Part shown: positions 1-64,000 of the stretch, piece by piece
Layout: each line of letters begins with the position of its first letter
Position numbering within the stretch: position 1 is the first letter of the stretch
Assembly (NCBI RefSeq): GCF_003330725.1
Contig: NZ_CP030840.1
Location: 3,100,001 to 3,164,000, forward strand
Direction: 5' to 3'
Origin: Acidisarcina polymorpha
GTDB lineage: Bacteria; Acidobacteriota; Terriglobia; Terriglobales; Acidobacteriaceae
Length of the DNA: 64,000 bases
The notes under the pieces: model-generated
Seen by the model: only the letters and a program-made list of their open reading frames with translations
Told to the model about the DNA's origin: nothing
The model's database searches: none
Translations under genes and position numbers: made by a program

Positions 1-1
1 T

Positions 2-370
2 GATGAAGCTCTGCGTCAGGTCGGACTCGAACAAGACAAAGCTAAGATGCCCGCTGAGCTTTCTGGCGGAATGCGCAAACGTGCGGGGCTCGCACGCGCC
101 ATGGTTCTCAATCCACAGATATTACTCATCGACGAGCCAGCCAGTGGTTTGGATCCAATTACAGCCTCTGAAATCGACGACCTGCTCCTTGCCGTTAAGA
201 AACAACGCAACACTACGATGGTGATCGTCACCCACGACATCCGCGGCGCACGCAAGATTGCCGACAAGGTAGCTGTTATAGATGGCGGAGCTCTCGTTGC
301 CTTCGGAAGTTTCGCCGATCTTGAACAAAATCAAAACCACACGGTCCGCAAATTGCTTTCGGAGACCTAA
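2..370 (+). CDS. ABC transporter ATP-binding protein, MlaF-like (5' end outside window)
   Basis: C-terminal half of an ABC ATPase, open from the window edge. Visible in order are the signature LSGGM, the Walker B stretch ILLIDEPASGLD and the H-loop in VIVTHD. The Walker A part lies before base 1. The protein would energise a membrane permease. The next gene starts two bases after this stop and encodes an MCE-domain protein, so the pair reads as the end of an Mla-type inter-membrane phospholipid (or other hydrophobic solute) transport operon, with the permease gene expected upstream. Family assignment is firm; the substrate is inferred from context only. Confidence 0.9.
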   Translation, partial: DEALRQVGLEQDKAKMPAELSGGMRKRAGLARAMVLNPQILLIDEPASGLDPITASEIDDLLLAVKKQRNTTMVIVTHDIRGARKIADKVAVIDGGALVAFGSFADLEQNQNHTVRKLLSET

Positions 371-372
371 GA

Positions 373-1257
373 ATGAAACCTTATCGCGGCGCAGTTGCAG
401 CCTTTCTCATCCTCGGCGTTATCTTGTTTGGCATCGGTCTTTTCCTTGTTGGCGACCAGCATAAGGCGTTCAGTCATCATCTCGATTTTTACACAGACCT
501 CGCCGATGTCGACGGTCTCAACTCTGGCGCACACGTGCGTGTCAACGGCTTTGAGGCAGGCGAGATAACGAAGATGGAGATTCCGCAGAAGCCCACGGGC
601 AAGTTCCGACTAAAACTTCACATCGACGGCAAGCTGAAGAGTTTAATTCGCACAGACTCTGTTGTAACAGTTGAAACGGACGGACTCGTCGGGGATAAGT
701 TCCTGCTCATTCACAGCGGGAGCGAAACGGCTCAGCTTGTCCCGGACGGTGGCACGATCCGAGGCAGGGAACCGGTCGAACTATCCGCGATCCTCCAGAA
801 GGTTAGCGGAACCGTCGATCAAGCCAATACGACTATCGTCGACATCAGAACTCGTCTTGATGGCACGCTGGACTCTATCAAAAATACCGTCGATAACACA
901 AACGGGATCGTTACCGGCATCCGCCAGGGACACGGACCCGTCGGCGCCTTGCTCAACGATCAGCAAATAACTAGTGACCTCAAGAGTTCATTGGCCAACA
1001 CTCGCGTGGTAACGGCAAATCTCAACCAGGTCAGCGTTCAAGCCGGGCAGGTGATGGCTGACTTTCAGTCTCGCGGTCTTATCGCGAAAGCGGATCAAAG
1101 TATCGATAATATTCGTCACGCATCCAAAGGAACTGGATCAGGTCAGCCAGCAGGTCAACGTGAATCTCACGCAGGCTTTCGCTCCCGACGCCAGTGGCTA
1201 TACCGCGGGGGAAAACCTACAGGGAACGCTCTCGAACATCAATACAGCAACCAGTAA
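373..1257 (+). CDS. MCE/MlaD-family protein, N-terminal part before a frameshift
   Basis: Starts two bases after the ATPase stop. Residues about 7-28 form one membrane anchor, followed by an MCE domain (about 35-110: hydrophobic beta strands around VDGLNSGAHVRVNGFEAGEI and DSVVTVETDGLVGDKFL), then a long helical region typical of MlaD-like periplasmic lipid-binding subunits. The last 45 or so residues are low-complexity and unlike the family, because the frame is lost near 1126-1130 (run AAAGG). Dropping one A would continue as HASKELDQVSQQVNVNLTQAF into the next entry, giving one protein of about 455 residues. As written the gene is broken or the base is an error. Confidence 0.8.
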   Translation: MKPYRGAVAAFLILGVILFGIGLFLVGDQHKAFSHHLDFYTDLADVDGLNSGAHVRVNGFEAGEITKMEIPQKPTGKFRLKLHIDGKLKSLIRTDSVVTVETDGLVGDKFLLIHSGSETAQLVPDGGTIRGREPVELSAILQKVSGTVDQANTTIVDIRTRLDGTLDSIKNTVDNTNGIVTGIRQGHGPVGALLNDQQITSDLKSSLANTRVVTANLNQVSVQAGQVMADFQSRGLIAKADQSIDNIRHASKGTGSGQPAGQRESHAGFRSRRQWLYRGGKPTGNALEHQYSNQ

Positions 1258-1738
1258 CATGGCAGACGACACCGAGGCTCTGAAGCACGAATTCTTCTTT
1301 CGGGGCTTCTTTAAGAAACGCGGCTTCTACTCACTCGACGATTTGACTCCGACCGGCTACCTTGCCGACCCTTTCTTCCAGACGGCGGCGCATTCACGCG
1401 AATGGTTGAACGGCAGCGAGGACTTCGCTGCCGGCAGCGACGGGCATCAGATTCTCACTGAGCGAGGCAAAAAACAGATTGATGCCCTAGCTGGCAGTCA
1501 AGGCATCGGCCTACTGAAAAATCCCATCATCATCGAGGGATACTCGAACGATCCTGCGCCCGTCGTGCAACTCCTTCAAGCGAAGGAGCGCGCCGTTCTC
1601 GTTAGGCGCTACCTGGAAAACCGCCTCAGAATCGAGGCGAGGGATATCGGCACCATGCCGCTGCAGGCGACTCCGCCCCAGTCGTCCGGCAAGACCATTT
1701 TTGACGGTGCCTGCATTGTGCTGCTACGAAAAGCGTAA
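1160..1738 (+). CDS. MCE/MlaD-family protein, C-terminal part after the frameshift
   Basis: This reading frame continues the MCE gene and is open from about 1127; the ATG at 1160 is internal, not a true start, and has no ribosome site. The segment holds the rest of the helical domain and a globular C-terminus of about 100 residues that looks OmpA-like (TERGKKQIDAL, IIIEGYSND, ERAVLVRRYLENR). That could bind cell wall or outer-membrane partners, which is inference. Together with the preceding entry it forms one operon-terminal gene, followed by a hairpin at 1759-1792. Confidence 0.7.
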   Translation: MNLTQAFAPDASGYTAGENLQGTLSNINTATSNMADDTEALKHEFFFRGFFKKRGFYSLDDLTPTGYLADPFFQTAAHSREWLNGSEDFAAGSDGHQILTERGKKQIDALAGSQGIGLLKNPIIIEGYSNDPAPVVQLLQAKERAVLVRRYLENRLRIEARDIGTMPLQATPPQSSGKTIFDGACIVLLRKA

Positions 1739-1758
1739 TGAACGAACTATCACATCGT

Positions 1759-1792
1759 AAGAACACCGCGCCGATGTCGGCGTGAGGTTCTT
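1759..1792. terminator. Nested inverted repeat between convergent genes
   Basis: AAGAAC at 1759-1764 pairs with GTTCTT at 1787-1792, and inside it CGCCGA at 1769-1774 pairs with TCGGCG at 1777-1782. It lies just after the MCE stop and before the stop of the convergent NIF3-like gene, so a bidirectional terminator is the simplest reading. There is no long T-run. Confidence 0.5.
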
Positions 1793-1846
1793 GCTGTCTC
1801 CGTGAATCGACTCGTTTAGTAAATGATATTCGCCTTCTTCACCACT

Positions 1847-2773
1847 TTAGCTAATTGTTCTCCAGAATGGATCTCCGGATGGGATGAATTGGATGGGCAC
1901 TTCAGAGATGAAGGTGCGGCACCAGTTAGCGCAGTTCTCCATACCGTATTCCTCCAGTCGGTTGTGGGAGACGATGATAAATCCCCGCATCTGTCCTGAC
2001 AGCACGCTATCTCTTTCCCATTCGACGTTATCGTTTTCTCTATCTGGTTCGTAAGTGATGGTTACGTCGGCCGAAAGGGGGAAGGCGCCATTCTTAGGTG
2101 TCTTATTGCTGCCCTTGCTCACTGTCTTCACTATGAGTTGTGGATCTCCCACGACTCGCACACTATCGCTCTTCAAACGGTGCTTGGTCTCCTTGGCATA
2201 GCCTTCCAGAGTCGTGGCGGAAGGTAGCTCAAAGACCTGACGAGCCTCATCAAATTTGTACTTGTCCCAGCCCATGACTTTGATCCAGCCTTCATCGATG
2301 CCGTCTGGTTTGCGGGCATGCCAGTGGTCATGAAAACGATGGACAAAGAGGCCGTTGCTCTGAATGAATTCAAGTTTGTGGAGATAGAGCGGGTCAGCCG
2401 TTAAGCCGTCATTTCCATCGAGGTTGCTCCAAAATGTCGGTTCATGCGTAAGGACGAGGTTGTTCCCTGCCTTGACAGACTTCTGCAAGACATCAAGAGT
2501 TGCCATGAAAGATGTAGTAATCCCGGTGACAATAATGTCGGGGCTGCCGCCGCCCTTGATGGTATCGACCGTGGGCCCCACCCACGGGACATGAACATTT
2601 TCCTTTATCCTCTGCATTACCTCGCCTGCTGAGAGCTTCCCCGCTACAACTGCAGGCCTCGCATCCGCGAGGTAGTTGAACGGCGGAAGCCGCAGCCCTA
2701 TCCCGAAGTTTGACACGACACCCGTTCCCGAAAGACGGACGAAATCTCTCCTGGAAAAATTCTTACTCTTCAT
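1847..2773 (-). CDS. NIF3-like dinuclear metal-centre protein, Tat-exported
   Basis: 308 residues. The N-terminus carries SRRDFVRLSG followed by an apolar stretch, a twin-arginine signal. The body matches the NIF3/YbgI fold: DIIVTGITTSFMATLDVL then AGNNLVLTHEP, the strand-helix-strand with the metal-binding His of the family, plus a later His-rich segment (FVHRFHDHWHAR). NIF3 proteins bind two metals; their reactions are poorly known. The ATG at 2773 is preferred over the ATG seven codons earlier because AGGAGAG lies directly before it. It follows the paralogue 2828-3691 by 54 bases in the same direction, so the two are likely co-transcribed. Confidence 0.8.
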   Translation of the reverse strand: MKSKNFSRRDFVRLSGTGVVSNFGIGLRLPPFNYLADARPAVVAGKLSAGEVMQRIKENVHVPWVGPTVDTIKGGGSPDIIVTGITTSFMATLDVLQKSVKAGNNLVLTHEPTFWSNLDGNDGLTADPLYLHKLEFIQSNGLFVHRFHDHWHARKPDGIDEGWIKVMGWDKYKFDEARQVFELPSATTLEGYAKETKHRLKSDSVRVVGDPQLIVKTVSKGSNKTPKNGAFPLSADVTITYEPDRENDNVEWERDSVLSGQMRGFIIVSHNRLEEYGMENCANWCRTFISEVPIQFIPSGDPFWRTIS

Positions 2774-2827
2774 CACTCTCCTGTCACACTGCACGGCCAG
2801 TCGCTCAGATCATTTACCTTGGCGAGA

Positions 2828-3691
2828 CTAAGGAACCCAGAATGGCTCGCCGGCTGGCTCCCATCTGATAGGGACTTCGGAAATAAACTTCTCCAACCAT
2901 GATGCCGCCTCGCCATAGCCTGGATCCTCAGACGCTTCCCGGCCGAGAAGGATCATGGCTTTATTCTTCCCTTTCCACGTCAAATAGTCCCGGAAGTATT
3001 CACAACTTTCCCACTCGATGGCTTCAGCGATCACGATCAGATCGACGTCTGACTGTTCGTTCAGGATCTGCTGCAATTCTGTGAACTTGAGCATTCCATT
3101 CGATATAGAAGCTTTTTGTATTTTGGTTGTGGACTCCCCGATAACGCGCAATGCATGAATATTCAGTGCTTTCTCGATCTCGATAATCCTCTCCTTCAGC
3201 GAGGCCTCGGGTAGATGGAAATATTTGTTCTTCCTGGCATAGGGTTCGGCGCCAGCGAGAGAGCCGTTGACGTGGTATTTTTCCCACCCCAAGGCCTTTG
3301 CCAGGCCCAATAGCTGTCCGTCTACGCTCCGCGAGTTCCAGTTGTCGTAAAACCTCCAAATCACCAACCTATGTTTCTCGATGTAGTCTCTTTTGTACAG
3401 ATAGGCTGGATCATTTCGGAAATCATCCTCAACAGACCGTCTGGCAGCATCTGCTCCTAAACTTGCGTGATCATCCCGATAAAAGGCGGGCTGCTGCGTG
3501 ACAATCATGTTCCTGCCCGCTGCCACGGATCGTTTGAGCACATCGATTGACGGAGTGAACGAGGTCGTAATGCCGGTAACGATCGTGTCAGGACTTCCGG
3601 TCTGGAAGACATCGAGCGGTGAATCAATCCAGGTGGACGCGAGTTGTTGTTTTATTCGCCCAGTGATCTGGTGAGCTGTGATCGAAGACAT
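2828..3691 (-). CDS. NIF3-like protein, cytoplasmic paralogue
   Basis: 287 residues and a clear paralogue of the downstream gene: it shares the block SPDTIVTGITTSFTPSIDVL, then AGRNMIVTQQPAFY, and the ending FISEVPIRWEPAGEPFW. The key histidine of the downstream copy (LTHEP) is Gln here (VTQQP), and the later HRFHDHWHAR is WRFYDNWNSR, so most candidate metal ligands are lost. There is no signal peptide. An AGGAAG ribosome site precedes the start. The copy may be a non-metal partner or regulator of the secreted one; that is inference. First gene of the two-gene unit. Confidence 0.75.
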   Translation of the reverse strand: MSSITAHQITGRIKQQLASTWIDSPLDVFQTGSPDTIVTGITTSFTPSIDVLKRSVAAGRNMIVTQQPAFYRDDHASLGADAARRSVEDDFRNDPAYLYKRDYIEKHRLVIWRFYDNWNSRSVDGQLLGLAKALGWEKYHVNGSLAGAEPYARKNKYFHLPEASLKERIIEIEKALNIHALRVIGESTTKIQKASISNGMLKFTELQQILNEQSDVDLIVIAEAIEWESCEYFRDYLTWKGKNKAMILLGREASEDPGYGEAASWLEKFISEVPIRWEPAGEPFWVP

Positions 3692-4035
3692 GTGTGCTTC
3701 CTGTTTTGGCGCTGGTCACAAACCCAATAGCGATCTGGCCTTTGGGGATCCTTATAGAAGGGTATCTCGGGAGGTGCGTTGGCACCAAGATCGAGAATAC
3801 CGTCCCTTGGGAGGGGTCGCCAGTTCGGGTTGCGGTCGTCTGCCCAGGAATCTCATTCCCTTTTGACACAATTCTCAAGGTGGGCCTCCGCCCGTGGAGG
3901 CCCCGTTGAGAAACATCCTGCGGCGCACGAAGGGCACGGTCAGCGCAGTGTTGAGTCCAACCAGTCGGGACATTGGCTTCCTTCCGATATAACACTTGCC
4001 CAGAAATCGCATCTTAGAGGAGCAGGAGGCGGGAC
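3692..4035. other. Divergent intergenic region
   Basis: No coding sequence is convincing here; short ORFs on both strands lack ribosome sites and family motifs. It holds the long inverted repeat at 3873-3911 and the ribosome site of the small gene at 4036. Confidence 0.5.
3873..3911. repeat. Long two-part hairpin
   Basis: GGGCCTCC at 3882-3889 pairs perfectly with GGAGGCCC at 3896-3903 around a six-base loop, and TCTCAA at 3873-3878 pairs with TTGAGA at 3906-3911. There is no T-tract after it, and it lies about 125 bases before a gene start, so a structured leader or transcript-stabilising element is as likely as a terminator. Confidence 0.5.
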
Positions 4036-4242
4036 ATGGCAAAACTAAGCACATCGAAGAAGAACGCCGAGCCAAAGGGCGAATTTGGGCTGCCAGAGGA
4101 ACGCAAATATCCAATGCCGGACGCCGCTCATGCCAAAAATGCGAAAGCGCGAGCTTCGCAAGCGGAGAATGCGGGTAAGCTGAGTGCGGCTGACAAGAAA
4201 AAGGTCGACAGCAAGGCGGACAAAGTTCTCAAGAAGAAGTGA
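4036..4242 (+). CDS. Small lysine/alanine-rich protein, DUF6582-like
   Basis: 68 residues, strongly basic, ending in KKK. The centre (FGLPEERKYPMPDAAHAKNAKARASQ) resembles the small domain in which a Pro-rich strand is followed by D-A-x-H-x-x-N-A-x-A-R, known from phage and bacterial proteins (DUF6582); the match is from memory of the motif. A strong ribosome site (AGGAGGCGG) sits before the ATG. Function is unknown; the charge suggests nucleic-acid contact but nothing shows it. Single-gene unit. Confidence 0.65.
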   Translation: MAKLSTSKKNAEPKGEFGLPEERKYPMPDAAHAKNAKARASQAENAGKLSAADKKKVDSKADKVLKKK

Positions 4243-4499
4243 GATCGGCTCCTTTGTACTTGTTTACCCCGTTGGGAGTGAAATCCCTCTTTACTCGCAC
4301 TGCGCGGACAGTGTTGCGCGGTAAATGGGGTTGAACGACCAGACCACCGAAGCAGATGACAACACTAGCGAAAAGTCGCAAACGTCTCGGTTACCCAACG
4401 CCCTCACGAAATTTGATCGCTTCCATTCGGCCATGCGGATTTTTTCCAACATCTATCGTGTCGAATCTGTCTTCGTTCCTAGATGAACAAGGAGAGCGT

Positions 4500-5360
4500 A
4501 TGAGCAGTGCCGAAAACTGGGCTAGTGCGACAAATGTCATCGAAGAACACCGCGCCGAGGCGAACGGCCAAACAATCCATTACCTCAGGGCCGGAGTGGG
4601 ACCGGCACTGGTGCTCGTGCACGGATATCCCGAGTCTTCTCTGACCTGGTACAGGATCATGTCGGAGCTTACGGTGAAATTTACTGTGATCGCACCGGAC
4701 ACCAGGGGAACCGGGCAGTCTTCCTTGGCCGACGGCTTCTCGATCGAAGACATGGCCGACGACATCTATGAACTCGTCAAGTCCCTTGGCTTTAAGGATG
4801 TCCGTCTCGTAGGCCATGACTTCGGCGTTCAAATCGTGAGCGCCTATGCGGCAAAGCACCGCGACGATGTGTCGGCACTGGTGGTCATCGAGTCGCCCCT
4901 CTCAGGGTTCGGCCTAGAGGAGCTGTTTGCCAGTTTCTGGCACTTCGGCTTCTTGGCATCACCCTTTGCGGAGTTGCTGATTACCGGCAAAGAGAAGGAG
5001 TTCTTCAGTGAATTCGCTTTTGGAGACTTCGTCTTCCGCAAAGAAGCCTTTCCGCAGGCGGACATCGATAGGTACATCGCTGACCAGACCCGTCCTGGTC
5101 GGCTCAAGGCAGGCTTTGCTTACTACCGCGCTCTGATCGCCGGCAGAGACTTCTTTAGCAAGACAGTGGCACCACCCTGGACCTTCCCGGTACTCGCCAT
5201 CGACGGCGATCACTCCGTCAACGGACTCACCGCAAAGTCATTCGAACAAGTCGCACCGAAGCTGAGATCGGTCATCGCAGCCGACTGTGGCCACTTCGTG
5301 CAGGAGGAGCAGCCGGACTTCTTGGTAAAGACGCTCTTGGACTTCCTTCCCACGGAGTGA
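4500..5360 (+). CDS. Alpha/beta hydrolase, epoxide hydrolase / dehalogenase type
   Basis: 286 residues from the ATG at 4500, chosen over an earlier in-frame start at 4356 because AAGGAG precedes it and the fold begins soon after. Motifs in order: oxyanion region HGYPESSLTW; nucleophile elbow GHDFGVQ with Asp instead of Ser, the hallmark of epoxide hydrolases and haloalkane/haloacetate dehalogenases; an acid near DGDHS; and the catalytic His in CGHFVQEEQP. It is cytoplasmic with no signal peptide. Which substrate class it serves cannot be read from sequence. It stands alone. Confidence 0.85.
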   Translation: MSSAENWASATNVIEEHRAEANGQTIHYLRAGVGPALVLVHGYPESSLTWYRIMSELTVKFTVIAPDTRGTGQSSLADGFSIEDMADDIYELVKSLGFKDVRLVGHDFGVQIVSAYAAKHRDDVSALVVIESPLSGFGLEELFASFWHFGFLASPFAELLITGKEKEFFSEFAFGDFVFRKEAFPQADIDRYIADQTRPGRLKAGFAYYRALIAGRDFFSKTVAPPWTFPVLAIDGDHSVNGLTAKSFEQVAPKLRSVIAADCGHFVQEEQPDFLVKTLLDFLPTE

Positions 5361-5884
5361 CGACTACTCTTGGCCAAAACCTTACAAGTTGCGCGGGTCA
5401 TTGCCTTACTGGAGGTGACCTGAGAACCCCTCACTACGAGAGCAATTTGGAATGTCTTCTCGAGCTGGTCGGGGCCGGTTTCAGTCACCCTCATAGCCTA
5501 GTTCCGCACCAGCACCTTGTCCCGACTAGCCTATCGAGAATCGCTGCTCCGAGATATCATCGATCGCGTCGCGGCCATGAGTAAATCTCATTTTGCTCTG
5601 ACGCGGTTAGGAAACACCCACGGGCGGCTTTTCAGAAAAAGTTGCTCTACCCCAAGAGGACATGGAGATAGCTGAGTCGCCCAATGCACGCGAGTCCAAC
5701 TCAGACCTCAAATCATCCGCGCATAAGAACCGGAGCATCACGATATGGAATGTATTTCTCCTCATCGCCCGATGATGGGAAATAGGGAGCAAGCGAGCTG
5801 ATGACGCCGCGGCTCGCGGGCAACCCTCCTTCTGTTGGTCGCTCCCGACGCGCGACATTGTGACTTCCGATCATTGACGTGCCG
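5361..5884. other. Intergenic stretch without recognised gene
   Basis: Between convergent genes. Short ORFs exist on both strands but none has a ribosome site or recognisable motif. Confidence 0.4.
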
Positions 5885-6886
5885 CTAGACATTGTTGGCG
5901 CTGTCACCGCCGGTGACATCGTAGGTCGCGCCTGAAATCATTCGTGCCGCGTCTGACGCAAGGAACACGACGACCGGCGACATCTCTGACGGATCGATCC
6001 ATGGGACACCGAGAATTGATTTGCTCTGGAGCACCTTACGAGCCGCTTCTTCATCCAAGGCTTTGTCGCCAGTTGGCTCGCGTCCCGCCACTTGCAGAGC
6101 TTGCACATAGCGTTCTTCATGGCGCGTGAGCGGTGTATCGATCAATCCTGGCACCAGGCAATTTACGGTGACGCCATGCGGCCCCAGTTCCATCGCCGCA
6201 GACTTCATCAAGCCAATGATGCCCCACTTCGATGCTGAATACGCCGAACCGTTCAAGGTGCCGTGTCGTCCCTGAGTTGATGTCGTCATGATGATACGGC
6301 CGTGTTTCTGCTGCACCATATACGGCGCAAAGGCACGGAGAGCGTTAGCTGTGCCCGTCAAATTGACGTCGATCTGGATATGCCAATCAGGGTCTTCCAT
6401 CTGAAGTAGCGGACGGAACGCCTGGATTCCAGCGTTGGCAAAGAGGATATCGATGTGGCCCAACTCCGCGTTCATCTTCTCTGCCGCGATGCGCAGTGCG
6501 GGAAGGTCGCGCTGGTCCAGCACGAAGCTTCTCCATTGGACACCTGCGCTCCTGACCATCTCACCGGTCTGATCAAGTTCGGCACGGGTAGCAGGTTCCA
6601 CGCCCGAACGCGGATCGACGACGGCACAGATGTCGATTCCAACCACGTGAGCTCCGCTCTGCGCCAGAGCCGCCGCTGCTGCGCGCCCAATTCCGCGTGC
6701 CGCTCCAGTGACAACAGCTACTCTGCCGTTGAGAATGCCTCCCCAAGGTTCTGTCTTCGCCTGTGTCATCTGACCCTCCATATTGCTGGTGAGTGAAATT
6801 GCGCTCAGGGCTGCCGATCCGGCTGCTAGAAAAAACCTGCGCGATATGGCAGCCTTCGCTGCGTGTTGCTTTCTATTGGACGGCAT
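5885..6886 (-). CDS. Short-chain dehydrogenase, Tat-exported, mycofactocin-like subgroup
   Basis: 333 residues. The ATG at 6886 is preferred over the longer ORF start (7045), which would run through the upstream cupin gene; it has a GAGGGG site and opens a Tat signal (SRRFFLAAGSAAL). Then come the cofactor loop TGAARGIG (about 60-67), FANAGI, and the catalytic YSASK. The insert after the first beta-alpha-beta unit (DICAVVDPRSG...) resembles SDRs that use a tightly held NAD, which would suit an exported enzyme. Last gene of a six-gene minus-strand operon; gap to the cupin before it is 43 bases. Confidence 0.85.
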   Translation of the reverse strand: MPSNRKQHAAKAAISRRFFLAAGSAALSAISLTSNMEGQMTQAKTEPWGGILNGRVAVVTGAARGIGRAAAAALAQSGAHVVGIDICAVVDPRSGVEPATRAELDQTGEMVRSAGVQWRSFVLDQRDLPALRIAAEKMNAELGHIDILFANAGIQAFRPLLQMEDPDWHIQIDVNLTGTANALRAFAPYMVQQKHGRIIMTTSTQGRHGTLNGSAYSASKWGIIGLMKSAAMELGPHGVTVNCLVPGLIDTPLTRHEERYVQALQVAGREPTGDKALDEEAARKVLQSKSILGVPWIDPSEMSPVVVFLASDAARMISGATYDVTGGDSANNV

Positions 6887-6929
6887 AATCGCCCCTCGTT
6901 CCTTGAACATTCGGTTGAGCAGAGATGAT

Positions 6930-7388
6930 TCAATATTCAGATTTCTCGCCGGCAGCAGGAACCGAGGTCGGAACGCCTGGAGTGCCGGCATAGGTAATGA
7001 GGAGCACGGTGGGTCCGTCGCCCGACTCGCCTCGGTGAACATCATCCACCGACTCTCCTACGGCTTGCCCCTGGCGAACAACCTGTGTCTTGCCGCTGGC
7101 TTTGTCATGCAGCGTAAGAGTGCCTGAGAGCACATAGACGACATTTGGAAATGGATGCGTGTGCCACGGCAGAGCGGCATGTGGTGCTATTGTCAGCTTG
7201 ATTGTCGTGAGTTGCGGCTGGCCGGTGGGGTAGTGCGTGTAAGGCTTGCAATTCCACGATTGGGTGGTTTGCAGCAAGATTTCCCGGTGACCACTTGCAA
7301 CGCCATTCGCGCGGGTTTGAGCGAATACCGCTGTGAGAGATGCCAGGACGAGGGCGGTAGTTCCGATCGTGCGGTATCTAGAAATCAT
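6930..7388 (-). CDS. Secreted cupin-domain protein
   Basis: 152 residues with a signal peptide (hydrophobic 9-22, ending AVFAQ). A single cupin barrel follows: PWHTHPFPNVVYVLSGTLTL carries the HxH...E-like metal motif, and VDDVHRG the second-motif His. Likely a small periplasmic metal-bound cupin; substrate unknown. It lies 50 bases after the sorbosone-type dehydrogenase and 43 before the SDR in the redox operon. Confidence 0.8.
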   Translation of the reverse strand: MISRYRTIGTTALVLASLTAVFAQTRANGVASGHREILLQTTQSWNCKPYTHYPTGQPQLTTIKLTIAPHAALPWHTHPFPNVVYVLSGTLTLHDKASGKTQVVRQGQAVGESVDDVHRGESGDGPTVLLITYAGTPGVPTSVPAAGEKSEY

Positions 7389-7438
7389 GTCGGTCGTCTC
7401 CGTGTGGATTGTTCTCTACATAGACTCAATATGTCTCG

Positions 7439-8827
7439 CTATTTGCCGGTGTAAGATACGCGCCAGACGCTGCGAGAGCCGTCATCTGTAACGTAGAGAG
7501 CGCCATCATGACCTACTGCTACCCCTACTGGACGGCCCCATACCTGTCCATCATGGGTGACAAATCCGGTAAGAAAATCCTCATACTCACCAGTGGCTTT
7601 GCCGTTTTTCATGGGAACCCGGATGACTTCATAGCCCCCACGGTTCGCACGATTCCAGGAACCGTGTTCGGCCGCGAACCCATCGCCGCCGTATAGGGAT
7701 GGGAAGGTGGATTTGCTGGTGGGATAGAAGGCCATTCCAAGGGAGGCCATATGGGGCTGAATCAGGACATCCGGAGTAATGACCTTGGATTTGAGTTCTG
7801 GATGAGTGCCCATCAATCTCGGATCCTGATGTCCCCCCATATAGAACCAGGGCCAGCCATAGAAGCCGCCTTCTTTGACGGATGTCACATAATCCGGAAC
7901 GAGATTGTTGCCCAGAGCGTCGCGCTCGTTGGTTGAGCACCAAAGCTGACCGGTAACAGAGTTGATCGCCTCACCGACGCAATTACGAATCCCGTATGCG
8001 TATACCTCGACGAATTTGCCTTCTGGGGTGTACTCAAGCACATCGGCCCGATGAAACTCATTGGGATGCGTGTCAGGATCATCGGCATTCGATCCACTTC
8101 CAACGGACACGAGCATATGCCTACCGTCGGCGGAGAAGACGACGTCCCGCGTCCAGTGGCCGCCGCCGCGCAGTTGAGCGTAGCCGGGAAGATCGGGCAC
8201 GATCGTCTCGGGCGCTGTGTTAGCCTTCAGGTCTCCCGGCTTGTAGGCGAATCGGACGACGGTCGTCGCGTTTCCGACGTAGATCCATTGGGGATTCGCG
8301 CCTGCGGGATAAAACGCAATACCAAAGGGATGATCGAGGCCGGTAGCGTAGGTGCTGACGGTAGCCGCTTTCCCTTCGGCAGAGACGCCGCGTAGCACCA
8401 GTAGAGATCCAGCCTGCGAGTCTGCTACGAAGAGATCGCCGTTAGGTGCAGCATGGATGATGCGGGGCATCACGAAGGTTCCAGAGGTAGGCGCGTGTAT
8501 CTCTTTTTTGTTTTCGGATCGCTGCATAGGAGCAGCTGCATCGCCACCCGCATACAGCTGAACCGTAAAACCCGCAGGGGCGATCGGCCACGCCCCCTCC
8601 GGTCTTTGGACAAGAGAAGGCCCGTTGTCCACTGACTCAGAGGGTTTCGGCTTCGGCAGGTCGGCCACGGTGATCTTCCGTCGGACACCCGGCTTCTGCT
8701 GCGTGTAGTCGGCAAAGGCAGCTTGACCGGTGATCGTCTGCTGGGCATGGAGCGCAGACGGAAGAAGCGCTGCGAAGGCGAGAGCAGCGAATGCCTGAAA
8801 TTTTGCGAAAAGTGGACGTTTCATCAT
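7439..8827 (-). CDS. Sorbosone dehydrogenase-like / PQQ-type sugar dehydrogenase
   Basis: 462 residues from the ATG at 8827 (GGAG six bases before; the longer ORF reaches into the neighbouring gene). Signal peptide to about ALHAQ. The rest is a six-bladed propeller of the soluble glucose/sorbosone dehydrogenase group: YVGNATTVVRF, GGGHWTRDVVFSADGRHML with the conserved His, YAYGIRN, FAAEHGSWNR, and a final DGALYVTDDGSRSVWR blade. Such enzymes oxidise aldoses or aldehydes in the periplasm using PQQ. No PQQ biosynthesis gene is in the window. Middle of the redox operon. Confidence 0.85.
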   Translation of the reverse strand: MMKRPLFAKFQAFAALAFAALLPSALHAQQTITGQAAFADYTQQKPGVRRKITVADLPKPKPSESVDNGPSLVQRPEGAWPIAPAGFTVQLYAGGDAAAPMQRSENKKEIHAPTSGTFVMPRIIHAAPNGDLFVADSQAGSLLVLRGVSAEGKAATVSTYATGLDHPFGIAFYPAGANPQWIYVGNATTVVRFAYKPGDLKANTAPETIVPDLPGYAQLRGGGHWTRDVVFSADGRHMLVSVGSGSNADDPDTHPNEFHRADVLEYTPEGKFVEVYAYGIRNCVGEAINSVTGQLWCSTNERDALGNNLVPDYVTSVKEGGFYGWPWFYMGGHQDPRLMGTHPELKSKVITPDVLIQPHMASLGMAFYPTSKSTFPSLYGGDGFAAEHGSWNRANRGGYEVIRVPMKNGKATGEYEDFLTGFVTHDGQVWGRPVGVAVGHDGALYVTDDGSRSVWRVSYTGK

Positions 8828-8885
8828 CCTTATCTCCGAATCCGTATTCTTGGCGACCGTCGATCGTGCAATGTTTGACAGTGCC

Positions 8886-9773
8886 TTAACCACGCAGACT
8901 TGCGGGAGGATGGCTTACAGCAGCCAACCTGTCGTATGCAGCCTGAGGAAGCTCGAGGCCGGCGGCAGCGATGTTCTCTTCCAGGTGCTTGGCCGAGGAC
9001 GTTCCAGGGATAGGCAGGATCACCTTCGAACGCTTGAGCAGCCAGGCCAATGCGACTTGCAAAGGAGTTGCATTAAGATCGTTCGCAAGTTTCTTGATCG
9101 CGTCATGTGCCTCCTTTGCCTGACCGAGCGGTGCCCACGGAAGGAAAGCGATGTCGTTCTGCTCGCAGTAATCCACGATGAAGTCAGATTCCGGATCGGC
9201 GAAGCTATAACGGTTCTGCACAGAAACAATCGGCACGATCCTGCGTGCCCTCTCCACATGTTCGCGAGTCACATTCGAGAGTGCGACATGGCGGATCTTA
9301 CCCTCTTCGCGCAGTTCGGCCAGCGCTTCGATCGACGCCTCGAAGGACACGGCATTGTCGGGAGCGTGCAGTTGATAGACATCGATACGATCCAGACGCA
9401 GGCGCTTCAAACTTCCCTCGAGTGCTTCGGTGAGGTGTTTTGGGCTGGCATTGTGCGTCCATTGGCCCGGACCCGGTCGCTCCCATCCACCCTTGGTTGC
9501 GATCACCAAACCTGCTGGATATGGATAGAGTGCTTCTGCGATTAACTCTTCCGATATGCCTGGGCCATAGGAGTCGGCCGTGTCGATCAGGTTCACGCCG
9601 AGTTCGATCGCGAGGCGCAGCGTCGCGAGAGAAGCAGCTTTGTCTGCGGGAGGTCCCCACACGCCTTGTCCTGTAATCCGCATTGCTCCATAACCCATCC
9701 GATTTGCTGTAAGATCGCCACCGATGATCAACGTGCCAGCAGCTGCGGCTGAGAGAATCTGTTCCTTATTCAT
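8886..9773 (-). CDS. Aldo/keto reductase
   Basis: 295 residues, cytoplasmic. The AKR tetrad is visible: Asp and Tyr in NLIDTADSYGPG, Lys in VIATKGGW, His in VYQLHAPD. The C-terminal NADP-binding part has ILPIPGTSSAKHLEEN. It would reduce an aldehyde or ketone with NADPH, or the reverse. Start has AAGGAGC just upstream. Third gene of the operon, 55 bases after the Tat-exported AKR and 58 before the sorbosone dehydrogenase. Confidence 0.88.
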   Translation of the reverse strand: MNKEQILSAAAAGTLIIGGDLTANRMGYGAMRITGQGVWGPPADKAASLATLRLAIELGVNLIDTADSYGPGISEELIAEALYPYPAGLVIATKGGWERPGPGQWTHNASPKHLTEALEGSLKRLRLDRIDVYQLHAPDNAVSFEASIEALAELREEGKIRHVALSNVTREHVERARRIVPIVSVQNRYSFADPESDFIVDYCEQNDIAFLPWAPLGQAKEAHDAIKKLANDLNATPLQVALAWLLKRSKVILPIPGTSSAKHLEENIAAAGLELPQAAYDRLAAVSHPPASLRG

Positions 9774-9828
9774 AAATCTGCTCCTTTTTCGTGTCGAAAT
9801 TTTGAATGGTTGACCTCAGCGCCCGCGC

Positions 9829-10980
9829 TCAGGCAGGCACTGGCGCATTTTGCTCGATCAGATTCTGAACTTTGAGCTCTGCCCAAAATTGGGCCGGTAC
9901 CTTGGTCTGCATGGAGGTGTAATCCGCAAGGATCTGCTGCTCACTGCTGGCGCCGACAACAAGAGCCGCAGCGATGTCAGGCGCTGCGGAAAATTGAAGC
10001 GCCGCAGTTCGGAGGTCAACACCATGATTACTCGCAACCTCGCGAAGCCTCTTGCGTTTCTCAAGAAACGCCGGCGGAATCTGGTAGGACTCTTTTCCGT
10101 AGTTGTAACGCGGACTACCCGAGATAAACCCGGCATTGAGCGATGATCCGATCACGAAAGACACGTTCTTTGCCTTAGCCGCCGGAAACACCTGATCCAA
10201 TGCATTCTTGTGGTCGATTAGAGAATACTGAGAGGCCAGAAGACATATATCGGGATCCGCAACTTCAAGCAAGCGCATGATTGGCTCTGGCGTGTTGACG
10301 CCAATGCCCCAGCCCTTGATCAGTCCCTCTTCCCGCATGCGGGTAAGTTCGGGAAATGCGCCCTTTCGCGCGATTTCGAACTGCTCCTGCCAGGGTGTCG
10401 GAAGATATTTGTTATCCGGTGAGATGTCGTGCACGAAGGCAATGTCCAGGCTATCGAGGCCGAGTCTTTGCAGGCTGTCTTCAATGGAGCGTCGCACGCC
10501 AGACGCGGTGTAGTCGTAGACCACATCGTTCGGTGACGGAGAAAACGGGAAATACTCCTTATTTTTCGCGGTCTTCGATGCCTTGAGGAGCTTGCCGACC
10601 TTCGAAGAGAGGACGAATTCGCTGCGATTCTTATTGTGAAGAAAGTTGCCATACCTACGTTCCGCCAATCCCAATCCGTACCACGGAGCCATGTCGTAAT
10701 AGCGAACCCCGGCATTCCAGGCGGCTTCGATGGTGGTATACGCATCTCTGTCGGTGACGACCGCGAACTCATTTCCGAGCGGGACCCCTCCGATACCAAA
10801 CTTGAACGGTGGTTTGTAGTGCCCTTTGTCGGCGCTGCTAACAGTCTGTTCCATGGTGTTACCCCCCTCATTTACGATTAGTGCACTTGCCACTGAAGTT
10901 GTTCCGGGCAGAAATACTGTTCCCAGTGCCATGGCACCTCCGTTGACAGCTACCTTCAAGAAGTCTCTTCTCGTGTTCAT
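9829..10980 (-). CDS. Aldo/keto reductase with Tat signal, D-threo-aldose dehydrogenase-like
   Basis: 383 residues. The start at 10980 has GAGGAG before it and opens a Tat signal (NTRRDFLKVAVNGGAM, then an apolar run). The mature part is an AKR: VRYYDMAPWYGLGLAERRYG, VLSSKVGK, IAFVHDIS, and a C-terminal NADP site (AALVVGASSEQQILADY). The pattern resembles D-threo-aldose 1-dehydrogenases (L-fucose/galactose dehydrogenases). It overlaps the stop of the upstream cupin by four bases (ATGA), so the two are translationally coupled. Export of an NAD(P)-dependent AKR is unusual and implies folding with its cofactor before export. Confidence 0.85.
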   Translation of the reverse strand: MNTRRDFLKVAVNGGAMALGTVFLPGTTSVASALIVNEGGNTMEQTVSSADKGHYKPPFKFGIGGVPLGNEFAVVTDRDAYTTIEAAWNAGVRYYDMAPWYGLGLAERRYGNFLHNKNRSEFVLSSKVGKLLKASKTAKNKEYFPFSPSPNDVVYDYTASGVRRSIEDSLQRLGLDSLDIAFVHDISPDNKYLPTPWQEQFEIARKGAFPELTRMREEGLIKGWGIGVNTPEPIMRLLEVADPDICLLASQYSLIDHKNALDQVFPAAKAKNVSFVIGSSLNAGFISGSPRYNYGKESYQIPPAFLEKRKRLREVASNHGVDLRTAALQFSAAPDIAAALVVGASSEQQILADYTSMQTKVPAQFWAELKVQNLIEQNAPVPA

Positions 10981-11504
10981 CGAAATCTCCTCTCTATGTT
11001 TTGGGCAGTGGGCTCCCAGAAGTCGTCGGGCAGATTGACAACGATTGGCTCTGGCGTACTTCGCACGACCACCCATCGAAATGAATTCTCTTTCGATGGA
11101 TTCAGCTCCTGATGTGGCAACCAGCTCGGCACATGCAGAAAGTCACCCGCGCCTACAGCGACCGAGTGCTCCCCGAAGTTGCCCCAGCGCACACAAGCCT
11201 CTCCTTCAAGCACGTAAACGACGGTGTCCTGTTCGCCGTGATGGTGAATACCGGTCTTCGCTGAAGGCTCGACCACAAATATGCCCGCCCACAGCGAGGA
11301 CACGATGCCATTCATTGCTGCAATGGCGGACATCCGTAGCGATCCTGAAGTCTGCTGGGTTTCGCTGCTCAGTTCAGCGGGACGTACGACTCTGATCGCT
11401 GAGATCAATTCATATTGAGATCCCATTTGGATTGCGGCTTCCTCTTGCATGACAGCCGGATAAGCGATTGGGGGCGTAAGCGAATCATCGAGTTTGCTTG
11501 CCAT
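10977..11504 (-). CDS. Cupin-domain protein
   Basis: 175 residues, cytoplasmic, one cupin barrel: GIHHHGEQDTVVYVLEGEACV carries the three metal histidines and Glu, and FLHVPSWLPHQE the fourth ligand. First gene of the six-gene operon and coupled to the next by ATGA. The 23-bp operator-like sequence 11544-11566 lies 40 bases upstream. Possibly a small-molecule dioxygenase or isomerase; not identifiable further. Confidence 0.82.
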   Translation of the reverse strand: MASKLDDSLTPPIAYPAVMQEEAAIQMGSQYELISAIRVVRPAELSSETQQTSGSLRMSAIAAMNGIVSSLWAGIFVVEPSAKTGIHHHGEQDTVVYVLEGEACVRWGNFGEHSVAVGAGDFLHVPSWLPHQELNPSKENSFRWVVVRSTPEPIVVNLPDDFWEPTAQNIERRFR

Positions 11505-11543
11505 ATGCTCTCCAGGTGGTTCCTAATCTAGCGACGGACAAAG

Positions 11544-11566
11544 TGTACTGTACCGTACATTACAAT
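11544..11566. promoter_or_regulatory. Operator-like site A of the TetR-linked redox operon
   Basis: Matches the site at 12964-12986 at 20 of 23 bases. The core TGTACTGTACCGTACA is an imperfect palindrome, followed by TTACAAT. It lies 40 bases before the start of the cupin-led operon. The proposed regulator is the TetR protein at 13135-13755; this is inference from the shared site. Confidence 0.6.
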
Positions 11567-11986
11567 CTGATGCGCTTCAAAGGAGATTCGACGCAGCAAT
11601 AATCCAAGACGTCCGCAAAAAGTCTCAGCAAGTTTTTAAAGTCGGGAGGGGACGCAGCGAGTCGGGGCGATAGTTATTTGATTCTCGAGGGTTTCGCGCC
11701 GAAAGTGCCGAAGATCTCGTTCTTAAATCGGATATCTGCAGCTCGCTATCCTTCGGGCAATTTCCACGTCGAACAACCGCCATACGCTACGGATCCTGTG
11801 CCAGTTCCAAAAGCGCACCGAATGAAAAATCGCGATTTTGACGCGGCCAAGGAGAACAACCCTCCTGGAAAGGCGAGAGCTGATGTCTTCCTGAAATCAC
11901 TTGCCGAACTCAAGGGTGCTGAAATTCACTAGTCGGCATGGAGTCCTACCTCGTCAGAAAGACTCTTTGTCGTTACCGAAATCGCC
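11567..11986. other. Intergenic stretch without recognised gene
   Basis: A plus-strand ORF at 11678-11932 has a TTG start, no ribosome site and no recognisable family, so it is not called. Nothing else is seen. Confidence 0.4.
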
Positions 11987-12799
11987 CTAGACCTGCGAAC
12001 AAGCTAGAGGATGAAGCACGAGGCTTGTCACATTTGACACCGTCGGCGGGTTTAGATTGAACCTCGAATCGGCAGAAAGTTTCTTCCAATCGGGATCGGC
12101 GGAGAACTTTTCCCAATCCGCCTCAAGCGACGTCATGTCAGGAAAGCTGAGCATATAGGTAAGATTCGGAAGATTCGGTCCAACCAATGCGTCGGCGTAG
12201 AAAACTCCCGTGGCGCCGGCTTTTGCGAAAATGCCGAACTCGCCGTTATGAAACATCTCCACCTTACGGACGTGATCCATGTTTGTAGGCGACTGATACT
12301 GGCGAAGGTGATAGATGCGTTTTCCCTTGGCTGAGGCGGACGCTGGCGGAGTGACCTTGGGATATCCCGGGAACGCCCGCAATAGGGTACTTTCGATACG
12401 AATGAAGGGGGGCGTGGCTGCGGGAGCATCCCAGAACGGCGCAGCGGCCTTCAGGAACAAGTCGTCATTCGCCAACTCGAGGTCAGCTGTAACCAGGGTC
12501 TCGATCTTCAGACTTGGCATCAGCAGGTAATAGGACGGGCTGTCCGGCCCAAAATAAACGGAGAATGCACCGACCGGCCCAATGCCAAGCCGGTTCAGTG
12601 CCGGAATGAGTGCATCGGCAAAGAAGTCAGTGGTGAGCTTTACGCCCGGTCCACTCGCCAGATGGTACCGGCGCAGATCCATATATTCCGGGGCAGATAT
12701 GTTCGCAGCAGGCTCAGTTTGAGCAAGGAGATCGCCCGCAGCGGCAAGCGAGAGGGTCGAAGCCGCGAAAGAACTGGAAAGAAAAGTACGACGGTCCAA
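11987..12799 (-). CDS. NIPSNAP-domain protein, exported
   Basis: 270 residues if started at the TTG at 12799, which has AGGAG seven bases upstream and begins a Tat-like signal (DRRTFLSSSFAAST... ending DLLAQ). The upstream in-frame ATG at 12862 lacks a good site. Two NIPSNAP-like ferredoxin-fold repeats follow: YMDLRRYHLASG and, later, IYHLRQYQSPTNMDHVRKVEMFHNGEFGIF. The biochemical role of secreted NIPSNAP proteins is unknown. It is divergent from the TetR gene, and the palindrome at 12964 lies between them. Confidence 0.8.
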   Translation of the reverse strand: MDRRTFLSSSFAASTLSLAAAGDLLAQTEPAANISAPEYMDLRRYHLASGPGVKLTTDFFADALIPALNRLGIGPVGAFSVYFGPDSPSYYLLMPSLKIETLVTADLELANDDLFLKAAAPFWDAPAATPPFIRIESTLLRAFPGYPKVTPPASASAKGKRIYHLRQYQSPTNMDHVRKVEMFHNGEFGIFAKAGATGVFYADALVGPNLPNLTYMLSFPDMTSLEADWEKFSADPDWKKLSADSRFNLNPPTVSNVTSLVLHPLACSQV

Positions 12800-12963
12800 A
12801 TGAAGTCTCCTTGGAATTAGATAACCGCGGTCTGAACAAAATTTTGGTGCGACCACCGACAACGTTCTTCGCGCAGCTAAAAGGAAGGACGGTTATCCGA
12901 GAAGTGCCGGCAGCATCGGTCGTATGCCAATTCTCCGTCTGTACCGCCTTTCGTTTTCCTCAG

Positions 12964-12986
12964 CGTACTGTACAGTACGTTACAAT
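12964..12986. promoter_or_regulatory. Operator-like site B with perfect palindrome
   Basis: CGTACTGTACAGTACG at 12964-12979 is a perfect 16-bp palindrome followed by TTACAAT, which could serve as a -10 box for the tetR gene on the plus strand. It lies between the divergent NIPSNAP and TetR genes. The same sequence with three changes precedes the redox operon at 11544, so autoregulation plus control of both neighbours is likely. Confidence 0.7.
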
Positions 12987-13134
12987 AGAACAGCAGTTTA
13001 CTGCAAACGTACAAGGCTCGAAGGCCGGATTGGTGAAGCAACAGCTTGTGTGAATACGGCTCGAACGGCGGGATGCAGGCTTAAGACTGCGTGGAACATT
13101 TTGGATGCATTCACACTTAAAGCGGGAGAGACGG

Positions 13135-13755
13135 ATGCCTAAGAAGCGGTCGCGAGGGGACATTCGAAGCAGTAAGCTTCAGAACGTGGCAGCTGATTTG
13201 TTTTTAGAACGCGGCTATGAGGGCGTCTCCATTGACAAAATCGTCGAGTTGGCCGGCGGTTCGAAGAGTACGATTTACAGCGAATTCGGTGGAAAGTGCG
13301 GCCTGTTCATCAGTAGTATCGAGCACCTGTGTCGGGAGGCGAATGAACCGCTCGCGGAGATTGATTACACAGGATTGAGCCTTGAAGCTAGTTTGAAGAA
13401 GCTTTCCTTTCATATCCTGAAGCTCATCACCGCGAAGCGGTCCGTGGAACTCCACCGTCTCGCCATTGGCGAGGCCGCGAACTGTCCGGAAGTAGGCGAG
13501 GCATGGTATACGTATGGTCCCGCTCGAACAGCCTCATTCATCCGATCGTTGCTGGAAAGCCACAAGGAAGAGTTGCCGAAGACACCGATTCCAATGGAAC
13601 GGATAGCGGTACTTCTTCATGACTCATTGACAGGAGACGTGCTTTACCGTCTTTTGGCAGGAGTTGGTAAACACGAAAACGATGCCGAACTCGAGCGCTT
13701 AGCTTGCGCCGCCGTCGACGTCATTCTCGGAACTGTTAGCCTCCGCAGAATCTGA
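13135..13755 (+). CDS. TetR-family repressor
   Basis: 206 residues from the ATG at 13135 (GGAG six bases upstream; the ATG at 13105 has no site). N-terminal helix-turn-helix: LQNVAADLFLERGYEGVSIDKIVELAGGSKSTIYSEFGGKCGLF (about 12-56), then a helical ligand-binding domain. Likely represses the divergent NIPSNAP gene, itself and the six-gene redox operon through the paired palindromes at 12964 and 11544. The ligand is unknown; the operon content suggests a sugar, aldehyde or aromatic. Confidence 0.88.
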   Translation: MPKKRSRGDIRSSKLQNVAADLFLERGYEGVSIDKIVELAGGSKSTIYSEFGGKCGLFISSIEHLCREANEPLAEIDYTGLSLEASLKKLSFHILKLITAKRSVELHRLAIGEAANCPEVGEAWYTYGPARTASFIRSLLESHKEELPKTPIPMERIAVLLHDSLTGDVLYRLLAGVGKHENDAELERLACAAVDVILGTVSLRRI

Positions 13756-13939
13756 CTCCGCGACAACACGGTCATCCTCGAAGGGGGATAATTATAGGAG
13801 GTGACCCTTGCTTATGCAGGTCCGGACGGCTTTTCCGGTGATCGCGCTCTGCAACGCTTCTGAACCTATGGCACTGCTCGCTCGACACGTGCAGAGTCCA
13901 CTCCAGGGATCTGGCGTATATCGGCTGGCGTAGCCATGG

Positions 13940-14357
13940 ACAAGTATGTTCCGGGCACTACTTCCTATCCGCCGCGTCGCGTCTTTTCAAACACAGGTGG
14001 ATGCCTGCGCGGAAGCAGTTTCTGCACTCGGCGGCAAGTATGAGCCTACCGAAACTCTGGCTCGCTGGCTGCAGCGCTATCTGGACTTCTTCACGACGAA
14101 GCGAGGGCTTGCCACCGCGCTTCATTCAGGTGACCCAGCCTACGCCCCACTGCCGACTTACTTCGAGAAGCATCTGCATCCGGCTTCAAGGATTACTGGA
14201 CACAACTGTGGGCGAAGGCTCTGCGAGCCGATATCGAAGCCGAAGAACTACTGCGATCGGTCGCAAGTCTCTGCCGAAGCCGACATACCGAAGAGCCCGC
14301 CTACGCCCGAAAGTTGGTTGACCTGCTCGTGGATGGCCTGCGCTACCGAGGTGAGTC
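13940..14357 (+). pseudogene. Decayed TetR gene, C-terminal effector domain only
   Basis: In one frame (about 13995-14170) reads VDACAEAVSALGG, LARWLQRYLDFFTTKRGLATAL; after a frame change at about 14165 reads FKDYWTQLWAKALRADIEAEELLRSVASLC and ends YARKLVDLLVDGLRYRGE. Both halves fit the effector domain of TetR proteins of the kind encoded intact just downstream at 14437-14997 on the other strand. The N-terminal DNA-binding part is not found. A dead relative facing the live gene. Confidence 0.65.
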
Positions 14358-14436
14358 CGCGCACCGAAAGTCCTAAAGGCGAACACTCTAAATTCCGTGG
14401 GCAGAGGCGCGCTAGGCTTGGGTTTTGTGTACGTCT

Positions 14437-14997
14437 TTACTCACGATTTTGACCCAAGCCACGAAAGGCGAGCGTAAGAATTCTCTTAATCCGCGCCTCT
14501 CCGACTGGCGTAGGGGGAATTCGCCACAGCAGTCCTATGAATACTAGGAAGTCTTCGGGGTCGGTTCCAGGATGAATCTCGCCCGAACTCTCACATGCAC
14601 GCATGAGCTGGCGGACCGCACCCAACATGGGCGTATAGGTCTCTCGAATATCCTGATCTGATTGTGCCGCATGAACGATATCTGCAACTCCATATTTCAT
14701 CTTTAATGACTGCGCGAACCGATCGCACCAAGTTCGAAAAGCCTTGAGCGGTGTGTGCTTGCCCAACAGCGTCGGAGCAAGCGCCACCAACGTATCAATC
14801 TCTTTCCGATACACCCCAAGCACCAAGGATTCGCGGCTCGGAAAGTGACGATAGAGCGTACCGGCTCCAACTCCGGCAGCCTTAGCGATGGAGTTGAGGG
14901 ATGCCAACGGATCAGCGGCGAGCGAGTCGCGCGCCACATCCAGGATGCGGTCTCTGTTTGCACGCGCGTCGGCGCGCAGAAGTTCGTCGTCGCCCAT
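14437..14997 (-). CDS. TetR-family repressor
   Basis: 186 residues. Helix-turn-helix: RDRILDVARDSLAADPLASLNSIAKAAGVGAGTLYRHFPSRESL (about 14-58), then the effector domain ending in a helix rich in Ile/Leu. An AAGGAAGG site precedes the ATG. Divergent from the aldo/keto reductase at 15083; the 85-bp gap holds two copies of CGGAGAGTTNTCC, so it probably represses that reductase and itself. Short for the family but complete. Confidence 0.88.
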   Translation of the reverse strand: MGDDELLRADARANRDRILDVARDSLAADPLASLNSIAKAAGVGAGTLYRHFPSRESLVLGVYRKEIDTLVALAPTLLGKHTPLKAFRTWCDRFAQSLKMKYGVADIVHAAQSDQDIRETYTPMLGAVRQLMRACESSGEIHPGTDPEDFLVFIGLLWRIPPTPVGEARIKRILTLAFRGLGQNRE

Positions 14998-15014
14998 AAC
15001 CTTCCTTGACTAAT

Positions 15015-15059
15015 CGGAGAGTTCTCCGTTAAGCTCCACGATAACCGGAGAGTTATCCA
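15015..15059. promoter_or_regulatory. Two operator-like repeats between tetR and aldo/keto reductase
   Basis: Copy 1, CGGAGAGTTCTCCG at 15015-15028, is a perfect 6-bp inverted repeat with a 2-bp centre. Copy 2 at 15046-15059, CGGAGAGTTATCCA, is an imperfect repeat in the same orientation. Centre-to-centre distance is 31 bp, about three helical turns. Proposed target of the TetR protein at 14437-14997. Confidence 0.65.
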
Positions 15060-15082
15060 TTTCTATCCGGTTTGGAGGAAAG

Positions 15083-16126
15083 ATGCAATATAGAAAGCTT
15101 GGCAACACCGGTCTGGACGTCTCTCCTATTTGCATCGGATGTATGGGATTTGGTGATCCCGCCCGCGCCTACCCTAGTTGGTCACTCGACGAGGAAGCGA
15201 GCCGTGCGCTGATCCGCCACGCAATCGAGGTGGGAATCAACTTCTTCGACACCGCCAACATGTATTCAAACGGGGGGAGCGAGGAGATTGTGGGTAGGGC
15301 GCTAAAGGATTTCACCAACCGCGATAGTGTTGTCATCGCCACCAAGGTAGCTCCGGCTACGCATAACGGCCCCAACGCTATTGGGCTGTCGCGGAAAGCG
15401 ATCATGACAGAGATTGACCACAGCCTGCGGCGGCTTGGCACCGACTATGTCGATCTGTATCAAATTCATCGTCGCGATCAGCTCACTCCTTGGGAAGAAA
15501 CCCTAGAGGCACTTCACGATTTGGTCAAAATGGGCAAAGTGCGCTACCTCGGCGCTTCTTCCATGAAGGCATGGGAGTTCAGTAAAGCGTTGCACCTCCA
15601 GAAAGCAAATGGATGGGCACGCTTTGTATCCTTACAGGACACCTACAATCTCCTCACGCGCGAAGAAGAACGCGAGATGCTTCCGCTGTGCATCGATGAA
15701 GGTGTTCAGACTGTCGTTTACAGTCCGCTGGCGCGCGGCCGCCTCGCTCGATCGTGGGGAGAAAGCTCGGCAAGGTCGGAAACTGAAGCCGCCGCCGGTC
15801 ATAGCGACGACACAAACGCGGAAAGCGATCAAAGGATCGTCGAGGCTGTGGGCGCAGTCGCCACAGAACGTGGCGTGAGCCCAGCGAGCGTTGCATTAGC
15901 TTGGCTTCGTACCAAGCCTGTCGTTGCCGCGCCCATCGTAGGTGCACTCAAGATCAAGCACATCGACGATGCCATCGCGTCGCTCGCGGTCAACTTGACG
16001 GATGAAGAGGTTGGCCGGCTGGAGTCGCCTTATACGCCGCGTGTGGATTATCAAGGTGTATCTGACCCAGCCATGCTGACCCGTGCGGTGGAGGCGACAA
16101 CCGGATTTCGGGCATCCGCCCCCTGA
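15083..16126 (+). CDS. Aldo/keto reductase, YajO/PhdYeiE-like single-domain enzyme
   Basis: 347 residues, with GGAGG before the start. The tetrad is visible: Asp and Tyr in NFFDTANMYSNGGSEEIVG, Lys in VIATKVAP, His in DLYQIHRRD. C-terminal NADP loop near APIVGALKIKHIDDAI. Cytoplasmic reductase of aldehydes or ketones. The divergent TetR gene and the operator pair between them suggest an inducible detoxification or catabolic reductase. Base use does not stand out from its neighbours. Confidence 0.9.
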   Translation: MQYRKLGNTGLDVSPICIGCMGFGDPARAYPSWSLDEEASRALIRHAIEVGINFFDTANMYSNGGSEEIVGRALKDFTNRDSVVIATKVAPATHNGPNAIGLSRKAIMTEIDHSLRRLGTDYVDLYQIHRRDQLTPWEETLEALHDLVKMGKVRYLGASSMKAWEFSKALHLQKANGWARFVSLQDTYNLLTREEEREMLPLCIDEGVQTVVYSPLARGRLARSWGESSARSETEAAAGHSDDTNAESDQRIVEAVGAVATERGVSPASVALAWLRTKPVVAAPIVGALKIKHIDDAIASLAVNLTDEEVGRLESPYTPRVDYQGVSDPAMLTRAVEATTGFRASAP

Positions 16127-16199
16127 AATCGAACGGGTCATCGGTCCTACCCGGACCTGTTTACCGGCGCCAGCACGGAAACAAAGGCGTCTGCTACAG

Positions 16200-16457
16200 G
16201 ACACGAACCTGGAAGGAGACATGCTTTTACCAACTACGACGATATCGTCCCGGACCATATCAACCCGAAAGGTATGGGTGGGGCCTGGCGTGACGACCAT
16301 CGTTCAAACGCGGAGATGCGCAAGCTCCTCAATCGGAAAATCACGGACCAAAATAGGCGGTGCGCACTTATGGGAGGTTCAGGACGGAAAAATAGCAGGA
16401 CTTAAGGTCTTCTTAGAGAACGAGACCATGAAAGCTTCCGTTTCCTCCTCCACATAG
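16200..16457 (+). pseudogene. Decayed remnants of small proteins, including an NTF2-like tail
   Basis: In one frame near 16226 the sequence reads NYDDIVPDHINPKGMGGAWRDDH, a motif I associate with a conserved acidobacterial small protein; in another frame near 16360-16457 it reads GGAHLWEVQDGKIAGLKVFLENE, the tail of an NTF2/SnoaL-like domain. Neither has a start or full length. Weak case for gene remnants, based on motif memory only. Confidence 0.35.
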
Positions 16458-16635
16458 GCCCCCTTCAGTTTCTAGGAAGCGGCATGCCGTTCGCTGGAGG
16501 CTCTGAACCAGTGAAGGATTCCAATAAGTCAGAAGATATTTTTTGCGGGTACTTATGCTCTCGCAATGAGCGGTGCGATTCAGTCGGACGGCTTCGCCTT
16601 TGAATCCAATTGGCGGTCTGACTTGTTCCACAGAT

Positions 16636-18213
16636 TCACGGTGAACTATTTTCTGATCCGCTGTTCTTGAAGCTGAGCATGCAGGCTGTCCCGCTTCGTT
16701 GCGACGTCGTGCTGGTCCTTATGCTGATTGTTCCATCATTCTTGGTGACGAGATCCCTCGCGATCCAGAGTCCTAGCCCCGTTCCACCAATGCCTTTCGT
16801 GGAAAAGAACGGTTCGAATACGCGTGACAGAATGTCGGGCGGCATCCCGGTGCCGGTGTCCGCGACGAGTATATGGATTCGGCCACCTGCGATTGATGCG
16901 GCCGATACCTCACGAACACGAACGCTCAGCCTGCCGCCTGAACGCATGGCATCGAAGGCATTGCTGATGAGATTGACCAGAATTTGACGCAGTTCACCCT
17001 CGTAGCACCTGAGAGTGAGCCCGGACTCGCACTTCACGACCGCCTCCACCCCTGCATTCGCTAGCCGTGCGCGATAAAGGCCAAGGACGGACTCAAGCAA
17101 CGCTCGAAGGTCGACCACGGTTCGACGGCTGCTCTGTTTATGAAAGCGCAACGTGTGCGTTGCGATGTGCGACACCCTCGCCAACTCCTCCTGTGCCGTA
17201 TCCACGAGCTCCTTCTGTTTAGGATCTGTGACACTCGACGCGAGGATGTAGAGAAGGTTCGTCACGGCTTCGAGTGGATTGTTGATCTCGTGGGCGATGG
17301 AACTGGCAAGTCTACCAACGGAAGCCAGCTTCTCATTCTGGATGAGCGCCTGTTCGGTGCGCTTCCGAGCCGTGATGTCGCGGATGATGGCGGAAAAGGC
17401 GACGAGAGTTCCCGGTGCTTCCATATGAGGCGTCAGGCTCATCGATATATCCACCTGCTCCCCTGAAGCGCGAAGACCCATGATATCCAGCATGAACTCG
17501 TCGCCGCGTCGCAAGTTTGAGATTCCTTCGCTCACATCAGCGAGAACGTCGGGAGCAAACAAGCAGTCAAATCGGCGTCCCCTGCACTCCTCTATTCGAT
17601 AACCGAAAATCTGTTGTGCGCCGTTATTCCAGCTCTCTATCAGACCTTCCGCAGAGAACCGAATGATGGCGTCCGACGATCTGCGAACAATCTCGACAAC
17701 TTGTTCCGATTCTCTACGCGCGCGGAGCAACTCCGCCTCGTACAAGCGGCGTTGCTTTGCGCTGAAGACTGCCAAGAGCATGTCTGACTCTCGAACGACA
17801 GCATTAACCAACACTGGTCGGTGCGTATGGTCGGCGAGCAGCATATCAAATGCGATCTCTTCAAGGGAACCGCGCAGGAGTAGGCTAGGCAGGAAGTGGG
17901 TTTCGTAGAAGATCGCACTGCCCCGCGTTAGAATCTCGCTGAAATGCCTGCCCGCTAAGCTCGCAATGCTTGGATCGACAGCAAGGATCTCACTTAGCGC
18001 CCGGTTTGCGAAGAGTACTTGTCCATTCCGCGAGAGGATGAGACAACCGCACGGGAGAGCGTTGAGCGCTTCACGATCAATACCCGGCCCCTGGGGGAGA
18101 CCATCTTTCAGGTGAGAAACTTGCGGACTTCCTTGATGACTTCTAGGGGCGCGCTCATGTGCGGACAGTGGCCCGTCGCGTCCATCATCACGAGTTGACT
18201 GTTTGGAAGCCAT
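16636..18213 (-). CDS. PAS-PAS sensor histidine kinase
   Basis: About 525 residues from the ATG at 18213; the start is uncertain because the fold begins only after the upstream hydrolase stop (18108), and a non-ATG start there is possible. Two PAS domains (CGCLILSRNGQVLFANRALSEIL; SSDAIIRFSAEGLIESWNNGAQQIFGY ending in IIRDITARKR), then HisKA with H-box SSIAHEINNPLEAV, N-box LVNLISNAFDAM, G1 DTGTGMPPD, F-box FEPFFSTK and G2 GTGLGLW. No membrane span, so a soluble sensor. No response regulator adjoins. It overlaps the RsbQ-like hydrolase, arguing for joint function. Confidence 0.85.
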   Translation of the reverse strand: MASKQSTRDDGRDGPLSAHERAPRSHQGSPQVSHLKDGLPQGPGIDREALNALPCGCLILSRNGQVLFANRALSEILAVDPSIASLAGRHFSEILTRGSAIFYETHFLPSLLLRGSLEEIAFDMLLADHTHRPVLVNAVVRESDMLLAVFSAKQRRLYEAELLRARRESEQVVEIVRRSSDAIIRFSAEGLIESWNNGAQQIFGYRIEECRGRRFDCLFAPDVLADVSEGISNLRRGDEFMLDIMGLRASGEQVDISMSLTPHMEAPGTLVAFSAIIRDITARKRTEQALIQNEKLASVGRLASSIAHEINNPLEAVTNLLYILASSVTDPKQKELVDTAQEELARVSHIATHTLRFHKQSSRRTVVDLRALLESVLGLYRARLANAGVEAVVKCESGLTLRCYEGELRQILVNLISNAFDAMRSGGRLSVRVREVSAASIAGGRIHILVADTGTGMPPDILSRVFEPFFSTKGIGGTGLGLWIARDLVTKNDGTISIRTSTTSQRSGTACMLSFKNSGSENSSP

Positions 18214-18917
18214 TCGTGAACGTATTTTCCCACGCTCGTGCCTGCAATGACATCCCTCTGGCATTGCAGTACCAAGGTTCTCGTCTTCACTTTGGGCAGA
18301 TCGGCACGATTGTCCGAAAGAAACGTCACTCGCGCGAAGTGATTTGCCAGGAACGGGTCCATCCGGCAGAAGCTCGCTTCCAGTTCTCCGGCAAGTTCGG
18401 GAGTCTCTGGGTTCCCCATAATGGCTGGTGCCATCGTGGCCGCCCACGCGACGTGATTACTCTCCAAGGTATCGAGCAGGCTTTCCACATCGGCACGCTG
18501 CATGCCCCCTTGGTAATCGCCCGAGTTGATATAGCAAGGGGACGGGCCGATCATGGTCAGCGTTTTGAAGCGGTCGGAAGCGTCGATGGAGGCCAGGGCG
18601 CCAATCATGGCACTTACAGAATGCCCCACGAAATGAGCATCTCTCAAGTTCAGCTCTTCCATGATGTCGAGCACGTCCAACGCATAACCGTGGAGTGTGC
18701 TGTAGCGGCTTGTGCTGAAAGCGGTCGCATCCGACTCCCCTGAACCGACGTAATCGAACAGCACCACCTTGTAATCGTCCAGGAAGGCAGGATAAACGTG
18801 TCGCCACATGCTCTGATCGCAGCCGTATCCGTGCGCAAACATGATCGTCTGTTCGCCACTACCAAGAACCTTTACGTTGTTGCGGTGAATTGCGGTCATA
18901 CGCGCCATGTCCCTCAT
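18108..18917 (-). CDS. RsbQ-like alpha/beta hydrolase
   Basis: 269 residues. Matches the RsbQ/KAI2 branch: start region RNNVKVLGSGEQTIMFAHGYGCDQSMWR, GSGESD, nucleophile elbow VGHSVSAMIGALAS (Ser), catalytic Asp in QCQRDVIAG, catalytic His in ATGHCPHMSAP. In Bacillus, RsbQ is needed for energy-stress sensing by the PAS phosphatase RsbP, probably by supplying or processing a small ligand. Here the gene is followed by, and overlaps, a PAS histidine kinase, so the partner output domain differs. It is the first gene of the two-gene unit. Confidence 0.88.
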   Translation of the reverse strand: MRDMARMTAIHRNNVKVLGSGEQTIMFAHGYGCDQSMWRHVYPAFLDDYKVVLFDYVGSGESDATAFSTSRYSTLHGYALDVLDIMEELNLRDAHFVGHSVSAMIGALASIDASDRFKTLTMIGPSPCYINSGDYQGGMQRADVESLLDTLESNHVAWAATMAPAIMGNPETPELAGELEASFCRMDPFLANHFARVTFLSDNRADLPKVKTRTLVLQCQRDVIAGTSVGKYVHEWLPNSQLVMMDATGHCPHMSAPLEVIKEVRKFLT

Positions 18918-19250
18918 AGTTTATTGCAACGGCGCGACGTCAGACGCCATATCTATGGAAGAAGCTTAACGCTGTCCCGGGAGGCGCCTTGCTAAGGGTA
19001 CTCCGTGGCTTCATCGATCCGGTATGCCGTTGAAAGACGTAAGGCGGCTGCAGTCAGTGACGAGAGCCTGAGCAACTGTTTCTTCCACGGGCCTGAGGTC
19101 CAAAAGGCCTTCAAGTCGGCGCCTGCGTCAACGGGCCCCTCATTGCAATCGCTAAAGTGCATGGACAGTATGCGAGACGATCAGCTAGTCGGAACCTCCG
19201 GGCGAATGGGCTCTCTTCGATGTATCGCCACTGAATACGAAAGAATTTTG
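18918..19250. other. Intergenic stretch without recognised gene
   Basis: Short ORFs only; no ribosome site plus motif combination, no hairpin or operator recognised beyond what an upstream region of the hydrolase would hold. Confidence 0.4.
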
Positions 19251-20795
19251 TTATTCCGGCCAATACTTCCAATTCGTAAAGGTCGCAGATCCTGAGCCGC
19301 ATGCATACAAGGCAGGCCTTAGATCAAGGAAGCCACCAATAGCGTTCTGCTGGTAACTCGCGACGTCAATTGACTCTCGGACGTGTGTCCATTTGCCTGA
19401 AGTCGTTCCGTCGCCAATGCGATAGTAGAAGTCCGCGACCTGATCGATGTTGACGATCCGCACAGTCGCTCGTCGACCACTCAACAGGAACGTCTTTGAA
19501 TACGAGTTCGCGTTCGGGTCCGAGGTGAGGCGCAAGCCGCAAATATGATTACTGTCATAGAACAGGATCAGTCCGGCCTCGCACCCCTGCGTGACCTCAA
19601 CATCAACCTCGACAACGTAACTCGGGTGCATGGCAGCACGTGTGAGCGGCGATGTGGTCTGAATGCTGTCGCCGTAAGCGGCGAGTGTAAGTGAACCATC
19701 CGAGAGGTGGAAACGGTTCAGATCGTAGCCCTTCCAGAACTGCCATTGAGGATCAAGGTTGGTACCGGCGAACGCGGGAGCTGTGTCCCTTAGCGATTCG
19801 GGCTCCAAGTGAGCTTTGTAGATTTGGCCCGCTGCGGAGACACCATCGCGCACCTTGTACCAGCCATCCTCAGTCCAAACGATGGGCAGCAGCAGGACTT
19901 GGCGGCCAAGATTCTGGGCGCCGTTCTGGTAGGAATGGAACGTCATCCACCATGAGCCATCCGCGTCGTCGACAAGGCGTCCGTGGCCCTGCGACCACCA
20001 TTTCTCGGCCCTGCTGCGGGTGTGAATAATGGGATTGTGTGGCGACCAATCCCAAGGGCCATCGATGTTGCGGCTGCGGGCAGATAGCACCATGTGGCTT
20101 GTAGCCGGTCCGGAAGTTCCCCCTTCGGCCACGGTCAGATAGTAGTAGCCATTGTGGAAAAGCAGCTTGGGTGCTTCCAGACACTCGCATTCCACCTGCC
20201 AGTTGTCCGGTATGGTCCAAGGCGTCAAAACCTTACGCGGCGGTTCCTTCACGGATAGGCCATCATCTGCAAGATCAGCCATCTCACCGCCTGCGAGATA
20301 GAGAACACGTCGGCCTTCGGGAGTCGCTCCGTGGGTGGGATCGATCCCGCCCAGACCGAGGGAGATTGGCTTGCTCCATGGTCCCAACGGATGCGTTGCG
20401 TGTATGACGAAGATCTTGCCGTCGCAGGGATAGTAGATGTAGAACAACCCCTTGTATTCGCACAGAAAAGGCGCCCAGACCGCACCGTAGTATGCATTGA
20501 GCGCTGCGCCCGCAGCCGTCCAGTGCACCAAGTCGCGTGAGTGCCAAATCAGCAGACCGGGCGAATAGTGGTCGGTGGTATGAACCAGATAATAGTCATT
20601 GCCGACGCGGATCGCACCCGCATCGGGGTGGTCGCCGGCAATCACAGGATTGACATAGGTCTTCGCACCGTCCGAGGCCAGCGACGAGGCGAGAGGCATC
20701 CCTGACCATGTGGATAGAACCCCGCCTGCCGCAGCCGATCCGCCAAGCCTAACAAATTCTCGTCGCGACGGAGAATACCTGCTCATAAAACCCAT
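19251..20795 (-). CDS. Glycoside hydrolase family 43, Tat-exported
   Basis: 514 residues. Tat signal SRREFVRLGGSAAAGG. Five-bladed propeller of GH43: DHPDAGAIRVGNDYYLV carries the base Asp, GLGGIDPTHG the modulating Asp region, and ECECLEAPKLLFHNGYYYL the acid Glu. A C-terminal beta-sandwich (about 340-510) ends FLDLRPALYACGSGSATFTNWKYW, as in beta-xylosidases and arabinofuranosidases of this family. Exported beta-xylosidase or arabinofuranosidase; which one cannot be told. It lies 47 bases after the split GH2 gene, likely the last gene of that transcript. Confidence 0.87.
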   Translation of the reverse strand: MGFMSRYSPSRREFVRLGGSAAAGGVLSTWSGMPLASSLASDGAKTYVNPVIAGDHPDAGAIRVGNDYYLVHTTDHYSPGLLIWHSRDLVHWTAAGAALNAYYGAVWAPFLCEYKGLFYIYYPCDGKIFVIHATHPLGPWSKPISLGLGGIDPTHGATPEGRRVLYLAGGEMADLADDGLSVKEPPRKVLTPWTIPDNWQVECECLEAPKLLFHNGYYYLTVAEGGTSGPATSHMVLSARSRNIDGPWDWSPHNPIIHTRSRAEKWWSQGHGRLVDDADGSWWMTFHSYQNGAQNLGRQVLLLPIVWTEDGWYKVRDGVSAAGQIYKAHLEPESLRDTAPAFAGTNLDPQWQFWKGYDLNRFHLSDGSLTLAAYGDSIQTTSPLTRAAMHPSYVVEVDVEVTQGCEAGLILFYDSNHICGLRLTSDPNANSYSKTFLLSGRRATVRIVNIDQVADFYYRIGDGTTSGKWTHVRESIDVASYQQNAIGGFLDLRPALYACGSGSATFTNWKYWPE

Positions 20796-20842
20796 CCCAT
20801 AGGCTCATAGTTTGCAGTCTTGACGAACTCAGCTCATCCTAC

Positions 20843-23380
20843 TCATCTCATGCTCTTCGTAGATAGCTGAGACTGCGTTACATTCGGCAGACGCGCCGCA
20901 TTACGCAAATCGTGGTCGCCGGCAGGCATCAGTCGCAGGACGTAAGAAAATTCCGTTGGATCGGACCAGACCAGGTACTGCGGCAGAGGCTTCGGCCCGC
21001 AACTGTTGGAGCCCACGCCCAGCGTACGCGTGTCCAGCGTTAGCACCGTCGATGTGCTTGGCGGCAAATCTTCGGCATGAGCCGGCTTGTCGAGATCTTC
21101 ATCCCGGAGAGGCAGAGCCGAAACCTGCAGCAACTTACCCTCACTGACGACCACCAGCGACGGAAGGCCGCTGCTACCCAGCGCAGCCCAGCGGACGTCT
21201 TCATGATTGCCCGCCTCCATCGGCTTCGGATACGGTGTCAGTTGTTCCTGCACGGTGCTGGAATACAGACCCACGTCCGACCCTCGGTCGCGGTCGGAGT
21301 AGTTTTCCATGGGTCCCCGTCCTAGGTAGGTGAATCGGTCATAAGTCTTGTTGAGCATCAGGCGCACGCCGATCCTTGCCAGCGGAATCCTCTCACCCGA
21401 AGGCACAAAGTTGCTCTTCACCGCGATCGAGCCATCGCCCGAAACGGTGTACGCAGTTGTGTATGTTACCGACCAATCCTCGTGGCCCTGCTCTAGCAAC
21501 ATCGTCTCCACGAGCACACGCGAATCACTCAGCTGAGTCGCCTTCATGCTCTTCACGGTTGTCTGCATCTCATTGATGCCGTACTTGTCCCATGCCTTTG
21601 CAGCCCATTGGTCGTCGTTGCGATGGGGTGCACGCCACAGATGGAGCTTGGGTCCGCCACCCTCCACCAGCAGGGACACCCCGCCCCGCTCGATCTGCGA
21701 GATTGTCCCATGCGCCTTGTCAAATGCAACTTGGAACGAGTTACCTGTGACGGTAATAGCCTTCATATCCTCGGCGAGCGTCAAGGATGCAGGTTCGGTC
21801 GACTGCGCGATCTCCTCGGTTGCCACGATTGGGACGGGCATCAGAAACTGCTCTGTCGCGACCGGATACCCCGCATCTGCCCAAAGCTCCGGCGTTGCAA
21901 GCTCAAAGGAGAGCTGGAGAAAGTACTCGCGCCCCGGCTTCCGGGACACAGGCCGGATCGGCAGCGTCACCTCAGAGCTCGCGCCTGGTGCCACATCGAT
22001 CGGAGCAAGTGTGCCACCGTCAATCGTCACACCGTCTTCGCTCAAGGTCCAGCGAGGGACGAACTTGTTTAGGTTTGTAAATGCATACCTGTTCCGAATG
22101 CCTATCTTCCCGCGATCGAGAGCAATCGGCGTAAAGCTTACCCATTGATAGGCGCGCTTCAGTTCAGGGTAGTGAGGCTTCAGTGTGCGGTCGGAGAAGA
22201 CAACGCCCTTGTGGATGAAGTATTTGTCGTTCGGGAAATCACTAAATCCGCCGCCATACGCCATGTATTGGTGATTCGGATCGCGACCATTCCAGAGCCC
22301 CTGGTCTTCCCATTCCCAGATCGCTCCCCCCATCAACGTCGGATACTTGTCGAAGAGATCGTTGTAATCGCCCACCGATCCCATGGAGTTATTCATAGCG
22401 TGCGCGTACTCGCAAAGATAGAGCGGTTTGGTGCGCTTGGGATCCTCACCCGCCGCCTGCAGTTCCTGCGGATTGGTGTACATGTGGCTTTCGATGTCGG
22501 TGGGCAGGTTTGCGCCTCCGCCAAATGGCTCATAGTGCGTAGGTCGTGAAGTGTCAATCGCCCGCACCGCCGCGAGCGCGGTACGGAAGCTGCTGCCGCC
22601 GCCACATTCATTGCCCAGCGACCAGATAACCACGGAGGGATGATTCTTCAGGTTTTCTACATTCGCCACGTTGCGGTCGACGATACTCGGCTCGTAGCGC
22701 GGCTCCCGATCCAGCACGTTCATGTAACCGTGGCACTCGACATTCGCCTCCGCCACAAGGTAAATCCCGTATTCGTCCGCAAGCTCATACCAGCGGGGAT
22801 CGTCCGTGTAGTGGGAGGTGCGCACGTGATTGGCATTCACCTGCTTCAACAGTTTCAGATCGCGGATCATGCGGTCTTCCGAGACATAGTGACCGGTATC
22901 GGGCCAGTTCTCGTGACGATTGGCGCCCTTCAGCTTCACAGGCACGCCATTGATCATGAAGATCGCGTTCTTGATCTCGATCTTACGGAAACCGGTGCGC
23001 GCCGAGAGCATCTCCGCAGGCACTGCTTCACCGCTGCTCAAAGACAGCAGCACGGTATATAGATTCGGCGTCTCAGCCGTCCATTTTGCAGGATTCGCCA
23101 CGGGGAGCGAGGCCGAAACCTGCCGCTCCTCACCTGGCCCCAGCGCGGGAACTTCGACCGTTGCCCGCGCGACGCTGTTCGCCTGTCCACGTGGCATAAC
23201 CTCTAGCTGCAGACGTCGTGCCGGCTCCGACGCAGCAGAGTAGTTATGAATCTTCGCGGAGACACGGAGAACTCCACGCGATAACTTGGATCCAGGTCCG
23301 TTGTGAGAGAGAAATCCCGCACATGAACCTGTGGAGCGCTCCAAAGGGTCACATTGCGAAAGATACCGCTCAGTCGCCAC
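20843..23380 (-). CDS. GH2 beta-galactosidase (LacZ type), C-terminal part after a frameshift
   Basis: This reading frame carries the GH2 immunoglobulin-like domain end (PAKWTAETPNLYTVLLSL), the TIM barrel with VRTSHYTDDPRWYELADEYG, the acid Glu in WSLGNECGGGS, the nucleophile Glu in LCEYAHAMNNSMG, a domain 4, and a Bgal small-chain domain ending GPKPLPQYLVWSDPTEFSYVLR. The first 30 or so residues are out-of-frame noise. The true continuation comes from 23203-24075 through a one-base break near 23275; restoring one base gives GVLRVSAKIHNYSAAS after DLDPSYR. A full LacZ-size protein of about 1070 residues results. It would remove terminal beta-galactose in the periplasm. Confidence 0.85.
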   Translation of the reverse strand: MATERYLSQCDPLERSTGSCAGFLSHNGPGSKLSRGVLRVSAKIHNYSAASEPARRLQLEVMPRGQANSVARATVEVPALGPGEERQVSASLPVANPAKWTAETPNLYTVLLSLSSGEAVPAEMLSARTGFRKIEIKNAIFMINGVPVKLKGANRHENWPDTGHYVSEDRMIRDLKLLKQVNANHVRTSHYTDDPRWYELADEYGIYLVAEANVECHGYMNVLDREPRYEPSIVDRNVANVENLKNHPSVVIWSLGNECGGGSSFRTALAAVRAIDTSRPTHYEPFGGGANLPTDIESHMYTNPQELQAAGEDPKRTKPLYLCEYAHAMNNSMGSVGDYNDLFDKYPTLMGGAIWEWEDQGLWNGRDPNHQYMAYGGGFSDFPNDKYFIHKGVVFSDRTLKPHYPELKRAYQWVSFTPIALDRGKIGIRNRYAFTNLNKFVPRWTLSEDGVTIDGGTLAPIDVAPGASSEVTLPIRPVSRKPGREYFLQLSFELATPELWADAGYPVATEQFLMPVPIVATEEIAQSTEPASLTLAEDMKAITVTGNSFQVAFDKAHGTISQIERGGVSLLVEGGGPKLHLWRAPHRNDDQWAAKAWDKYGINEMQTTVKSMKATQLSDSRVLVETMLLEQGHEDWSVTYTTAYTVSGDGSIAVKSNFVPSGERIPLARIGVRLMLNKTYDRFTYLGRGPMENYSDRDRGSDVGLYSSTVQEQLTPYPKPMEAGNHEDVRWAALGSSGLPSLVVVSEGKLLQVSALPLRDEDLDKPAHAEDLPPSTSTVLTLDTRTLGVGSNSCGPKPLPQYLVWSDPTEFSYVLRLMPAGDHDLRNAARLPNVTQSQLSTKSMR

Positions 23381-24075
23381 ATATCCTGATCTTCCATGTA
23401 GCTGCCCGCGCTAAACCGGTACACCTCCACGGCGATCAAGTTCTTTGCACCAGGGGTCACATAGGAGGTTAGATCGAACTCCGCCGGATTGCGGCTGTTC
23501 ACGCTGTATCCTACCTGCTTGCCGTTCACCCAGAGGAAGAAAGCCGAGTCGACACCATCGAAGGTGACAAAGATACGTCGGCCGTTCCAATTCGCCGGCA
23601 CATCAAAATCGCGGCGATAACTGCCGACGGCATCGCGCTCCGTGTAGGTGGTGAACTCACGCGGAGGCTCGCCGGTCACCCTGGGCCAGTCCTTTTTGAA
23701 AGGATAGGTAAAGTTCGTGTAGATGGGTGTGCCGTAACCCTCCACCTCCATGTTTGAGGGGACCGGAATATCCCGCCAGCTGTTCACATTGAAGCCTGGT
23801 TTGTAGAAATCGACGAGACGTTCCTCCGGCCGCGGCGCCCAGTGGAACTTCCAAGGACCGTTCAAACTGCGAGCCCAACTTGAAGCCTTACGATCAGCCG
23901 CAAGCGCCTCTGAGCGATCTTTGTACGGCACTAGGGTGGCGTGATAGGGCTCCTTGTGAATACCGACAATCGACTCATTCTCCACCTCGGGCGGTGTTGA
24001 CGGAACCTGCGCCCGCAGGGTGAGGGTCAGCGCAAAGAGTACAAGGACGGGTAGGAGCCTGTTGTTGTAACGCAT
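23203..24075 (-). CDS. GH2 beta-galactosidase, N-terminal part before the frameshift
   Basis: Starts at the ATG at 24075, which opens a clear signal peptide (RYNNRLLPVLVLFALTLTLRAQ); an ORF extension to 24234 lacks a good site. The GH2 sugar-binding domain follows: LNGPWKFHWAPRPEERLVDFY, WRDIPVPSNMEVEGYGTPIYTN, SYRRDFDVPANWNGRRIFVTFDGVDSAFFLWVNGKQVGYS, DQDMWRLSGIFRNV. The frame is lost near 23275. An operator-like palindrome lies 256 bases upstream at 24331. Exported. Confidence 0.82.
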   Translation of the reverse strand: MRYNNRLLPVLVLFALTLTLRAQVPSTPPEVENESIVGIHKEPYHATLVPYKDRSEALAADRKASSWARSLNGPWKFHWAPRPEERLVDFYKPGFNVNSWRDIPVPSNMEVEGYGTPIYTNFTYPFKKDWPRVTGEPPREFTTYTERDAVGSYRRDFDVPANWNGRRIFVTFDGVDSAFFLWVNGKQVGYSVNSRNPAEFDLTSYVTPGAKNLIAVEVYRFSAGSYMEDQDMWRLSGIFRNVTLWSAPQVHVRDFSLTTDLDPSYRVEFSVSPRRFITTLLRRSRHDVCS

Positions 24076-24330
24076 CTGCGATGTCTGCTCCCCAAAGCTG
24101 TCCGTGAATGGTGACTCCGCCTCCTTGGAGTTCTGAGGGATCGGCTTAGCGAACAGCGTGGTGAGATCTTGGACCCGCGTCGTTCGCTCTTCCATAGCAG
24201 AGTATTGTGACTGCACCAGCGCTCCTGTCACCAATGGCGTGCGGCGGAAACGGCGGGCGACTATACAGTGACTCGGCCATTCTCACCAGGGCTACAAAAC
24301 GTCCTTGTCAACGATCTAATCAATAGATAG

Positions 24331-24344
24331 TGACAACGTTGTCA
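24331..24344. promoter_or_regulatory. LacI-type operator (copy 1)
   Basis: TGACAACGTTGTCA is a perfect 14-bp palindrome with the central CG typical of LacI-family sites. On the minus strand it overlaps a TTGACA hexamer that could be the -35 box for the split GH2 gene and GH43. Identical cores lie at 37072 and 56775 and a variant at 38430. Confidence 0.75.
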
Positions 24345-24501
24345 ATACTGAGGTCAACTTTATTGAAGCCGAAGTTTGCTGTCAATACGCGAACAGGTGG
24401 AAGCACAGTGGTGCCTTACGGTGCTGCTTGTTTCGCAACGCGGAGTGAGCGTTTTAAAGAGAGAATAGTTCCAAGTGCTCTCCGGGCTTCAGTCACCCAG
24501 C

Positions 24502-25488
24502 CTAATAAACTGGGCCAAAATGAACGTCTTCCGCCGCCGGGCCGGCGAGGAATTGGAGAGTCGTCGCCGGTCCCAGACTTGCCGGAGGATTCCATGCCTG
24601 AAGCACCCAGACAACCTGCTTCGCGGGCGTGACTTCGATGGCCTGCACGGATCCTGGTTCGTTCTCTGGGGTCTTGGTCCATTCATTGATCCAGTTATTG
24701 ATCACGGTGTTGCCGCTTGGCAGCCGCCACGCCTGCTGCAGGCTGGTGAATGGGTAAGCGGGTGTGTCAGAGGGACGGAAGCTCCAGGGTATGTCTCCGC
24801 GGCGCGTGACCTCGCGCACGCCTTCCCGGTCCGTGATGAGAACGTTGCCATTTGGGAGAGGTGTTACGCCCCACGGTACGTCTGCCGGAAAGGACCACAG
24901 CTCCTTGCCGTCGTAGTCGTATTCGACAACCTTGTTTGAGTCCATGTGGGCGACCATCAGTGTCCCGCGGTCGGTCAGGCGGGCATGGCGAAACTGCCCA
25001 TGCGCGCTGTCTGGGTATTTGGTTTGCAGAGTAATCTCGTGCTCGGTCGCATTTGTGACGATGTTGACGACCCGCAACACGGCCGGATCGCCGTTCTGGA
25101 TGTAAAGAACGCGGTCCCTTCCGATTGGCATGGCCGTATGGACCTCATGGCCTGTAGGAGTGTCATAGTTCCAGACGACCTTCTTGTCGGGAGTGATCTC
25201 GGTGACGCCGAACTGGTGGGCGAAGAGAACATTCCCATTGGAAAGCATCACGGCGTCGCTGACTTCGCCCTTGCCTGCAGGGTCGTCGTACGACCATACG
25301 ACCTTCCCTTGCCGCACTAGAAAAATCCGGCGCTCGTGCGACTCCCCGGCGTATAGGAAGTCGTGTTCCGCCAGCCCCTTGCCGGGCAACGGCGAGGGCG
25401 TACGACGACTGCCCTGGGTTTGTGCAACGGACGTGCCCCATGCGACCAACAAGCACGCGAGAAGACGAACTCCTGACGTCATGATCAA
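24502..25488 (-). CDS. Secreted beta-propeller protein, PQQ-like / arylsulfotransferase-like
   Basis: 328 residues with a signal peptide (GVRLLACLLVAWGTSVAQ). Repeats of the form NGNVLFAHQFGVTEITPDKKVVWNYD, GTLMVAHMDSNKVVEYDYDGKELWSF and NGNVLITDREGVREVTRRGDIPWSF form blades of a propeller with the W-docking pattern of PQQ-like repeats. No catalytic set is recognisable; a sugar-binding or scaffolding role is possible. Its start overlaps the upstream stop by four bases (ATGA), so it is translated with that propeller gene; last gene of the long minus-strand operon. Confidence 0.78.
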   Translation of the reverse strand: MIMTSGVRLLACLLVAWGTSVAQTQGSRRTPSPLPGKGLAEHDFLYAGESHERRIFLVRQGKVVWSYDDPAGKGEVSDAVMLSNGNVLFAHQFGVTEITPDKKVVWNYDTPTGHEVHTAMPIGRDRVLYIQNGDPAVLRVVNIVTNATEHEITLQTKYPDSAHGQFRHARLTDRGTLMVAHMDSNKVVEYDYDGKELWSFPADVPWGVTPLPNGNVLITDREGVREVTRRGDIPWSFRPSDTPAYPFTSLQQAWRLPSGNTVINNWINEWTKTPENEPGSVQAIEVTPAKQVVWVLQAWNPPASLGPATTLQFLAGPAAEDVHFGPVY

Positions 25489-27374
25489 TCCTCGATCTCT
25501 TTGCGTTTGGGCGAAGCGATCGTCGCGGAGCCGGAAACGGGACTGACCCGTCCATCTGCGGCTACACCCACTACCGAATACGACACGGACTCTCCGCGCT
25601 CAGGCGCCGGTTCTGTATAGGAGGGCGTGGTAAGTCCCATCGCTACAGTCTTCGCCTTGGGGTCGAGCGTGCTCTGTCTCAGGACACGGTACACAAGCGC
25701 ACCCTGCACTGGGGCCCAGGTAAGCGTCAAGCGCTTTGTAACGACCGCTGCAGTAACCGCTGACGGCGCAGCAAGCGATGCAGCACCCGCGGGTGGCAGC
25801 AGACCATAGACACAGAGCTGACCGGTCCCGATGTTTTCCGAGCCGAAGCTTGCCAGGTATACGCGCCCATTTGCGACGGTGGGCGGAGCCATCTTGGAGT
25901 ATCTGCCACAGTCGTCCCTGGCTGGAGTCTGCAAGGAGTTCCATAGCTCGTGGCGTATGTTGTCGGCGTCATAGGCATAAACAACACCAGGACGCGACTC
26001 ATGCCATGAGTCTCCCGTGGCGTGGATTGCCGCCCACAGGATTCCGTCTTTATCGCCATTTGCGGAGAGCGACAGCATGGCACCGGGATGGCCTTCGTTG
26101 GGGATGTCTCTCTCGGTCAACGGCGTCGCGGCGACCGTGTTGCCTTCCAGCTTGTAGACCTTGGCCTTGTCTCGTTGGCCCCAGACATAGAGCAGGTTTC
26201 CGTTCTTGGCGCTGGTCCAGTACACGAGTGAATGCAGGTGCGAGGCGGTGGCGCGGAAGTGCTGCAACGCATGTTCATCGCCCAGGTGACCCAGGTTGCG
26301 GGTGTCCAGCATGTACAGCACTCCCTCTTTACCGCCGCCCAGAACGAGATGTGTTCCCGGAATCAGCGTCGCCCCGGACGAGTCGAGGTCGGTGTCTCCT
26401 TTGTCGAGCTCGAAGTGATTCGTCGGCGTGAACCAGTCCAGCAGCTTGAGCTGCGGCGACAATTTCAAGAAACTCTCGCTGAAGTTTGAAACGCCATCCC
26501 AGCTTCCATTTCCGGTCACGACAAAGATGTTTCCTTCCGGATCGACTGCTGGCGGCTGGCCGGACTGCCAGATGCTGGCCTCCGATCCGGTGGGCGAGGT
26601 GTTGAACACGCCGACCTGCGCCAGCGTCTTCGCGTCATACGCCATCAGGAAGCCGTGATACGGCTCCTTGTCGCAGTGAGAAGCGTAGCCCACGTACACC
26701 ATGCCGTTGGCCAGCATCAGGCCAGGACGCTGATTCTGCATGAGCGGATCGAAGGCCGAAGCGTTGATGACAGCCGGGCTTCCCGGCACGTCCGCACCGG
26801 TCGCCAAGTCCAGCGCGTGCAACCTCTGTGTATAACCTGTCCCCGCTCCCGCAGTCGCGCCTCCGCGGGTGAGCGCGACCACGTAGAGGACTCCGCGTGC
26901 TTTGTCGATCACTGGCGTACCGATGATGCCCATGTTTCCGTTGATGTCCAGACACCCAAAGTCGGCGCTGTGTACGTCTGCCGGTGTGCCGAAGTTCACA
27001 TGCCATAGCGGCGAGGCTGCCTCAGCGTCGTTTGCGTCAAAGGCATACACGCTGTTATTGACGCTTGTGACATAGACAACATCCCTTGTGCCGCCGCCGA
27101 CCTCTATGCCGGTCGCAACCAGCGGTTGGGTGTACAACTGGTCGTCCACGGCGCGCTTGAACAGCATGCCGAACCCAGTCTGGTTCACACTCCGCGGCGT
27201 CAGCGCGGTTTCGTGGAGGTTCGCGCCCGTTCTGGCAACATCGTTGTGCTGTGTGAGTACATCCACCTGCGCAGACGAACAGGCGCATGCCGCTGCCAGG
27301 AGGAGACAGAGACGTGCGGGCAGCAAACGGAAAGGCCGCGCCAAGGCATCGCGATGAGGTGCACCAGGAATCAT
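25485..27374 (-). CDS. Secreted PQQ-like beta-propeller with C-terminal FN3-like domain
   Basis: 629 residues from the ATG at 27374 (AAGGAG ten bases before; the ORF itself opens 54 bases earlier). Signal peptide LLPARLCLLLAAACACSSAQ. Eight or so blades with DVVYVTSVNNSVYAFDAND, GVLYVVALTRGG, NGMVYVGYASHCD, GVLYMLDTRN and GRVYLASFGSENIG; then about 90 residues that look fibronectin type III (RLTLTWAPVQGALVYRVLRQS). PQQ ligands are not convincingly present, so a non-enzymic binding role is possible. 86 bases after the GH2 gene and coupled to 24502-25488. Confidence 0.8.
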   Translation of the reverse strand: MIPGAPHRDALARPFRLLPARLCLLLAAACACSSAQVDVLTQHNDVARTGANLHETALTPRSVNQTGFGMLFKRAVDDQLYTQPLVATGIEVGGGTRDVVYVTSVNNSVYAFDANDAEAASPLWHVNFGTPADVHSADFGCLDINGNMGIIGTPVIDKARGVLYVVALTRGGATAGAGTGYTQRLHALDLATGADVPGSPAVINASAFDPLMQNQRPGLMLANGMVYVGYASHCDKEPYHGFLMAYDAKTLAQVGVFNTSPTGSEASIWQSGQPPAVDPEGNIFVVTGNGSWDGVSNFSESFLKLSPQLKLLDWFTPTNHFELDKGDTDLDSSGATLIPGTHLVLGGGKEGVLYMLDTRNLGHLGDEHALQHFRATASHLHSLVYWTSAKNGNLLYVWGQRDKAKVYKLEGNTVAATPLTERDIPNEGHPGAMLSLSANGDKDGILWAAIHATGDSWHESRPGVVYAYDADNIRHELWNSLQTPARDDCGRYSKMAPPTVANGRVYLASFGSENIGTGQLCVYGLLPPAGAASLAAPSAVTAAVVTKRLTLTWAPVQGALVYRVLRQSTLDPKAKTVAMGLTTPSYTEPAPERGESVSYSVVGVAADGRVSPVSGSATIASPKRKEIED

Positions 27375-27459
27375 CGGGCAGGAACTCCTTTTTGGGCGTC
27401 TGCACTCAAGCATCTGAATGCAGAACACCCGCTACTGTGCTCATTCGAGCAGGTAAACG

Positions 27460-30366
27460 CTAACGTTTCGGCAACTGTCCGAAGTACAGGCTGATATGGC
27501 CCTTGTATTCACCCGTTGCCATGGCGGACTGCCCCATGGGTCCCATGGTTTGCGGCCCGCCAAACTTATTGCCGATAGCCGGGATGGCATTCAGGAATGA
27601 AAGTCCGGTGGACGGAAACGGCACGGCGACCTGCCCGAGGAGTTTGGCTGATGCCGTTTTGGGCGCGAAGACCTGCAGGTAGATCGGCGAGTCAGGCTGC
27701 TGTTCCACCGCGGCGGTTATCTCCCCCTCAGTGGTGTTGAACTGCACCCAACGCACGCCGGAATAGAAGCCCTTGAACACCGGGTAGTCAAAGTGTTCTC
27801 CCGGTTTCAGGTCATCCGGGTCGCCCACCATGGTGTTGTTGTAGGACCTTTGCCAGACATCGAGAGTTCCACCCGCCAGGCGATTCTGGTAGACGGGATC
27901 CGGCCCCTGTCCGAAGAACCGCATGCCCTTCACTTCGGCCTCAGGATAGTCGAAGCCGATGCCGAAGTACTCGTGTGGGCCGCTCATGGCGTACACGTAG
28001 TCAAGCGAGAGCCAACCGTTGGGCTTCAGACGGTACCGCAGCGTCCTCATGGGGCCGTCGAACGCCGCTGAGATGACCAGATCGTCGCCCTCCATGGCAT
28101 GCGTGAGAGACACCAGTTTCGAGGGCTCCGCGGTGGATGGTTGCGGCGGAGGCGTAGTTTGTCCGCGCACCGGAACCGGCCGCGGTCTCATGGCAACAAC
28201 GCGGGGGCCGTTCTTCAGCGAGTACGTGTGTCCCAGCCGCGAGGCGGACACCAGCAGCCCGGTGCTCTTGTCGATCTGCATGGACACATCGCCGGCCTTC
28301 GCGGTGAATGCCTCCGGCGTCTCCGTTACTGCGGGCTTTGCTCCGCTGCCGGACTTCGCCGTAGTGTCCGGCGCACTTCCGGCGCTCTCGACGGGCCAGA
28401 CATAGGTCTGGATTACCCGTCCCGTTGCATCCCGGATGATGAGCCGGGTGGCGTCTGCCTTCGCTTTGCCGCGTCCGGATGCGGAAGCTGGGAGTCCCCA
28501 TCCATCCCATGCTGCCGATGCGCCGGGCGCCAGCGAGCGGCCATGATCGATACGAGAGGTCAGCACCATGGACCCGGACTGTGCGTCACTGGGACGGCGG
28601 AACGCGATGGCCTGCCACTCGTACGTGCATCCGCCCGCATCCAGGAAGCTGTAGCGGTTGGTCACAGTGTAGGCATGCGAGCCGCCGGCGGGAGGCGTGA
28701 CGATGATGGGTGACCAGAGCTGCTTGATGGTATTGAAGCTGGCCTCGTGCTCACGGTACGGGCCGACGATACCGTCAGGCGCATAGTTGCCTTGAGAGTC
28801 GAGGATGCCGCCTTTGTCCACGCGCTTGACGTCTTCATCGACAAGCGCCCACACGAAGCCGCCAGCGCCTGCCTTGCTCTTCAGGATGGCATCCCAATAA
28901 TCCTGCATGCCAGCTCCCGCACCGCCGTCGTAGAGGCCGTGCAGCATCTCCGTGGGGAACAGGACAGGATCGGCAGCGAGCTTCTGCTGCAGCCCCTGGT
29001 ACGTGGGATAGTGCTTGGTGTCCGCGATGCCAACGGGAAACTCAGACCAGGGATGCAGGACTAAGCGCGCCTGTGGATCGTACTTCGCGTAGTCGGCGTC
29101 AAGGTCGAAGTTGAAACCACCTTCGTTGCCGTTATCCCAGAAGAGGATCGAGGGATGGTTCACGTCATGCTCGACCAGTTCCTTCACCAGCTTCCTGCCG
29201 ACGCCGGTGTCGTACTTCGCCTGCCAGCCTGTAAGTTCATCCAGCACATAGAGGCCAAGTTCATCGCAGGCGTTCAGGAAGTGACGGTCCGGGGAATAGT
29301 GGCTGGAACGGACCGCGTTTCCGTTCAACTCTTTGATCAGGTTGATGTCGTCCCTGGAGATTTTTTCCGAGAGGGTGCGACCGGAATCGGGCCAGAACGA
29401 ATGGCGATCCACACCTTTCAGGAAGATGCGGTTGCCGTTGACGAACAGGCCGTTACCGGGACGAACCTCGATGGTGCGGAAACCGAATTTCTGGTGCACC
29501 GTGTGCACCACGGCGCCGTTTACCTTAAGCCGCACGTCCAGCCGGTATAGATTGGGCGTTTCAGCGGTCCACAGGCGCGGATTGGAGATCGTTCCGGCAA
29601 GATGTGCCACGCTGCCAAAGGCGGCGTTCGAAAGGGTGACCGGCTCTCCGACGGGCTTGCCGCCCAGGTCGAACACCTGTGCCTCTACAGTGGCCGTTGC
29701 GCCGGACGGTTCCGCAGCGCGCCGGTCGGCGAGCCTGGCATCAACTTCCAGAACGCCTGCCGCGGTGGCGTTGACCGCCAGGTGCTCGATGAACGTCTTT
29801 GGCACGGCCTCCAGGTACACCGGACGGAAGATGCCGGCGTAATTCCAGAAGTCGCCACGGCGTTCGGCTCGATTGACAGATGCGTCCGAGGATTCGTCAT
29901 CGACGTCGACCTGGATCTCGTTCGGCTGACCGGCGGGTTTGAGCAGGCTGGTGATGTCGTAGTGGAAAGCGTAATAGCCGCCCTGGTGGAGCGGACCCGC
30001 GGATTGGCCGTTCACCGTGACACGCGTATCGGTCATCACGCCTTCAAAGTTCAGAATGACGGCCTCGTCCCGCCACGTAGCGGGTGTCGTGAAGGTGCGC
30101 TTGTACACACCATGGACCTTGGTCCAGCCGCCTACGGGCGTGACTCGGCCGTAGGTATAGATGCCGAAGCCCTGCAGCTCCCAATTGGACGGCACACCGA
30201 TGGTGGACCAGTGGTTTGCGTGCGGGCCATGGTCGCAGAGGAACTGCCACTTCACCGGATCGTCCTTGCCGAGGCCGGACAGGTACTGAACTTCAGTTTC
30301 GACGGCGTGCGCCACTGAAGGCACACACAGCGTCAACATCAGGGCAAAGCGGGCGAGCGAACCCAT
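27460..30366 (-). CDS. Secreted glycoside hydrolase family 2
   Basis: 968 residues from the ATG at 30366 (CGGAG six bases before). Signal peptide SLARFALMLTLCVPSVAHA. GH2 jelly roll (VPSNWELQGFGIYTYG, GVYKRTFTTPATWRDEAVILNFEGV), immunoglobulin-like domain (RLWTAETPNLYRL), TIM barrel (FLKGVDRHSFWPDSGRTLS, NAVRSSHYSPDRHFLNACDELGLYVLDEL) with acid Glu in WDNGNEGGFN and nucleophile Glu in FPTEMLHG. A long C-terminal domain with galactosidase-small-chain-like features follows. Substrate could be beta-galactoside, beta-glucuronide or similar. 83 bases after the serine hydrolase. Confidence 0.87.
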   Translation of the reverse strand: MGSLARFALMLTLCVPSVAHAVETEVQYLSGLGKDDPVKWQFLCDHGPHANHWSTIGVPSNWELQGFGIYTYGRVTPVGGWTKVHGVYKRTFTTPATWRDEAVILNFEGVMTDTRVTVNGQSAGPLHQGGYYAFHYDITSLLKPAGQPNEIQVDVDDESSDASVNRAERRGDFWNYAGIFRPVYLEAVPKTFIEHLAVNATAAGVLEVDARLADRRAAEPSGATATVEAQVFDLGGKPVGEPVTLSNAAFGSVAHLAGTISNPRLWTAETPNLYRLDVRLKVNGAVVHTVHQKFGFRTIEVRPGNGLFVNGNRIFLKGVDRHSFWPDSGRTLSEKISRDDINLIKELNGNAVRSSHYSPDRHFLNACDELGLYVLDELTGWQAKYDTGVGRKLVKELVEHDVNHPSILFWDNGNEGGFNFDLDADYAKYDPQARLVLHPWSEFPVGIADTKHYPTYQGLQQKLAADPVLFPTEMLHGLYDGGAGAGMQDYWDAILKSKAGAGGFVWALVDEDVKRVDKGGILDSQGNYAPDGIVGPYREHEASFNTIKQLWSPIIVTPPAGGSHAYTVTNRYSFLDAGGCTYEWQAIAFRRPSDAQSGSMVLTSRIDHGRSLAPGASAAWDGWGLPASASGRGKAKADATRLIIRDATGRVIQTYVWPVESAGSAPDTTAKSGSGAKPAVTETPEAFTAKAGDVSMQIDKSTGLLVSASRLGHTYSLKNGPRVVAMRPRPVPVRGQTTPPPQPSTAEPSKLVSLTHAMEGDDLVISAAFDGPMRTLRYRLKPNGWLSLDYVYAMSGPHEYFGIGFDYPEAEVKGMRFFGQGPDPVYQNRLAGGTLDVWQRSYNNTMVGDPDDLKPGEHFDYPVFKGFYSGVRWVQFNTTEGEITAAVEQQPDSPIYLQVFAPKTASAKLLGQVAVPFPSTGLSFLNAIPAIGNKFGGPQTMGPMGQSAMATGEYKGHISLYFGQLPKR

Positions 30367-30448
30367 GAGCATCTCCGAGCAGCGACGAGTACCTAGAACG
30401 ATTGGCAAGTGCCGGAACCATCAGCACAGTCCAGCGCTTCTGCGCCAG

Positions 30449-31555
30449 TTACTCTTTCTTCTTTGGGTGAGCGATGAGGTTTGCGATCGTATCCTTCAGC
30501 TGCGCTTGTCCGGCAGCATCAACAGCAAGCGGCTTGGACTGAAAGGCGGGCAGAAGATGGTCCCAAATGGCGTTGAGTTCCCCCTGCATGTTGCCGGTAT
30601 CCGCAGTGATGGCGACAACCGCGTCCTGATCCGGCATGACGACGATAAATTGTCCACCGGCTCCGTCTGCGCGATAGGCATTGTGACGGCAGCGCCAGAA
30701 CTGAAGGCCATATCCCTCTACCCAGTCGGGGCCGATCTTCGAATGGCTTTCCTCCGCGTTATCGATCTGTTTGGATGTGGCTTGCTCGACCCACTTACGC
30801 GGGACTAACTGTTTGCCGTTCCACTTGCCCTTCTGCAGGTAGAGTTGGCCCAGCTTGGCGATGTCCTCCGTGCGAAGGTACAGACCGTAGCCGCCCAGGG
30901 AGTTACCCTCAGGGCTGGCGTCCCATCGTGGGGATTCGATGCCCAGCGGGCCGAAAACACGCGGCTTGAGATACTCAAGCGCCGTCTGCCCCGTGACCTT
31001 GGTGACGATCGACGAAAGCACATAGGTGCCCATGGTGTTGTACAGGAAGTGGGTACCGGGTTGGAACACGACTGGCTGTGCCACAAATTGCTTTACCGTC
31101 GGGCCGCCGTCGCCCTTCGGCTCCACCTCGTGGCCGCCGGACATGGTGAGCAGATCACGCACCGTCATTGCCTGCAGATTGGCCGAAGGGTCCGGGGGAA
31201 CATCCGCCGGGAAGAACTTCAGTACATGATCGTCCAGCTTCAGCTTGTGATCATGAATGGCGAGTCCCACCGCGGTGGACGTGAAGCTTTTGCTGACCGA
31301 ATTTAAGACATGAGGAGCATCGGCCGAGTGCGGCTTCCACCAGCCCTCTGCGATCACCTTGCCGTGTCGCAGGACCATGAAGCTGTCAAAGGTATCCACG
31401 TTCTTGTCCGCAGCCTGCACAAACTCCAGGATGGCGCTTGATGGGATGCCCTCAGCCTCCGGTGTGCTCCGGGGCAGGCTCTGCGCCTGCATAAGGAGCG
31501 TGCATCCCACCAGCGCGCCAACACCCATCCAACTGCGGACTCGATTCATCTTCAT
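30449..31555 (-). CDS. Serine hydrolase, beta-lactamase/esterase class C fold, secreted
   Basis: 368 residues from the ATG at 31555 (GGGAG five bases before). Signal peptide VGALVGCTLLMQAQ. Motifs of the beta-lactamase-related family: SVSKSFT (SxxK), YNTMGTYVLS (YxN), and a late GxG segment GAGGQFIVVMPDQDAVVAITADTG. Such proteins in glycan loci often act as carbohydrate esterases, which is inference. 45 bases after the GH92 gene. Confidence 0.85.
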   Translation of the reverse strand: MKMNRVRSWMGVGALVGCTLLMQAQSLPRSTPEAEGIPSSAILEFVQAADKNVDTFDSFMVLRHGKVIAEGWWKPHSADAPHVLNSVSKSFTSTAVGLAIHDHKLKLDDHVLKFFPADVPPDPSANLQAMTVRDLLTMSGGHEVEPKGDGGPTVKQFVAQPVVFQPGTHFLYNTMGTYVLSSIVTKVTGQTALEYLKPRVFGPLGIESPRWDASPEGNSLGGYGLYLRTEDIAKLGQLYLQKGKWNGKQLVPRKWVEQATSKQIDNAEESHSKIGPDWVEGYGLQFWRCRHNAYRADGAGGQFIVVMPDQDAVVAITADTGNMQGELNAIWDHLLPAFQSKPLAVDAAGQAQLKDTIANLIAHPKKKE

Positions 31556-31599
31556 GCCATCTCCCATTGCTGTTCTACCTTGTCCAGTTCACTGTGTTG

Positions 31600-33741
31600 C
31601 TACTGCGTTGCGATGACGAGTTCCTTGCCGGCCTCAAGATCGCGGTGCTCGACGAAGTAGCCATCCAGCTTCTTCCCGCCGACCTTAATGCCGGTGATCC
31701 GTTCGCCTGCGTTCTTCTTCACGATGGTGAGTGCCTTGCTTTCATTCAGACGGAACGTGGTTGTCTGAAACAGAGGCACGGAAACAATGTACCTCGGATC
31801 CGCGGGAGAGTACGGGTACAACCCGATTGCAGTAAACACGTACCATGACGACATCTCTCCGGCATCGTCCATTCCAGACAAGGCTAACCCCTGCTCACCC
31901 ATGCCATAGAAGCGGCTCATGATGGTGTTCAGGATGGCCTGAGACTTCTCCGGCTTGCCCACGAAGTAATACAGGAAGGGGAAGCTATGGTCGGGCTGGT
32001 TTCCCTGGCAGTATTGCCCGATGAACGAGTTGATGTTCTCCGCAATGTAGTTGGGGTTCCAGGGGATGGTGAACAAGGAGTCGAGGTGTTGTTCGAAGTC
32101 TGCCTTGCTCTTGTACAGGCCGATCAGACCGTCCGTGTCGTGCGGCGCGAAGAAGGATGATTCCCATGCGTTGGCTTCACGGTACATGTACTCGTAGTAC
32201 GGGTATTGCGGGTTGAAGTTCTTGATCCACTCGCCATTATCAAGTCGGCCGCGCATCAGACCCGTGGACGGATCGAACATATGCTTGTAGTTTTGTGACC
32301 GCTTCATCAGCATGTCGTAGTTCGGTTGGTCGTTCAACTCCTTCGCAAGCAGGGCCACGGAATAATCGTCGTACGAATATTCCAGTGTTTTGGTGACACC
32401 TGCTTTGCCCTTGGTCTCCACCACCGGGTTCGCCACGTCCGGATCGGAGATGAACCCCTTCTCCATGTACTCGCCGATGTACGGTCGGGTGCCCCCCTCC
32501 ACAGTGGCATTGCGGAGCAGCAGGTTGTAAGCGCTGCGGACGTCGTAGCCCCGAAGCCCACGCAGATAGGAGCCTGCAATGAAGGGTGCCGCGTGGTCGC
32601 CATGAAAGAACGTTGGAATGAAGCCGGTCTTTTCACCGCGTTCGATGAGAGAGCGGATGACGTCCACCGTCACGTCCGGAGAGATCATGCCAAGCAGGAC
32701 CAGCTTGTTCCGGTAGTCGTCCCAGAGGGATGGCAGCGTGTAGTACTGGAAGTTCGCCTTGACCACCGCGCCCTTCTCGTCCACGTGATCGCCGTTCACG
32801 TCGCTCCGTAAGGCGGGCCACAGGAATGAACGGTACAGGCAGGAGTAGAACAGCTCCTTCTGACGTTCCGTGCCACCGGAAACCTGTATCTTCGACAGGA
32901 GTGCCTGCCAGGTGGCGGATGCCTCTGCCTTAACGGTGTCGAAGCTCTTATTGCCAAGTTCCTTCTGAAGATTTTCTTTTGCGTTGTCCGAGCTCACAAA
33001 CGACAGCCCGATCCTGATCTCCACCGGACCGCTGCCCGCGGCGAAGTCAACGACGGGCAATTGTGCCTTCTCGCCTTTCAGCATCTCGATCTGTTTGATC
33101 TTGTAGTTTGACACGGCGTAGAAGTAGACCTTCTCGCTCGCAACCTGAACGCCCTTGAATGCGTTGTCGCCGTCCTGCTCGATCTTCCAGTCGCGGATGC
33201 GTTCGTCGGAACGCGCAAGGTTCACGATCAGCTTCTTCGGCTGAGCGTTGTCGTTGTAGGTATAGCGGTGAAAGCCGGTCCTGAGCGTAGAGGTCAGCTC
33301 GGCGTTGATGCCGTACCGATCGAGATAGACCTGGTAGTAACCGGGATGCGCCGATTCTTTCGCGTGGCTGAAGGGTGAGCCAAAGTCCTCCGGATTGACG
33401 TCGCCGCTGACCGGCAGCATGGGAATGTTGCACAGGTTCCAATGCCCCTTGTTGGTGTGCGCAAAGGCATAGATCACGTTGTTCTCGTACTCGTAACCGG
33501 CGCCGCTGCCGAACTTGGTAATGGGACTGAGCTGAAGCATCGCGTTGGGTACGGACGCTCCAGGAAAGACAAGGCCGGCCCACACACGCCATGGCGGTTT
33601 GAACCCGATGTCCGCCGGATCGGTCAGCGGGGCGGTCCCAAGAAAAGTGTTGACGTACTCCACGGGCCGCTTCTGGGCGACGACGGCGAGCGCGCTTGAA
33701 AGCAGAAGCGGAATCAAAATCAGGAGCTTTGGTATCTTCAC
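31600..33741 (-). CDS. Glycoside hydrolase family 92 alpha-mannosidase
   Basis: 713 residues if started at GTG 33741, which has GGAGG eight bases before and opens a signal peptide (KIPKLLILIPLLLSSALAVVAQ); the longer ORF start at 33810 overlaps the upstream gene. GH92 features: RPVEYVNTFLGTAP, FPGASVPNAMLQLSP, FAHTNKGHWNLCNIPMLP, SLWDDYRNKLVLLGM, GDHAAPFIAGSYLRGLRGYD, and the ending block NQPDHSFPFLYYFVGKP, GMDDAGEMSSWYVFTAIGLYPYSP, VSVPLFQTTTFRL. Calcium-dependent exo-alpha-mannosidase acting outside the cytoplasm. Second gene of the operon. Confidence 0.9.
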   Translation of the reverse strand: MKIPKLLILIPLLLSSALAVVAQKRPVEYVNTFLGTAPLTDPADIGFKPPWRVWAGLVFPGASVPNAMLQLSPITKFGSGAGYEYENNVIYAFAHTNKGHWNLCNIPMLPVSGDVNPEDFGSPFSHAKESAHPGYYQVYLDRYGINAELTSTLRTGFHRYTYNDNAQPKKLIVNLARSDERIRDWKIEQDGDNAFKGVQVASEKVYFYAVSNYKIKQIEMLKGEKAQLPVVDFAAGSGPVEIRIGLSFVSSDNAKENLQKELGNKSFDTVKAEASATWQALLSKIQVSGGTERQKELFYSCLYRSFLWPALRSDVNGDHVDEKGAVVKANFQYYTLPSLWDDYRNKLVLLGMISPDVTVDVIRSLIERGEKTGFIPTFFHGDHAAPFIAGSYLRGLRGYDVRSAYNLLLRNATVEGGTRPYIGEYMEKGFISDPDVANPVVETKGKAGVTKTLEYSYDDYSVALLAKELNDQPNYDMLMKRSQNYKHMFDPSTGLMRGRLDNGEWIKNFNPQYPYYEYMYREANAWESSFFAPHDTDGLIGLYKSKADFEQHLDSLFTIPWNPNYIAENINSFIGQYCQGNQPDHSFPFLYYFVGKPEKSQAILNTIMSRFYGMGEQGLALSGMDDAGEMSSWYVFTAIGLYPYSPADPRYIVSVPLFQTTTFRLNESKALTIVKKNAGERITGIKVGGKKLDGYFVEHRDLEAGKELVIATQ

Positions 33742-33806
33742 GTGTTTTCCCTCCGTGGTGCTCAAACAGTCGTTGCCTGCAAACAGGGCCCGCACGCTCT
33801 GACGGC

Positions 33807-36431
33807 TCAAGCGACTGCCGGCCTGGCCGCGCCCGGCATACTTTGAAATGTCACAATCGACCCGGTTAAACCGTCACAGGAGGCTCGCAGCTCCACGGCT
33901 CCTGCCCGCTTTGCCGACTGCACAAAAACCATGCATTGGCCGCTGAATGCGCTTCTCTCCGCGGAGGTTGCCGACGCGGGCCGGTCTGCCTCGCGAGTGC
34001 TGGGATCGCCATTACCTACGCCGATGATCCTGCCCGCGCCGGAAAGGAGGAAGCTGACGTTGCTGCAGTGCGTTGGAACCAGGCGCCCCTTTGCGTCCCG
34101 CACCTCCACCGCGACGGAGATCACGTCTTCTCCGTCCGCCTGGAAGGAAGTCCGGTTCGGCAGCAGCGCCAGTTGCGCCGGCGCACCGGTCGTCTCCGGC
34201 CGTGCGATGAGCACAACTTTGCCGCGCTTCATGCCGCGCGCTTCGATCACGCCGGGCGTATAGACCACACTCCAGTACAGGTGGGAATTACGCTTCGGGG
34301 ATTGCGCGCCACCGCTAACGCCGTTGACGAAGAGCTCCACGCTGTCCAAGTTGGAGTAACACCGCACATCGATCGCTTGGCCCTCTTTACCCTGCCAGTT
34401 CCAATGGGGAAAGAGGTGCAGCACAGAATCCGGACCCCACCACGCCTTGTAATAGAAGTAGATATCCTTTGGAAAGCCGCATATGTCAAGGATGCCGGAC
34501 TGTGATCCGGTTGCGACATGATCGTACGGTGTGGGCTCGCCGCGGTAATCGAACCCGGCCCAGCTGAAGCCGCCGGCCAGGAATGGCCTCTCGTCGAAGA
34601 TGGTCCACCACGTTTCGGCGGGAGTTTTGTAGTCCGCACAACCTGATTTGTAGGCAGCCACATAGCCGCGTTTCGGGTCCGTCTCATAGATGCCGCGAAC
34701 GCTCTTGCCATTCGCCATCTCCGTGCCGATGGTGGGCAGCTTCGGGAACTTGGCGTGGAACTCGTCTATGTCCGCGGCGTCCGGGCGGCCAGCCGGCCGC
34801 TTCTCGTCGGGAACACCGCCGTTGAAGTAGTTGAAGCCCTGTACGTCCACAACGTGGGACATGCCCCTACCCCAACTTCCGTTCATGGCGCCGGTGACCG
34901 GCCGCGTGGGATCAAGTCCCTTTGTCACGCGCTTCATGGACGCAATGATCCGCGCACCCGTGGGAGTTCCTTGGTAGAAGTATTCCTCGTTGGCGAGGGA
35001 CCAGAGGATGATGCTGGGATGGTTGCGGTCGCGCTTGACCATGCGCTCCAGTTCGCTGAGGCCCTTTGGTGTGGACGACATGATGCGGGTCTCTGCCATG
35101 ACCATCATGCCCAGCTGGTCACAAGCATCCAGAACCTCTGCCGCCACGGGGTTGTGCGCGGTACGCCAGCCGTTGGATCCCATCTGCTGCAACAGTGCGA
35201 CCCGGTCGTAGTGCATGCGGTCCGGCACGCCTATGCCCACACCGGCATGGTCCTGGTGGCTGCATGTGCCCTTGATCTTGACGCTCTTGCCGTTCAGGAA
35301 GAAGCCCTTGTCCGGGTCAAAGCGGATGGACCGGATGCCAAAGGTCGTGCCATGTTCGTCCACGGTGTGGCCGCCGCTCTCCACCTGCGTGGCAACCTTG
35401 TACAGGTGTGGCTCTTCCACGGACCACAAACTGGCCTCCGTAAGCAGCACCTGGCTTGTGAGCGTTGCCGTTCGCCACGCTGGAAGCTCGAATGGGCGAG
35501 CCGGAACTGTTGCCACCAGCACGCCGTCCGCGGTCAGTATCTTCGAGATGAGCCGGCCGTGGGCTGGCGTATCGCTCTCGTTCATCAGCTGCGTTTCCAC
35601 GAAGACGCGCGCGCCTTTGCCGCGAACCTCACTGCGCACACAGGTGCCCCACTGCGCCACGTGCAGCGGATGAGTCTTTACCAGCCATGTGTGCCGGTAG
35701 ATGCCGGCTCCCTCGTAGTACCAGCCCTCATTCAGCGTCGCATCCACACGGATGGTGATGACGTTGCTGCCGCCATACTTGACGTAATCTGTCACGTCGA
35801 AGCTGAACGGCGCATAGCCGCTGAGATTGCGTCCAATATAGAATCCGTTAAACAACACGATGGAGTCGCGGAACACACCGTCGAACTCAATGGAGATACG
35901 TAGCCCCTCGTCCGACGCCGGTATCTCAAACGTGCGCTGGTACCAGCCGATGCTGGTGGAGGGATACTCTCGGCCAAGCGCCTTGCCGCCATGGGCGGCG
36001 TGAACAGATCCGTACAGACCCTCGATCGGCTCAAAGGGTAGATCCACTGCCCAGTCATGCGGCACGTCGATCACGGGCCAGGCACTGTCATCGAAGCTGT
36101 GCTGCAGCGGACGGTCCTCGGCGTTGTGCAACCAGTTCTGCCCCGCCTTGGCAAAGGTGCCTTCGCGAGTGGGTGCTCCGTAGCGGAAGTCCTTCATGGC
36201 CTCATTCGCATCGCCCAGGTGAAAGCGCCAACCAAAGTCCAGGAGCGAACGCTGGCGGGGCGACTGCGAGATACCCGTGGCGGCAACCAGCTGCAGGGAG
36301 CCACTGTCTGCCTCAACCGGTTCGCTGCCGGATGTGGGCGTTCCGAAGGCGAGATTGTTCGGACCGATCAAGAAGGTAGAGGCGGCGATACCGGTCTTCA
36401 TCAGGGTGCGGCGCGTGAACTGCTTATTCAT
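33807..36431 (-). CDS. Glycoside hydrolase family 2, Tat-exported
   Basis: 874 residues. Tat-like start QFTRRTLMKTGIAASTFLIGP. GH2 domains in order: jelly roll (LLDFGWRFHLGDANEAM, VIDVPHDWAVDLPFEP), immunoglobulin-like (EASLWSVEEPHLYKVATQV), TIM barrel (FFLNGKSVKIKGTCSHQDHAGVGIG, NGWRTAHNPVAAEVLDACDQLGMMVMAETR) with acid Glu in WSLANEEYF and nucleophile Glu in IGTEMANG, then two C-terminal Ig-like domains. First intact gene of the minus-strand operon; a decayed GH2 copy lies just upstream and carries homologous C-terminal sequence. Beta-galactosidase or beta-glucuronidase class. Confidence 0.88.
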   Translation of the reverse strand: MNKQFTRRTLMKTGIAASTFLIGPNNLAFGTPTSGSEPVEADSGSLQLVAATGISQSPRQRSLLDFGWRFHLGDANEAMKDFRYGAPTREGTFAKAGQNWLHNAEDRPLQHSFDDSAWPVIDVPHDWAVDLPFEPIEGLYGSVHAAHGGKALGREYPSTSIGWYQRTFEIPASDEGLRISIEFDGVFRDSIVLFNGFYIGRNLSGYAPFSFDVTDYVKYGGSNVITIRVDATLNEGWYYEGAGIYRHTWLVKTHPLHVAQWGTCVRSEVRGKGARVFVETQLMNESDTPAHGRLISKILTADGVLVATVPARPFELPAWRTATLTSQVLLTEASLWSVEEPHLYKVATQVESGGHTVDEHGTTFGIRSIRFDPDKGFFLNGKSVKIKGTCSHQDHAGVGIGVPDRMHYDRVALLQQMGSNGWRTAHNPVAAEVLDACDQLGMMVMAETRIMSSTPKGLSELERMVKRDRNHPSIILWSLANEEYFYQGTPTGARIIASMKRVTKGLDPTRPVTGAMNGSWGRGMSHVVDVQGFNYFNGGVPDEKRPAGRPDAADIDEFHAKFPKLPTIGTEMANGKSVRGIYETDPKRGYVAAYKSGCADYKTPAETWWTIFDERPFLAGGFSWAGFDYRGEPTPYDHVATGSQSGILDICGFPKDIYFYYKAWWGPDSVLHLFPHWNWQGKEGQAIDVRCYSNLDSVELFVNGVSGGAQSPKRNSHLYWSVVYTPGVIEARGMKRGKVVLIARPETTGAPAQLALLPNRTSFQADGEDVISVAVEVRDAKGRLVPTHCSNVSFLLSGAGRIIGVGNGDPSTREADRPASATSAERSAFSGQCMVFVQSAKRAGAVELRASCDGLTGSIVTFQSMPGAARPAVA

Positions 36432-36509
36432 CTCCGGTGTTCCCTCGTACGTGGCTTACGCTACCGTATGCCGGGCGTCTCCGCCCTGCTTGTTATGGTG
36501 ACAGGGGCC

Positions 36510-36986
36510 GGCCTCAAGCCTGGCCAGAAGATCGCAGTTCGATGCCTACTGCTTCGACGACGAGCATGCACTGTCCGCCGAACGCGCGGCGGCGATTGTG
36601 GAGGCAGGACGATCCGCCTCGTGGGAAGTAAGATCGCCCATTGCCACCTTGGTGATCCTGTCTGGCCCAGAGAATGAGAAGTGGATGGGTCTGAAGTGGT
36701 GAGAACCATGCGGCGCTGGGCGGCGCCTATTTCCACCGAGAGGGAGACGGCATCTTCGCCGCTCGCGCAGAAAGCAGCCCGACCCGGGCAGCAGGGCAAA
36801 GTTGCGCGGCGCAGCCGATAATCTCGCGGCATGTGGTCGGAACGACCTTGCTCCCTGTCATGTCGCGCGCTTCGATCGGCAACTCGCCATCGCGGGTTGT
36901 TCAAACAGAAACGCACCCGATCCGATCATGCCCGCGGAGGGTGTGAGGTTTGCTTTCATCACGCTCCGGCGTGTGAGATTGGTCAT
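36510..36986 (-). pseudogene. Collapsed GH2 gene: Tat start fused to C-terminal remnant
   Basis: From ATG 36986 the minus strand reads TNLTRRSVMKANLTPSAGMIG, a Tat-like start much like that of the intact GH2 (FTRRTLMKTGIAAS). About 70 codons later it goes straight into C-terminal GH2 sequence: RAFGGQCMLVVEAVGIELR at 36520-36600 aligns to SAFSGQCMVFVQSAKRAGAVELR of the intact gene. The DNA of 36560-36650 also matches 33930-34030. The whole catalytic middle is missing and frames shift. It retains the promoter position beside the LacI site 37072. Confidence 0.65.
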
Positions 36987-37071
36987 CGAACGATACGCCT
37001 CCATCAACTATCGAGTTGCAGCCTGCGCGCAGAAGTGCCGCGGCTACCGTATGAGAAAAAATACTTGAAAA

Positions 37072-37085
37072 TGACAACGTTGTCC
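37072..37085. promoter_or_regulatory. LacI-type operator (copy 2), between lacI and the glycosidase operon
   Basis: TGACAACGTTGTCC; the inner GACAACGTTGTC is a perfect palindrome. It lies about 100 bases before the lacI start and about 90 bases before the collapsed GH2 start on the other strand, so it could serve autoregulation and the long minus-strand operon at once. Confidence 0.75.
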
Positions 37086-37187
37086 ACCCGGAGGATATCA
37101 TCATCTCTCACACGGTGAGACACCCAACCGCCCAGTCGTGAGAGACAACCGGTCAGCTATGATTGCGTGCAAAGGTGCAGCTGCTGC

Positions 37188-38204
37188 ATGGATATGACCA
37201 AGAGTTCCGGTTCGATCACGTTGGTGGATGTCGCCCGCGAGGCAGGCGTGTCACTCAAGACCGCGTCGCGCGTTCTCAACCGAGAAGTGTCGGTCAGCGG
37301 AGACACGCTCGAACGGGTGCAAAGTGCCATGGCTCGCCTTGGCTATCGCCCCAATGAGCTCGCTCGAGGCCTGAAGGCGAAGAAGTCCGCCACGATCGGT
37401 ATGGTGGTCAAGAACTTGGCTGACCCGTTTGCTGCCAATGTGGTTAAGGCGGTTCAGGACGTTGCTCGCGCCAATGGCTACATCGTTATCCTGGCTAATT
37501 CTGGGTGGGATCCCGAGGTCGAACGGTCCGAGGTAGAGAGTTTAATCCGGCACCAAGTTGAAGGTCTTATCATCTCTCCCCTTGGCGGTTCCAAAAGCAC
37601 CTTTCTGGACATAATCCCTCCGGGCTTCCATGTTGTCACACTCGACCAGCCAATCCGGAAGGCTGCGTTCGATTCAGTGATGATTAACAACCGTCAGAGC
37701 GCCAGCGATGCAGTTCAGCATCTCTTGGGGCACGGTTATGACCGGGTCGTTGCGCTTTCGACTCGCCCATGGCTCCACACCTCTATGGAACGGATAGCTG
37801 GATACCGGGATGCTATGCGAGAGAGAGGTTTTGAATCTTTGGTTGCGTCTGTAGATCATGAGAGTTTCATCACCAAAGAGTGGCTGGGCGGAGTTCTGAA
37901 AGAGCACAAGGCCAATGCACTGATCAGCATGAACTGGGTCTGTACCATTGCAGCCTTGCGCGGACTGAAGCAGAATGGCAAGCGCCCGCTTCGAGACATT
38001 GCTTTTATTTCATTTGATGACTTCGAGTTGGCCGATACGATCCAGCCGACGGTATCCGCAGTTCGACAGCCCACTGAGGAGTTCGGTTATGAGGCAGCTC
38101 AATTGCTCTTTCAGCGACTCAGGGGTACAAGTCAACAGAGGCGACGTACCATCGCGCTGCCCACCACGTTCATTCCCCGCGAATCCTGCGGGTGCAGGCT
38201 CTAA
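37188..38204 (+). CDS. LacI-family transcriptional regulator
   Basis: 338 residues from the ATG at 37188 (AAAGG 12 bases before; a GTG at 37167 is possible but has no site). Helix-turn-helix SITLVDVAREAGVSLKTASRVLNREVSVSGDTLERVQSAMARLGYRPNELARGL at the N-terminus with the hinge, then a periplasmic-binding-like sensor domain (IGMVVKNLADPFAANVVKAVQDVA, VEGLIISPLGGS, HVVTLDQPI, AFISFDDFELADTIQPTVSAVRQP). No other local LacI gene exists, so it is the best candidate reader of TGACAACGTTGTCA upstream of several glycosidase units. Confidence 0.92.
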   Translation: MDMTKSSGSITLVDVAREAGVSLKTASRVLNREVSVSGDTLERVQSAMARLGYRPNELARGLKAKKSATIGMVVKNLADPFAANVVKAVQDVARANGYIVILANSGWDPEVERSEVESLIRHQVEGLIISPLGGSKSTFLDIIPPGFHVVTLDQPIRKAAFDSVMINNRQSASDAVQHLLGHGYDRVVALSTRPWLHTSMERIAGYRDAMRERGFESLVASVDHESFITKEWLGGVLKEHKANALISMNWVCTIAALRGLKQNGKRPLRDIAFISFDDFELADTIQPTVSAVRQPTEEFGYEAAQLLFQRLRGTSQQRRRTIALPTTFIPRESCGCRL

Positions 38205-38429
38205 GCGAAAACGACGCACGAAGCCCCGCGGAGAGGGTAGGTTTGGTCGCCAAGTGATAACAATCCGGTTTTTCGCTGTCGTTTAGACACGCTCACCGCA
38301 TTACTCAGTTTGATTCGCCACAACCAAGTATCCATCGTCCGTCGAAACCATGAAACGACGCGCCTCCGTTCCGTGAATCGGGTACATTCAGCAGCATTCC
38401 CGAATTGCGAACAGATTATCGTGACAATT

Positions 38430-38443
38430 TGACAAAGTTGTCG
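38430..38443. promoter_or_regulatory. LacI-type operator variant (copy 3)
   Basis: TGACAAAGTTGTCG differs from copy 1 at two positions and overlaps a TTGACA hexamer at 38429-38434. It lies before the plus-strand unit that holds the decayed isomerase gene and the GH92 gene at 39502. Confidence 0.6.
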
Positions 38444-38500
38444 AGGGTATAAAACCGAACACAAAAAGCCCTAACCCTAGCTGCGTGTAGAGGGGTCTTT

Positions 38501-39462
38501 GTGACAAAACTCGCTTTTCAGATCGCTCTTACTGGCTTTGTGCTCGCGCTCACCGTTCACGCACAGAACCGGTGGTTACACCACACGCTAAGATCAGGAT
38601 GACCATCGACCAGACAGCCGCGCTCCTTCCGGCACTATGCATCGAGTTGGCGCGGCCGCAAATCTGGCGAGACCTCGGATGCGGCTAAGGTGCCTTCACT
38701 ATGGCTCTCGCATGTCTATTAGCTCATGGAAGCACAATTCATGGCGTTGATATGGACCAGCGAACGTGGCGGAAGGTTTCGGAGACGCACGACGGTGTTG
38801 CAATACGTACGGTTCTTGTCACGCGCCCAAATATTCGCCTTACCAGATGCGGCTGGGCGCGAAAATCATCTTCTAACCTCGTTTGAAAAAGGGTGGTATG
38901 TGCACCGGGCCGGGTTGCACATACCACCCCTTTATCATGCAAACCTGAGCATCAGGAATGCACGATTCCCGACAAACGCCTCACTACGGTCGATTCAAAC
39001 GTTCAGCTCCAGGCAGCGGTCGATAACCTGAAGCGTGCCTCCGATGTGGCCGAATCAAGCGGCATTAAAATCGTGATTGAGCCGATCGATCTGATCGAGA
39101 ACCCCACCATCTTCCTTACATCGGTACGCGACGGCTTTGATATCGTGCGAGCTGTCAACCGCTCCAACGTCAAGGTGTTGTACGACTTCTATCACGAGCA
39201 ACGCGGCGGCGGTAACCTGATCGAGAAGCTGGAACAAAGCATCGAATGGGTCGGCCTGGTACACATCGCAGACGTTCCCGGACGGCATGAGCCGAGCACA
39301 GGCGAAATCGACTACACCAACATCTACCGCAGTCTGGGTAAGCTGCACTATGACCGCTTCATCGCCATGGAGTATGCGCCGACATCTGATCCTGTCGCTT
39401 CGCTGCGGAAGACCAGGATCGAAGCGCAGCAGGCCATTGCCCAAGGTCGTATCGTCGCCTGA
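38501..39462 (+). pseudogene. Hydroxypyruvate isomerase-like gene, decayed
   Basis: A GTG at 38501 with GAGGGG upstream opens a signal peptide (TKLAFQIALTGFVLALTVHAQ) that stops after 30 codons. Intact protein sequence resumes only near 39020: LKRASDVAESSGIKIVIEPIDLIENP, VKVLYDFYHEQRGGGNLIEKLE, VGLVHIADVPGRHEPSTGEIDYTNIY, FIAMEYAPTSDP. That is the metal-binding C-terminal half of a xylose-isomerase-like TIM barrel of the hydroxypyruvate isomerase group. The sequence between is unrelated. Dead, with the C-terminal half in frame from about 39000 to 39462. Confidence 0.7.
38891..38929. repeat. Perfect 14-bp hairpin
   Basis: GGGTGGTATGTGCA at 38891-38904 pairs without mismatch with TGCACATACCACCC at 38916-38929 around 11 bases. 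A-run before and CTTTAT after give it a bidirectional terminator look. It lies in the scrambled middle of the decayed isomerase gene. Confidence 0.6.
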
Positions 39463-39501
39463 CGAAGGGATACTATTGGCTAGATCAAGAGGACGCAAGG
39501 C

Positions 39502-41814
39502 ATGAGCATGGCACATCTTCGAAGGATCCTGGCCGTTGTGTTGGGCGTGAGTACCCTCGGCCCTGCAGCGGTCGCTCAACAACGCGGTTCCAAGAGGCCG
39601 CTGGATTACGTGAACACGCTGGTAGGCACCGCCCCCCTTGATCAGCAGAAGCTGATTGGCAATGCACCGCCGCCGGGCGAGCAGTTGTACTCAGGGTTCA
39701 CCAGTCCTGCGGCCACACTTCCGCACAGCTCCACGGAGCTTGGTCCCATCAACGCGAACCTCGACGTCCACTACCTTGCCGGTGTGCGCGCCACGTACTT
39801 CTATCCCAACCGTACGATGTATGGCTTCTCCACCGGCGCAGACGGAAGCCCCATACTGATGCCCGTCGTGGGTGACTTCACCGTACCGCCGGAACGCAGT
39901 GGTTCTGTCGATGACAAGTCGCGCGAGAAGGCGTCAGCAGGCTACTACAGCGCCTACCTGGACGACTATCGCACCCAGATTGAGATGACGGCTACTACGT
40001 GGACCGGCATCTTCCGGATCACCTTTCCAGCCTCAAACAAATCCAACATTCTCCTTGATCTTCGCCGCAGCGGCGGCGCCGTGGAAGTGGTCGGGGACCG
40101 TACGCTTCGCGGCCACACCGCGGATGGCAGAAGCTCCTTCGTCGCGGAGTTCTCTCAACCCTTCCAGACCTTCGGCACCTTTAAGCAGAATCCGCCGCGC
40201 ACGGCGCGCGATCCTCTCATTGGGTTCGATGACGTGAATCCCGGTGACCGGTCCATCACCGGCAACTATGCGGGTGCTTACCTTCGTTTCTCCACCACGG
40301 ACAAACAGCAGATGCTGGTCAAAATCTCCTCCGGCACAAGTTACGAAGCAGCGGAAGCGCGCCTGAGCACGGAGCAGCCCGGTTGGGAGTTCGACGGCGT
40401 ACATCATCAGGCCGAAGAAGCGTGGGCAAAAAAACTAAACACCATTGAAGTGAAGGGCGGTACGGAAAAGCAGCGGCAGCTCTTTTACTCCTGCCTGTAC
40501 CACTCGCTGTACAGTCCGCATCTCCTGGCACGCAAGGGCGAACCGTTCAAGAATGCCCACAACTTCGCGGAGACCGCAACGTATGACCGGTACGGGCCTG
40601 TGCCCCTGTGGGACACGGGCCGCAATCAGATTGTGTTACTCACGCTGCTGCTGGAACCGGAAACCAAGACGGACATCCTCCGTTCCGAGCTGGACGATGC
40701 GCGCGAACGCGGCTACATGGAAACCTCGTTCCATGGTGACAACGCAGTGTTCATGTACCTTGGCGATTGGGAACGCGGCCTTACGTTCGATTGGTCCGGT
40801 GCCTACGAGTTCCTGCGCAAGAACGCCGTGGATCCCAAGGGACCGCGGGGATACTTGGCAGAGTACATGCAGCAGGGCTGGATCTCGGACATCGTTCCCG
40901 CCGGCAATCCCAGTCCGCCCTACGCGGGGGGCAAAGCCGGTGCTGCCACCACACTGGCATACAGTTGGGATGACTACGCGCTTGCGCTGTACGCGAAGAA
41001 GCTGGGCAAGACAGACGACTACACCATGTTTCTTCTGCGCGCGCATAACTACAGGAACGTCTTCGATCCTTCCGTGGGCTTTATCCGCGGCCGCACACAG
41101 GACGGCGCGTGGATCTCCCCGTTTGACCCGCGCGAGCCGTACTACAACTTCATGATGAAGGAAGCCTCGGGATGGTCCACGCTCTGGCTTGTGCCACACG
41201 ATGTGCATGGGCTTGAGAATCTTCTGGGTGGCCGCGAAAGGTTCGCCGCCAAGCTGGATGAGTTCTTCTCCACGCCTTATACGGCAAAGGGCATCTGCAG
41301 GGATTGCACGGGCGTCATCGGCCAGTATGTACACGGCAACCAGCCCGACCAGCAGGCGGCGTATTACTACGACTGGGCGGGCCAACCCTGGAAGACACAG
41401 GAGCTCACGCGCAGGATACTCGCAGAGATGTACGGCAGCGGCCAATACGGCCTGGCGTTCCCGGGCATGGACGACCAGGGCTCGACGTCATCCTGGTATG
41501 TGATGAGCGCCCTGGGCTTTTATCCCGTGGACCCCTCCAGCCCGAACTACATTCTGGGCAGCCCCATCTTCGACGAGGCCACAGTTCACATGGGCAACGG
41601 CCACGACTTCAAAGTGGTTGCGAAGAACAACTCCGCCCGGAACCAGTACATTCAATCTGCAACATTGAACGGCAAGGCATGGAACAAGACCTGGTTCAGC
41701 CACGCCGACATTGCGAACGGCAGTGTGCTGGTTCTTACCATGGGACCACAACCGAACCGGCAGTGGGGAAGCGCTCCGGAAGCTGCTCCGCCGTCCATGT
41801 CGTCCAGTCGCTGA
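39502..41814 (+). CDS. Glycoside hydrolase family 92 alpha-mannosidase, second copy
   Basis: 770 residues with a signal peptide (HLRRILAVVLGVSTLGPAAVAQ). GH92 features: RPLDYVNTLVGTAP, AATLPHSSTELGPINANL, GDNAVFMYLGDWERGLTFDW, NQPDQQAAYYYDWAGQP, GMDDQGSTSSWYVMSALGFYPVDPS, LGSPIFDEATVHM. The N-terminal calcium-site region lacks the KGHW block of the first copy, so specificity may differ between the two. It follows the decayed isomerase gene by 39 bases and would be under the LacI variant site 38430. Confidence 0.9.
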   Translation: MSMAHLRRILAVVLGVSTLGPAAVAQQRGSKRPLDYVNTLVGTAPLDQQKLIGNAPPPGEQLYSGFTSPAATLPHSSTELGPINANLDVHYLAGVRATYFYPNRTMYGFSTGADGSPILMPVVGDFTVPPERSGSVDDKSREKASAGYYSAYLDDYRTQIEMTATTWTGIFRITFPASNKSNILLDLRRSGGAVEVVGDRTLRGHTADGRSSFVAEFSQPFQTFGTFKQNPPRTARDPLIGFDDVNPGDRSITGNYAGAYLRFSTTDKQQMLVKISSGTSYEAAEARLSTEQPGWEFDGVHHQAEEAWAKKLNTIEVKGGTEKQRQLFYSCLYHSLYSPHLLARKGEPFKNAHNFAETATYDRYGPVPLWDTGRNQIVLLTLLLEPETKTDILRSELDDARERGYMETSFHGDNAVFMYLGDWERGLTFDWSGAYEFLRKNAVDPKGPRGYLAEYMQQGWISDIVPAGNPSPPYAGGKAGAATTLAYSWDDYALALYAKKLGKTDDYTMFLLRAHNYRNVFDPSVGFIRGRTQDGAWISPFDPREPYYNFMMKEASGWSTLWLVPHDVHGLENLLGGRERFAAKLDEFFSTPYTAKGICRDCTGVIGQYVHGNQPDQQAAYYYDWAGQPWKTQELTRRILAEMYGSGQYGLAFPGMDDQGSTSSWYVMSALGFYPVDPSSPNYILGSPIFDEATVHMGNGHDFKVVAKNNSARNQYIQSATLNGKAWNKTWFSHADIANGSVLVLTMGPQPNRQWGSAPEAAPPSMSSSR

Positions 41815-41838
41815 CGAACCCAGGTCGGCTGTGGCGTC

Positions 41839-42340
41839 CTATACGATCTGAGAGAATTCGCAGCGGTGTCTTGGCTGACGTCCGTTGCCTGACTTGATGT
41901 TGATCTGCGGACATTGGAGATCTTTGGCAATGCGGCAGTGTGCGGTGACTCGTGTCGCAAACTCTTCGGTCTGACCGGGAATGGCAAAGCTGGCCATCGT
42001 TGTACATGTGATTGGCTTGGGCGATGGCGACTCGCCGGTAATTGCGAACGCGCTTTTTGCCGTCGATCTGCTCGCCCTCGACGATGCCGCCGAGACGGGC
42101 CGGAACGGCAAGACCTGGGAAGGCGGGCTCATCCATCAGAAGGAGAACATCGATCGGGTCACCGTCGGGCGCTAGAGTTTGTGGCAGGAAGCCAAAGTCG
42201 TAAGGGAAGCACATACCCGCAGCAGCACCTCGGTCAACGAAAACACTTTCTGATCCGGGTCGGAGCCGTATTGAGTTTATCGATGTTCGACGCCACACCT
42301 GCATCACCAGTCTCGCCCTGTCAGACAGCGGCGAGACCAC
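41839..42340 (-). pseudogene. ppa: Inorganic pyrophosphatase remnant
   Basis: From about 42280 the minus strand reads RLRPGSESVFVDRGAAAGMCFPYDFGFLPQTLAPDGDPIDVLLLMDEPAFPGLAVPARLGGIVEGEQIDGKKRVRNYRRVAIAQANHMYND, which is the core of soluble inorganic pyrophosphatase with its catalytic D-G-D-P-I-D-V motif. After that the open frame continues into sequence that does not look like the family, and the tail overlaps the GH92 end. The start is not convincing either. Likely a truncated or frameshifted gene that no longer makes the enzyme. Confidence 0.6.
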
Positions 42341-42469
42341 CAGCCGTTGCGGAGGCCCGTCGGGAAGCGAACTTCCGTCTGTAGTACGCCGTGGTCAGAA
42401 TGATGGCGGGCACCCCGATCGCCGCCGGCCAGAGCCACAGGATGATGCCGGCGTGACGGAAGATATGGC

Positions 42470-43006
42470 TCAGAGTGACGGTCGAAAAGCCGTCCAGGCT
42501 GCAACGTAGCTGCCGATGAACTTCGCCAGGTGCGAGTACCACCAAAACATCTTTTCGATCGGTTTCCAAAGAAAGAGCCACATGTCGCTGGCGGTTCCAC
42601 GCATCCCGAAACTCCCAAGGACGATGGCCACCACCTGCATGCGTTGTACGGCTGAAGGGCGAAACCATCCCATGGCGACGAGCGAGGCGGATGCGATGAA
42701 GGCAATGCAGGCTGTTAACCAGTCCACCGGTTGTGCCGAGCCGCCGCGGACTAAGTCCTTCAGCTTCAAAACGCGGTATCCAGAGAAGGCGAGATAAGCG
42801 CTGATCATTGAGACGAGTGCCAGAAAAAGCACGGGACGAAGGAACGCCATAGGCAGAGCGGTACACGAGACCAGCCCCATCGCATAGAGATAGACCAAAC
42901 CCCAGCGCCGGTGCTGTTTTCCGCCCTTTGCTGTTGCCAGAGCTACCGGCGCAAGCACAAACGATACCATGCCGGCGGTGACATGAACGACGAGAAACAC
43001 TTTCAT
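42470..43006 (-). CDS. DUF2306-like multi-span membrane protein, frameshifted at 3' end
   Basis: 178 residues as read, with four or five hydrophobic spans (VFLVVHVTAGMVSFVLAPVALA, LVYLYAMGLVSCTALPMA, FLALVSMISAYLAFSGY, WLTACIAFIASASLVAMGW). The frame ends just after SYVAAWTAF. In the next frame it continues STVTLSHIFRHAGIILWLWPAAIGVPAIILTTAYYRRKF to a stop at 42321, giving about 228 residues. The break is at the A-run 42485-42488, one base short. Function unknown; the His-rich spans (VHVTAG, HLAKF, LSHIF) recall haem or metal binding. Confidence 0.7.
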   Translation of the reverse strand: MKVFLVVHVTAGMVSFVLAPVALATAKGGKQHRRWGLVYLYAMGLVSCTALPMAFLRPVLFLALVSMISAYLAFSGYRVLKLKDLVRGGSAQPVDWLTACIAFIASASLVAMGWFRPSAVQRMQVVAIVLGSFGMRGTASDMWLFLWKPIEKMFWWYSHLAKFIGSYVAAWTAFRPSL

Positions 43007-43198
43007 TCAGAGTGGGTCAGGGTGCATTGTGCGGCTCCTTTGTCTTCTGACAGATCATGACGTGCTACACACACGAAGACCATTGGCAGGTATCAACTCC
43101 GAAAGATGACAGGTGTCACCTCTCACTCATGATGGCCTGCGGTTTCGGCCAGCAATCGCCTACGAGATGATAGAAATGTCGAAGGTTAGTCGGAGAGC

Positions 43199-43787
43199 AT
43201 GGACCGGAACAGAATGAATCTCGTTTTCAACGCTCCCGGTATGCTCCGCGACGAGACGCGCCTGCTGCGCTAGGGTTCGCTGCTGTACTCCGTCTTCTGG
43301 TTCGCGGAGCCCCTTCAGCGTCGGTCTCTTGCGGTATGGGTCATCTTCCTGGTCTTCTATGCAATCTTTCTGACCCGGCATTTGCGCGTACTGCGTGGAA
43401 GTAGACAGGGACAGCGCATCTGGCTGTTCGTTCTGTTTCTGCTGGGCTACCTTTACTATCCCTTCAATCCAAACGCCGGCGGCGAGTTCGTCTTCGCTGT
43501 CGTCGTAAGCAGCTTCTTCCTTCGCCAGGAAGCACGCTGTCTGCATTTCGAATGTTCGCCGGTATCCTGGTCGCTCAAGCAGCGGGACTTTGTCTTGAAA
43601 CCTGGTGGCTGCACCTGCCATGGTCAGTTGCTCAATCCGTGGTGTTCTTCATGATGGTCATCGGCATCAGCAACTTCACGTTCGCCCGGCAGGTCTTCAT
43701 CAGCAACCAGCTGCGGAAGGCCAACCAAGAGATCGAACGCCTCACCCAAAAAGCCGAACGCGAACGCATCGCACGAGATCTTCTACT
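43199..43787 (+). pseudogene. DesK-like sensor kinase, broken by stop, frameshift and IS insertion
   Basis: ATG 43199 with GGAGAG before it. Reads NLVFNAPGMLRDETRLL, a stop at 43272, then membrane spans in the same frame (LAVWVIFLVFYAIFLTRHLR, IWLFVLFLLGYLYYPFNP). A frame change near 43540 leads to FAGILVAQAAGLCLETWW, VVFFMMVIGISNFTFARQ, then the coiled start of a HisKA_3 kinase domain (LRKANQEIERLTQKAERERIARDLL), where it ends abruptly at about 43787. The transmitter and ATPase domains are gone; foreign transposase sequence follows directly. Confidence 0.7.
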
Positions 43788-43960
43788 CGATGAAAGAGGT
43801 GCAGGTCTTGGCCGAACGTTGGCGTAGGCACTACAACACCATCCGTCCACACGCTTCCCTTGGCTATCGATCGCCTGCTCCAGAGACGTGGTACCCAGAG
43901 ATCAAGACAGGGCATGGACAAGTGGAAAGCAAGCTACGCTTCCCACTATTGGAATGGTCC
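43788..43960 (+). pseudogene. IS3-family transposase, C-terminal remnant
   Basis: In frame with an ORF to 44095, it reads YSMKEVQVLAERWRRHYNTIRPHASLGYRSPAPETW, the usual integrase tail of an IS3-family OrfB. The rest of the element is absent. It is a different IS3 lineage from the intact copy at 47403, whose tail reads ESRLHRSLSDRTPTEFA. It marks the break in the kinase gene and is itself cut by the group II intron. Confidence 0.7.
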
Positions 43961-44462
43961 GCGTGGGACGTGGTAGGGTTCTCGTCCACAGTCGATGCAC
44001 GTCCCCCCGGGAGCTGGTTCGTTCCGCCCGGTAGCAATCGGAGCAGCGGCAGAGGTAACGAAGCTGCTGAAGCCTCCGGTGGAAGAGGGTCGTAAAGGCG
44101 ACTCTGCAAGCGTGCAGGCCGTAACGTGAGTGAACGCTGAGCAAGCCTCGAAATCCATGATGCAGGAGCCGACCCGCCGCGGACTTGGGGAAGGCCGATG
44201 AGGGGGAAGAGTATGAGCGAACAGCTTCCTTCAACCTGCCGGGGTAGTGGCGACGGCATGTAAGCAAAGGGGACTGAAGGCAACACGGGAAGCCCCAGCG
44301 GTGATTGTGGTTGGATCAACTGGCAGCTCGCGAGAGACAGGCCGGGCCGTTTGGGGTGGCGGAGAGGCCTGTAGTACCGATGAAGCCGGGTAATGCCGGT
44401 GGAGGGAAGAGGCCTCAGTTGAAGGCGAACGTAATAAACGACGAGGGACAACGGGATTGGTG

Positions 44463-45788
44463 ATGAACCTAACAACCCTGATAAGCGTTCAGAAGTTGCA
44501 GATGGCGTTACACGCAAAAGCGAAGGAATCGCCCTACTTTCGTTTCCACGCGTTGTACGACAAGGTGTACCGCGCGGATGTTCTGGTGTATGCCTACAAA
44601 CGCTGCAAAGCCAATGGCGGGGCAGCGGGAGTGGACAATCAGACATTTGAGGACATCGAGCAGTACGGTGTGGAGCGGAGGTTAGACGAACTGGCGCAAG
44701 AACTGAAAAGTCGAACGTATCAACCGCAGCCTGTGCGGCGGGTATACCTACCCAAGCCGGATGGGAAGCAGAGGCCGTTAGGGATACCAACAATCTGGGA
44801 TCGGGTTGTGCAGACGGCGGCAATGTTGGTGCTCGATCCAATCTTCGAGGCCGACTTGCAACCTGAGCAGTATGCCTATCGGGCAGACCGCAGCGCATTG
44901 GACGCAGTGCGGCATGTCCACAAGCTGATCAACACTGGCCATAGAAGGATTGTAGATGCGGATCTCAGCAGCTACTTCGATAGCATTCCACATGCCGATC
45001 TTATGAGGTCGGTCGCTCGAAGGATCGTCGACGGAGCGATGTTGCATCTGATCAAGATGTGGCTGGAAGCTCCGGTTGAGGAAACCGATGAACGCGGGAA
45101 TAAACGTCGGAGCCTGCGCAATCGGGACGAAGGTCGGGGCACTCCACAAGGAGCTCCGATCAGCCCGTTGCTCAGCAATCTGTATATGCGCCGGTTTGTG
45201 CTCGGGTGGAAGGAACTTGGGCATGAGGCGCGTTGGGAAGCGTATATCGTGAACTACGCCGATGATCTTGTCATCTGCTGTCGGATGGGGGCGGAACAAG
45301 CTCTAGCCACAATGCGGAAGATGATGTCGAAGCTGAAGTTGACGGTGAACGACTCGAAGACGCGGGTCTGCTCTGTGCCGGAAGAGAAGTTTGATTTTCT
45401 TGGATACACGTTTGGTCAATGCTACAGCCCCAAAACTGGACGGGCCTATCTTGGCACCGTTCCAGCGCGAAAGCGGGTGCAACGCATCTGCCGGGAGATA
45501 CGCGAAATGACCGGACGGAGTACAACCTCGTTGGATCCAGCGACAATAGTGACGAAGCTCAATCGCACAATGTGCGGATGGGCGAACTACTTTTGTCTTG
45601 GGCCGGTCAGTACAGCCTATCGTGCTGTAGATGGTTACGCGACGATGAGGCTGCGTCTGTGGTTGCGAACGAAACATAAGGCCTCTGGACGTGCAAACGG
45701 GATGTTTCCGGATACATATCTTCATGGAGCCTTGGGTCTCGTTCGTCTGGACAAACGGACACGCAACTTTCCGTGGGCGAAAGCGTGA
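44463..45788 (+). CDS. ltrA: Group II intron reverse transcriptase/maturase
   Basis: 441 residues from the ATG at 44463. Reverse transcriptase blocks in order: RVYLPKPDGKQRPLGIPTIWDRVVQ, AYRADRSALDAVRHV, IVDADLSSYFDSIPH, GTPQGAPISPLLSNLYM, and the active site NYADDLVI; then KTRVCSVPEEKFDFLGYTFG and a thumb/maturase X domain (CGWANYFCLGPVSTAYRAVD). No C-terminal HNH endonuclease follows, so integration would rely on nicks already present in DNA. The protein splices and mobilises its own intron. All RT motifs are intact. Confidence 0.93.
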   Translation: MNLTTLISVQKLQMALHAKAKESPYFRFHALYDKVYRADVLVYAYKRCKANGGAAGVDNQTFEDIEQYGVERRLDELAQELKSRTYQPQPVRRVYLPKPDGKQRPLGIPTIWDRVVQTAAMLVLDPIFEADLQPEQYAYRADRSALDAVRHVHKLINTGHRRIVDADLSSYFDSIPHADLMRSVARRIVDGAMLHLIKMWLEAPVEETDERGNKRRSLRNRDEGRGTPQGAPISPLLSNLYMRRFVLGWKELGHEARWEAYIVNYADDLVICCRMGAEQALATMRKMMSKLKLTVNDSKTRVCSVPEEKFDFLGYTFGQCYSPKTGRAYLGTVPARKRVQRICREIREMTGRSTTSLDPATIVTKLNRTMCGWANYFCLGPVSTAYRAVDGYATMRLRLWLRTKHKASGRANGMFPDTYLHGALGLVRLDKRTRNFPWAKA

Positions 45789-45800
45789 GTCTTCTCCGAG

Positions 45801-45833
45801 AGCCGGATGCGGGAGATCCGCCTGTCCGGTTCG
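45801..45833 (+). ncRNA. Group II intron domain V
   Basis: GAGCCGGA at 45801-45808 pairs with TCCGGTTC at 45826-45833, and GCGG pairs with CCGC around a short loop. The catalytic triad AGC is at 45802-45804. This is the active-site hairpin expected just after the maturase gene. Confidence 0.75.
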
Positions 45834-45993
45834 ATGAGCGGGATGTGGAAACGGAGCAAGGTGAACCTAGTGAGGCACCGGCAGACGAAAGAGCCGGAAA
45901 CAGATAGGGATCACCTAAACCACCGCGCCACATCTCGACTCTACCGCCTGAACCAACCCGGACGGATTATCTTAGCTGGCAGGAGGCTTCACC

Positions 45994-47022
45994 ATGGAGA
46001 TTTCAACGATCGGCATTGATCTGAGCAAGACCACCTTTCACCTGATTGGATTGAGCCCACGTGATGAGATTGTGCTTCGTAAGAAGCTTTCGCGGAAGCA
46101 GCTGCTGATCTTCACCGCAAGTCGTACGCCTTTGTTGATCGGCATGGAAGCGTGCGCTGGAGCCCATTACCTCGCACGTGCCTTGAGGGATCAGGGGCAC
46201 GATGCACGATTGATGCCAGCGCAGTACGTGAAGCCGTACGTCAAGACGAACAAGAACGACTACCTGGACGCGGAAGCGATTGCAGAAGCTGTGCAGCGAC
46301 CGACGATGCGCTTCGTGCCGATCAAGACCGACGAACAGTTGGATCTGCAGGCGCTGCACCGCGTACGCGACCGCTGGGTGGCAAGACGAACGGCCGTGAT
46401 GAATCAGATCCGCGGGTTTCTGCTGGAACGTGGAATCGCTATCCGGAAAGGACCTTCTTACCTGGTGAGCCAGCTGCAGGTCATCTTCAGCGATGGCGAT
46501 TCTTTGTTTTCCGGACGACTGCTGCACCTGATTCGCGAGTTGAAGCATGAGTGGGACGAGCTCGAACGCAAGATCGAAGAAGCTAGTGCCGAGCTTGCCC
46601 GCATTGCCAAGCAGGACGACGGATGCTATCGCTTGATGGAGGTTCCGGGCTTCGGACCGATCGTTTCGACAGCACTGGTTGCGGCTATCGGCAACGGCAT
46701 CAGCTTCAGAAAAGGGCGAGACCTGGCAGCCTGGTTAGGGCTTGTTCCCCGACAACACTCGACAGGCGGCAAGACCAGACTGCTCGGCATCAGCAAGTTG
46801 GGCAACGAGTACCTCCGACGCATGATGCTTCACGGCGCCCGATCCGTGGTGATGCAGATGGAACGAAAGCCTTCGGCTCTCGGCGAGTGGCTGACCAGCC
46901 TTTCGGCAAGACGCCATCGCAACATAACGGTCGTCGCTTTGGCCAACAAGATGGCTCGAATCGCGTGGGCCATCCTGAGCAAAGGCACACACTACAGCGC
47001 ACCTGCCTTCGTGGCGGCCTGA
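45994..47022 (+). CDS. IS110-family transposase (DEDD recombinase)
   Basis: 342 residues with AGGAGG before the ATG. N-terminal RuvC-like DEDD domain: STIGIDLSKTTFHLIG (Asp), LLIGMEACAGAHYLAR (Glu), KTNKNDYLDAEAIAEAV (Asp pair); C-terminal transposase_20 domain with LMEVPGFGPIVSTALVAAIGNG and WLGLVPRQHSTGGKTRLLGISKLGN, holding the conserved Ser region. Full length, no break. Such recombinases are guided by a structured RNA from the element's own ends. No terminal inverted repeats or target duplication were recognised, which is normal for the family. Confidence 0.92.
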   Translation: MEISTIGIDLSKTTFHLIGLSPRDEIVLRKKLSRKQLLIFTASRTPLLIGMEACAGAHYLARALRDQGHDARLMPAQYVKPYVKTNKNDYLDAEAIAEAVQRPTMRFVPIKTDEQLDLQALHRVRDRWVARRTAVMNQIRGFLLERGIAIRKGPSYLVSQLQVIFSDGDSLFSGRLLHLIRELKHEWDELERKIEEASAELARIAKQDDGCYRLMEVPGFGPIVSTALVAAIGNGISFRKGRDLAAWLGLVPRQHSTGGKTRLLGISKLGNEYLRRMMLHGARSVVMQMERKPSALGEWLTSLSARRHRNITVVALANKMARIAWAILSKGTHYSAPAFVAA

Positions 47023-47041
47023 ACCGAGGCATGGAAAAGAC

Positions 47042-47078
47042 GCCCAAAATACGGGCTTGGAAATCGCTTCGCGATTCC
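47042..47078 (+). repeat. Paired small hairpins downstream of the IS110 gene
   Basis: GCCC at 47042-47045 pairs with GGGC at 47053-47056, and GGAAATCGC at 47059-47067 pairs with GCGATTCC at 47071-47078 (one bulged A). They lie in the non-coding right end, where the IS1111 branch of IS110 elements carries its guide (bridge) RNA. Candidate only. Confidence 0.4.
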
Positions 47079-47402
47079 ACACTTTTCCACCCCTCCGACG
47101 ACGATGAATAAGGCTTTCTCCTCAAGTTTGCGAGACAAATCGATGTGTGAGTGAACGGTCACAACCGGCGTTGCTCAAGCCTGTGTGGGAATGAGAACCC
47201 TTTGGAGTTCGACCCACTTTGTAGGACAGCGACGCGCGGACTCCATTATGGCCAGGAGCGGAAGCTCCACAAACAGGCCGGATACATTTGCGCAGACCCT
47301 AATCACTCGCCACAAAGATTTAGCTTGCAATCCGACGGCGGACCATACATATTCCCACACCCTCGACGGCGGCGAGATAAGTATGATCGGCCCCGGCAAT
47401 TT
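47079..47402. other. Spacer between IS110 and IS3 elements
   Basis: Probably the IS110 right end plus older debris. A plus-strand ORF (47185-47439) reads RPDTFAQTLITRHKDLACNP but has no recognised family and no ribosome site, so it is not called. Confidence 0.35.
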
Positions 47403-47427
47403 TGTACCGGTTGAAATGTTAGTCTTC

Positions 47428-47453
47428 GGCAAAATCTGAGAGGAGATTTTGCC
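47428..47453 (+). promoter_or_regulatory. Hairpin covering the orfA ribosome site
   Basis: GGCAAAATCT at 47428-47437 pairs perfectly with AGATTTTGCC at 47444-47453, and the GAGAGGAGA ribosome site lies in its loop and right arm, directly before the GTG start. In read-through transcripts it would hide the site, a known way for IS elements to avoid being translated from outside promoters. Confidence 0.65.
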
Positions 47454-47720
47454 GTGAAGAAGAAGCGTTTTTCTGTGGAGCAGATTGTGGCGGTGCTGAA
47501 GCAGGCGGAGCTTGGTGTGCCGGTCGCGGAGGTGATCCGGAAGGTTGGCATCAGCGAGCAGACCTTTTATCGATGGAAGAAGCAGTACGTTGGTATGGAG
47601 ACAGATCAGGCCCGTCAGCTGAAACAGCTTCAGGAGGAAAACAGCCGGCTGAAGCAGCTGGTTGCCGACCTGAGCCTGGATAAGACGATGTTGCAGGATG
47701 TGCTCAGAAAAAAGTTCTAA
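47454..47720 (+). CDS. IS3-family transposase OrfA
   Basis: 88 residues, GTG start. Helix-turn-helix RFSVEQIVAVLKQAELGVPVAEVIRKVGISEQTFYRWKKQY followed by a leucine-zipper-like coil (LKQLQEENSRLKQLVADLSLDKTML). It binds the inverted repeats and, through a -1 slip at 47708-47714, is joined to OrfB to form the active transposase. Alone it usually acts as a repressor. Confidence 0.92.
   Translation: MKKKRFSVEQIVAVLKQAELGVPVAEVIRKVGISEQTFYRWKKQYVGMETDQARQLKQLQEENSRLKQLVADLSLDKTMLQDVLRKKF
47708..47714 (+). promoter_or_regulatory. Programmed -1 frameshift site
   Basis: A AAA AAG in the orfA frame, six bases before... the orfA stop at 47718. A -1 slip moves into the orfB frame, giving KKVLRPSGRRPMVDHLRDQY. 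Canonical heptamer for this family. Confidence 0.8.
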
Positions 47721-47740
47721 GGCCCTCGGGTCGCCGTCCG

Positions 47741-48562
47741 ATGGTCGATCATTTGCGCGATCAGTATCGGTCGAGCGAACGGCATGCCTGCCAGGTTCTT
47801 CTTGTGGGGCGAGGCACGTATCGCTACCAGAGCCACCAGGAACCATGGACGGAGTTGCGGATGCGTATCCGCGAGATCGCACAGGGCAGGGTGCGCTACG
47901 GATATCGCAAGATCCGTGTGCTGTTGAACCGCGAGGGTTGGAACGTGGGCAAGTACCTGGTGTATCGGCTATACAAGGAAGAAGGCCTGGCCTTAAAGAA
48001 ACGGCCAAAACGAAAGCGAAAAGCGATGCGGCATCGCGAAGAGCGCTTCATCGCAAGCGCCCCGAACCAAGCGTGGAGCATCGACTTCGTTGCGGATCAG
48101 CTCCAGGATGGAACCCGCTTCCGAGCGTTGACGATGCTGGACGTCTACACACGAGAAAGTGTTGCTATCGAAGTGGGCCAGCGCCTGAAAGGAGATGATG
48201 TGGTCCGAGTGCTCAATCGAATGAAACAACAGCGTGGAGTGCCGAAGGTGCTGTTCTGTGACAGCGGAAGCGAGTTCACCAGCCAAGCGATGGACCTCTG
48301 GGCTTATCAGAACGGAATGAAGATCGACTTCTCGCGTCCTGGCAAGCCGACCGACAATGCCTTCGTGGAATCGTTCAATGGAACCTTCCGCGGCGAGTGC
48401 TTGAATGCACACTGGTTCGGGACACTGGCCGAAGCAAAACGGCTGATCGAGGCTTGGCGCCAGGAATATAATGAGAGTCGTCTTCACCGATCTCTCAGTG
48501 ACCGGACGCCGACCGAGTTCGCCACTGAGTACGCGGCTAGCCGCGTACTCAGTACAACTTAA
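47741..48562 (+). CDS. IS3-family transposase OrfB (integrase catalytic part)
   Basis: 273 residues, in the -1 frame of orfA; mainly made as the OrfAB fusion. An HTH_21 region (LRMRIREIAQGRVRYGYRKIRVLLNREGW) precedes the rve integrase core with the DDE triad: NQAWSIDFVADQL (Asp), LFCDSGSEFTSQAM (Asp), and NAFVESFNGTFRGECLN (Glu, 35 residues after the second Asp). Complete and without breaks, so the element could be active. Confidence 0.92.
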   Translation: MVDHLRDQYRSSERHACQVLLVGRGTYRYQSHQEPWTELRMRIREIAQGRVRYGYRKIRVLLNREGWNVGKYLVYRLYKEEGLALKKRPKRKRKAMRHREERFIASAPNQAWSIDFVADQLQDGTRFRALTMLDVYTRESVAIEVGQRLKGDDVVRVLNRMKQQRGVPKVLFCDSGSEFTSQAMDLWAYQNGMKIDFSRPGKPTDNAFVESFNGTFRGECLNAHWFGTLAEAKRLIEAWRQEYNESRLHRSLSDRTPTEFATEYAASRVLSTT

Positions 48563-48784
48563 ACCAGCCGAAGACTAACGCTAGGCTCGGTACAAGAAAA
48601 CTGGTCCGATCAGTACAAAACTCGCTGCGCTAAACTAACAAGCTAACTGGTGCAAAAGATCGGGCAGACCATCTCCTTACGCATGGATGAATTCTTGATA
48701 GGCCGCGAGCCATCGAGAGAGGATGTTCACAATGAAACGGAAATCATAACGACATGAGCGTGAGACGGCTCATTCGAAGAGAAT

Positions 48785-49144
48785 CTACTGCCTAATATAG
48801 TTATAGAGATCAAGAACGGAAGAAAAGAGGCATGAGCCTACGCTTTTGGTTTGACACTGAGGGTCGTTCTTCTTCTTGGCGGCCGCGATCGCCCGCAGCA
48901 TCAGTGGATGCGCCACCTTCACAGCTGCCGCATGGGGCAGCAGGTGATTGCAGATCCACCCTGTGAACATCGGCGCTTCCATCGCCACGGTCCACGGTGC
49001 CGGCAAAGTCTTCATCCACTGGTCGAGATGAATCCGGGTCGCCGGAACGGTGCCTTCAGAAAGCACCTTGTCGCTTACCTCCTTCACGCAATGGCTGATC
49101 GTCTTCTTGTGGATGTCCAACCCGATGAAGTGCATACTGATCAC
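48785..49144 (-). pseudogene. IS110-family transposase, N-terminal fragment
   Basis: 119 residues: HFIGLDIHKKTISHCVKEV, then WTVAMEAPMFTGWICNHLLPHAAAVKVAHPLMLRAIAAAKKKND. Only the first half of the DEDD domain is left; after KKND the frame runs into unrelated sequence and the C-terminal domain is missing. It is a different lineage from the complete gene at 45994. Debris at the edge of the insertion zone. Confidence 0.8.
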
Positions 49145-49171
49145 GAGGAGTCTGGGTGCGAATGCTGAGAG

Positions 49172-50080
49172 CTATGCCTCACCATCAGAATCTCGGTGCG
49201 ACGCTCGGAATTCGGAGGGGCTGATTCCGTACTTCGAGGCGAATGTGCTGGTGAGATGTGCATGGCTAGAAAATCCCACTTCGGCAGCGATCGTCGCGAT
49301 GGTATCGTTGCTGCCCAATAATTCCGCTCGTGTACGTCGGAGACGCTGCTCGATGATGTACTGAGCTGGGGTGGACCCGAACGCATGGCGGAACGCCTCC
49401 AACAGCTCATGCGAGGTCATGCCGACCAGATCGGCCAACTGCGCGAGCATGATCGGTTGTTGAAGATGATCGGCGATGAACCCGCTGGCAAGTCTTGTTT
49501 GTTTAGCACTGAACTGAGTGCGGGGGATCCGCTGGCGAACCCTATTGTGTTTCCCCGGGTAAGTCGTGAAAAAATGAAGCAAAAGCGTATGACTGAGACT
49601 TACAGATGCCAAGGCAGAGAGGTCATCTGCATGTTGGGTCAATTCCGCTAACCGTATCGTCGCGCGATGCAAGAATGCGTCGCTGTAGCCAATTTGATGT
49701 CTGATCGGTGCGATATCGATATCCCGCTGAATCAACCCTGACAATATCGTCTGGTCAAACTCAAATTCCGCGTACCGGATGGTGCCGCCTAACGCTTCGC
49801 TTTGGTATTCATGGCCGGCCGGAATGATCCAGATGTCTCCATCGAGCGGCCGTCCCGGTGAAAGCCCTTTTCCATTCAGCTCGGTCTCAATCTTTCGAAT
49901 GGGGCCACCCAGATGCACGATGACTGTGTGCTTTTCTCTCTTGATAGACCAGCGGGTCCGTTGAGAGATGTTCTCGACTGTCCATGAGAATTTCACTCCG
50001 GGCAGTTCGGATTTCGAAAGAGGTTTTGGTTCCCCGATCGAGACGTCCGGCCATACGGAAGAGCGAGGATCAAAGACCAT
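49172..50080 (-). CDS. AraC-family transcriptional activator
   Basis: 302 residues from the ATG at 50080 (GGAAGG nine bases before; an earlier start at 50119 has none). The N-terminal cupin-like sensor (WIIPAGHEYQSEALGGTIRYAEFEFD) is followed by a C-terminal pair of helix-turn-helix motifs (PIMLAQLADLVGMTSHELLEAFRHAFGSTPAQYI and DTIATIAAEVGFSSHAHLTSTFASKYGISPSEFR). Divergent from the SDR at 50313, the obvious target. The ligand may be a lipid-like or aromatic molecule; not readable from sequence. Confidence 0.9.
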   Translation of the reverse strand: MVFDPRSSVWPDVSIGEPKPLSKSELPGVKFSWTVENISQRTRWSIKREKHTVIVHLGGPIRKIETELNGKGLSPGRPLDGDIWIIPAGHEYQSEALGGTIRYAEFEFDQTILSGLIQRDIDIAPIRHQIGYSDAFLHRATIRLAELTQHADDLSALASVSLSHTLLLHFFTTYPGKHNRVRQRIPRTQFSAKQTRLASGFIADHLQQPIMLAQLADLVGMTSHELLEAFRHAFGSTPAQYIIEQRLRRTRAELLGSNDTIATIAAEVGFSSHAHLTSTFASKYGISPSEFRASHRDSDGEA

Positions 50081-50160
50081 GAGAGACACCTTCCGAGTGA
50101 CTTCTCTGACACCACACAATTTTAGCGGAGATTTTGAAAGACGATCCGGAGATCGTGAAA

Positions 50161-50218
50161 GCTAACCGAACCTTATTTATTGCAGAATGTTTACACACGC
50201 GATAGTGAGCGCTAACCG
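50161..50218. promoter_or_regulatory. Direct repeat GCTAACCG between araC and SDR
   Basis: GCTAACCG occurs at 50161-50168 and 50211-50218, exactly 50 bp apart, close to five helical turns. It lies in the 232-bp divergent region. Could be an AraC half-site pair; short, so chance is possible. Confidence 0.35.
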
Positions 50219-50312
50219 CGCGAAGCGTCCAGGCAAACTACTTCAAGGTCGAGCAGCTACGAATTGAAACAACAGACACTTACCTCATCCCTTAGATAAA
50301 GGAATTCCAAGA

Positions 50313-51083
50313 ATGGCTACGCAGAAATTGAATGGCAAAGTTGCCCTCGTCGCGGGAGGAGCTAAGAACCTCGGCGGCCTCGTGAGCAGAGAGTTGGCGA
50401 ATATGGGTGCAAGAGTAGCAATTCACTACAATAGCGCTTCCGCTCAATCACCGGCTGAGCAGACCGTTGCGGATATCAAAGCTTCCGGCAGTGACGCTTT
50501 TTCGATCCAGGCCGACCTCACGAAATCTGGCGAGATCGCTCGTGTCTTTGACGAAACGATAAATCGGTTCGGAGGAATTGACGTCGCTGTCAACACAACC
50601 GGAATGGTGATTAAGAAGCCGATCGAGTCTTGCACGGAGGAAGACTACGACAAAATCTTTGCGATCAATTCAAAGGTCGCATTTTTCTTCTTGCAAGCGG
50701 CCGGTAAGAAGCTAAACGAACGCGGAAAGGTCATCACCATCGTGACCTCTTTACTCGCGGCATATACGGATTCCTATGCGATTTATCCAGGTAGCAAGGC
50801 GCCCATAGAGCATTTCTCGCGCGCCGCTTCCAAAGAATTTGCAGCACGAGGCATTTCTGTAAATGCGATCGGTCCTGGGCCCATGGAGACACCGTTCTTT
50901 TATGGCCAGGAGACGAAGGAATCAGCCGCCTACAATCAAAACGCAGCGGCCTTGAGCAAATATACAAAGACGGGCCTGACAGACATTGCGGATATAGCTC
51001 CCGTCGTCACTTTTCTGGCTACGGATGGCTGGTGGATCACGGGCCAGACCATCTTTGCAAATGGTGGATATACGACCCGGTAA
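50313..51083 (+). CDS. Short-chain dehydrogenase/reductase
   Basis: 256 residues, cytoplasmic. Cofactor loop GGAKNLGG (altered from the usual TGxxxGIG), Asp in QADLTKSG, VNTTGM in place of NNAG, then the active-site segment YPGSK (YxxxK) and the ending GQTIFANGGY. Classical SDR of about 250 residues acting on a hydroxyl/keto substrate with NADP. AAGGAAT before the start. Likely under the divergent AraC activator. Confidence 0.9.
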   Translation: MATQKLNGKVALVAGGAKNLGGLVSRELANMGARVAIHYNSASAQSPAEQTVADIKASGSDAFSIQADLTKSGEIARVFDETINRFGGIDVAVNTTGMVIKKPIESCTEEDYDKIFAINSKVAFFFLQAAGKKLNERGKVITIVTSLLAAYTDSYAIYPGSKAPIEHFSRAASKEFAARGISVNAIGPGPMETPFFYGQETKESAAYNQNAAALSKYTKTGLTDIADIAPVVTFLATDGWWITGQTIFANGGYTTR

Positions 51084-51373
51084 ATGGGCATCAATTCACC
51101 GGGTGTGCAACACATCGAGACTTCGAGTCCTCATGTGTCGGTGTATGGCAAATCTGCCGGACGGTGCGCTGCGGATTCGGGCGAAACGGTGATGATGGCC
51201 AAGACAGCCTGTGGCGTCTGCTATCGCGCCTTGTCACACGGTTCATGGGCAAAAACTGATCTGTTCGTTATTCATCAAAGCGATCACCCACTTTTCGAAG
51301 AAACGCGACATTCGAGCAGCTCGAAACCGGATAAAACTAGCTCTGTCGGCTACCAGACTGGAGGCGTGAGGCT

Positions 51374-51973
51374 ATGTCGGAGAAAACACCAACTCCAGCG
51401 CGATTGGAGGCGTTCTCGGACGGTGTGATTGCAGTCATCATCACCGTCATGGTGCTCGAAATTCGTGTTCCACATGCCGACGGATTAGAAGGCCTCCGGG
51501 CTCTCACACCCGGTCTTGCGGTGTACCTGATGTCATTTGGCTTCACCGGCATTTACTGGTTGAATCACCAGCACGTCATCAGACGTACGGAGCGCGCTGG
51601 CCACTCCCTGCAGATTGCCAATCTTGGATTTCTTTTCTGCTTATCGCTGCTACCCCTCAGCACTGCCTATGTCGTCGACAAGCAGCTTTCGGGTTTCGCG
51701 GTCTCGGTGTATGCCTCGTCACTCCTCATTGTCGCGTTCTCTTTCATGTGGGTCCGCCTCGCTCTGCACGGGATATTGCGCGGTCGGGACGAAGTCACTG
51801 ACGAAGATCAGAGAGGCCTACGAAATCACGTTATCAGCATATTTTTGTACCTCGGCAGCGCCGGCATCGCGCTATTTTTCCCTAGACTTGTCCTTTGCTT
51901 TATTGCTCTATTGACGTTCGTCTGGACACTGCCAAATCTCTCGCTGAGCCAAATAAAAAAGCAAAGAAGCTGA
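51374..51973 (+). CDS. TMEM175-like (DUF1211) membrane protein
   Basis: 199 residues with six predicted spans. The first helix carries RLEAFSDGVIAVIITVMVLEI, the FSDG signature of bacterial TMEM175 potassium channels, and a second helix has YWLNHQHVIRRTERA, also typical. Bacterial members form tetrameric cation channels. The end overlaps in another frame with the region before the next small gene, and only 23 bases separate them. Confidence 0.87.
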   Translation: MSEKTPTPARLEAFSDGVIAVIITVMVLEIRVPHADGLEGLRALTPGLAVYLMSFGFTGIYWLNHQHVIRRTERAGHSLQIANLGFLFCLSLLPLSTAYVVDKQLSGFAVSVYASSLLIVAFSFMWVRLALHGILRGRDEVTDEDQRGLRNHVISIFLYLGSAGIALFFPRLVLCFIALLTFVWTLPNLSLSQIKKQRS

Positions 51974-51996
51974 ACAACCACTGGAAGGCGGCTGGG

Positions 51997-52257
51997 ATGC
52001 ACACACTGAAGGTTCTTTTGATCGGCTTCGCCGTTTTAGTAGTCTTCCTAGTTGCTGGTCGCTTAGCTGCGTCGTCAAGAGGAATGGCGATTGCGTCTCT
52101 GATCTTCATCCCTATTTGGTTTGTCGCAGCCGGTGTGAACCTTTATATCGGAGTGAACGAAGCAGGATATTCGTTCAATGAAGAGCTTCCGGTATTCCTG
52201 TTGTCCTTCTTGGTTCCGACGCTCTTCGCAATAACAATCTATTGGAAAGTTCGTTGA
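51997..52257 (+). CDS. Small membrane protein, two or three spans
   Basis: 86 residues from the ATG at 51997 (GGAAGG upstream; the frame is open from 51895 without a site). Hydrophobic segments LKVLLIGFAVLVVFLVAGRLA, IASLIFIPIWFVAAGVNLYIGV and LPVFLLSFLVPTLFAITIYWKV. Family not recognised. Close behind the TMEM175-like gene and probably in the same transcript. Confidence 0.7.
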   Translation: MHTLKVLLIGFAVLVVFLVAGRLAASSRGMAIASLIFIPIWFVAAGVNLYIGVNEAGYSFNEELPVFLLSFLVPTLFAITIYWKVR

Positions 52258-52299
52258 TTAAAACAAGCGTCATAGACATCGATATCGATGATATCGATC

Positions 52300-52410
52300 G
52301 TATTGGCTGGTGATGTTCTGACCATGTCATTGCTGGGTCTGCTAGCCACGTGGATCCCAGCGCAACGCGCCTTGTCGGTTGATCCATTGATCCTGCCGCG
52401 CAAGGAGTGA
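52300..52410 (+). pseudogene. ABC transporter permease (MacB/FtsX type), C-terminal remnant
   Basis: Reads VLAGDVLTMSLLGLLATWIPAQRALSVDPLILPRKE to a stop at 52410, the last transmembrane helix and tail of a MacB-like permease (usually W/Y-I-P-A-R-R-A-x-x-V-D-P). Nothing upstream belongs to such a gene. It is a deletion scar. Confidence 0.6.
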
Positions 52411-52576
52411 ATCCCCCTCAGCGCAAGAATAGCCCCGTGTCAGTGCAGATCATCGGGCGGATCTGTAACCGAGTCGTCGAGAAGGATGAATGCGGTATGC
52501 CCTCCACGTCGCTTTTCTGCTCTCGGATTCCCGTGATCAATGTCAGGTTCGGGCGCGGCCGGAGCTGAGATCGAAT

Positions 52577-52597
52577 TTGACAGCGACATCCTGTCAA
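52577..52597 (-). terminator. Hairpin after the PAS-GAF gene
   Basis: TTGACAG at 52577-52583 pairs perfectly with CTGTCAA at 52591-52597 around seven bases. It begins 12 bases after the minus-strand stop at 52609. No T-run, so a weak terminator candidate. Confidence 0.4.
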
Positions 52598-52608
52598 GTG
52601 ATTCAAGC

Positions 52609-53826
52609 CTAATGGCCGTCCTCCACTCTTCGCAAAGCTTCCTCGGCGCGACGAAGATCGGCGAGGCGGTCTCGTAGTTCTTCGCCGTAAATCTGCGCCC
52701 GCTCATAAAGCCGAGCGTTCTCGATGGCAGCGGCGGCAGGAATTGCAAGAGACCGAGCAAGCCGCAAATGCTCTTCTGACAAAGTTTCAGGCTTGGAATG
52801 TCCAAGCGAAAGCAGACCAAGGACCTCACCAGCAGCAAGCATTCGAATACCAAGCCATGACCGGGCGGGTGTCGCGTAACCCAGACGCCACGAATCGGGC
52901 TCGCGCAAAGTGTCCCGGATGATTATCCCTTCCGGGCTATAGAGAACCGCTTGCAGGATCGGGTGCTCCGACAAACGAAGAGTATTCGGCCATCCTGAAC
53001 TCCGTTGCTCCTTAGCTAGTCGGGATGCCTCGCGCACCAAGAAAAGCCGCGAGTCGGTCTCGAGCAGCAAGACCTGTACTTCCTCGTATGGGATCAAAGC
53101 TGCCAGCGTCTCAAATAAAGTATCGAGGACCGCATCCAGGCGGAGATTCTGCGTGAGTGCGAGCGTCGCCTTGCGAAGCGCGTCAGCTTCTTTCCAAGCA
53201 GATTGAGCCACCGCCAGACTCTGGCCGACGGCATCTTCTGCCCGCCGACGCTCTGTGACGTCCCGCAGAAATACCATGTGGCGACCGGGAAGGAAGTCAG
53301 CACTTGCGGTCAATTCGACAAAAAGAGCAGGATGATCTTTCCGAAGAAGCTGCAATTGCTCCCGATCGCTCTGCTCCGACAGTAGGCGCGCCCAGCACCG
53401 GTCGAACTCATTCGGACGGCAGAAGCGGGCGATGGAACTCCCGAGAATTTCCCTGCGAGGAATGCCGAACAACTGCAGGGCCGTTGGATTCGCGGCGCGG
53501 CACCTTGCGGACGCGTCGACAACCAAAATCGCATCCGGTGCACTATCAAAGATCGACCGATATTCGAGGTCCCTTCTCAGAAGGCGTTCATTTGTTTGCA
53601 TGTACACGGAGCGAGCAAGATGGAGAAAGCGCGCGTGCAAAATGAGAACCGAACAAACGGCAACACCGGCAAGACCGAGCATCGCCCGGCCAAATATCGC
53701 TCCGTGTAGTGCGACGGCGGAAAAGAACAGAATGAGGGCGATTGTCACCACAACAAATGAGGCGCTCTTCCACACCCCAGTCGTGCGCGAAGAACCACGT
53801 TGATCGTTGGTGGCGATCTGTGCCAT
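52609..53826 (-). CDS. Membrane PAS-GAF sensor protein lacking an output domain
   Basis: 405 residues from the ATG at 53826 (an in-frame start 24 codons earlier has no better site). Two membrane spans (SFVVVTIALILFFSAVALHGA, LAGVAVCSVLILHARFLHLA), a PAS domain (RSIFDSAPDAILVVDASARCRAANPTALQLFGI to VFLRDVTERRRAED), then GAF (LDAVLDTLFETLAALIPYEEVQVLLLE to LAIPAAAAIENARLYERA) and a short coil that ends EEALRRVEDGH. No kinase, GGDEF or phosphatase domain follows. The reading frame after the stop does not restore one. Confidence 0.8.
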   Translation of the reverse strand: MAQIATNDQRGSSRTTGVWKSASFVVVTIALILFFSAVALHGAIFGRAMLGLAGVAVCSVLILHARFLHLARSVYMQTNERLLRRDLEYRSIFDSAPDAILVVDASARCRAANPTALQLFGIPRREILGSSIARFCRPNEFDRCWARLLSEQSDREQLQLLRKDHPALFVELTASADFLPGRHMVFLRDVTERRRAEDAVGQSLAVAQSAWKEADALRKATLALTQNLRLDAVLDTLFETLAALIPYEEVQVLLLETDSRLFLVREASRLAKEQRSSGWPNTLRLSEHPILQAVLYSPEGIIIRDTLREPDSWRLGYATPARSWLGIRMLAAGEVLGLLSLGHSKPETLSEEHLRLARSLAIPAAAAIENARLYERAQIYGEELRDRLADLRRAEEALRRVEDGH

Positions 53827-54451
53827 ATCGCTGAGCCGTCCGATAGCCCTTCTGAGGTGGGGACCCTCCACAGAATGCTTGCTATCCCATTGTCCCACTG
53901 CTATTCAGTGCGGCGCATTTCTTTGCAAGCACGACTATTCCGATTTTCCAGCAGCACTTCAACATGCCTGACTTGGCGGCGATTGCAGCACGGGACACCT
54001 GGAACTCTCACCGCATTCCCTTGGCGAGCGCCACTCCGATGGCTCTCAGAGATGCGGGTTTAGACACTCGTCGATTATAGAAGGTCCTATTTGTCAAGAT
54101 GCCTGTCTTGCCCGATGTTAAACAGACGTTTCTCAAGCGGTTAACGGTCTTGGATCGGCGGAGGGTGAAGTCCGGCGCTGCCAACCATACCTACGCCATC
54201 TGTCCATTCCGCACTTCAAACCCGAAGTGGCGGAGGCTTTCACGCAGGAAAGCATCACGGCCCGTCACCCAGCCTCGTCGCCGGTTCGCCTACAAGAAAG
54301 TCGCATTCTCCGCATTCCGATGCTATGGAGTGACCCCAAACGCATCTTTACCATCGGCGATAGACGAGATTTCTATCCGGGAATGTTGACCACGCGCAAA
54401 TTGGTCATCTCACGGCCAGATGGCTACAAAAGCAAGTAACCTAGCCGTTGA
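53827..54451. other. Intergenic stretch without recognised gene
   Basis: The plus strand near 54227-54439 is open and ends RRDFYPGMLTTRKLVISRPDGYKSK, which looks protein-like but has no start site and no family I recognise; possibly a gene tail. Nothing else is seen. Confidence 0.35.
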
Positions 54452-56476
54452 TTAGTTGCTGGTGGGAGTTATCGAGAGATTGTCGAATTGATTAGTGTCA
54501 TAGTCGGTAAACCCCAGCCCGATCTGACCGGTCTGGTATGGAGTATCGGTAAGCGTCGTCACTTTATCTCCGTCGAGATAAGCCGCGATCTGGGCCTTGT
54601 TGAAGGACAAGCGGTATGTATGCCAAGACCCGACACCGATAGGAGCGACCGATCCTTCAGCCAAATCCGTGTGCCTGCCCTGCGTGTCGGTCTTGAAAAG
54701 ACTCCAACTGCCCGTATCCGACACGCGGAAGTAATAGCCCTGTTGATGGGACTGCGGGCGCTCTTGGATGCCCGCACGGCCGATCAGTTCGACCGTGCCG
54801 GGTTTGGTAAGAATGGCATCGACACTTAGCGCGTAGTTCTCCCACGACGGATCGCCGAGCAGCGTGAAAGCGTCGCTATCGTCTTGCCATTCGATCGGCT
54901 TGACGCTGTCCATCAGCTGCAGGCACTTGCCCGGCCGACCCGCGGCGCATCGCTGTATCTCAAAAGAGCCCTGCATGTCGGACAGATAACGCGCCTCCTG
55001 ACCCACCTGATATCCATCGAAGTTATCGGAGTACGGCAGCTTTAGCTCGCTTGGCGGCGGAGTTGTCGCAGCTCCTTTGCCGGCGCCAGTCACGGTGCTA
55101 AACGTATAAATGTAGCCGGACAGGAGCTTAAACTGATAGCGGCCCCTCTCGTCTGGATTGAGATCGGGCAGATGAACAAAGAAGTCCTGGTCGGACTTCC
55201 CCTGGATGTTCGTCGCCCACACTTGCACGGGCTTCTTCGCCGGATTTCCGCTGACGCTGAATGTCAGCAGCGACGGCCCTTTGGCCGCCGCGGTCTCGAC
55301 AATGGTGCTGTAATCGGCTCCATCAGGGGATCTCAGTGTGATGTAGCTCCCGTTCGCGCCGTCGCCGCCCAGATAACCGCTTGCGCTGTTGAGGAATTGC
55401 CAACCTGGCTGCGTGAATTGAGTCACGTGGGCCGTCGCCCACAGACTCGTTCCGATACTGTAATTCCCCGACCAAGGCTGCGAAGCCACCATCAACCCCA
55501 CCGTCGGATAGGGCAGATTGGACGTAATCGCGGCGATGAGCGGCCAGTTCAAGAAACCGGTCATCTTGGCATCCACATATCCGCGAATGATCGCGCGAAT
55601 CAGTGGTCCCGTTCCGCTGTTGTCGTCCTGTGAGCCGCTTTCACTGTCCCACAGCGGCTTGTGCGTCGCGAGGGCTTCCGGGGTGGAATGGCAGTGGTTC
55701 GCGTTGCCGCCATCGCCCCCTTCGCAGGAATAATGGGCGGCGACAATGTCGATGGATCTGGCAAACTCCGCATCCCTGACCATCTCTTTGGCTTCATCCC
55801 AATCCGAGTCGTCTCCCACCACCTGGGTCGCGTAGTGCTTCGCGGCCAGGGCGGCATGCAGGTCCTCATACCAAAGCTTGTTGAATCCTCTCTCGTTCCA
55901 GCCCCCGAGATAATCGATCTTCAGGCCGTGCGATTGCGCGCAATCCATCCAGGTCATAAAGTAGTCAATTGTGTCTTTCGACCAGAAGTTGCTGCCATAG
56001 TCGATCCAACCTGGCGCGGTCCAGGCCAGACCGTACAGCTTGATGTTTGGGTTGCGTAACTTGGCCTGCTCCGCCAGCCAGAACTCGTATCCGGCGTTGC
56101 AGTTCACCGTGCCGCGCGTGTGTTCGATACTGGGTTCGGAACCGTCTGTGGAGTTGGCATCGCCGCCGATCTCCAACTTTAAGATCTGCAGCGCTGCACC
56201 ATAGCCGGGCTTGAAGAGGTAATCGAGAATCTGGTCGCGCTGTGCTGGAGGATAATCGATCAGCAACCGAGAATTGCCCCCGCCGCCGCTGATGGCGCCC
56301 ACCCCCCCGTAGACCTCGCCGCTCTCAGCTGTCTCGACATGGACTTGCGTGCTAACCCGCTGCGCCGTCTCTCCAGCGGTTGGCGCTGTTTGTTGCGAAG
56401 TGGCCGCGTTGACCTGCGGCGCAACCGCGATCGCCAGCGACATCACAAGAACAACTCCGGCACGCAGACCTTTCAT
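54452..56476 (-). CDS. Glycoside hydrolase family 59, galactosylceramidase-like
   Basis: 674 residues with a signal peptide (GLRAGVVLVMSLAIAVAPQVNA). The GH59 fold is clear: GVGAISGGGGNSRLLIDYPPAQRDQILDYLFKP, LKLEIGGDANSTDGSEPSIEHTRG, PNIKLYGLAWTAPGWI, acid Glu in YLGGWNERGFN, nucleophile Glu in LWDSESGSQDD. A C-terminal lectin-like domain (SFEIQRCAAGRPGKCLQL to YDTNQFDNLSI) follows as in animal galactocerebrosidase. It cleaves terminal beta-galactose. Secreted. Two LacI-type palindromes lie upstream at 56719 and 56775. Confidence 0.9.
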   Translation of the reverse strand: MKGLRAGVVLVMSLAIAVAPQVNAATSQQTAPTAGETAQRVSTQVHVETAESGEVYGGVGAISGGGGNSRLLIDYPPAQRDQILDYLFKPGYGAALQILKLEIGGDANSTDGSEPSIEHTRGTVNCNAGYEFWLAEQAKLRNPNIKLYGLAWTAPGWIDYGSNFWSKDTIDYFMTWMDCAQSHGLKIDYLGGWNERGFNKLWYEDLHAALAAKHYATQVVGDDSDWDEAKEMVRDAEFARSIDIVAAHYSCEGGDGGNANHCHSTPEALATHKPLWDSESGSQDDNSGTGPLIRAIIRGYVDAKMTGFLNWPLIAAITSNLPYPTVGLMVASQPWSGNYSIGTSLWATAHVTQFTQPGWQFLNSASGYLGGDGANGSYITLRSPDGADYSTIVETAAAKGPSLLTFSVSGNPAKKPVQVWATNIQGKSDQDFFVHLPDLNPDERGRYQFKLLSGYIYTFSTVTGAGKGAATTPPPSELKLPYSDNFDGYQVGQEARYLSDMQGSFEIQRCAAGRPGKCLQLMDSVKPIEWQDDSDAFTLLGDPSWENYALSVDAILTKPGTVELIGRAGIQERPQSHQQGYYFRVSDTGSWSLFKTDTQGRHTDLAEGSVAPIGVGSWHTYRLSFNKAQIAAYLDGDKVTTLTDTPYQTGQIGLGFTDYDTNQFDNLSITPTSN

Positions 56477-56718
56477 TGCTTCCTATCCTCCTACCGCATG
56501 ACCGGCTGCGATTCGACTACTTTTCAGGACAGCTTTAACTGCGAATGTGCGCGTAGTAATGGTCTCGCGTATGTCACCGGCGGCTGCGCAGCCCCCAAGC
56601 ATTGCGTCGAAGTTTCATCTATTCAACCCCACACTGCTACTGAAGTATTTTCTGGAATGCGCAGCCCATCGCTCATCGGTTGGCGTCTATTGACAACGCA
56701 TACGGCTCCTTGCTGAAA

Positions 56719-56732
56719 CGATAACGTTTTCA
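56719..56732. promoter_or_regulatory. Weak LacI-type palindrome before the GH59 gene
   Basis: On the minus strand TGAAAACGTTATCG, sharing the AACGTT centre with the strong site but with weaker flanks. A possible auxiliary site 43 bp from the next copy. Confidence 0.45.
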
Positions 56733-56774
56733 CTGAGTCGTAGGTCGAAAGTCCGTTTTTTGGCCCAACTTAAA

Positions 56775-56788
56775 TGACAACGTTGTCT
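56775..56788. promoter_or_regulatory. LacI-type operator (copy 4), upstream of GH59
   Basis: TGACAACGTTGTCT: the inner 12 bases are identical to copies 1 and 2. It lies 299 bases before the GH59 start, which implies a long leader or a missed gene between; a minus-strand ORF at 56843-57121 starts further out and does not explain it. Confidence 0.7.
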
Positions 56789-57165
56789 TCTGCCGACTAG
56801 ACTATCTCTTTTGGTTCGCCGAGATCAATCAGAATAACTAGCTTAACAGCGGCAAGGCGGCCTAACGGCACACCTGGAGGAAAACACGAGAACTCCACCC
56901 GGCCCCTCCGGCCCGACGATCCACCCGTCGACAGTCACGATAAAGTGCTTCGATCGAATCTCTGGAAAAACGGGAGGCAGGTCAGCCTTGGGCGGCCAAT
57001 CCATTTTGATTTTCCCGGGACGGGTGATGAAGACAAGGATGCAACTTGTCTTACGTATACTAAAGTAGTCGATTGTGCTGCCGTTGCGTGTAGGTAGTTC
57101 GCAAGTCTTACTCGTATGCACCGAATGCCGCGACTTTCCAAGCCAGTTGGAGGAATCGATCCGGG
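56789..57165. other. Intergenic stretch without recognised gene
   Basis: Minus-strand ORF 56843-57121 reads GKIKMDWPPKADLPPVFPEI, proline-rich and of no family I know, without a clear ribosome site. Not called. Confidence 0.35.
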
Positions 57166-58419
57166 ATGCGAAGTGGAGCAGCCGCTCTCTCGGCCTTCCT
57201 TATTTCTATAGCTGCCTGTACTCTGTGCGGGCAAATCGCTCCGCAAAAGCCAGCCTCCGATAGCCTGAGCCTCGCGACTCCAGACAGGCTGGAGGATCCG
57301 GGATGGTGGCCGACGAAGGGCGACTCCTCCAGAAGGCAATATGTTGGCGTGGCAACCTGCTCCGGCTGCCATGTGGACCTGGCGGCCATTCAGAAGACGA
57401 CCCCAATGCATCACGCGGGTGTCAGGGCACTTGATTCGAAAATCCTGCAAGCGCGCCCACCACTAACCTACGAGGAATCGAAGTATCACTCCACGTTATC
57501 GCTAGTCCCCGGCGATGGAGTGAAATTTTCAGTCAACGACGGAACCGGTGCGGTCTCTCAGCGTGCGGAGTGGGCGTTTGGGATGGGCAAGGTGGGGCAA
57601 ACCTTTCTGCTTGAAAAGGACGGAGTTTTCACCGAGGGGCGGTTGAGCTACTATAGCGCGCTCGGTGCGCTCGGGGTGACCACCGGGCAACCACTTAATG
57701 CGCCGTCTTCGCTGGAAGGAGCACTCGGCCGCACTCTGGATTCCGCGACGACCCAACGCTGCTTTAGTTGCCACACCACCGCAGCGGTCGCTTCCAACAA
57801 ATTTGAACCCAACAAGGCAACACCGGGCGTTATGTGCGAGGCCTGCCACGGCGCGGGGGCTCAACACGTCGCGGCGGTGTCCACTGGCCATGCCGACCTT
57901 GCCTCGGCGGCAATCTTTAACCCGGCCCGGCTCTCTCCAATTGACTCGGTCGATTTTTGCGGCTCCTGCCATCGCACATGGGCCGACGTAGCGATGGAAA
58001 TGCCCGCAAATATCGGCCTTATTAGCGTGCGATTTCAGCCTTACCGGCTTGAGGAGAGTCGCTGTTGGGGGGAAAACGGCGATTTCCGCATTACCTGCGT
58101 GGCCTGTCATGACCCTCATCGCCCGTTAGAGCGCGAGCTGCGCTCGTATGATTGTAGATGTCTTGCATGTCATGGAACCAAAGGCCACTCCGAAGCGAAG
58201 CTGGATAGAGCTTGCAAAGTGAGCGCCGATACTGCGCTTCATGTCACATGCCGAAATACGAGGTGCCGCAAACTCACGCGATTTTCACCGACCATTACAT
58301 CCGCGTCGTTCGCACCGGCGAAGGCTTTCCGCCTTAGCAATTTCAATCTACTGATCCGCCGATTGCGGAGCCTCCTGAACGGCGATGACCGCCCTTGCCC
58401 GATGCTCTTGGGCGAGTGA
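57166..58419 (+). CDS. Multihaem c-type cytochrome, frameshifted near the 3' end
   Basis: 417 residues as read. Signal peptide AALSAFLISIAACTLCG. Haem sites in frame: CSGCH, CFSCH, CEACH, CGSCH, CVACH and CLACH. The frame then breaks near 58222: the next frame gives CASCHMPKYEVPQTHAIFTDHYIRVVR, a seventh haem site plus a closing domain, and stops at 58337. The last 60 or so residues as read are therefore noise, and the overlap with the convergent TPR gene is an artefact. A periplasmic electron carrier, probably linked to the TPR gene in function. Confidence 0.8.
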   Translation: MRSGAAALSAFLISIAACTLCGQIAPQKPASDSLSLATPDRLEDPGWWPTKGDSSRRQYVGVATCSGCHVDLAAIQKTTPMHHAGVRALDSKILQARPPLTYEESKYHSTLSLVPGDGVKFSVNDGTGAVSQRAEWAFGMGKVGQTFLLEKDGVFTEGRLSYYSALGALGVTTGQPLNAPSSLEGALGRTLDSATTQRCFSCHTTAAVASNKFEPNKATPGVMCEACHGAGAQHVAAVSTGHADLASAAIFNPARLSPIDSVDFCGSCHRTWADVAMEMPANIGLISVRFQPYRLEESRCWGENGDFRITCVACHDPHRPLERELRSYDCRCLACHGTKGHSEAKLDRACKVSADTALHVTCRNTRCRKLTRFSPTITSASFAPAKAFRLSNFNLLIRRLRSLLNGDDRPCPMLLGE

Positions 58420-60282
58420 CTTGGCCTGCTCCATAGCCGCCGCCGCGGCCCCGGTATCGCCCGTCTGACGATAAAGACGCGCTAACTGATAATGAAAACT
58501 TCCATCCTCGTCCGCATCGAGACCAAGCTTCAGGTTCGCAATTGCCTCGGGGACGCGGCCGAGTCCGGCATAGACCTGTCCAAGCAACGCATGCGCCTGC
58601 GGCAACAATTGGGGTTTTCCGCTCAGGCTCTTTTGAAGCGGAGCTTCCGCCTCCTGATACTTACGCTGGGCAACCAGCGCCTCGCCGAACAAGAGGTTTA
58701 ATTCGGGATCGTTGGGGTTCAACGACAGAGCGGCTGTCGCTGTCTTGACGGCGTCTTCGATCTTCCCGTCAAACAGATAAGCGGATGTCAGTCCATGTAG
58801 CGCCGCAGGATCGTTCGGCGCCTCGTCCAGCGCCAACTTGTATTCGGAGATGGCTTCGTCATAGTGATGACGTTGCCGGTCCATATCGCCTAACAGAAGG
58901 TGGGTTTGCGGCGAATCCGGGGCAATGCTTTGGAAGCGCTCCAGTGCCTCGACCGCGAGCCGTTGATCCGCGCGGATCGACCAATATAAAACTTCCGGAT
59001 CAGCGGGTAGTTTGGCTCCCGCAAGTCGCGCTGCCGTTGTCGCTGCGAGGTAGTCTCCGGTCATGTAGGAGCATTTGGCGGCGAGAAGCAATTCGGCACT
59101 TGGGTGTTGCCCGGCAGACGAGCCGATCCACCTGGCGCACTCGCGATAATGACCACCCTGATAAGCCGCGAGCGCTTTTCCACGCTGCACCGAAGGCGAC
59201 TGTGATGGGACCGTCTCTCGAGACCCCCTGTTTTCGGCTCTAGAGTCTTTCTCTCTCAGTTGGCGTAAAAGTGCGTCGAGAAAGTCTCGCGACTGTCCGT
59301 CGACCTGAATTTTTCTTGCAGCGACGGCGCTTGCCAGCTCTTCCCTCTGGTCCGCAGAGAGCATTTCCAGCATTGGGGATAGATTCGAGGTTGTATATCC
59401 AGGATCGCCGCTCCAAGATTGTTCGAGTTCCTGGAGCCCCTCATTCTGCCGCGACGCAGCGAAGTCTATTTCCGCCATACCCAGGTATGGCGAATTGCAT
59501 TCGGGATAAAGTTTCTTTTCGGATTGGAATTGTTCCATCGCCTCAGAGGCTTTGCCTTGCCGCAGGTAGACAAAGCCGAGCGCGGAATGAAGGCACGGTG
59601 GCTGAGGCTGCACGTCGAGGGCGCCCACGTACTGTGTAGCGGCTTCAACATACCGGCGTTGTTCCGCGAGCGATTCCGCAAATAAAGCCTTGCTATAGCC
59701 GCTTGGAGGAGTGATTTCGGCCAGCGTTCGTGAGTCCTTTTCCAGATTTGACAGGTATGCCATTCCTGCATCAAACCATGCCCTGCCGTTTTCCGGGTCG
59801 AGCAGCAACGCTTTGCGGTATGCGTTCGTCGCTTCCGCATAATCTTTCAGCGAGACCTCCGCGCGCCCGAGCGCGAGTAGAGGCTGGGGATCGGAACCGT
59901 TCAGCTTTTCGGCCTTCTGCAGATATGGAAGTGCTTCCTTGGGGCGGTCTAACCGCAGCTCGTCGAGGCCGAGAAACAAAAAAGGAGAGTAGAGCGACGA
60001 ATTTAAACGGATCGCAGATGCCAGATCCTTTGCTGCCGCTTGATATTGATGAGCTTCGTACTCCATGATCCCCAAGTTCGCCCAAAGTTCCGGCGTGTCC
60101 GGACGGACTTTGACGGCAGCCCGATAGTCTTCTGCGGCGGCGGCGAAATCCTGACGCTCCTGCGCTTCCTGGGCTGAGGTTAAGAGGGGGTCTACATCGG
60201 TCTGACAGAAACTAGGCATAACCATCGCCAAGCAATAAAAAGCGAGACAGAGACTAAGCCATCTGGGGGTATTCCGCTGCAT
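58348..60282 (-). CDS. Exported TPR-repeat protein
   Basis: 644 residues. Signal peptide WLSLCLAFYCLAMVMPSFCQ, then about a dozen tetratricopeptide repeats, for example AAEDYRAAVKVRPDTPELWANLGIMEYEAHQYQAAAKDLASAIRLN and EAISEYKLALDEAPNDPAALHGLTSAYLFDGKIEDAVKTATAALSLNPNDPELNL, with a gap in the repeat pattern at about 330-370. A scaffold for protein contacts in the periplasm. Similar TPR proteins lie beside multihaem cytochromes in other acidobacteria (from general knowledge). Confidence 0.87.
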   Translation of the reverse strand: MQRNTPRWLSLCLAFYCLAMVMPSFCQTDVDPLLTSAQEAQERQDFAAAAEDYRAAVKVRPDTPELWANLGIMEYEAHQYQAAAKDLASAIRLNSSLYSPFLFLGLDELRLDRPKEALPYLQKAEKLNGSDPQPLLALGRAEVSLKDYAEATNAYRKALLLDPENGRAWFDAGMAYLSNLEKDSRTLAEITPPSGYSKALFAESLAEQRRYVEAATQYVGALDVQPQPPCLHSALGFVYLRQGKASEAMEQFQSEKKLYPECNSPYLGMAEIDFAASRQNEGLQELEQSWSGDPGYTTSNLSPMLEMLSADQREELASAVAARKIQVDGQSRDFLDALLRQLREKDSRAENRGSRETVPSQSPSVQRGKALAAYQGGHYRECARWIGSSAGQHPSAELLLAAKCSYMTGDYLAATTAARLAGAKLPADPEVLYWSIRADQRLAVEALERFQSIAPDSPQTHLLLGDMDRQRHHYDEAISEYKLALDEAPNDPAALHGLTSAYLFDGKIEDAVKTATAALSLNPNDPELNLLFGEALVAQRKYQEAEAPLQKSLSGKPQLLPQAHALLGQVYAGLGRVPEAIANLKLGLDADEDGSFHYQLARLYRQTGDTGAAAAAMEQAKSLAQEHRARAVIAVQEAPQSADQ

Positions 60283-60465
60283 GTTTTGGTAAGAAGCCGC
60301 TGTTTCGGCCGTCCTCCAGATTATCTCTCATGAAAGACATAAATGTTAGCTCATTACGACAAGAACCACGTCGGAATCTGACGAAAGGAGAGGCTCGCTG
60401 GAAGTCCCAATACCAAGTTGGGCGGTCTGCGACCTAACGAATGTCCGACTTCGCAAGTCGCCGGC

Positions 60466-61815
60466 CTATTTAAGAAAAACAGACTCCACACTCACAACAT
60501 TCGAAACGCCATAGCCTGCTTTGACGTGAAGTAGTATCTGCATGTTCTTCTGATTCCAGTCAGGTGGCAATCCCTTGACTGCATTTGCAATCTGCGAAGC
60601 GCTGTTCAAGAATTCGCCCGCAGCTTGAGTTCCTTCCGGCCCGATGCCTGCGGCGGCGATGACAATGACGCCGGATTCCGGTCGAACCAGTCGGGAAACG
60701 ATTGCATAGTCATCGACGGAAGTCCCCTTCTCGTTCCGAGACCACGAGAGTTGTGGATTGGCGCGGTCTTTTATCTGGTTTCCTCCAATGAACTCAAATC
60801 GAAGCTGATTCGTTAGTTCAAGCGTCAGGTAATTGTTGAAGGCGCCAATCAGGATGACAGGGGCATGCCGAAGGTCCCCCGGGGAAATGTCGTGTCCCCA
60901 ACGCACATCAAACGGTTTTCCGTGATGGTTCAGGAACGTGACGACTTCAGCTGCCGCCGCAAAATCATTAACCATGACACGATCGTTAGCGTGCACAAGG
61001 TCCTTGGCGTCGATCTTGGTACCGGGCGGAAGATCAACAAAAAACTCCCGGCCTTGCTGATCCACGTGATGCGAATCTAGGTAGGAATCAAGATACTCGT
61101 TGGAGAGGGAATAAACGGCGTCTGTTCCAAAGTAGATGAGTGCCGGCTCTGAACTCTTCAGAACCGGTTGCCAAAACGTATCCGCTGCGCTCCCTTGCAT
61201 TCGATGCGCCAATCCTGCCACGGTAAGCGCTACTAGGCAGAGGGCAGCCGCAATCGCAATGACATGTTTGCGAGAGAGACCCTCAGGCTCCAGCGTCAAC
61301 CCGATTTGCTGCATAGCCGAAGCCGAGGCGGACTGCTGACCGTGAGATGGCGCGCCATCAGAAGCGCTTGCTGGCGGCAGGATGTCCATGGCCTCGTCTG
61401 CCCGATCTACTGATTCGTGGCGCGAAGAAAACAAAAAACACGGATGGTACGAACCTGGGTGTAATTCGATCCTTACATGGTCCTCCATGCCGTCAGCGGC
61501 GTAGTACTGTGCCAACCGCTTTCTCAGGTCGGAGGCGCGAACACGCACAATTGGATCGTCGCCGGTGTTGTAGTCTGACTGCTTCCCAAAAACCTGAGCG
61601 CCGACAATCCGCTCCTTGAGCATTTCATCGTGGCCTTGAAGTGTTTGTTCGACCAAATATTGCAGGAGCCGCTGAGATTGTTTGCTCGTGCGAAAGATAG
61701 AACTGAGCAGAATGGAAGCTAGCGCCTGCTCAATCTGAAGGTGGCTCGGTCCTTGAGACGCAATCGGATGAGGCGACCGATCATCGAGAAGCTCAACTTG
61801 GCCCACTTCTTCCAC
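60466..61815 (-). CDS. Membrane-anchored winged-helix regulator, acidobacterial type
   Basis: 449 residues, GTG start at 61815 after TGAGGAA. The N-terminal part has ILLSSIFRTSKQSQRLLQYLVEQTLQG...LKERIVGAQVFGKQSDYNTGDDPIVRVRASDLRKRLAQYYA, the DNA-binding-like module shared by many acidobacterial signalling proteins. One membrane span (about 184-205, HVIAIAAALCLVALTVAGLA) leads to a periplasmic domain of about 240 residues with alternating strands (PALIYFGTDAVYSL, VILIGAFNNYLTLELT, GVIVIAAAGIGPEG). Plausibly a one-component transmembrane regulator of nearby genes; inference. Confidence 0.8.
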   Translation of the reverse strand: MEEVGQVELLDDRSPHPIASQGPSHLQIEQALASILLSSIFRTSKQSQRLLQYLVEQTLQGHDEMLKERIVGAQVFGKQSDYNTGDDPIVRVRASDLRKRLAQYYAADGMEDHVRIELHPGSYHPCFLFSSRHESVDRADEAMDILPPASASDGAPSHGQQSASASAMQQIGLTLEPEGLSRKHVIAIAAALCLVALTVAGLAHRMQGSAADTFWQPVLKSSEPALIYFGTDAVYSLSNEYLDSYLDSHHVDQQGREFFVDLPPGTKIDAKDLVHANDRVMVNDFAAAAEVVTFLNHHGKPFDVRWGHDISPGDLRHAPVILIGAFNNYLTLELTNQLRFEFIGGNQIKDRANPQLSWSRNEKGTSVDDYAIVSRLVRPESGVIVIAAAGIGPEGTQAAGEFLNSASQIANAVKGLPPDWNQKNMQILLHVKAGYGVSNVVSVESVFLK

Positions 61816-62411
61816 TTCAGTTCCTCAGACTTGTCTGCGTGACCGCCAGGTGAAGACAAGGTGCATTTACCTAGTGGTAAACCATATCTGCCAAGCATAG
61901 CTCCCTGCAAGAGTGGAAGTCACAGTCGAATTCTAGAATGGAGCGGGCCTAATAGCATTTCCTTTGCCTAGATGCCGTTTGGGCCCGTAGGGTTCCTGCT
62001 GCACGCACTGTTCCCAAACCATCCCCGGCATCTTGCCTAATGCCCGCCTTATACGTAACCCTTTTGGCCAGTGAGACTTACGCTGCCGGAGGATCTTGCG
62101 ATGGCTGCCTTGTTACCTCATACCACGCTCGATCTGGCTAGGCGTTGGGAGTTTGAAAAACACGGTAAAGCCACCCACCCCTTAACCGTAACGATACCGA
62201 ATCGCGCCTACACCATACCGCACCGTACCTTGTTTGTCGTTGGTGAGCACCTGTTTCCTTAGGGGGCAGTTCGGGAGGGCGACTCAGCGACGCCAAGATG
62301 CGGTTCGAGACAGATCCATCGAATTTGCTGCGGAAGCTCAAGCGAATCGACCTTCACCCTTTTTCAGAATCGACAGTCAATACACGCCTTACAAATTCTC
62401 AGGAGCGATCT
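61816..62411. other. Intergenic stretch before the TonB receptor gene
   Basis: A 63-codon plus-strand ORF at 62071-62262 has no recognised family. No LacI-type palindrome is present here, so the receptor is not obviously part of that regulon. The AGGAGCG site at 62401-62407 belongs to the receptor gene. Confidence 0.45.
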
Positions 62412-64000
62412 ATGACGCATCAAGTTTGCAACTTCAGTTTTCGGACGGCCTTGGCGGGAATACTTCTCATCGCGCTGATAGCTGTGGGGATCTCGGCACG
62501 AGCATTTGGCCAGGGCGATCCAACCACAGCGAGCCTCAGAGGAACGATCACGGATCCAAGCGGTGCTCGCATCAACCAGGCGACGATAGTTATCAGCAGT
62601 TCCGAGAAGAGCATCACCAGAACGATGCAGGCTGATTCGCAGGGTGGCTTTTCGTTCGGGCTGCTTCCGCCGTCCACATATTCGCTGAGCATAGAGGCGA
62701 AAGGCTTCAAGGGGTATAAGCAGACTGGCATCACGCTCGACGCAGGACAGGCGGCGACACAAGACGTGTCGCTGACCGTCGGCGGGCAGCAGGAACAGAT
62801 CGTGATTACCTCCGAAGCCCCCTTGTTGCAGACGTCCAACTCGAACATTTCTACCGATGTCGATGCGAAACAGATAGTAGAACTGCCCCTCAACCTGCGC
62901 AATATCATAGGTTTAACGACACTAAATTCCTCGGTCAACAACACCACTGAGAGTCAATCGCTCTTTGGCGGGAGCGCAGCCACGAACGGAAATGCTGACC
63001 AGGACATCTCGTTCTTGAACTTCTCAGGCGGGTTCTTTGGTACCTCGGCCTTCATGCTCGACGGCGTCTGGGATACGTCCGGCGACTGGGGCGCTTCGAT
63101 CTATGTGCCGTCTGTCGACGCAGTTCAGGAATTCAAGGTTCAGAACAATTCATTTACTGCTCAATATGGTTGGAGCACCGGCAACGTCGTCGATGTTGTG
63201 ACCAAGTCCGGAACGAGCCAGTTCCACGGGAGCGCATACGAGTTTTATCGCAACTCTGCCATGGACGCCAATTTGTGGTTCGCTAACCACAACGGTCAAC
63301 CGAAGCCCGACTTCGACCGTAACCAGTATGGCGTGTCCGCGGGTGGCCCGCTCTACCTTCCCAAAATCTATAAACAGACTAACAAGACCTTCATTTTTGG
63401 TCTCTATGAGCGGCTCAAGAGCGCCACGCCTTCTTTGTCAACTGACACGGTTCCACCTGCCGCATTCCTCGCCGGGGACCTCTCCGCTTTGCTGGGCGCT
63501 CAGGTCGGGGTTGACGGCCTCGGGCGTCCAATCCTCTCTGGCCAAATTTATGATCCCAACAGCGCGCGGCAGATCACGGCAGGAACGGTCGATCCAAAAA
63601 CCGGATTAGCCGCGACTCAGACTGGATATATCAGAGATCCAGTTCCCGGCAACAATGTTGCGGCGTATACCACATTCAATCCTTTGGCGGTGAAGATGCT
63701 CTCGTATTATCCAAAACCCACGGGAGCGGGACTCACTAACAACTACACCGCGTCTGCGAGCGACCCTTCCGCTTCTCGCGAGTATCTGATTCGCGTCGAT
63801 CATAATTTCACGGGCAACACACGGATATTTGGCCGTTACTCCTACAAGCAGGAGTACAAGACCGGAACCCCGGAGACGTGGGGAGCCGACAATCCGGCCG
63901 GTCCGGGTAATCTTCGCCCAAACAACCGCTACAACATCACCGCCGGCTTCAGTCACGTATTCACCCAGACCTTCAGCATGAACTCTGTCGCCGGGTTCGA
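62412..64000 (+). CDS. TonB-dependent receptor with carboxypeptidase-regulatory domain, Oar-like (3' end outside window)
   Basis: 529 codons are visible, open to the window end. ATG 62412 follows AGGAGCG. Signal peptide (TALAGILLIALIAVGISARAFGQ), then a CarboxypepD_reg-like domain (ASLRGTITDPSGARINQATIVISS, FSFGLLPPSTYSLSIEAKGF), a plug domain (VELPLNLRNIIGLTTLN, FMLDGVWDTSG, VQEFKVQNNSFTAQYGWSTGNVVDVVTKSGTSQFHGSAYEFYRN), and the start of the outer-membrane barrel (RIFGRYSYKQEYKTG). Large receptors of this class import glycan or other bulky nutrients. Likely follows the winged-helix regulator divergently in control. Confidence 0.92.
   Translation, partial: MTHQVCNFSFRTALAGILLIALIAVGISARAFGQGDPTTASLRGTITDPSGARINQATIVISSSEKSITRTMQADSQGGFSFGLLPPSTYSLSIEAKGFKGYKQTGITLDAGQAATQDVSLTVGGQQEQIVITSEAPLLQTSNSNISTDVDAKQIVELPLNLRNIIGLTTLNSSVNNTTESQSLFGGSAATNGNADQDISFLNFSGGFFGTSAFMLDGVWDTSGDWGASIYVPSVDAVQEFKVQNNSFTAQYGWSTGNVVDVVTKSGTSQFHGSAYEFYRNSAMDANLWFANHNGQPKPDFDRNQYGVSAGGPLYLPKIYKQTNKTFIFGLYERLKSATPSLSTDTVPPAAFLAGDLSALLGAQVGVDGLGRPILSGQIYDPNSARQITAGTVDPKTGLAATQTGYIRDPVPGNNVAAYTTFNPLAVKMLSYYPKPTGAGLTNNYTASASDPSASREYLIRVDHNFTGNTRIFGRYSYKQEYKTGTPETWGADNPAGPGNLRPNNRYNITAGFSHVFTQTFSMNSVAGF

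Follow-up and report, generated by a model that had tools for sequence, protein, structure and literature searches.

Among TetR-family regulators of solved structure, the closest to the protein considered here is NalC of Pseudomonas aeruginosa (8KE8), which is described as a local repressor whose inverted repeat overlaps the putative promoters of both its own gene and its target (PMC3290565). Pentachlorophenol, in high micromolar amounts, releases NalC, and the authors of that work read this as mimicry of a phenolic effector; in the same study a 21-bp fragment on its own was not bound by NalC (PMC3290565). In a separate study, nalC mutations occurred in eight of 10 cinnamaldehyde-selected mutants, and the NalC pathway is stated not to raise cinnamaldehyde resistance specifically (PMC9774640). 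Two further systems offer points of comparison. The regulator DarR is reported to form a dimer of dimers on overlapping palindromes with TXC/GXA half-sites (PMC10636190). In Devosia, deoxynivalenol is epimerized by a quinone-dependent dehydrogenase together with AKR13B2/AKR6D1, AKR13B2 being one reductase that turns 3-keto-deoxynivalenol into the epimer after oxidation by the dehydrogenase (PMC11011506).

The window analysed here, a stretch of 64,000 nucleotides from the soil acidobacterium Acidisarcina polymorpha (Acidobacteriaceae), holds what comparison of sequences indicates is very probably a local autoregulated circuit, in which an AefR-like TetR, predicted to be a repressor released by a ligand, controls a redox operon and a NIPSNAP gene from two operators. 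The circuit is ordinary in kind, an additional example of a common type of bacterial switch, in which regulator gene and target operon are preceded by one and the same operator sequence. Operator 1 (11544..11564, no strand assigned) stands upstream of the operon, 39 bp from the start codon of its leading gene, a cupin gene, and operator 2 (12964..12984, likewise unstranded) occupies the gap from which NIPSNAP (TTG at 12802, 161 bp away) and tetR (ATG at 13135, 150 bp away) diverge; the two copies are direct repeats flanking NIPSNAP. The first-pass annotation had likewise placed one site before the operon and the other between NIPSNAP and tetR; it had also described the sites as near-identical 23-bp units (11544-11566, TGTACTGTACCGTACATTACAAT; 12964-12986, CGTACTGTACAGTACGTTACAAT) and reported a perfect 16-bp palindrome in the second. 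The two units are indeed identical at 20 of 23 bases, and the palindrome is located at 12964-12979, with eight of eight pairs matched; by eye, the corresponding 16 bp of operator 1 pair at seven of eight positions. A joint pattern allowing up to three mismatches matched twice in the window and never in 100 dinucleotide-preserving shuffles. The repeat is real, but its 23-bp extent is not upheld: the terminal AT is unconserved in relatives, with AAT present in six of 21 aligned sites, and the operator unit appears better described as four half-sites at 5-bp spacing in 19–21 bp (about 21 bp). A promoter scan of the window returned one site, overlapping neither operator, with 1.1 expected from shuffles; in the ortholog loci L020 and L015 a -10-like element (TATAAT or TATAAA) can be seen by eye just past the operator, towards tetR.

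The six operon genes run on the minus strand in the order cupA-AKR1-AKR2-GSDH-cupB-SDR, with one 4-bp overlap and then gaps of 55, 58, 50 and 43 bp; gene starts were set with ortholog support, domains were taken from Pfam, and twin-arginine-like and Sec-like starts were read by eye. The first gene, cupA (10977..11504), encodes a cupin (PF07883, 48.2 bits) and overlaps by 4 bp the start of AKR1 (9829..10980), an aldo/keto reductase with a twin-arginine-like start (RRDFL) whose nearest solved structures are L-galactose dehydrogenases. A second aldo/keto reductase, AKR2 (8886..9773), in which no signal was seen, has AKR13B2 (8HNQ) as its nearest solved structure. Sec-like starts are found in GSDH (7439..8827), a protein of glucose/sorbosone-dehydrogenase type (PF07995, 58.5 bits) whose start was set by orthologs, and in the small cupin CupB (6930..7388; PF07883, 33.7 bits), while the last gene, SDR (5885..6886), encodes a short-chain dehydrogenase (PF00106, 165.6 bits) with a twin-arginine-like start (RRFFL). 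The NIPSNAP-domain protein (11987..12802, minus strand; PF07978, 48.9 bits) also has a twin-arginine-like start, its TTG codon being aligned with the starts of orthologs. By eye, such starts recur in five of five rows for SDR, four of four for NIPSNAP and five of nine for AKR1, the start being unclear or the motif missing in the remaining AKR1 rows. The genes behind the two operators are redox genes, NIPSNAP and tetR, by a Pfam survey that passes over very short genes.

The cofactors of these enzymes were approached through the genome (96.4% complete). Although a mycofactocin-coupled family is the best NCBIfam match of SDR, the score of 266 bits falls below the cut-off of 300 and we did not adopt the assignment; no match to the mycofactocin maturase MftC exceeded its cut-off in this genome. 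The top radical-SAM match, at C1:5791893, adjoins pqqC and is, from that neighbourhood, probably PqqE. PqqC itself scores over its cut-off (321.3 bits), a sign of PQQ synthesis that bears on GSDH, whose similarity to solved PQQ enzymes is too weak for placing PQQ-binding residues.

Across the family the operator takes the form TGTACTGTAC-N-GTACAGTACA, with four GTAC-like half-sites, one per 5 bp. The consensus, TGTACTGTAC-N-KTACRKTACA, comes near to a 21-bp inverted repeat around a variable central base, which amounts to two overlapping 14-bp palindromes offset by five bases; the 16-bp palindrome noted at first is one of the operator's two palindromes. Operator 1 fares better on the long dyad (nine of 10 pairs), and operator 2 pairs at seven of 10 positions on the 21-bp dyad versus eight of eight in the 16-bp palindrome. 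In an alignment of 21 sites, 14 of them distinct, the mean information was 1.87 bits per column in the half-sites, 1.08 in the spacers, 0.33 in the flanks and 0.11 in the central spacer, a contrast between half-sites and spacers that is partly built in because all sites were preselected by core or pattern and five of the 21 were turned to the fitting strand. Near-duplicates (L010, L011, G301, G367, G457, G465) and the sites of G019 and G088, discussed below, were excluded from this alignment.

Conservation was followed in 14 loci carrying an ortholog of the window's TetR, namely 12 from Edaphobacter, Granulicella and one unassigned member of the Acidobacteriaceae (L015–L026, three of the 12 being MAGs) and two from family genomes (L010 from G149, L011 from G098). 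Since L010/L018 and L011/L024 look nearly identical, the 14 correspond to about 12 independent loci. The three-half-site core lies upstream of tetR in all of them, exact in 11 and with one mismatch in L011, L024 and L025, and the 19-bp pattern fits all 14 on one strand. Two operators are present where NIPSNAP separates the operon from tetR (the window, L015, L020 and L022); elsewhere a single operator stands between divergent units, and across it from tetR lie cupA-AKR2-GSDH-cupB-SDR, cupA-AKR1-AKR2, AKR2-GSDH or AKR1 alone. In L025 the GSDH gene lies apart, with its own operator copy in front, and in G293 GSDH faces tetR. These arrangements support the view that operator, regulator and operon remain together in relatives despite changes in gene order. 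Their co-occurrence, together with the confinement of the core to this locus (see below), supports the small regulatory circuit proposed by the first-pass annotation. As to its composition, the operon and tetR stand as named, but the predicted regulon would also take in NIPSNAP and tetR itself, and compared with the 16-bp palindrome the operator extends further and has its centre elsewhere.

Several of the ortholog loci carry further genes. In Edaphobacter aggregans DSM 19364 (L021) an extra operator, at 6422-6440, precedes a 2Fe-2S/FAD/molybdopterin oxidoreductase operon (6847-10934) of three genes, whose domains were scanned on the L020 copies and which we take to be of the PaoABC type; this locus seems to have disrupted or partial copies of cupA and GSDH. 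The same three genes follow tetR in L020, and no sequence with 13 of the 16 half-site bases was found before them there. In Edaphobacter modestus (L016) a protein of PQQ alcohol-dehydrogenase type that carries a cytochrome c domain (3975-5990) adjoins AKR2, in the place that GSDH has elsewhere, while L019 has a multicopper oxidase within the GSDH cluster and L023 a GH92 gene after GSDH. A block of four genes, which by eye encode a LysR regulator, an NAD(P)H-dependent reductase-like protein and two more products, lies between operon and tetR in L015 (4816-7834) and beyond tetR in L022 (9697-12707), which points to local shuffling around the regulator.

The four half-sites at 5-bp spacing, present in all 21 aligned sites, give the overlapping-palindrome layout of dimer-of-dimers operators, for which QacR provides a second TetR-family comparison alongside DarR. 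The four TAC/GTA half-sites overlap similarly to those of DarR operators, and by analogy with the dimer of dimers that DarR forms on its overlapping palindromes, two dimers per operator are likely. DarR differs in its ligand, c-di-AMP, which belongs to another class, and in its regulon, and the two-dimer stoichiometry would be carried over to the present operators. It is possible, though we would not expect it, that the circuit is real and that each operator takes one dimer, on the 16-bp palindrome, with the fourth half-site belonging to a promoter in which TTACAAT serves as the -10 element. Operator 2 is perfect across 16 bp, and TACAAT in both window sites resembles a -10 box, yet the fourth half-site is also present in all 14 ortholog loci, whose sites had been found with a three-half-site core, seven of the 21 aligned sites carry a full GTAC there, and AAT follows it in just the six mentioned above. 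We work with two dimers per operator as the likely arrangement.

We propose that, without ligand, TetR bound to operator 2 would silence its own promoter and probably that of the divergent NIPSNAP gene as well, while TetR bound to operator 1 would silence cupA-AKR1-AKR2-GSDH-cupB-SDR, the two overlapping 14-bp palindromes formed by the four half-sites suiting two dimers at each operator. Release of the repressor would be brought about by a small hydrophobic molecule, for which a phenolic or carbonyl compound, or a product of it, is the most likely candidate; the operon enzymes would then oxidize and reduce that compound, in part beyond the cytoplasm and in part within the cytosol. The non-cytoplasmic part would comprise AKR1, SDR and NIPSNAP, with their twin-arginine-like starts, and GSDH and CupB, with their Sec-like starts; AKR2 would be cytosolic. 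In this scheme the sites, their uniqueness in the genome, their conservation and their co-occurrence with the regulator are solid, whereas binding by the TetR, repression as its direction, the two dimers, export, ligand and chemistry are inferred.

For the substrate we favour carbonyl or phenolic compounds, handled by a redox cassette that is probably in part exported, a reading suggested by NalC, AKR13B2, pqqC, the PQQ dehydrogenase of L016 and the multicopper oxidase of L019 taken together. The guess at the ligand draws on the likeness to NalC, the best solved-structure match of the TetR (E 2.6e-21), which is aligned over residues 2-143 only. NalC is likewise a local repressor on an inverted repeat, and the first half of its operator, AGAACTGT, has ACTGT in common with the half TGTACTGTAC here (PMC3290565). 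NalC, in contrast, governs PA3720-armR and thereby an efflux pump, and we did not file the window's TetR as NalC, the operator-linked genes by Pfam, very short ones aside, being redox genes, NIPSNAP and tetR and not efflux control of the PA3720-armR kind. The likeness to Devosia lies in the pairing of an oxidizing dehydrogenase with an aldo/keto reductase, as described in that work (PMC11011506): AKR2 is nearest to AKR13B2, and the PQQ-type dehydrogenase with a cytochrome c domain adjoins AKR2 in L016. In Pfam, however, GSDH and the L016 enzyme fall into different families. A further paper reportedly deals with deoxynivalenol epimerization in Devosia.

Somewhat doubtful, but to be weighed, is the reading that TetR is an activator, or that the operon serves sugar (aldose or keto-sugar) catabolism rather than the handling of phenolic or carbonyl compounds. 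The GSDH domain, the likeness of AKR1 to L-galactose dehydrogenases and the GH92 gene after GSDH in L023 would all fit it; against these stand the description of NalC as a repressor in the work introduced above, the lack of any sugar transporter by Pfam among the six operon genes, and the position of the L021 site before an operon that is presumably PaoABC-like. The points against sugar catabolism are not decisive for the substrate, and sugar catabolism is possible. A more far-reaching extension of the favoured carbonyl or phenolic reading, which we consider improbable, would have the repressor respond to a secondary metabolite of fungi or plants, a phenolic or keto compound, and would make the cassette an oxidize-then-reduce, epimerizing detoxification module under one four-half-site operator, spread patchily as a unit among soil acidobacteria. 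If this were true, detoxification would consist in oxidation of an alcohol outside the cytoplasm by a quinoprotein-type enzyme and reduction of the ketone by AKR13-like and exported reductases.

The regulator gene itself (13135..13755, plus strand) encodes, in a scan from 13105, a TetR_N domain (PF00440, 41 bits against a cut-off of 24) and an AefR-like C-terminal domain, TetR_C_7 (PF14246, 43.7 bits against 22), and its ATG at 13135 agrees with the starts of the orthologs. The recognition helix reads GGSKST.Y..F without variation in 14 compared sequences, the window's among them; an AlphaFold model made from 14 sequences (mean pLDDT 58.2, pTM 0.47) was too poor for use. The genome, searched as 7,600,726 bases (7.6 Mb) in five contigs, contains the exact core GTACNGTACNGTAC at both window sites only. 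With one mismatch the core is found in eight places, namely the two exact sites, two places offset by 5 bp within those sites, and four elsewhere, which we take to be at chance level because a reversed control pattern gives 10 places at the same tolerance; by eye no further half-sites were seen at these four (L005–L008), and we did not retain them as operators. The 19-bp form RTACNGTACNKTACNKTAC has two matches in the genome, both at the window locus, and its control none. The motif is thus far from the widespread recurrence that the first-pass annotation had named as counting against its proposal.

Seven TetR_C_7 genes are encoded in the genome, and a second TetR gene (14437-14997) follows 0.7 kb further on, so that some other regulator, be it this neighbour or an unlinked AefR-like paralog, might bind the sites. 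We regard this as very unlikely: the exact core lies nowhere else in the genome, no operator site was found within the fetched 3.3 kb around the six TetR_C_7 genes other than tetR at 13135-13755, and the 14 ortholog loci hold the sites and have no match to the second TetR at E ≤ 1e-15 (with L010 and L011 covering only 3.6 kb). The second TetR was not kept as a candidate regulator on the last of these grounds. Its gene, which encodes an SbtR-like C domain, is divergent from a third aldo/keto reductase gene, the pair spanning 14437-16126. Least probable of all, to the point of being remote, is that the repeated 23 bp are a remnant of duplication accompanying the insertion of NIPSNAP, conserved by descent only, as the direct repeats around NIPSNAP and the single copy between divergent genes where NIPSNAP was not found could suggest, but against which stand the excess of information in the half-sites over spacers and flanks (in part built in by the pattern) and the sites before GSDH in L025 and before the molybdenum oxidoreductase operon in L021. 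The second operator may nonetheless have originated by duplication, and two operators around an intervening gene suggest how a local regulon grows. Preferring the local TetR as the regulator, we have here a closely defined operator and a predicted regulon, backed by comparison, for an Acidobacteriaceae TetR, and a clean operator that is ready as a reporter for finding the inducer of the redox cassette. Among the literature matches listed, none was seen to describe a comparable circuit in Acidobacteriaceae, and the matches listed for the operator strings look unrelated by title, being mostly animal work.

The specificity of the operator was also followed across genomes. Among 396 genomes of the phylum the TetR ortholog (E ≤ 1e-30) is present in eight, and the 19-bp site lies beside it in all eight, a count that is not independent because RTACNGTACNKTACNKTAC was drawn up from the ortholog-locus sites and these loci overlap the sample; G497 and G293 contributed nothing to the pattern, and the sites of both fit. 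Overall the site occurs in 10 of the 396 genomes, and in only two of the 388 without the ortholog (G019 and G336), the match in G336 falling within a coding frame for what by eye looks like valyl-tRNA synthetase. Among 150 genomes of the family, RTACNGTACNKTACNKTAC is found in five: G000 (the window's genome), G149 and G098, which have the TetR ortholog, together with G019 and G088. Neither the 150 nor the 396 genomes contain a match to the reversed control. In G019 (L030) and G088 (L029) the sequence, at about 1501-1519, is GTACCGTACCGTACGGTAC, in the gap between an AefR-like TetR gene and a divergent ECF-sigma-like gene (by eye). This TetR resembles the window's in its TetR_C_7 domain (113.6 bits in the L030 copy) and its operator shares the four-half-site layout, but the spacer bases and the target gene differ and the identity to the window's TetR is about 27%.

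Homologues of GSDH are far more widely distributed, occurring in 87 of the 150 family genomes (E ≤ 1e-60). Six that lie away from a tetR ortholog were inspected, drawn mainly from the highest entries among the 87 genomes and including the additional copies that G149 and the window's genome carry, and the fetched 14–18 kb around them held no sequence with 13 of the 16 half-site bases. As far as seen, the operator appears to track the regulator and not the enzyme. TetR homologues about 32–34% identical to the window's protein (in G040, and as second copies in G000 and G098) were excluded from the orthologs, and the 19-bp site was not found in G040. A TetR gene in L014 (G098:C155) whose product shows about 33% identity to the window's TetR is preceded, at 626-639, by GTACCGTATGGTAC, which suggests related operators for other members of the same TetR group.
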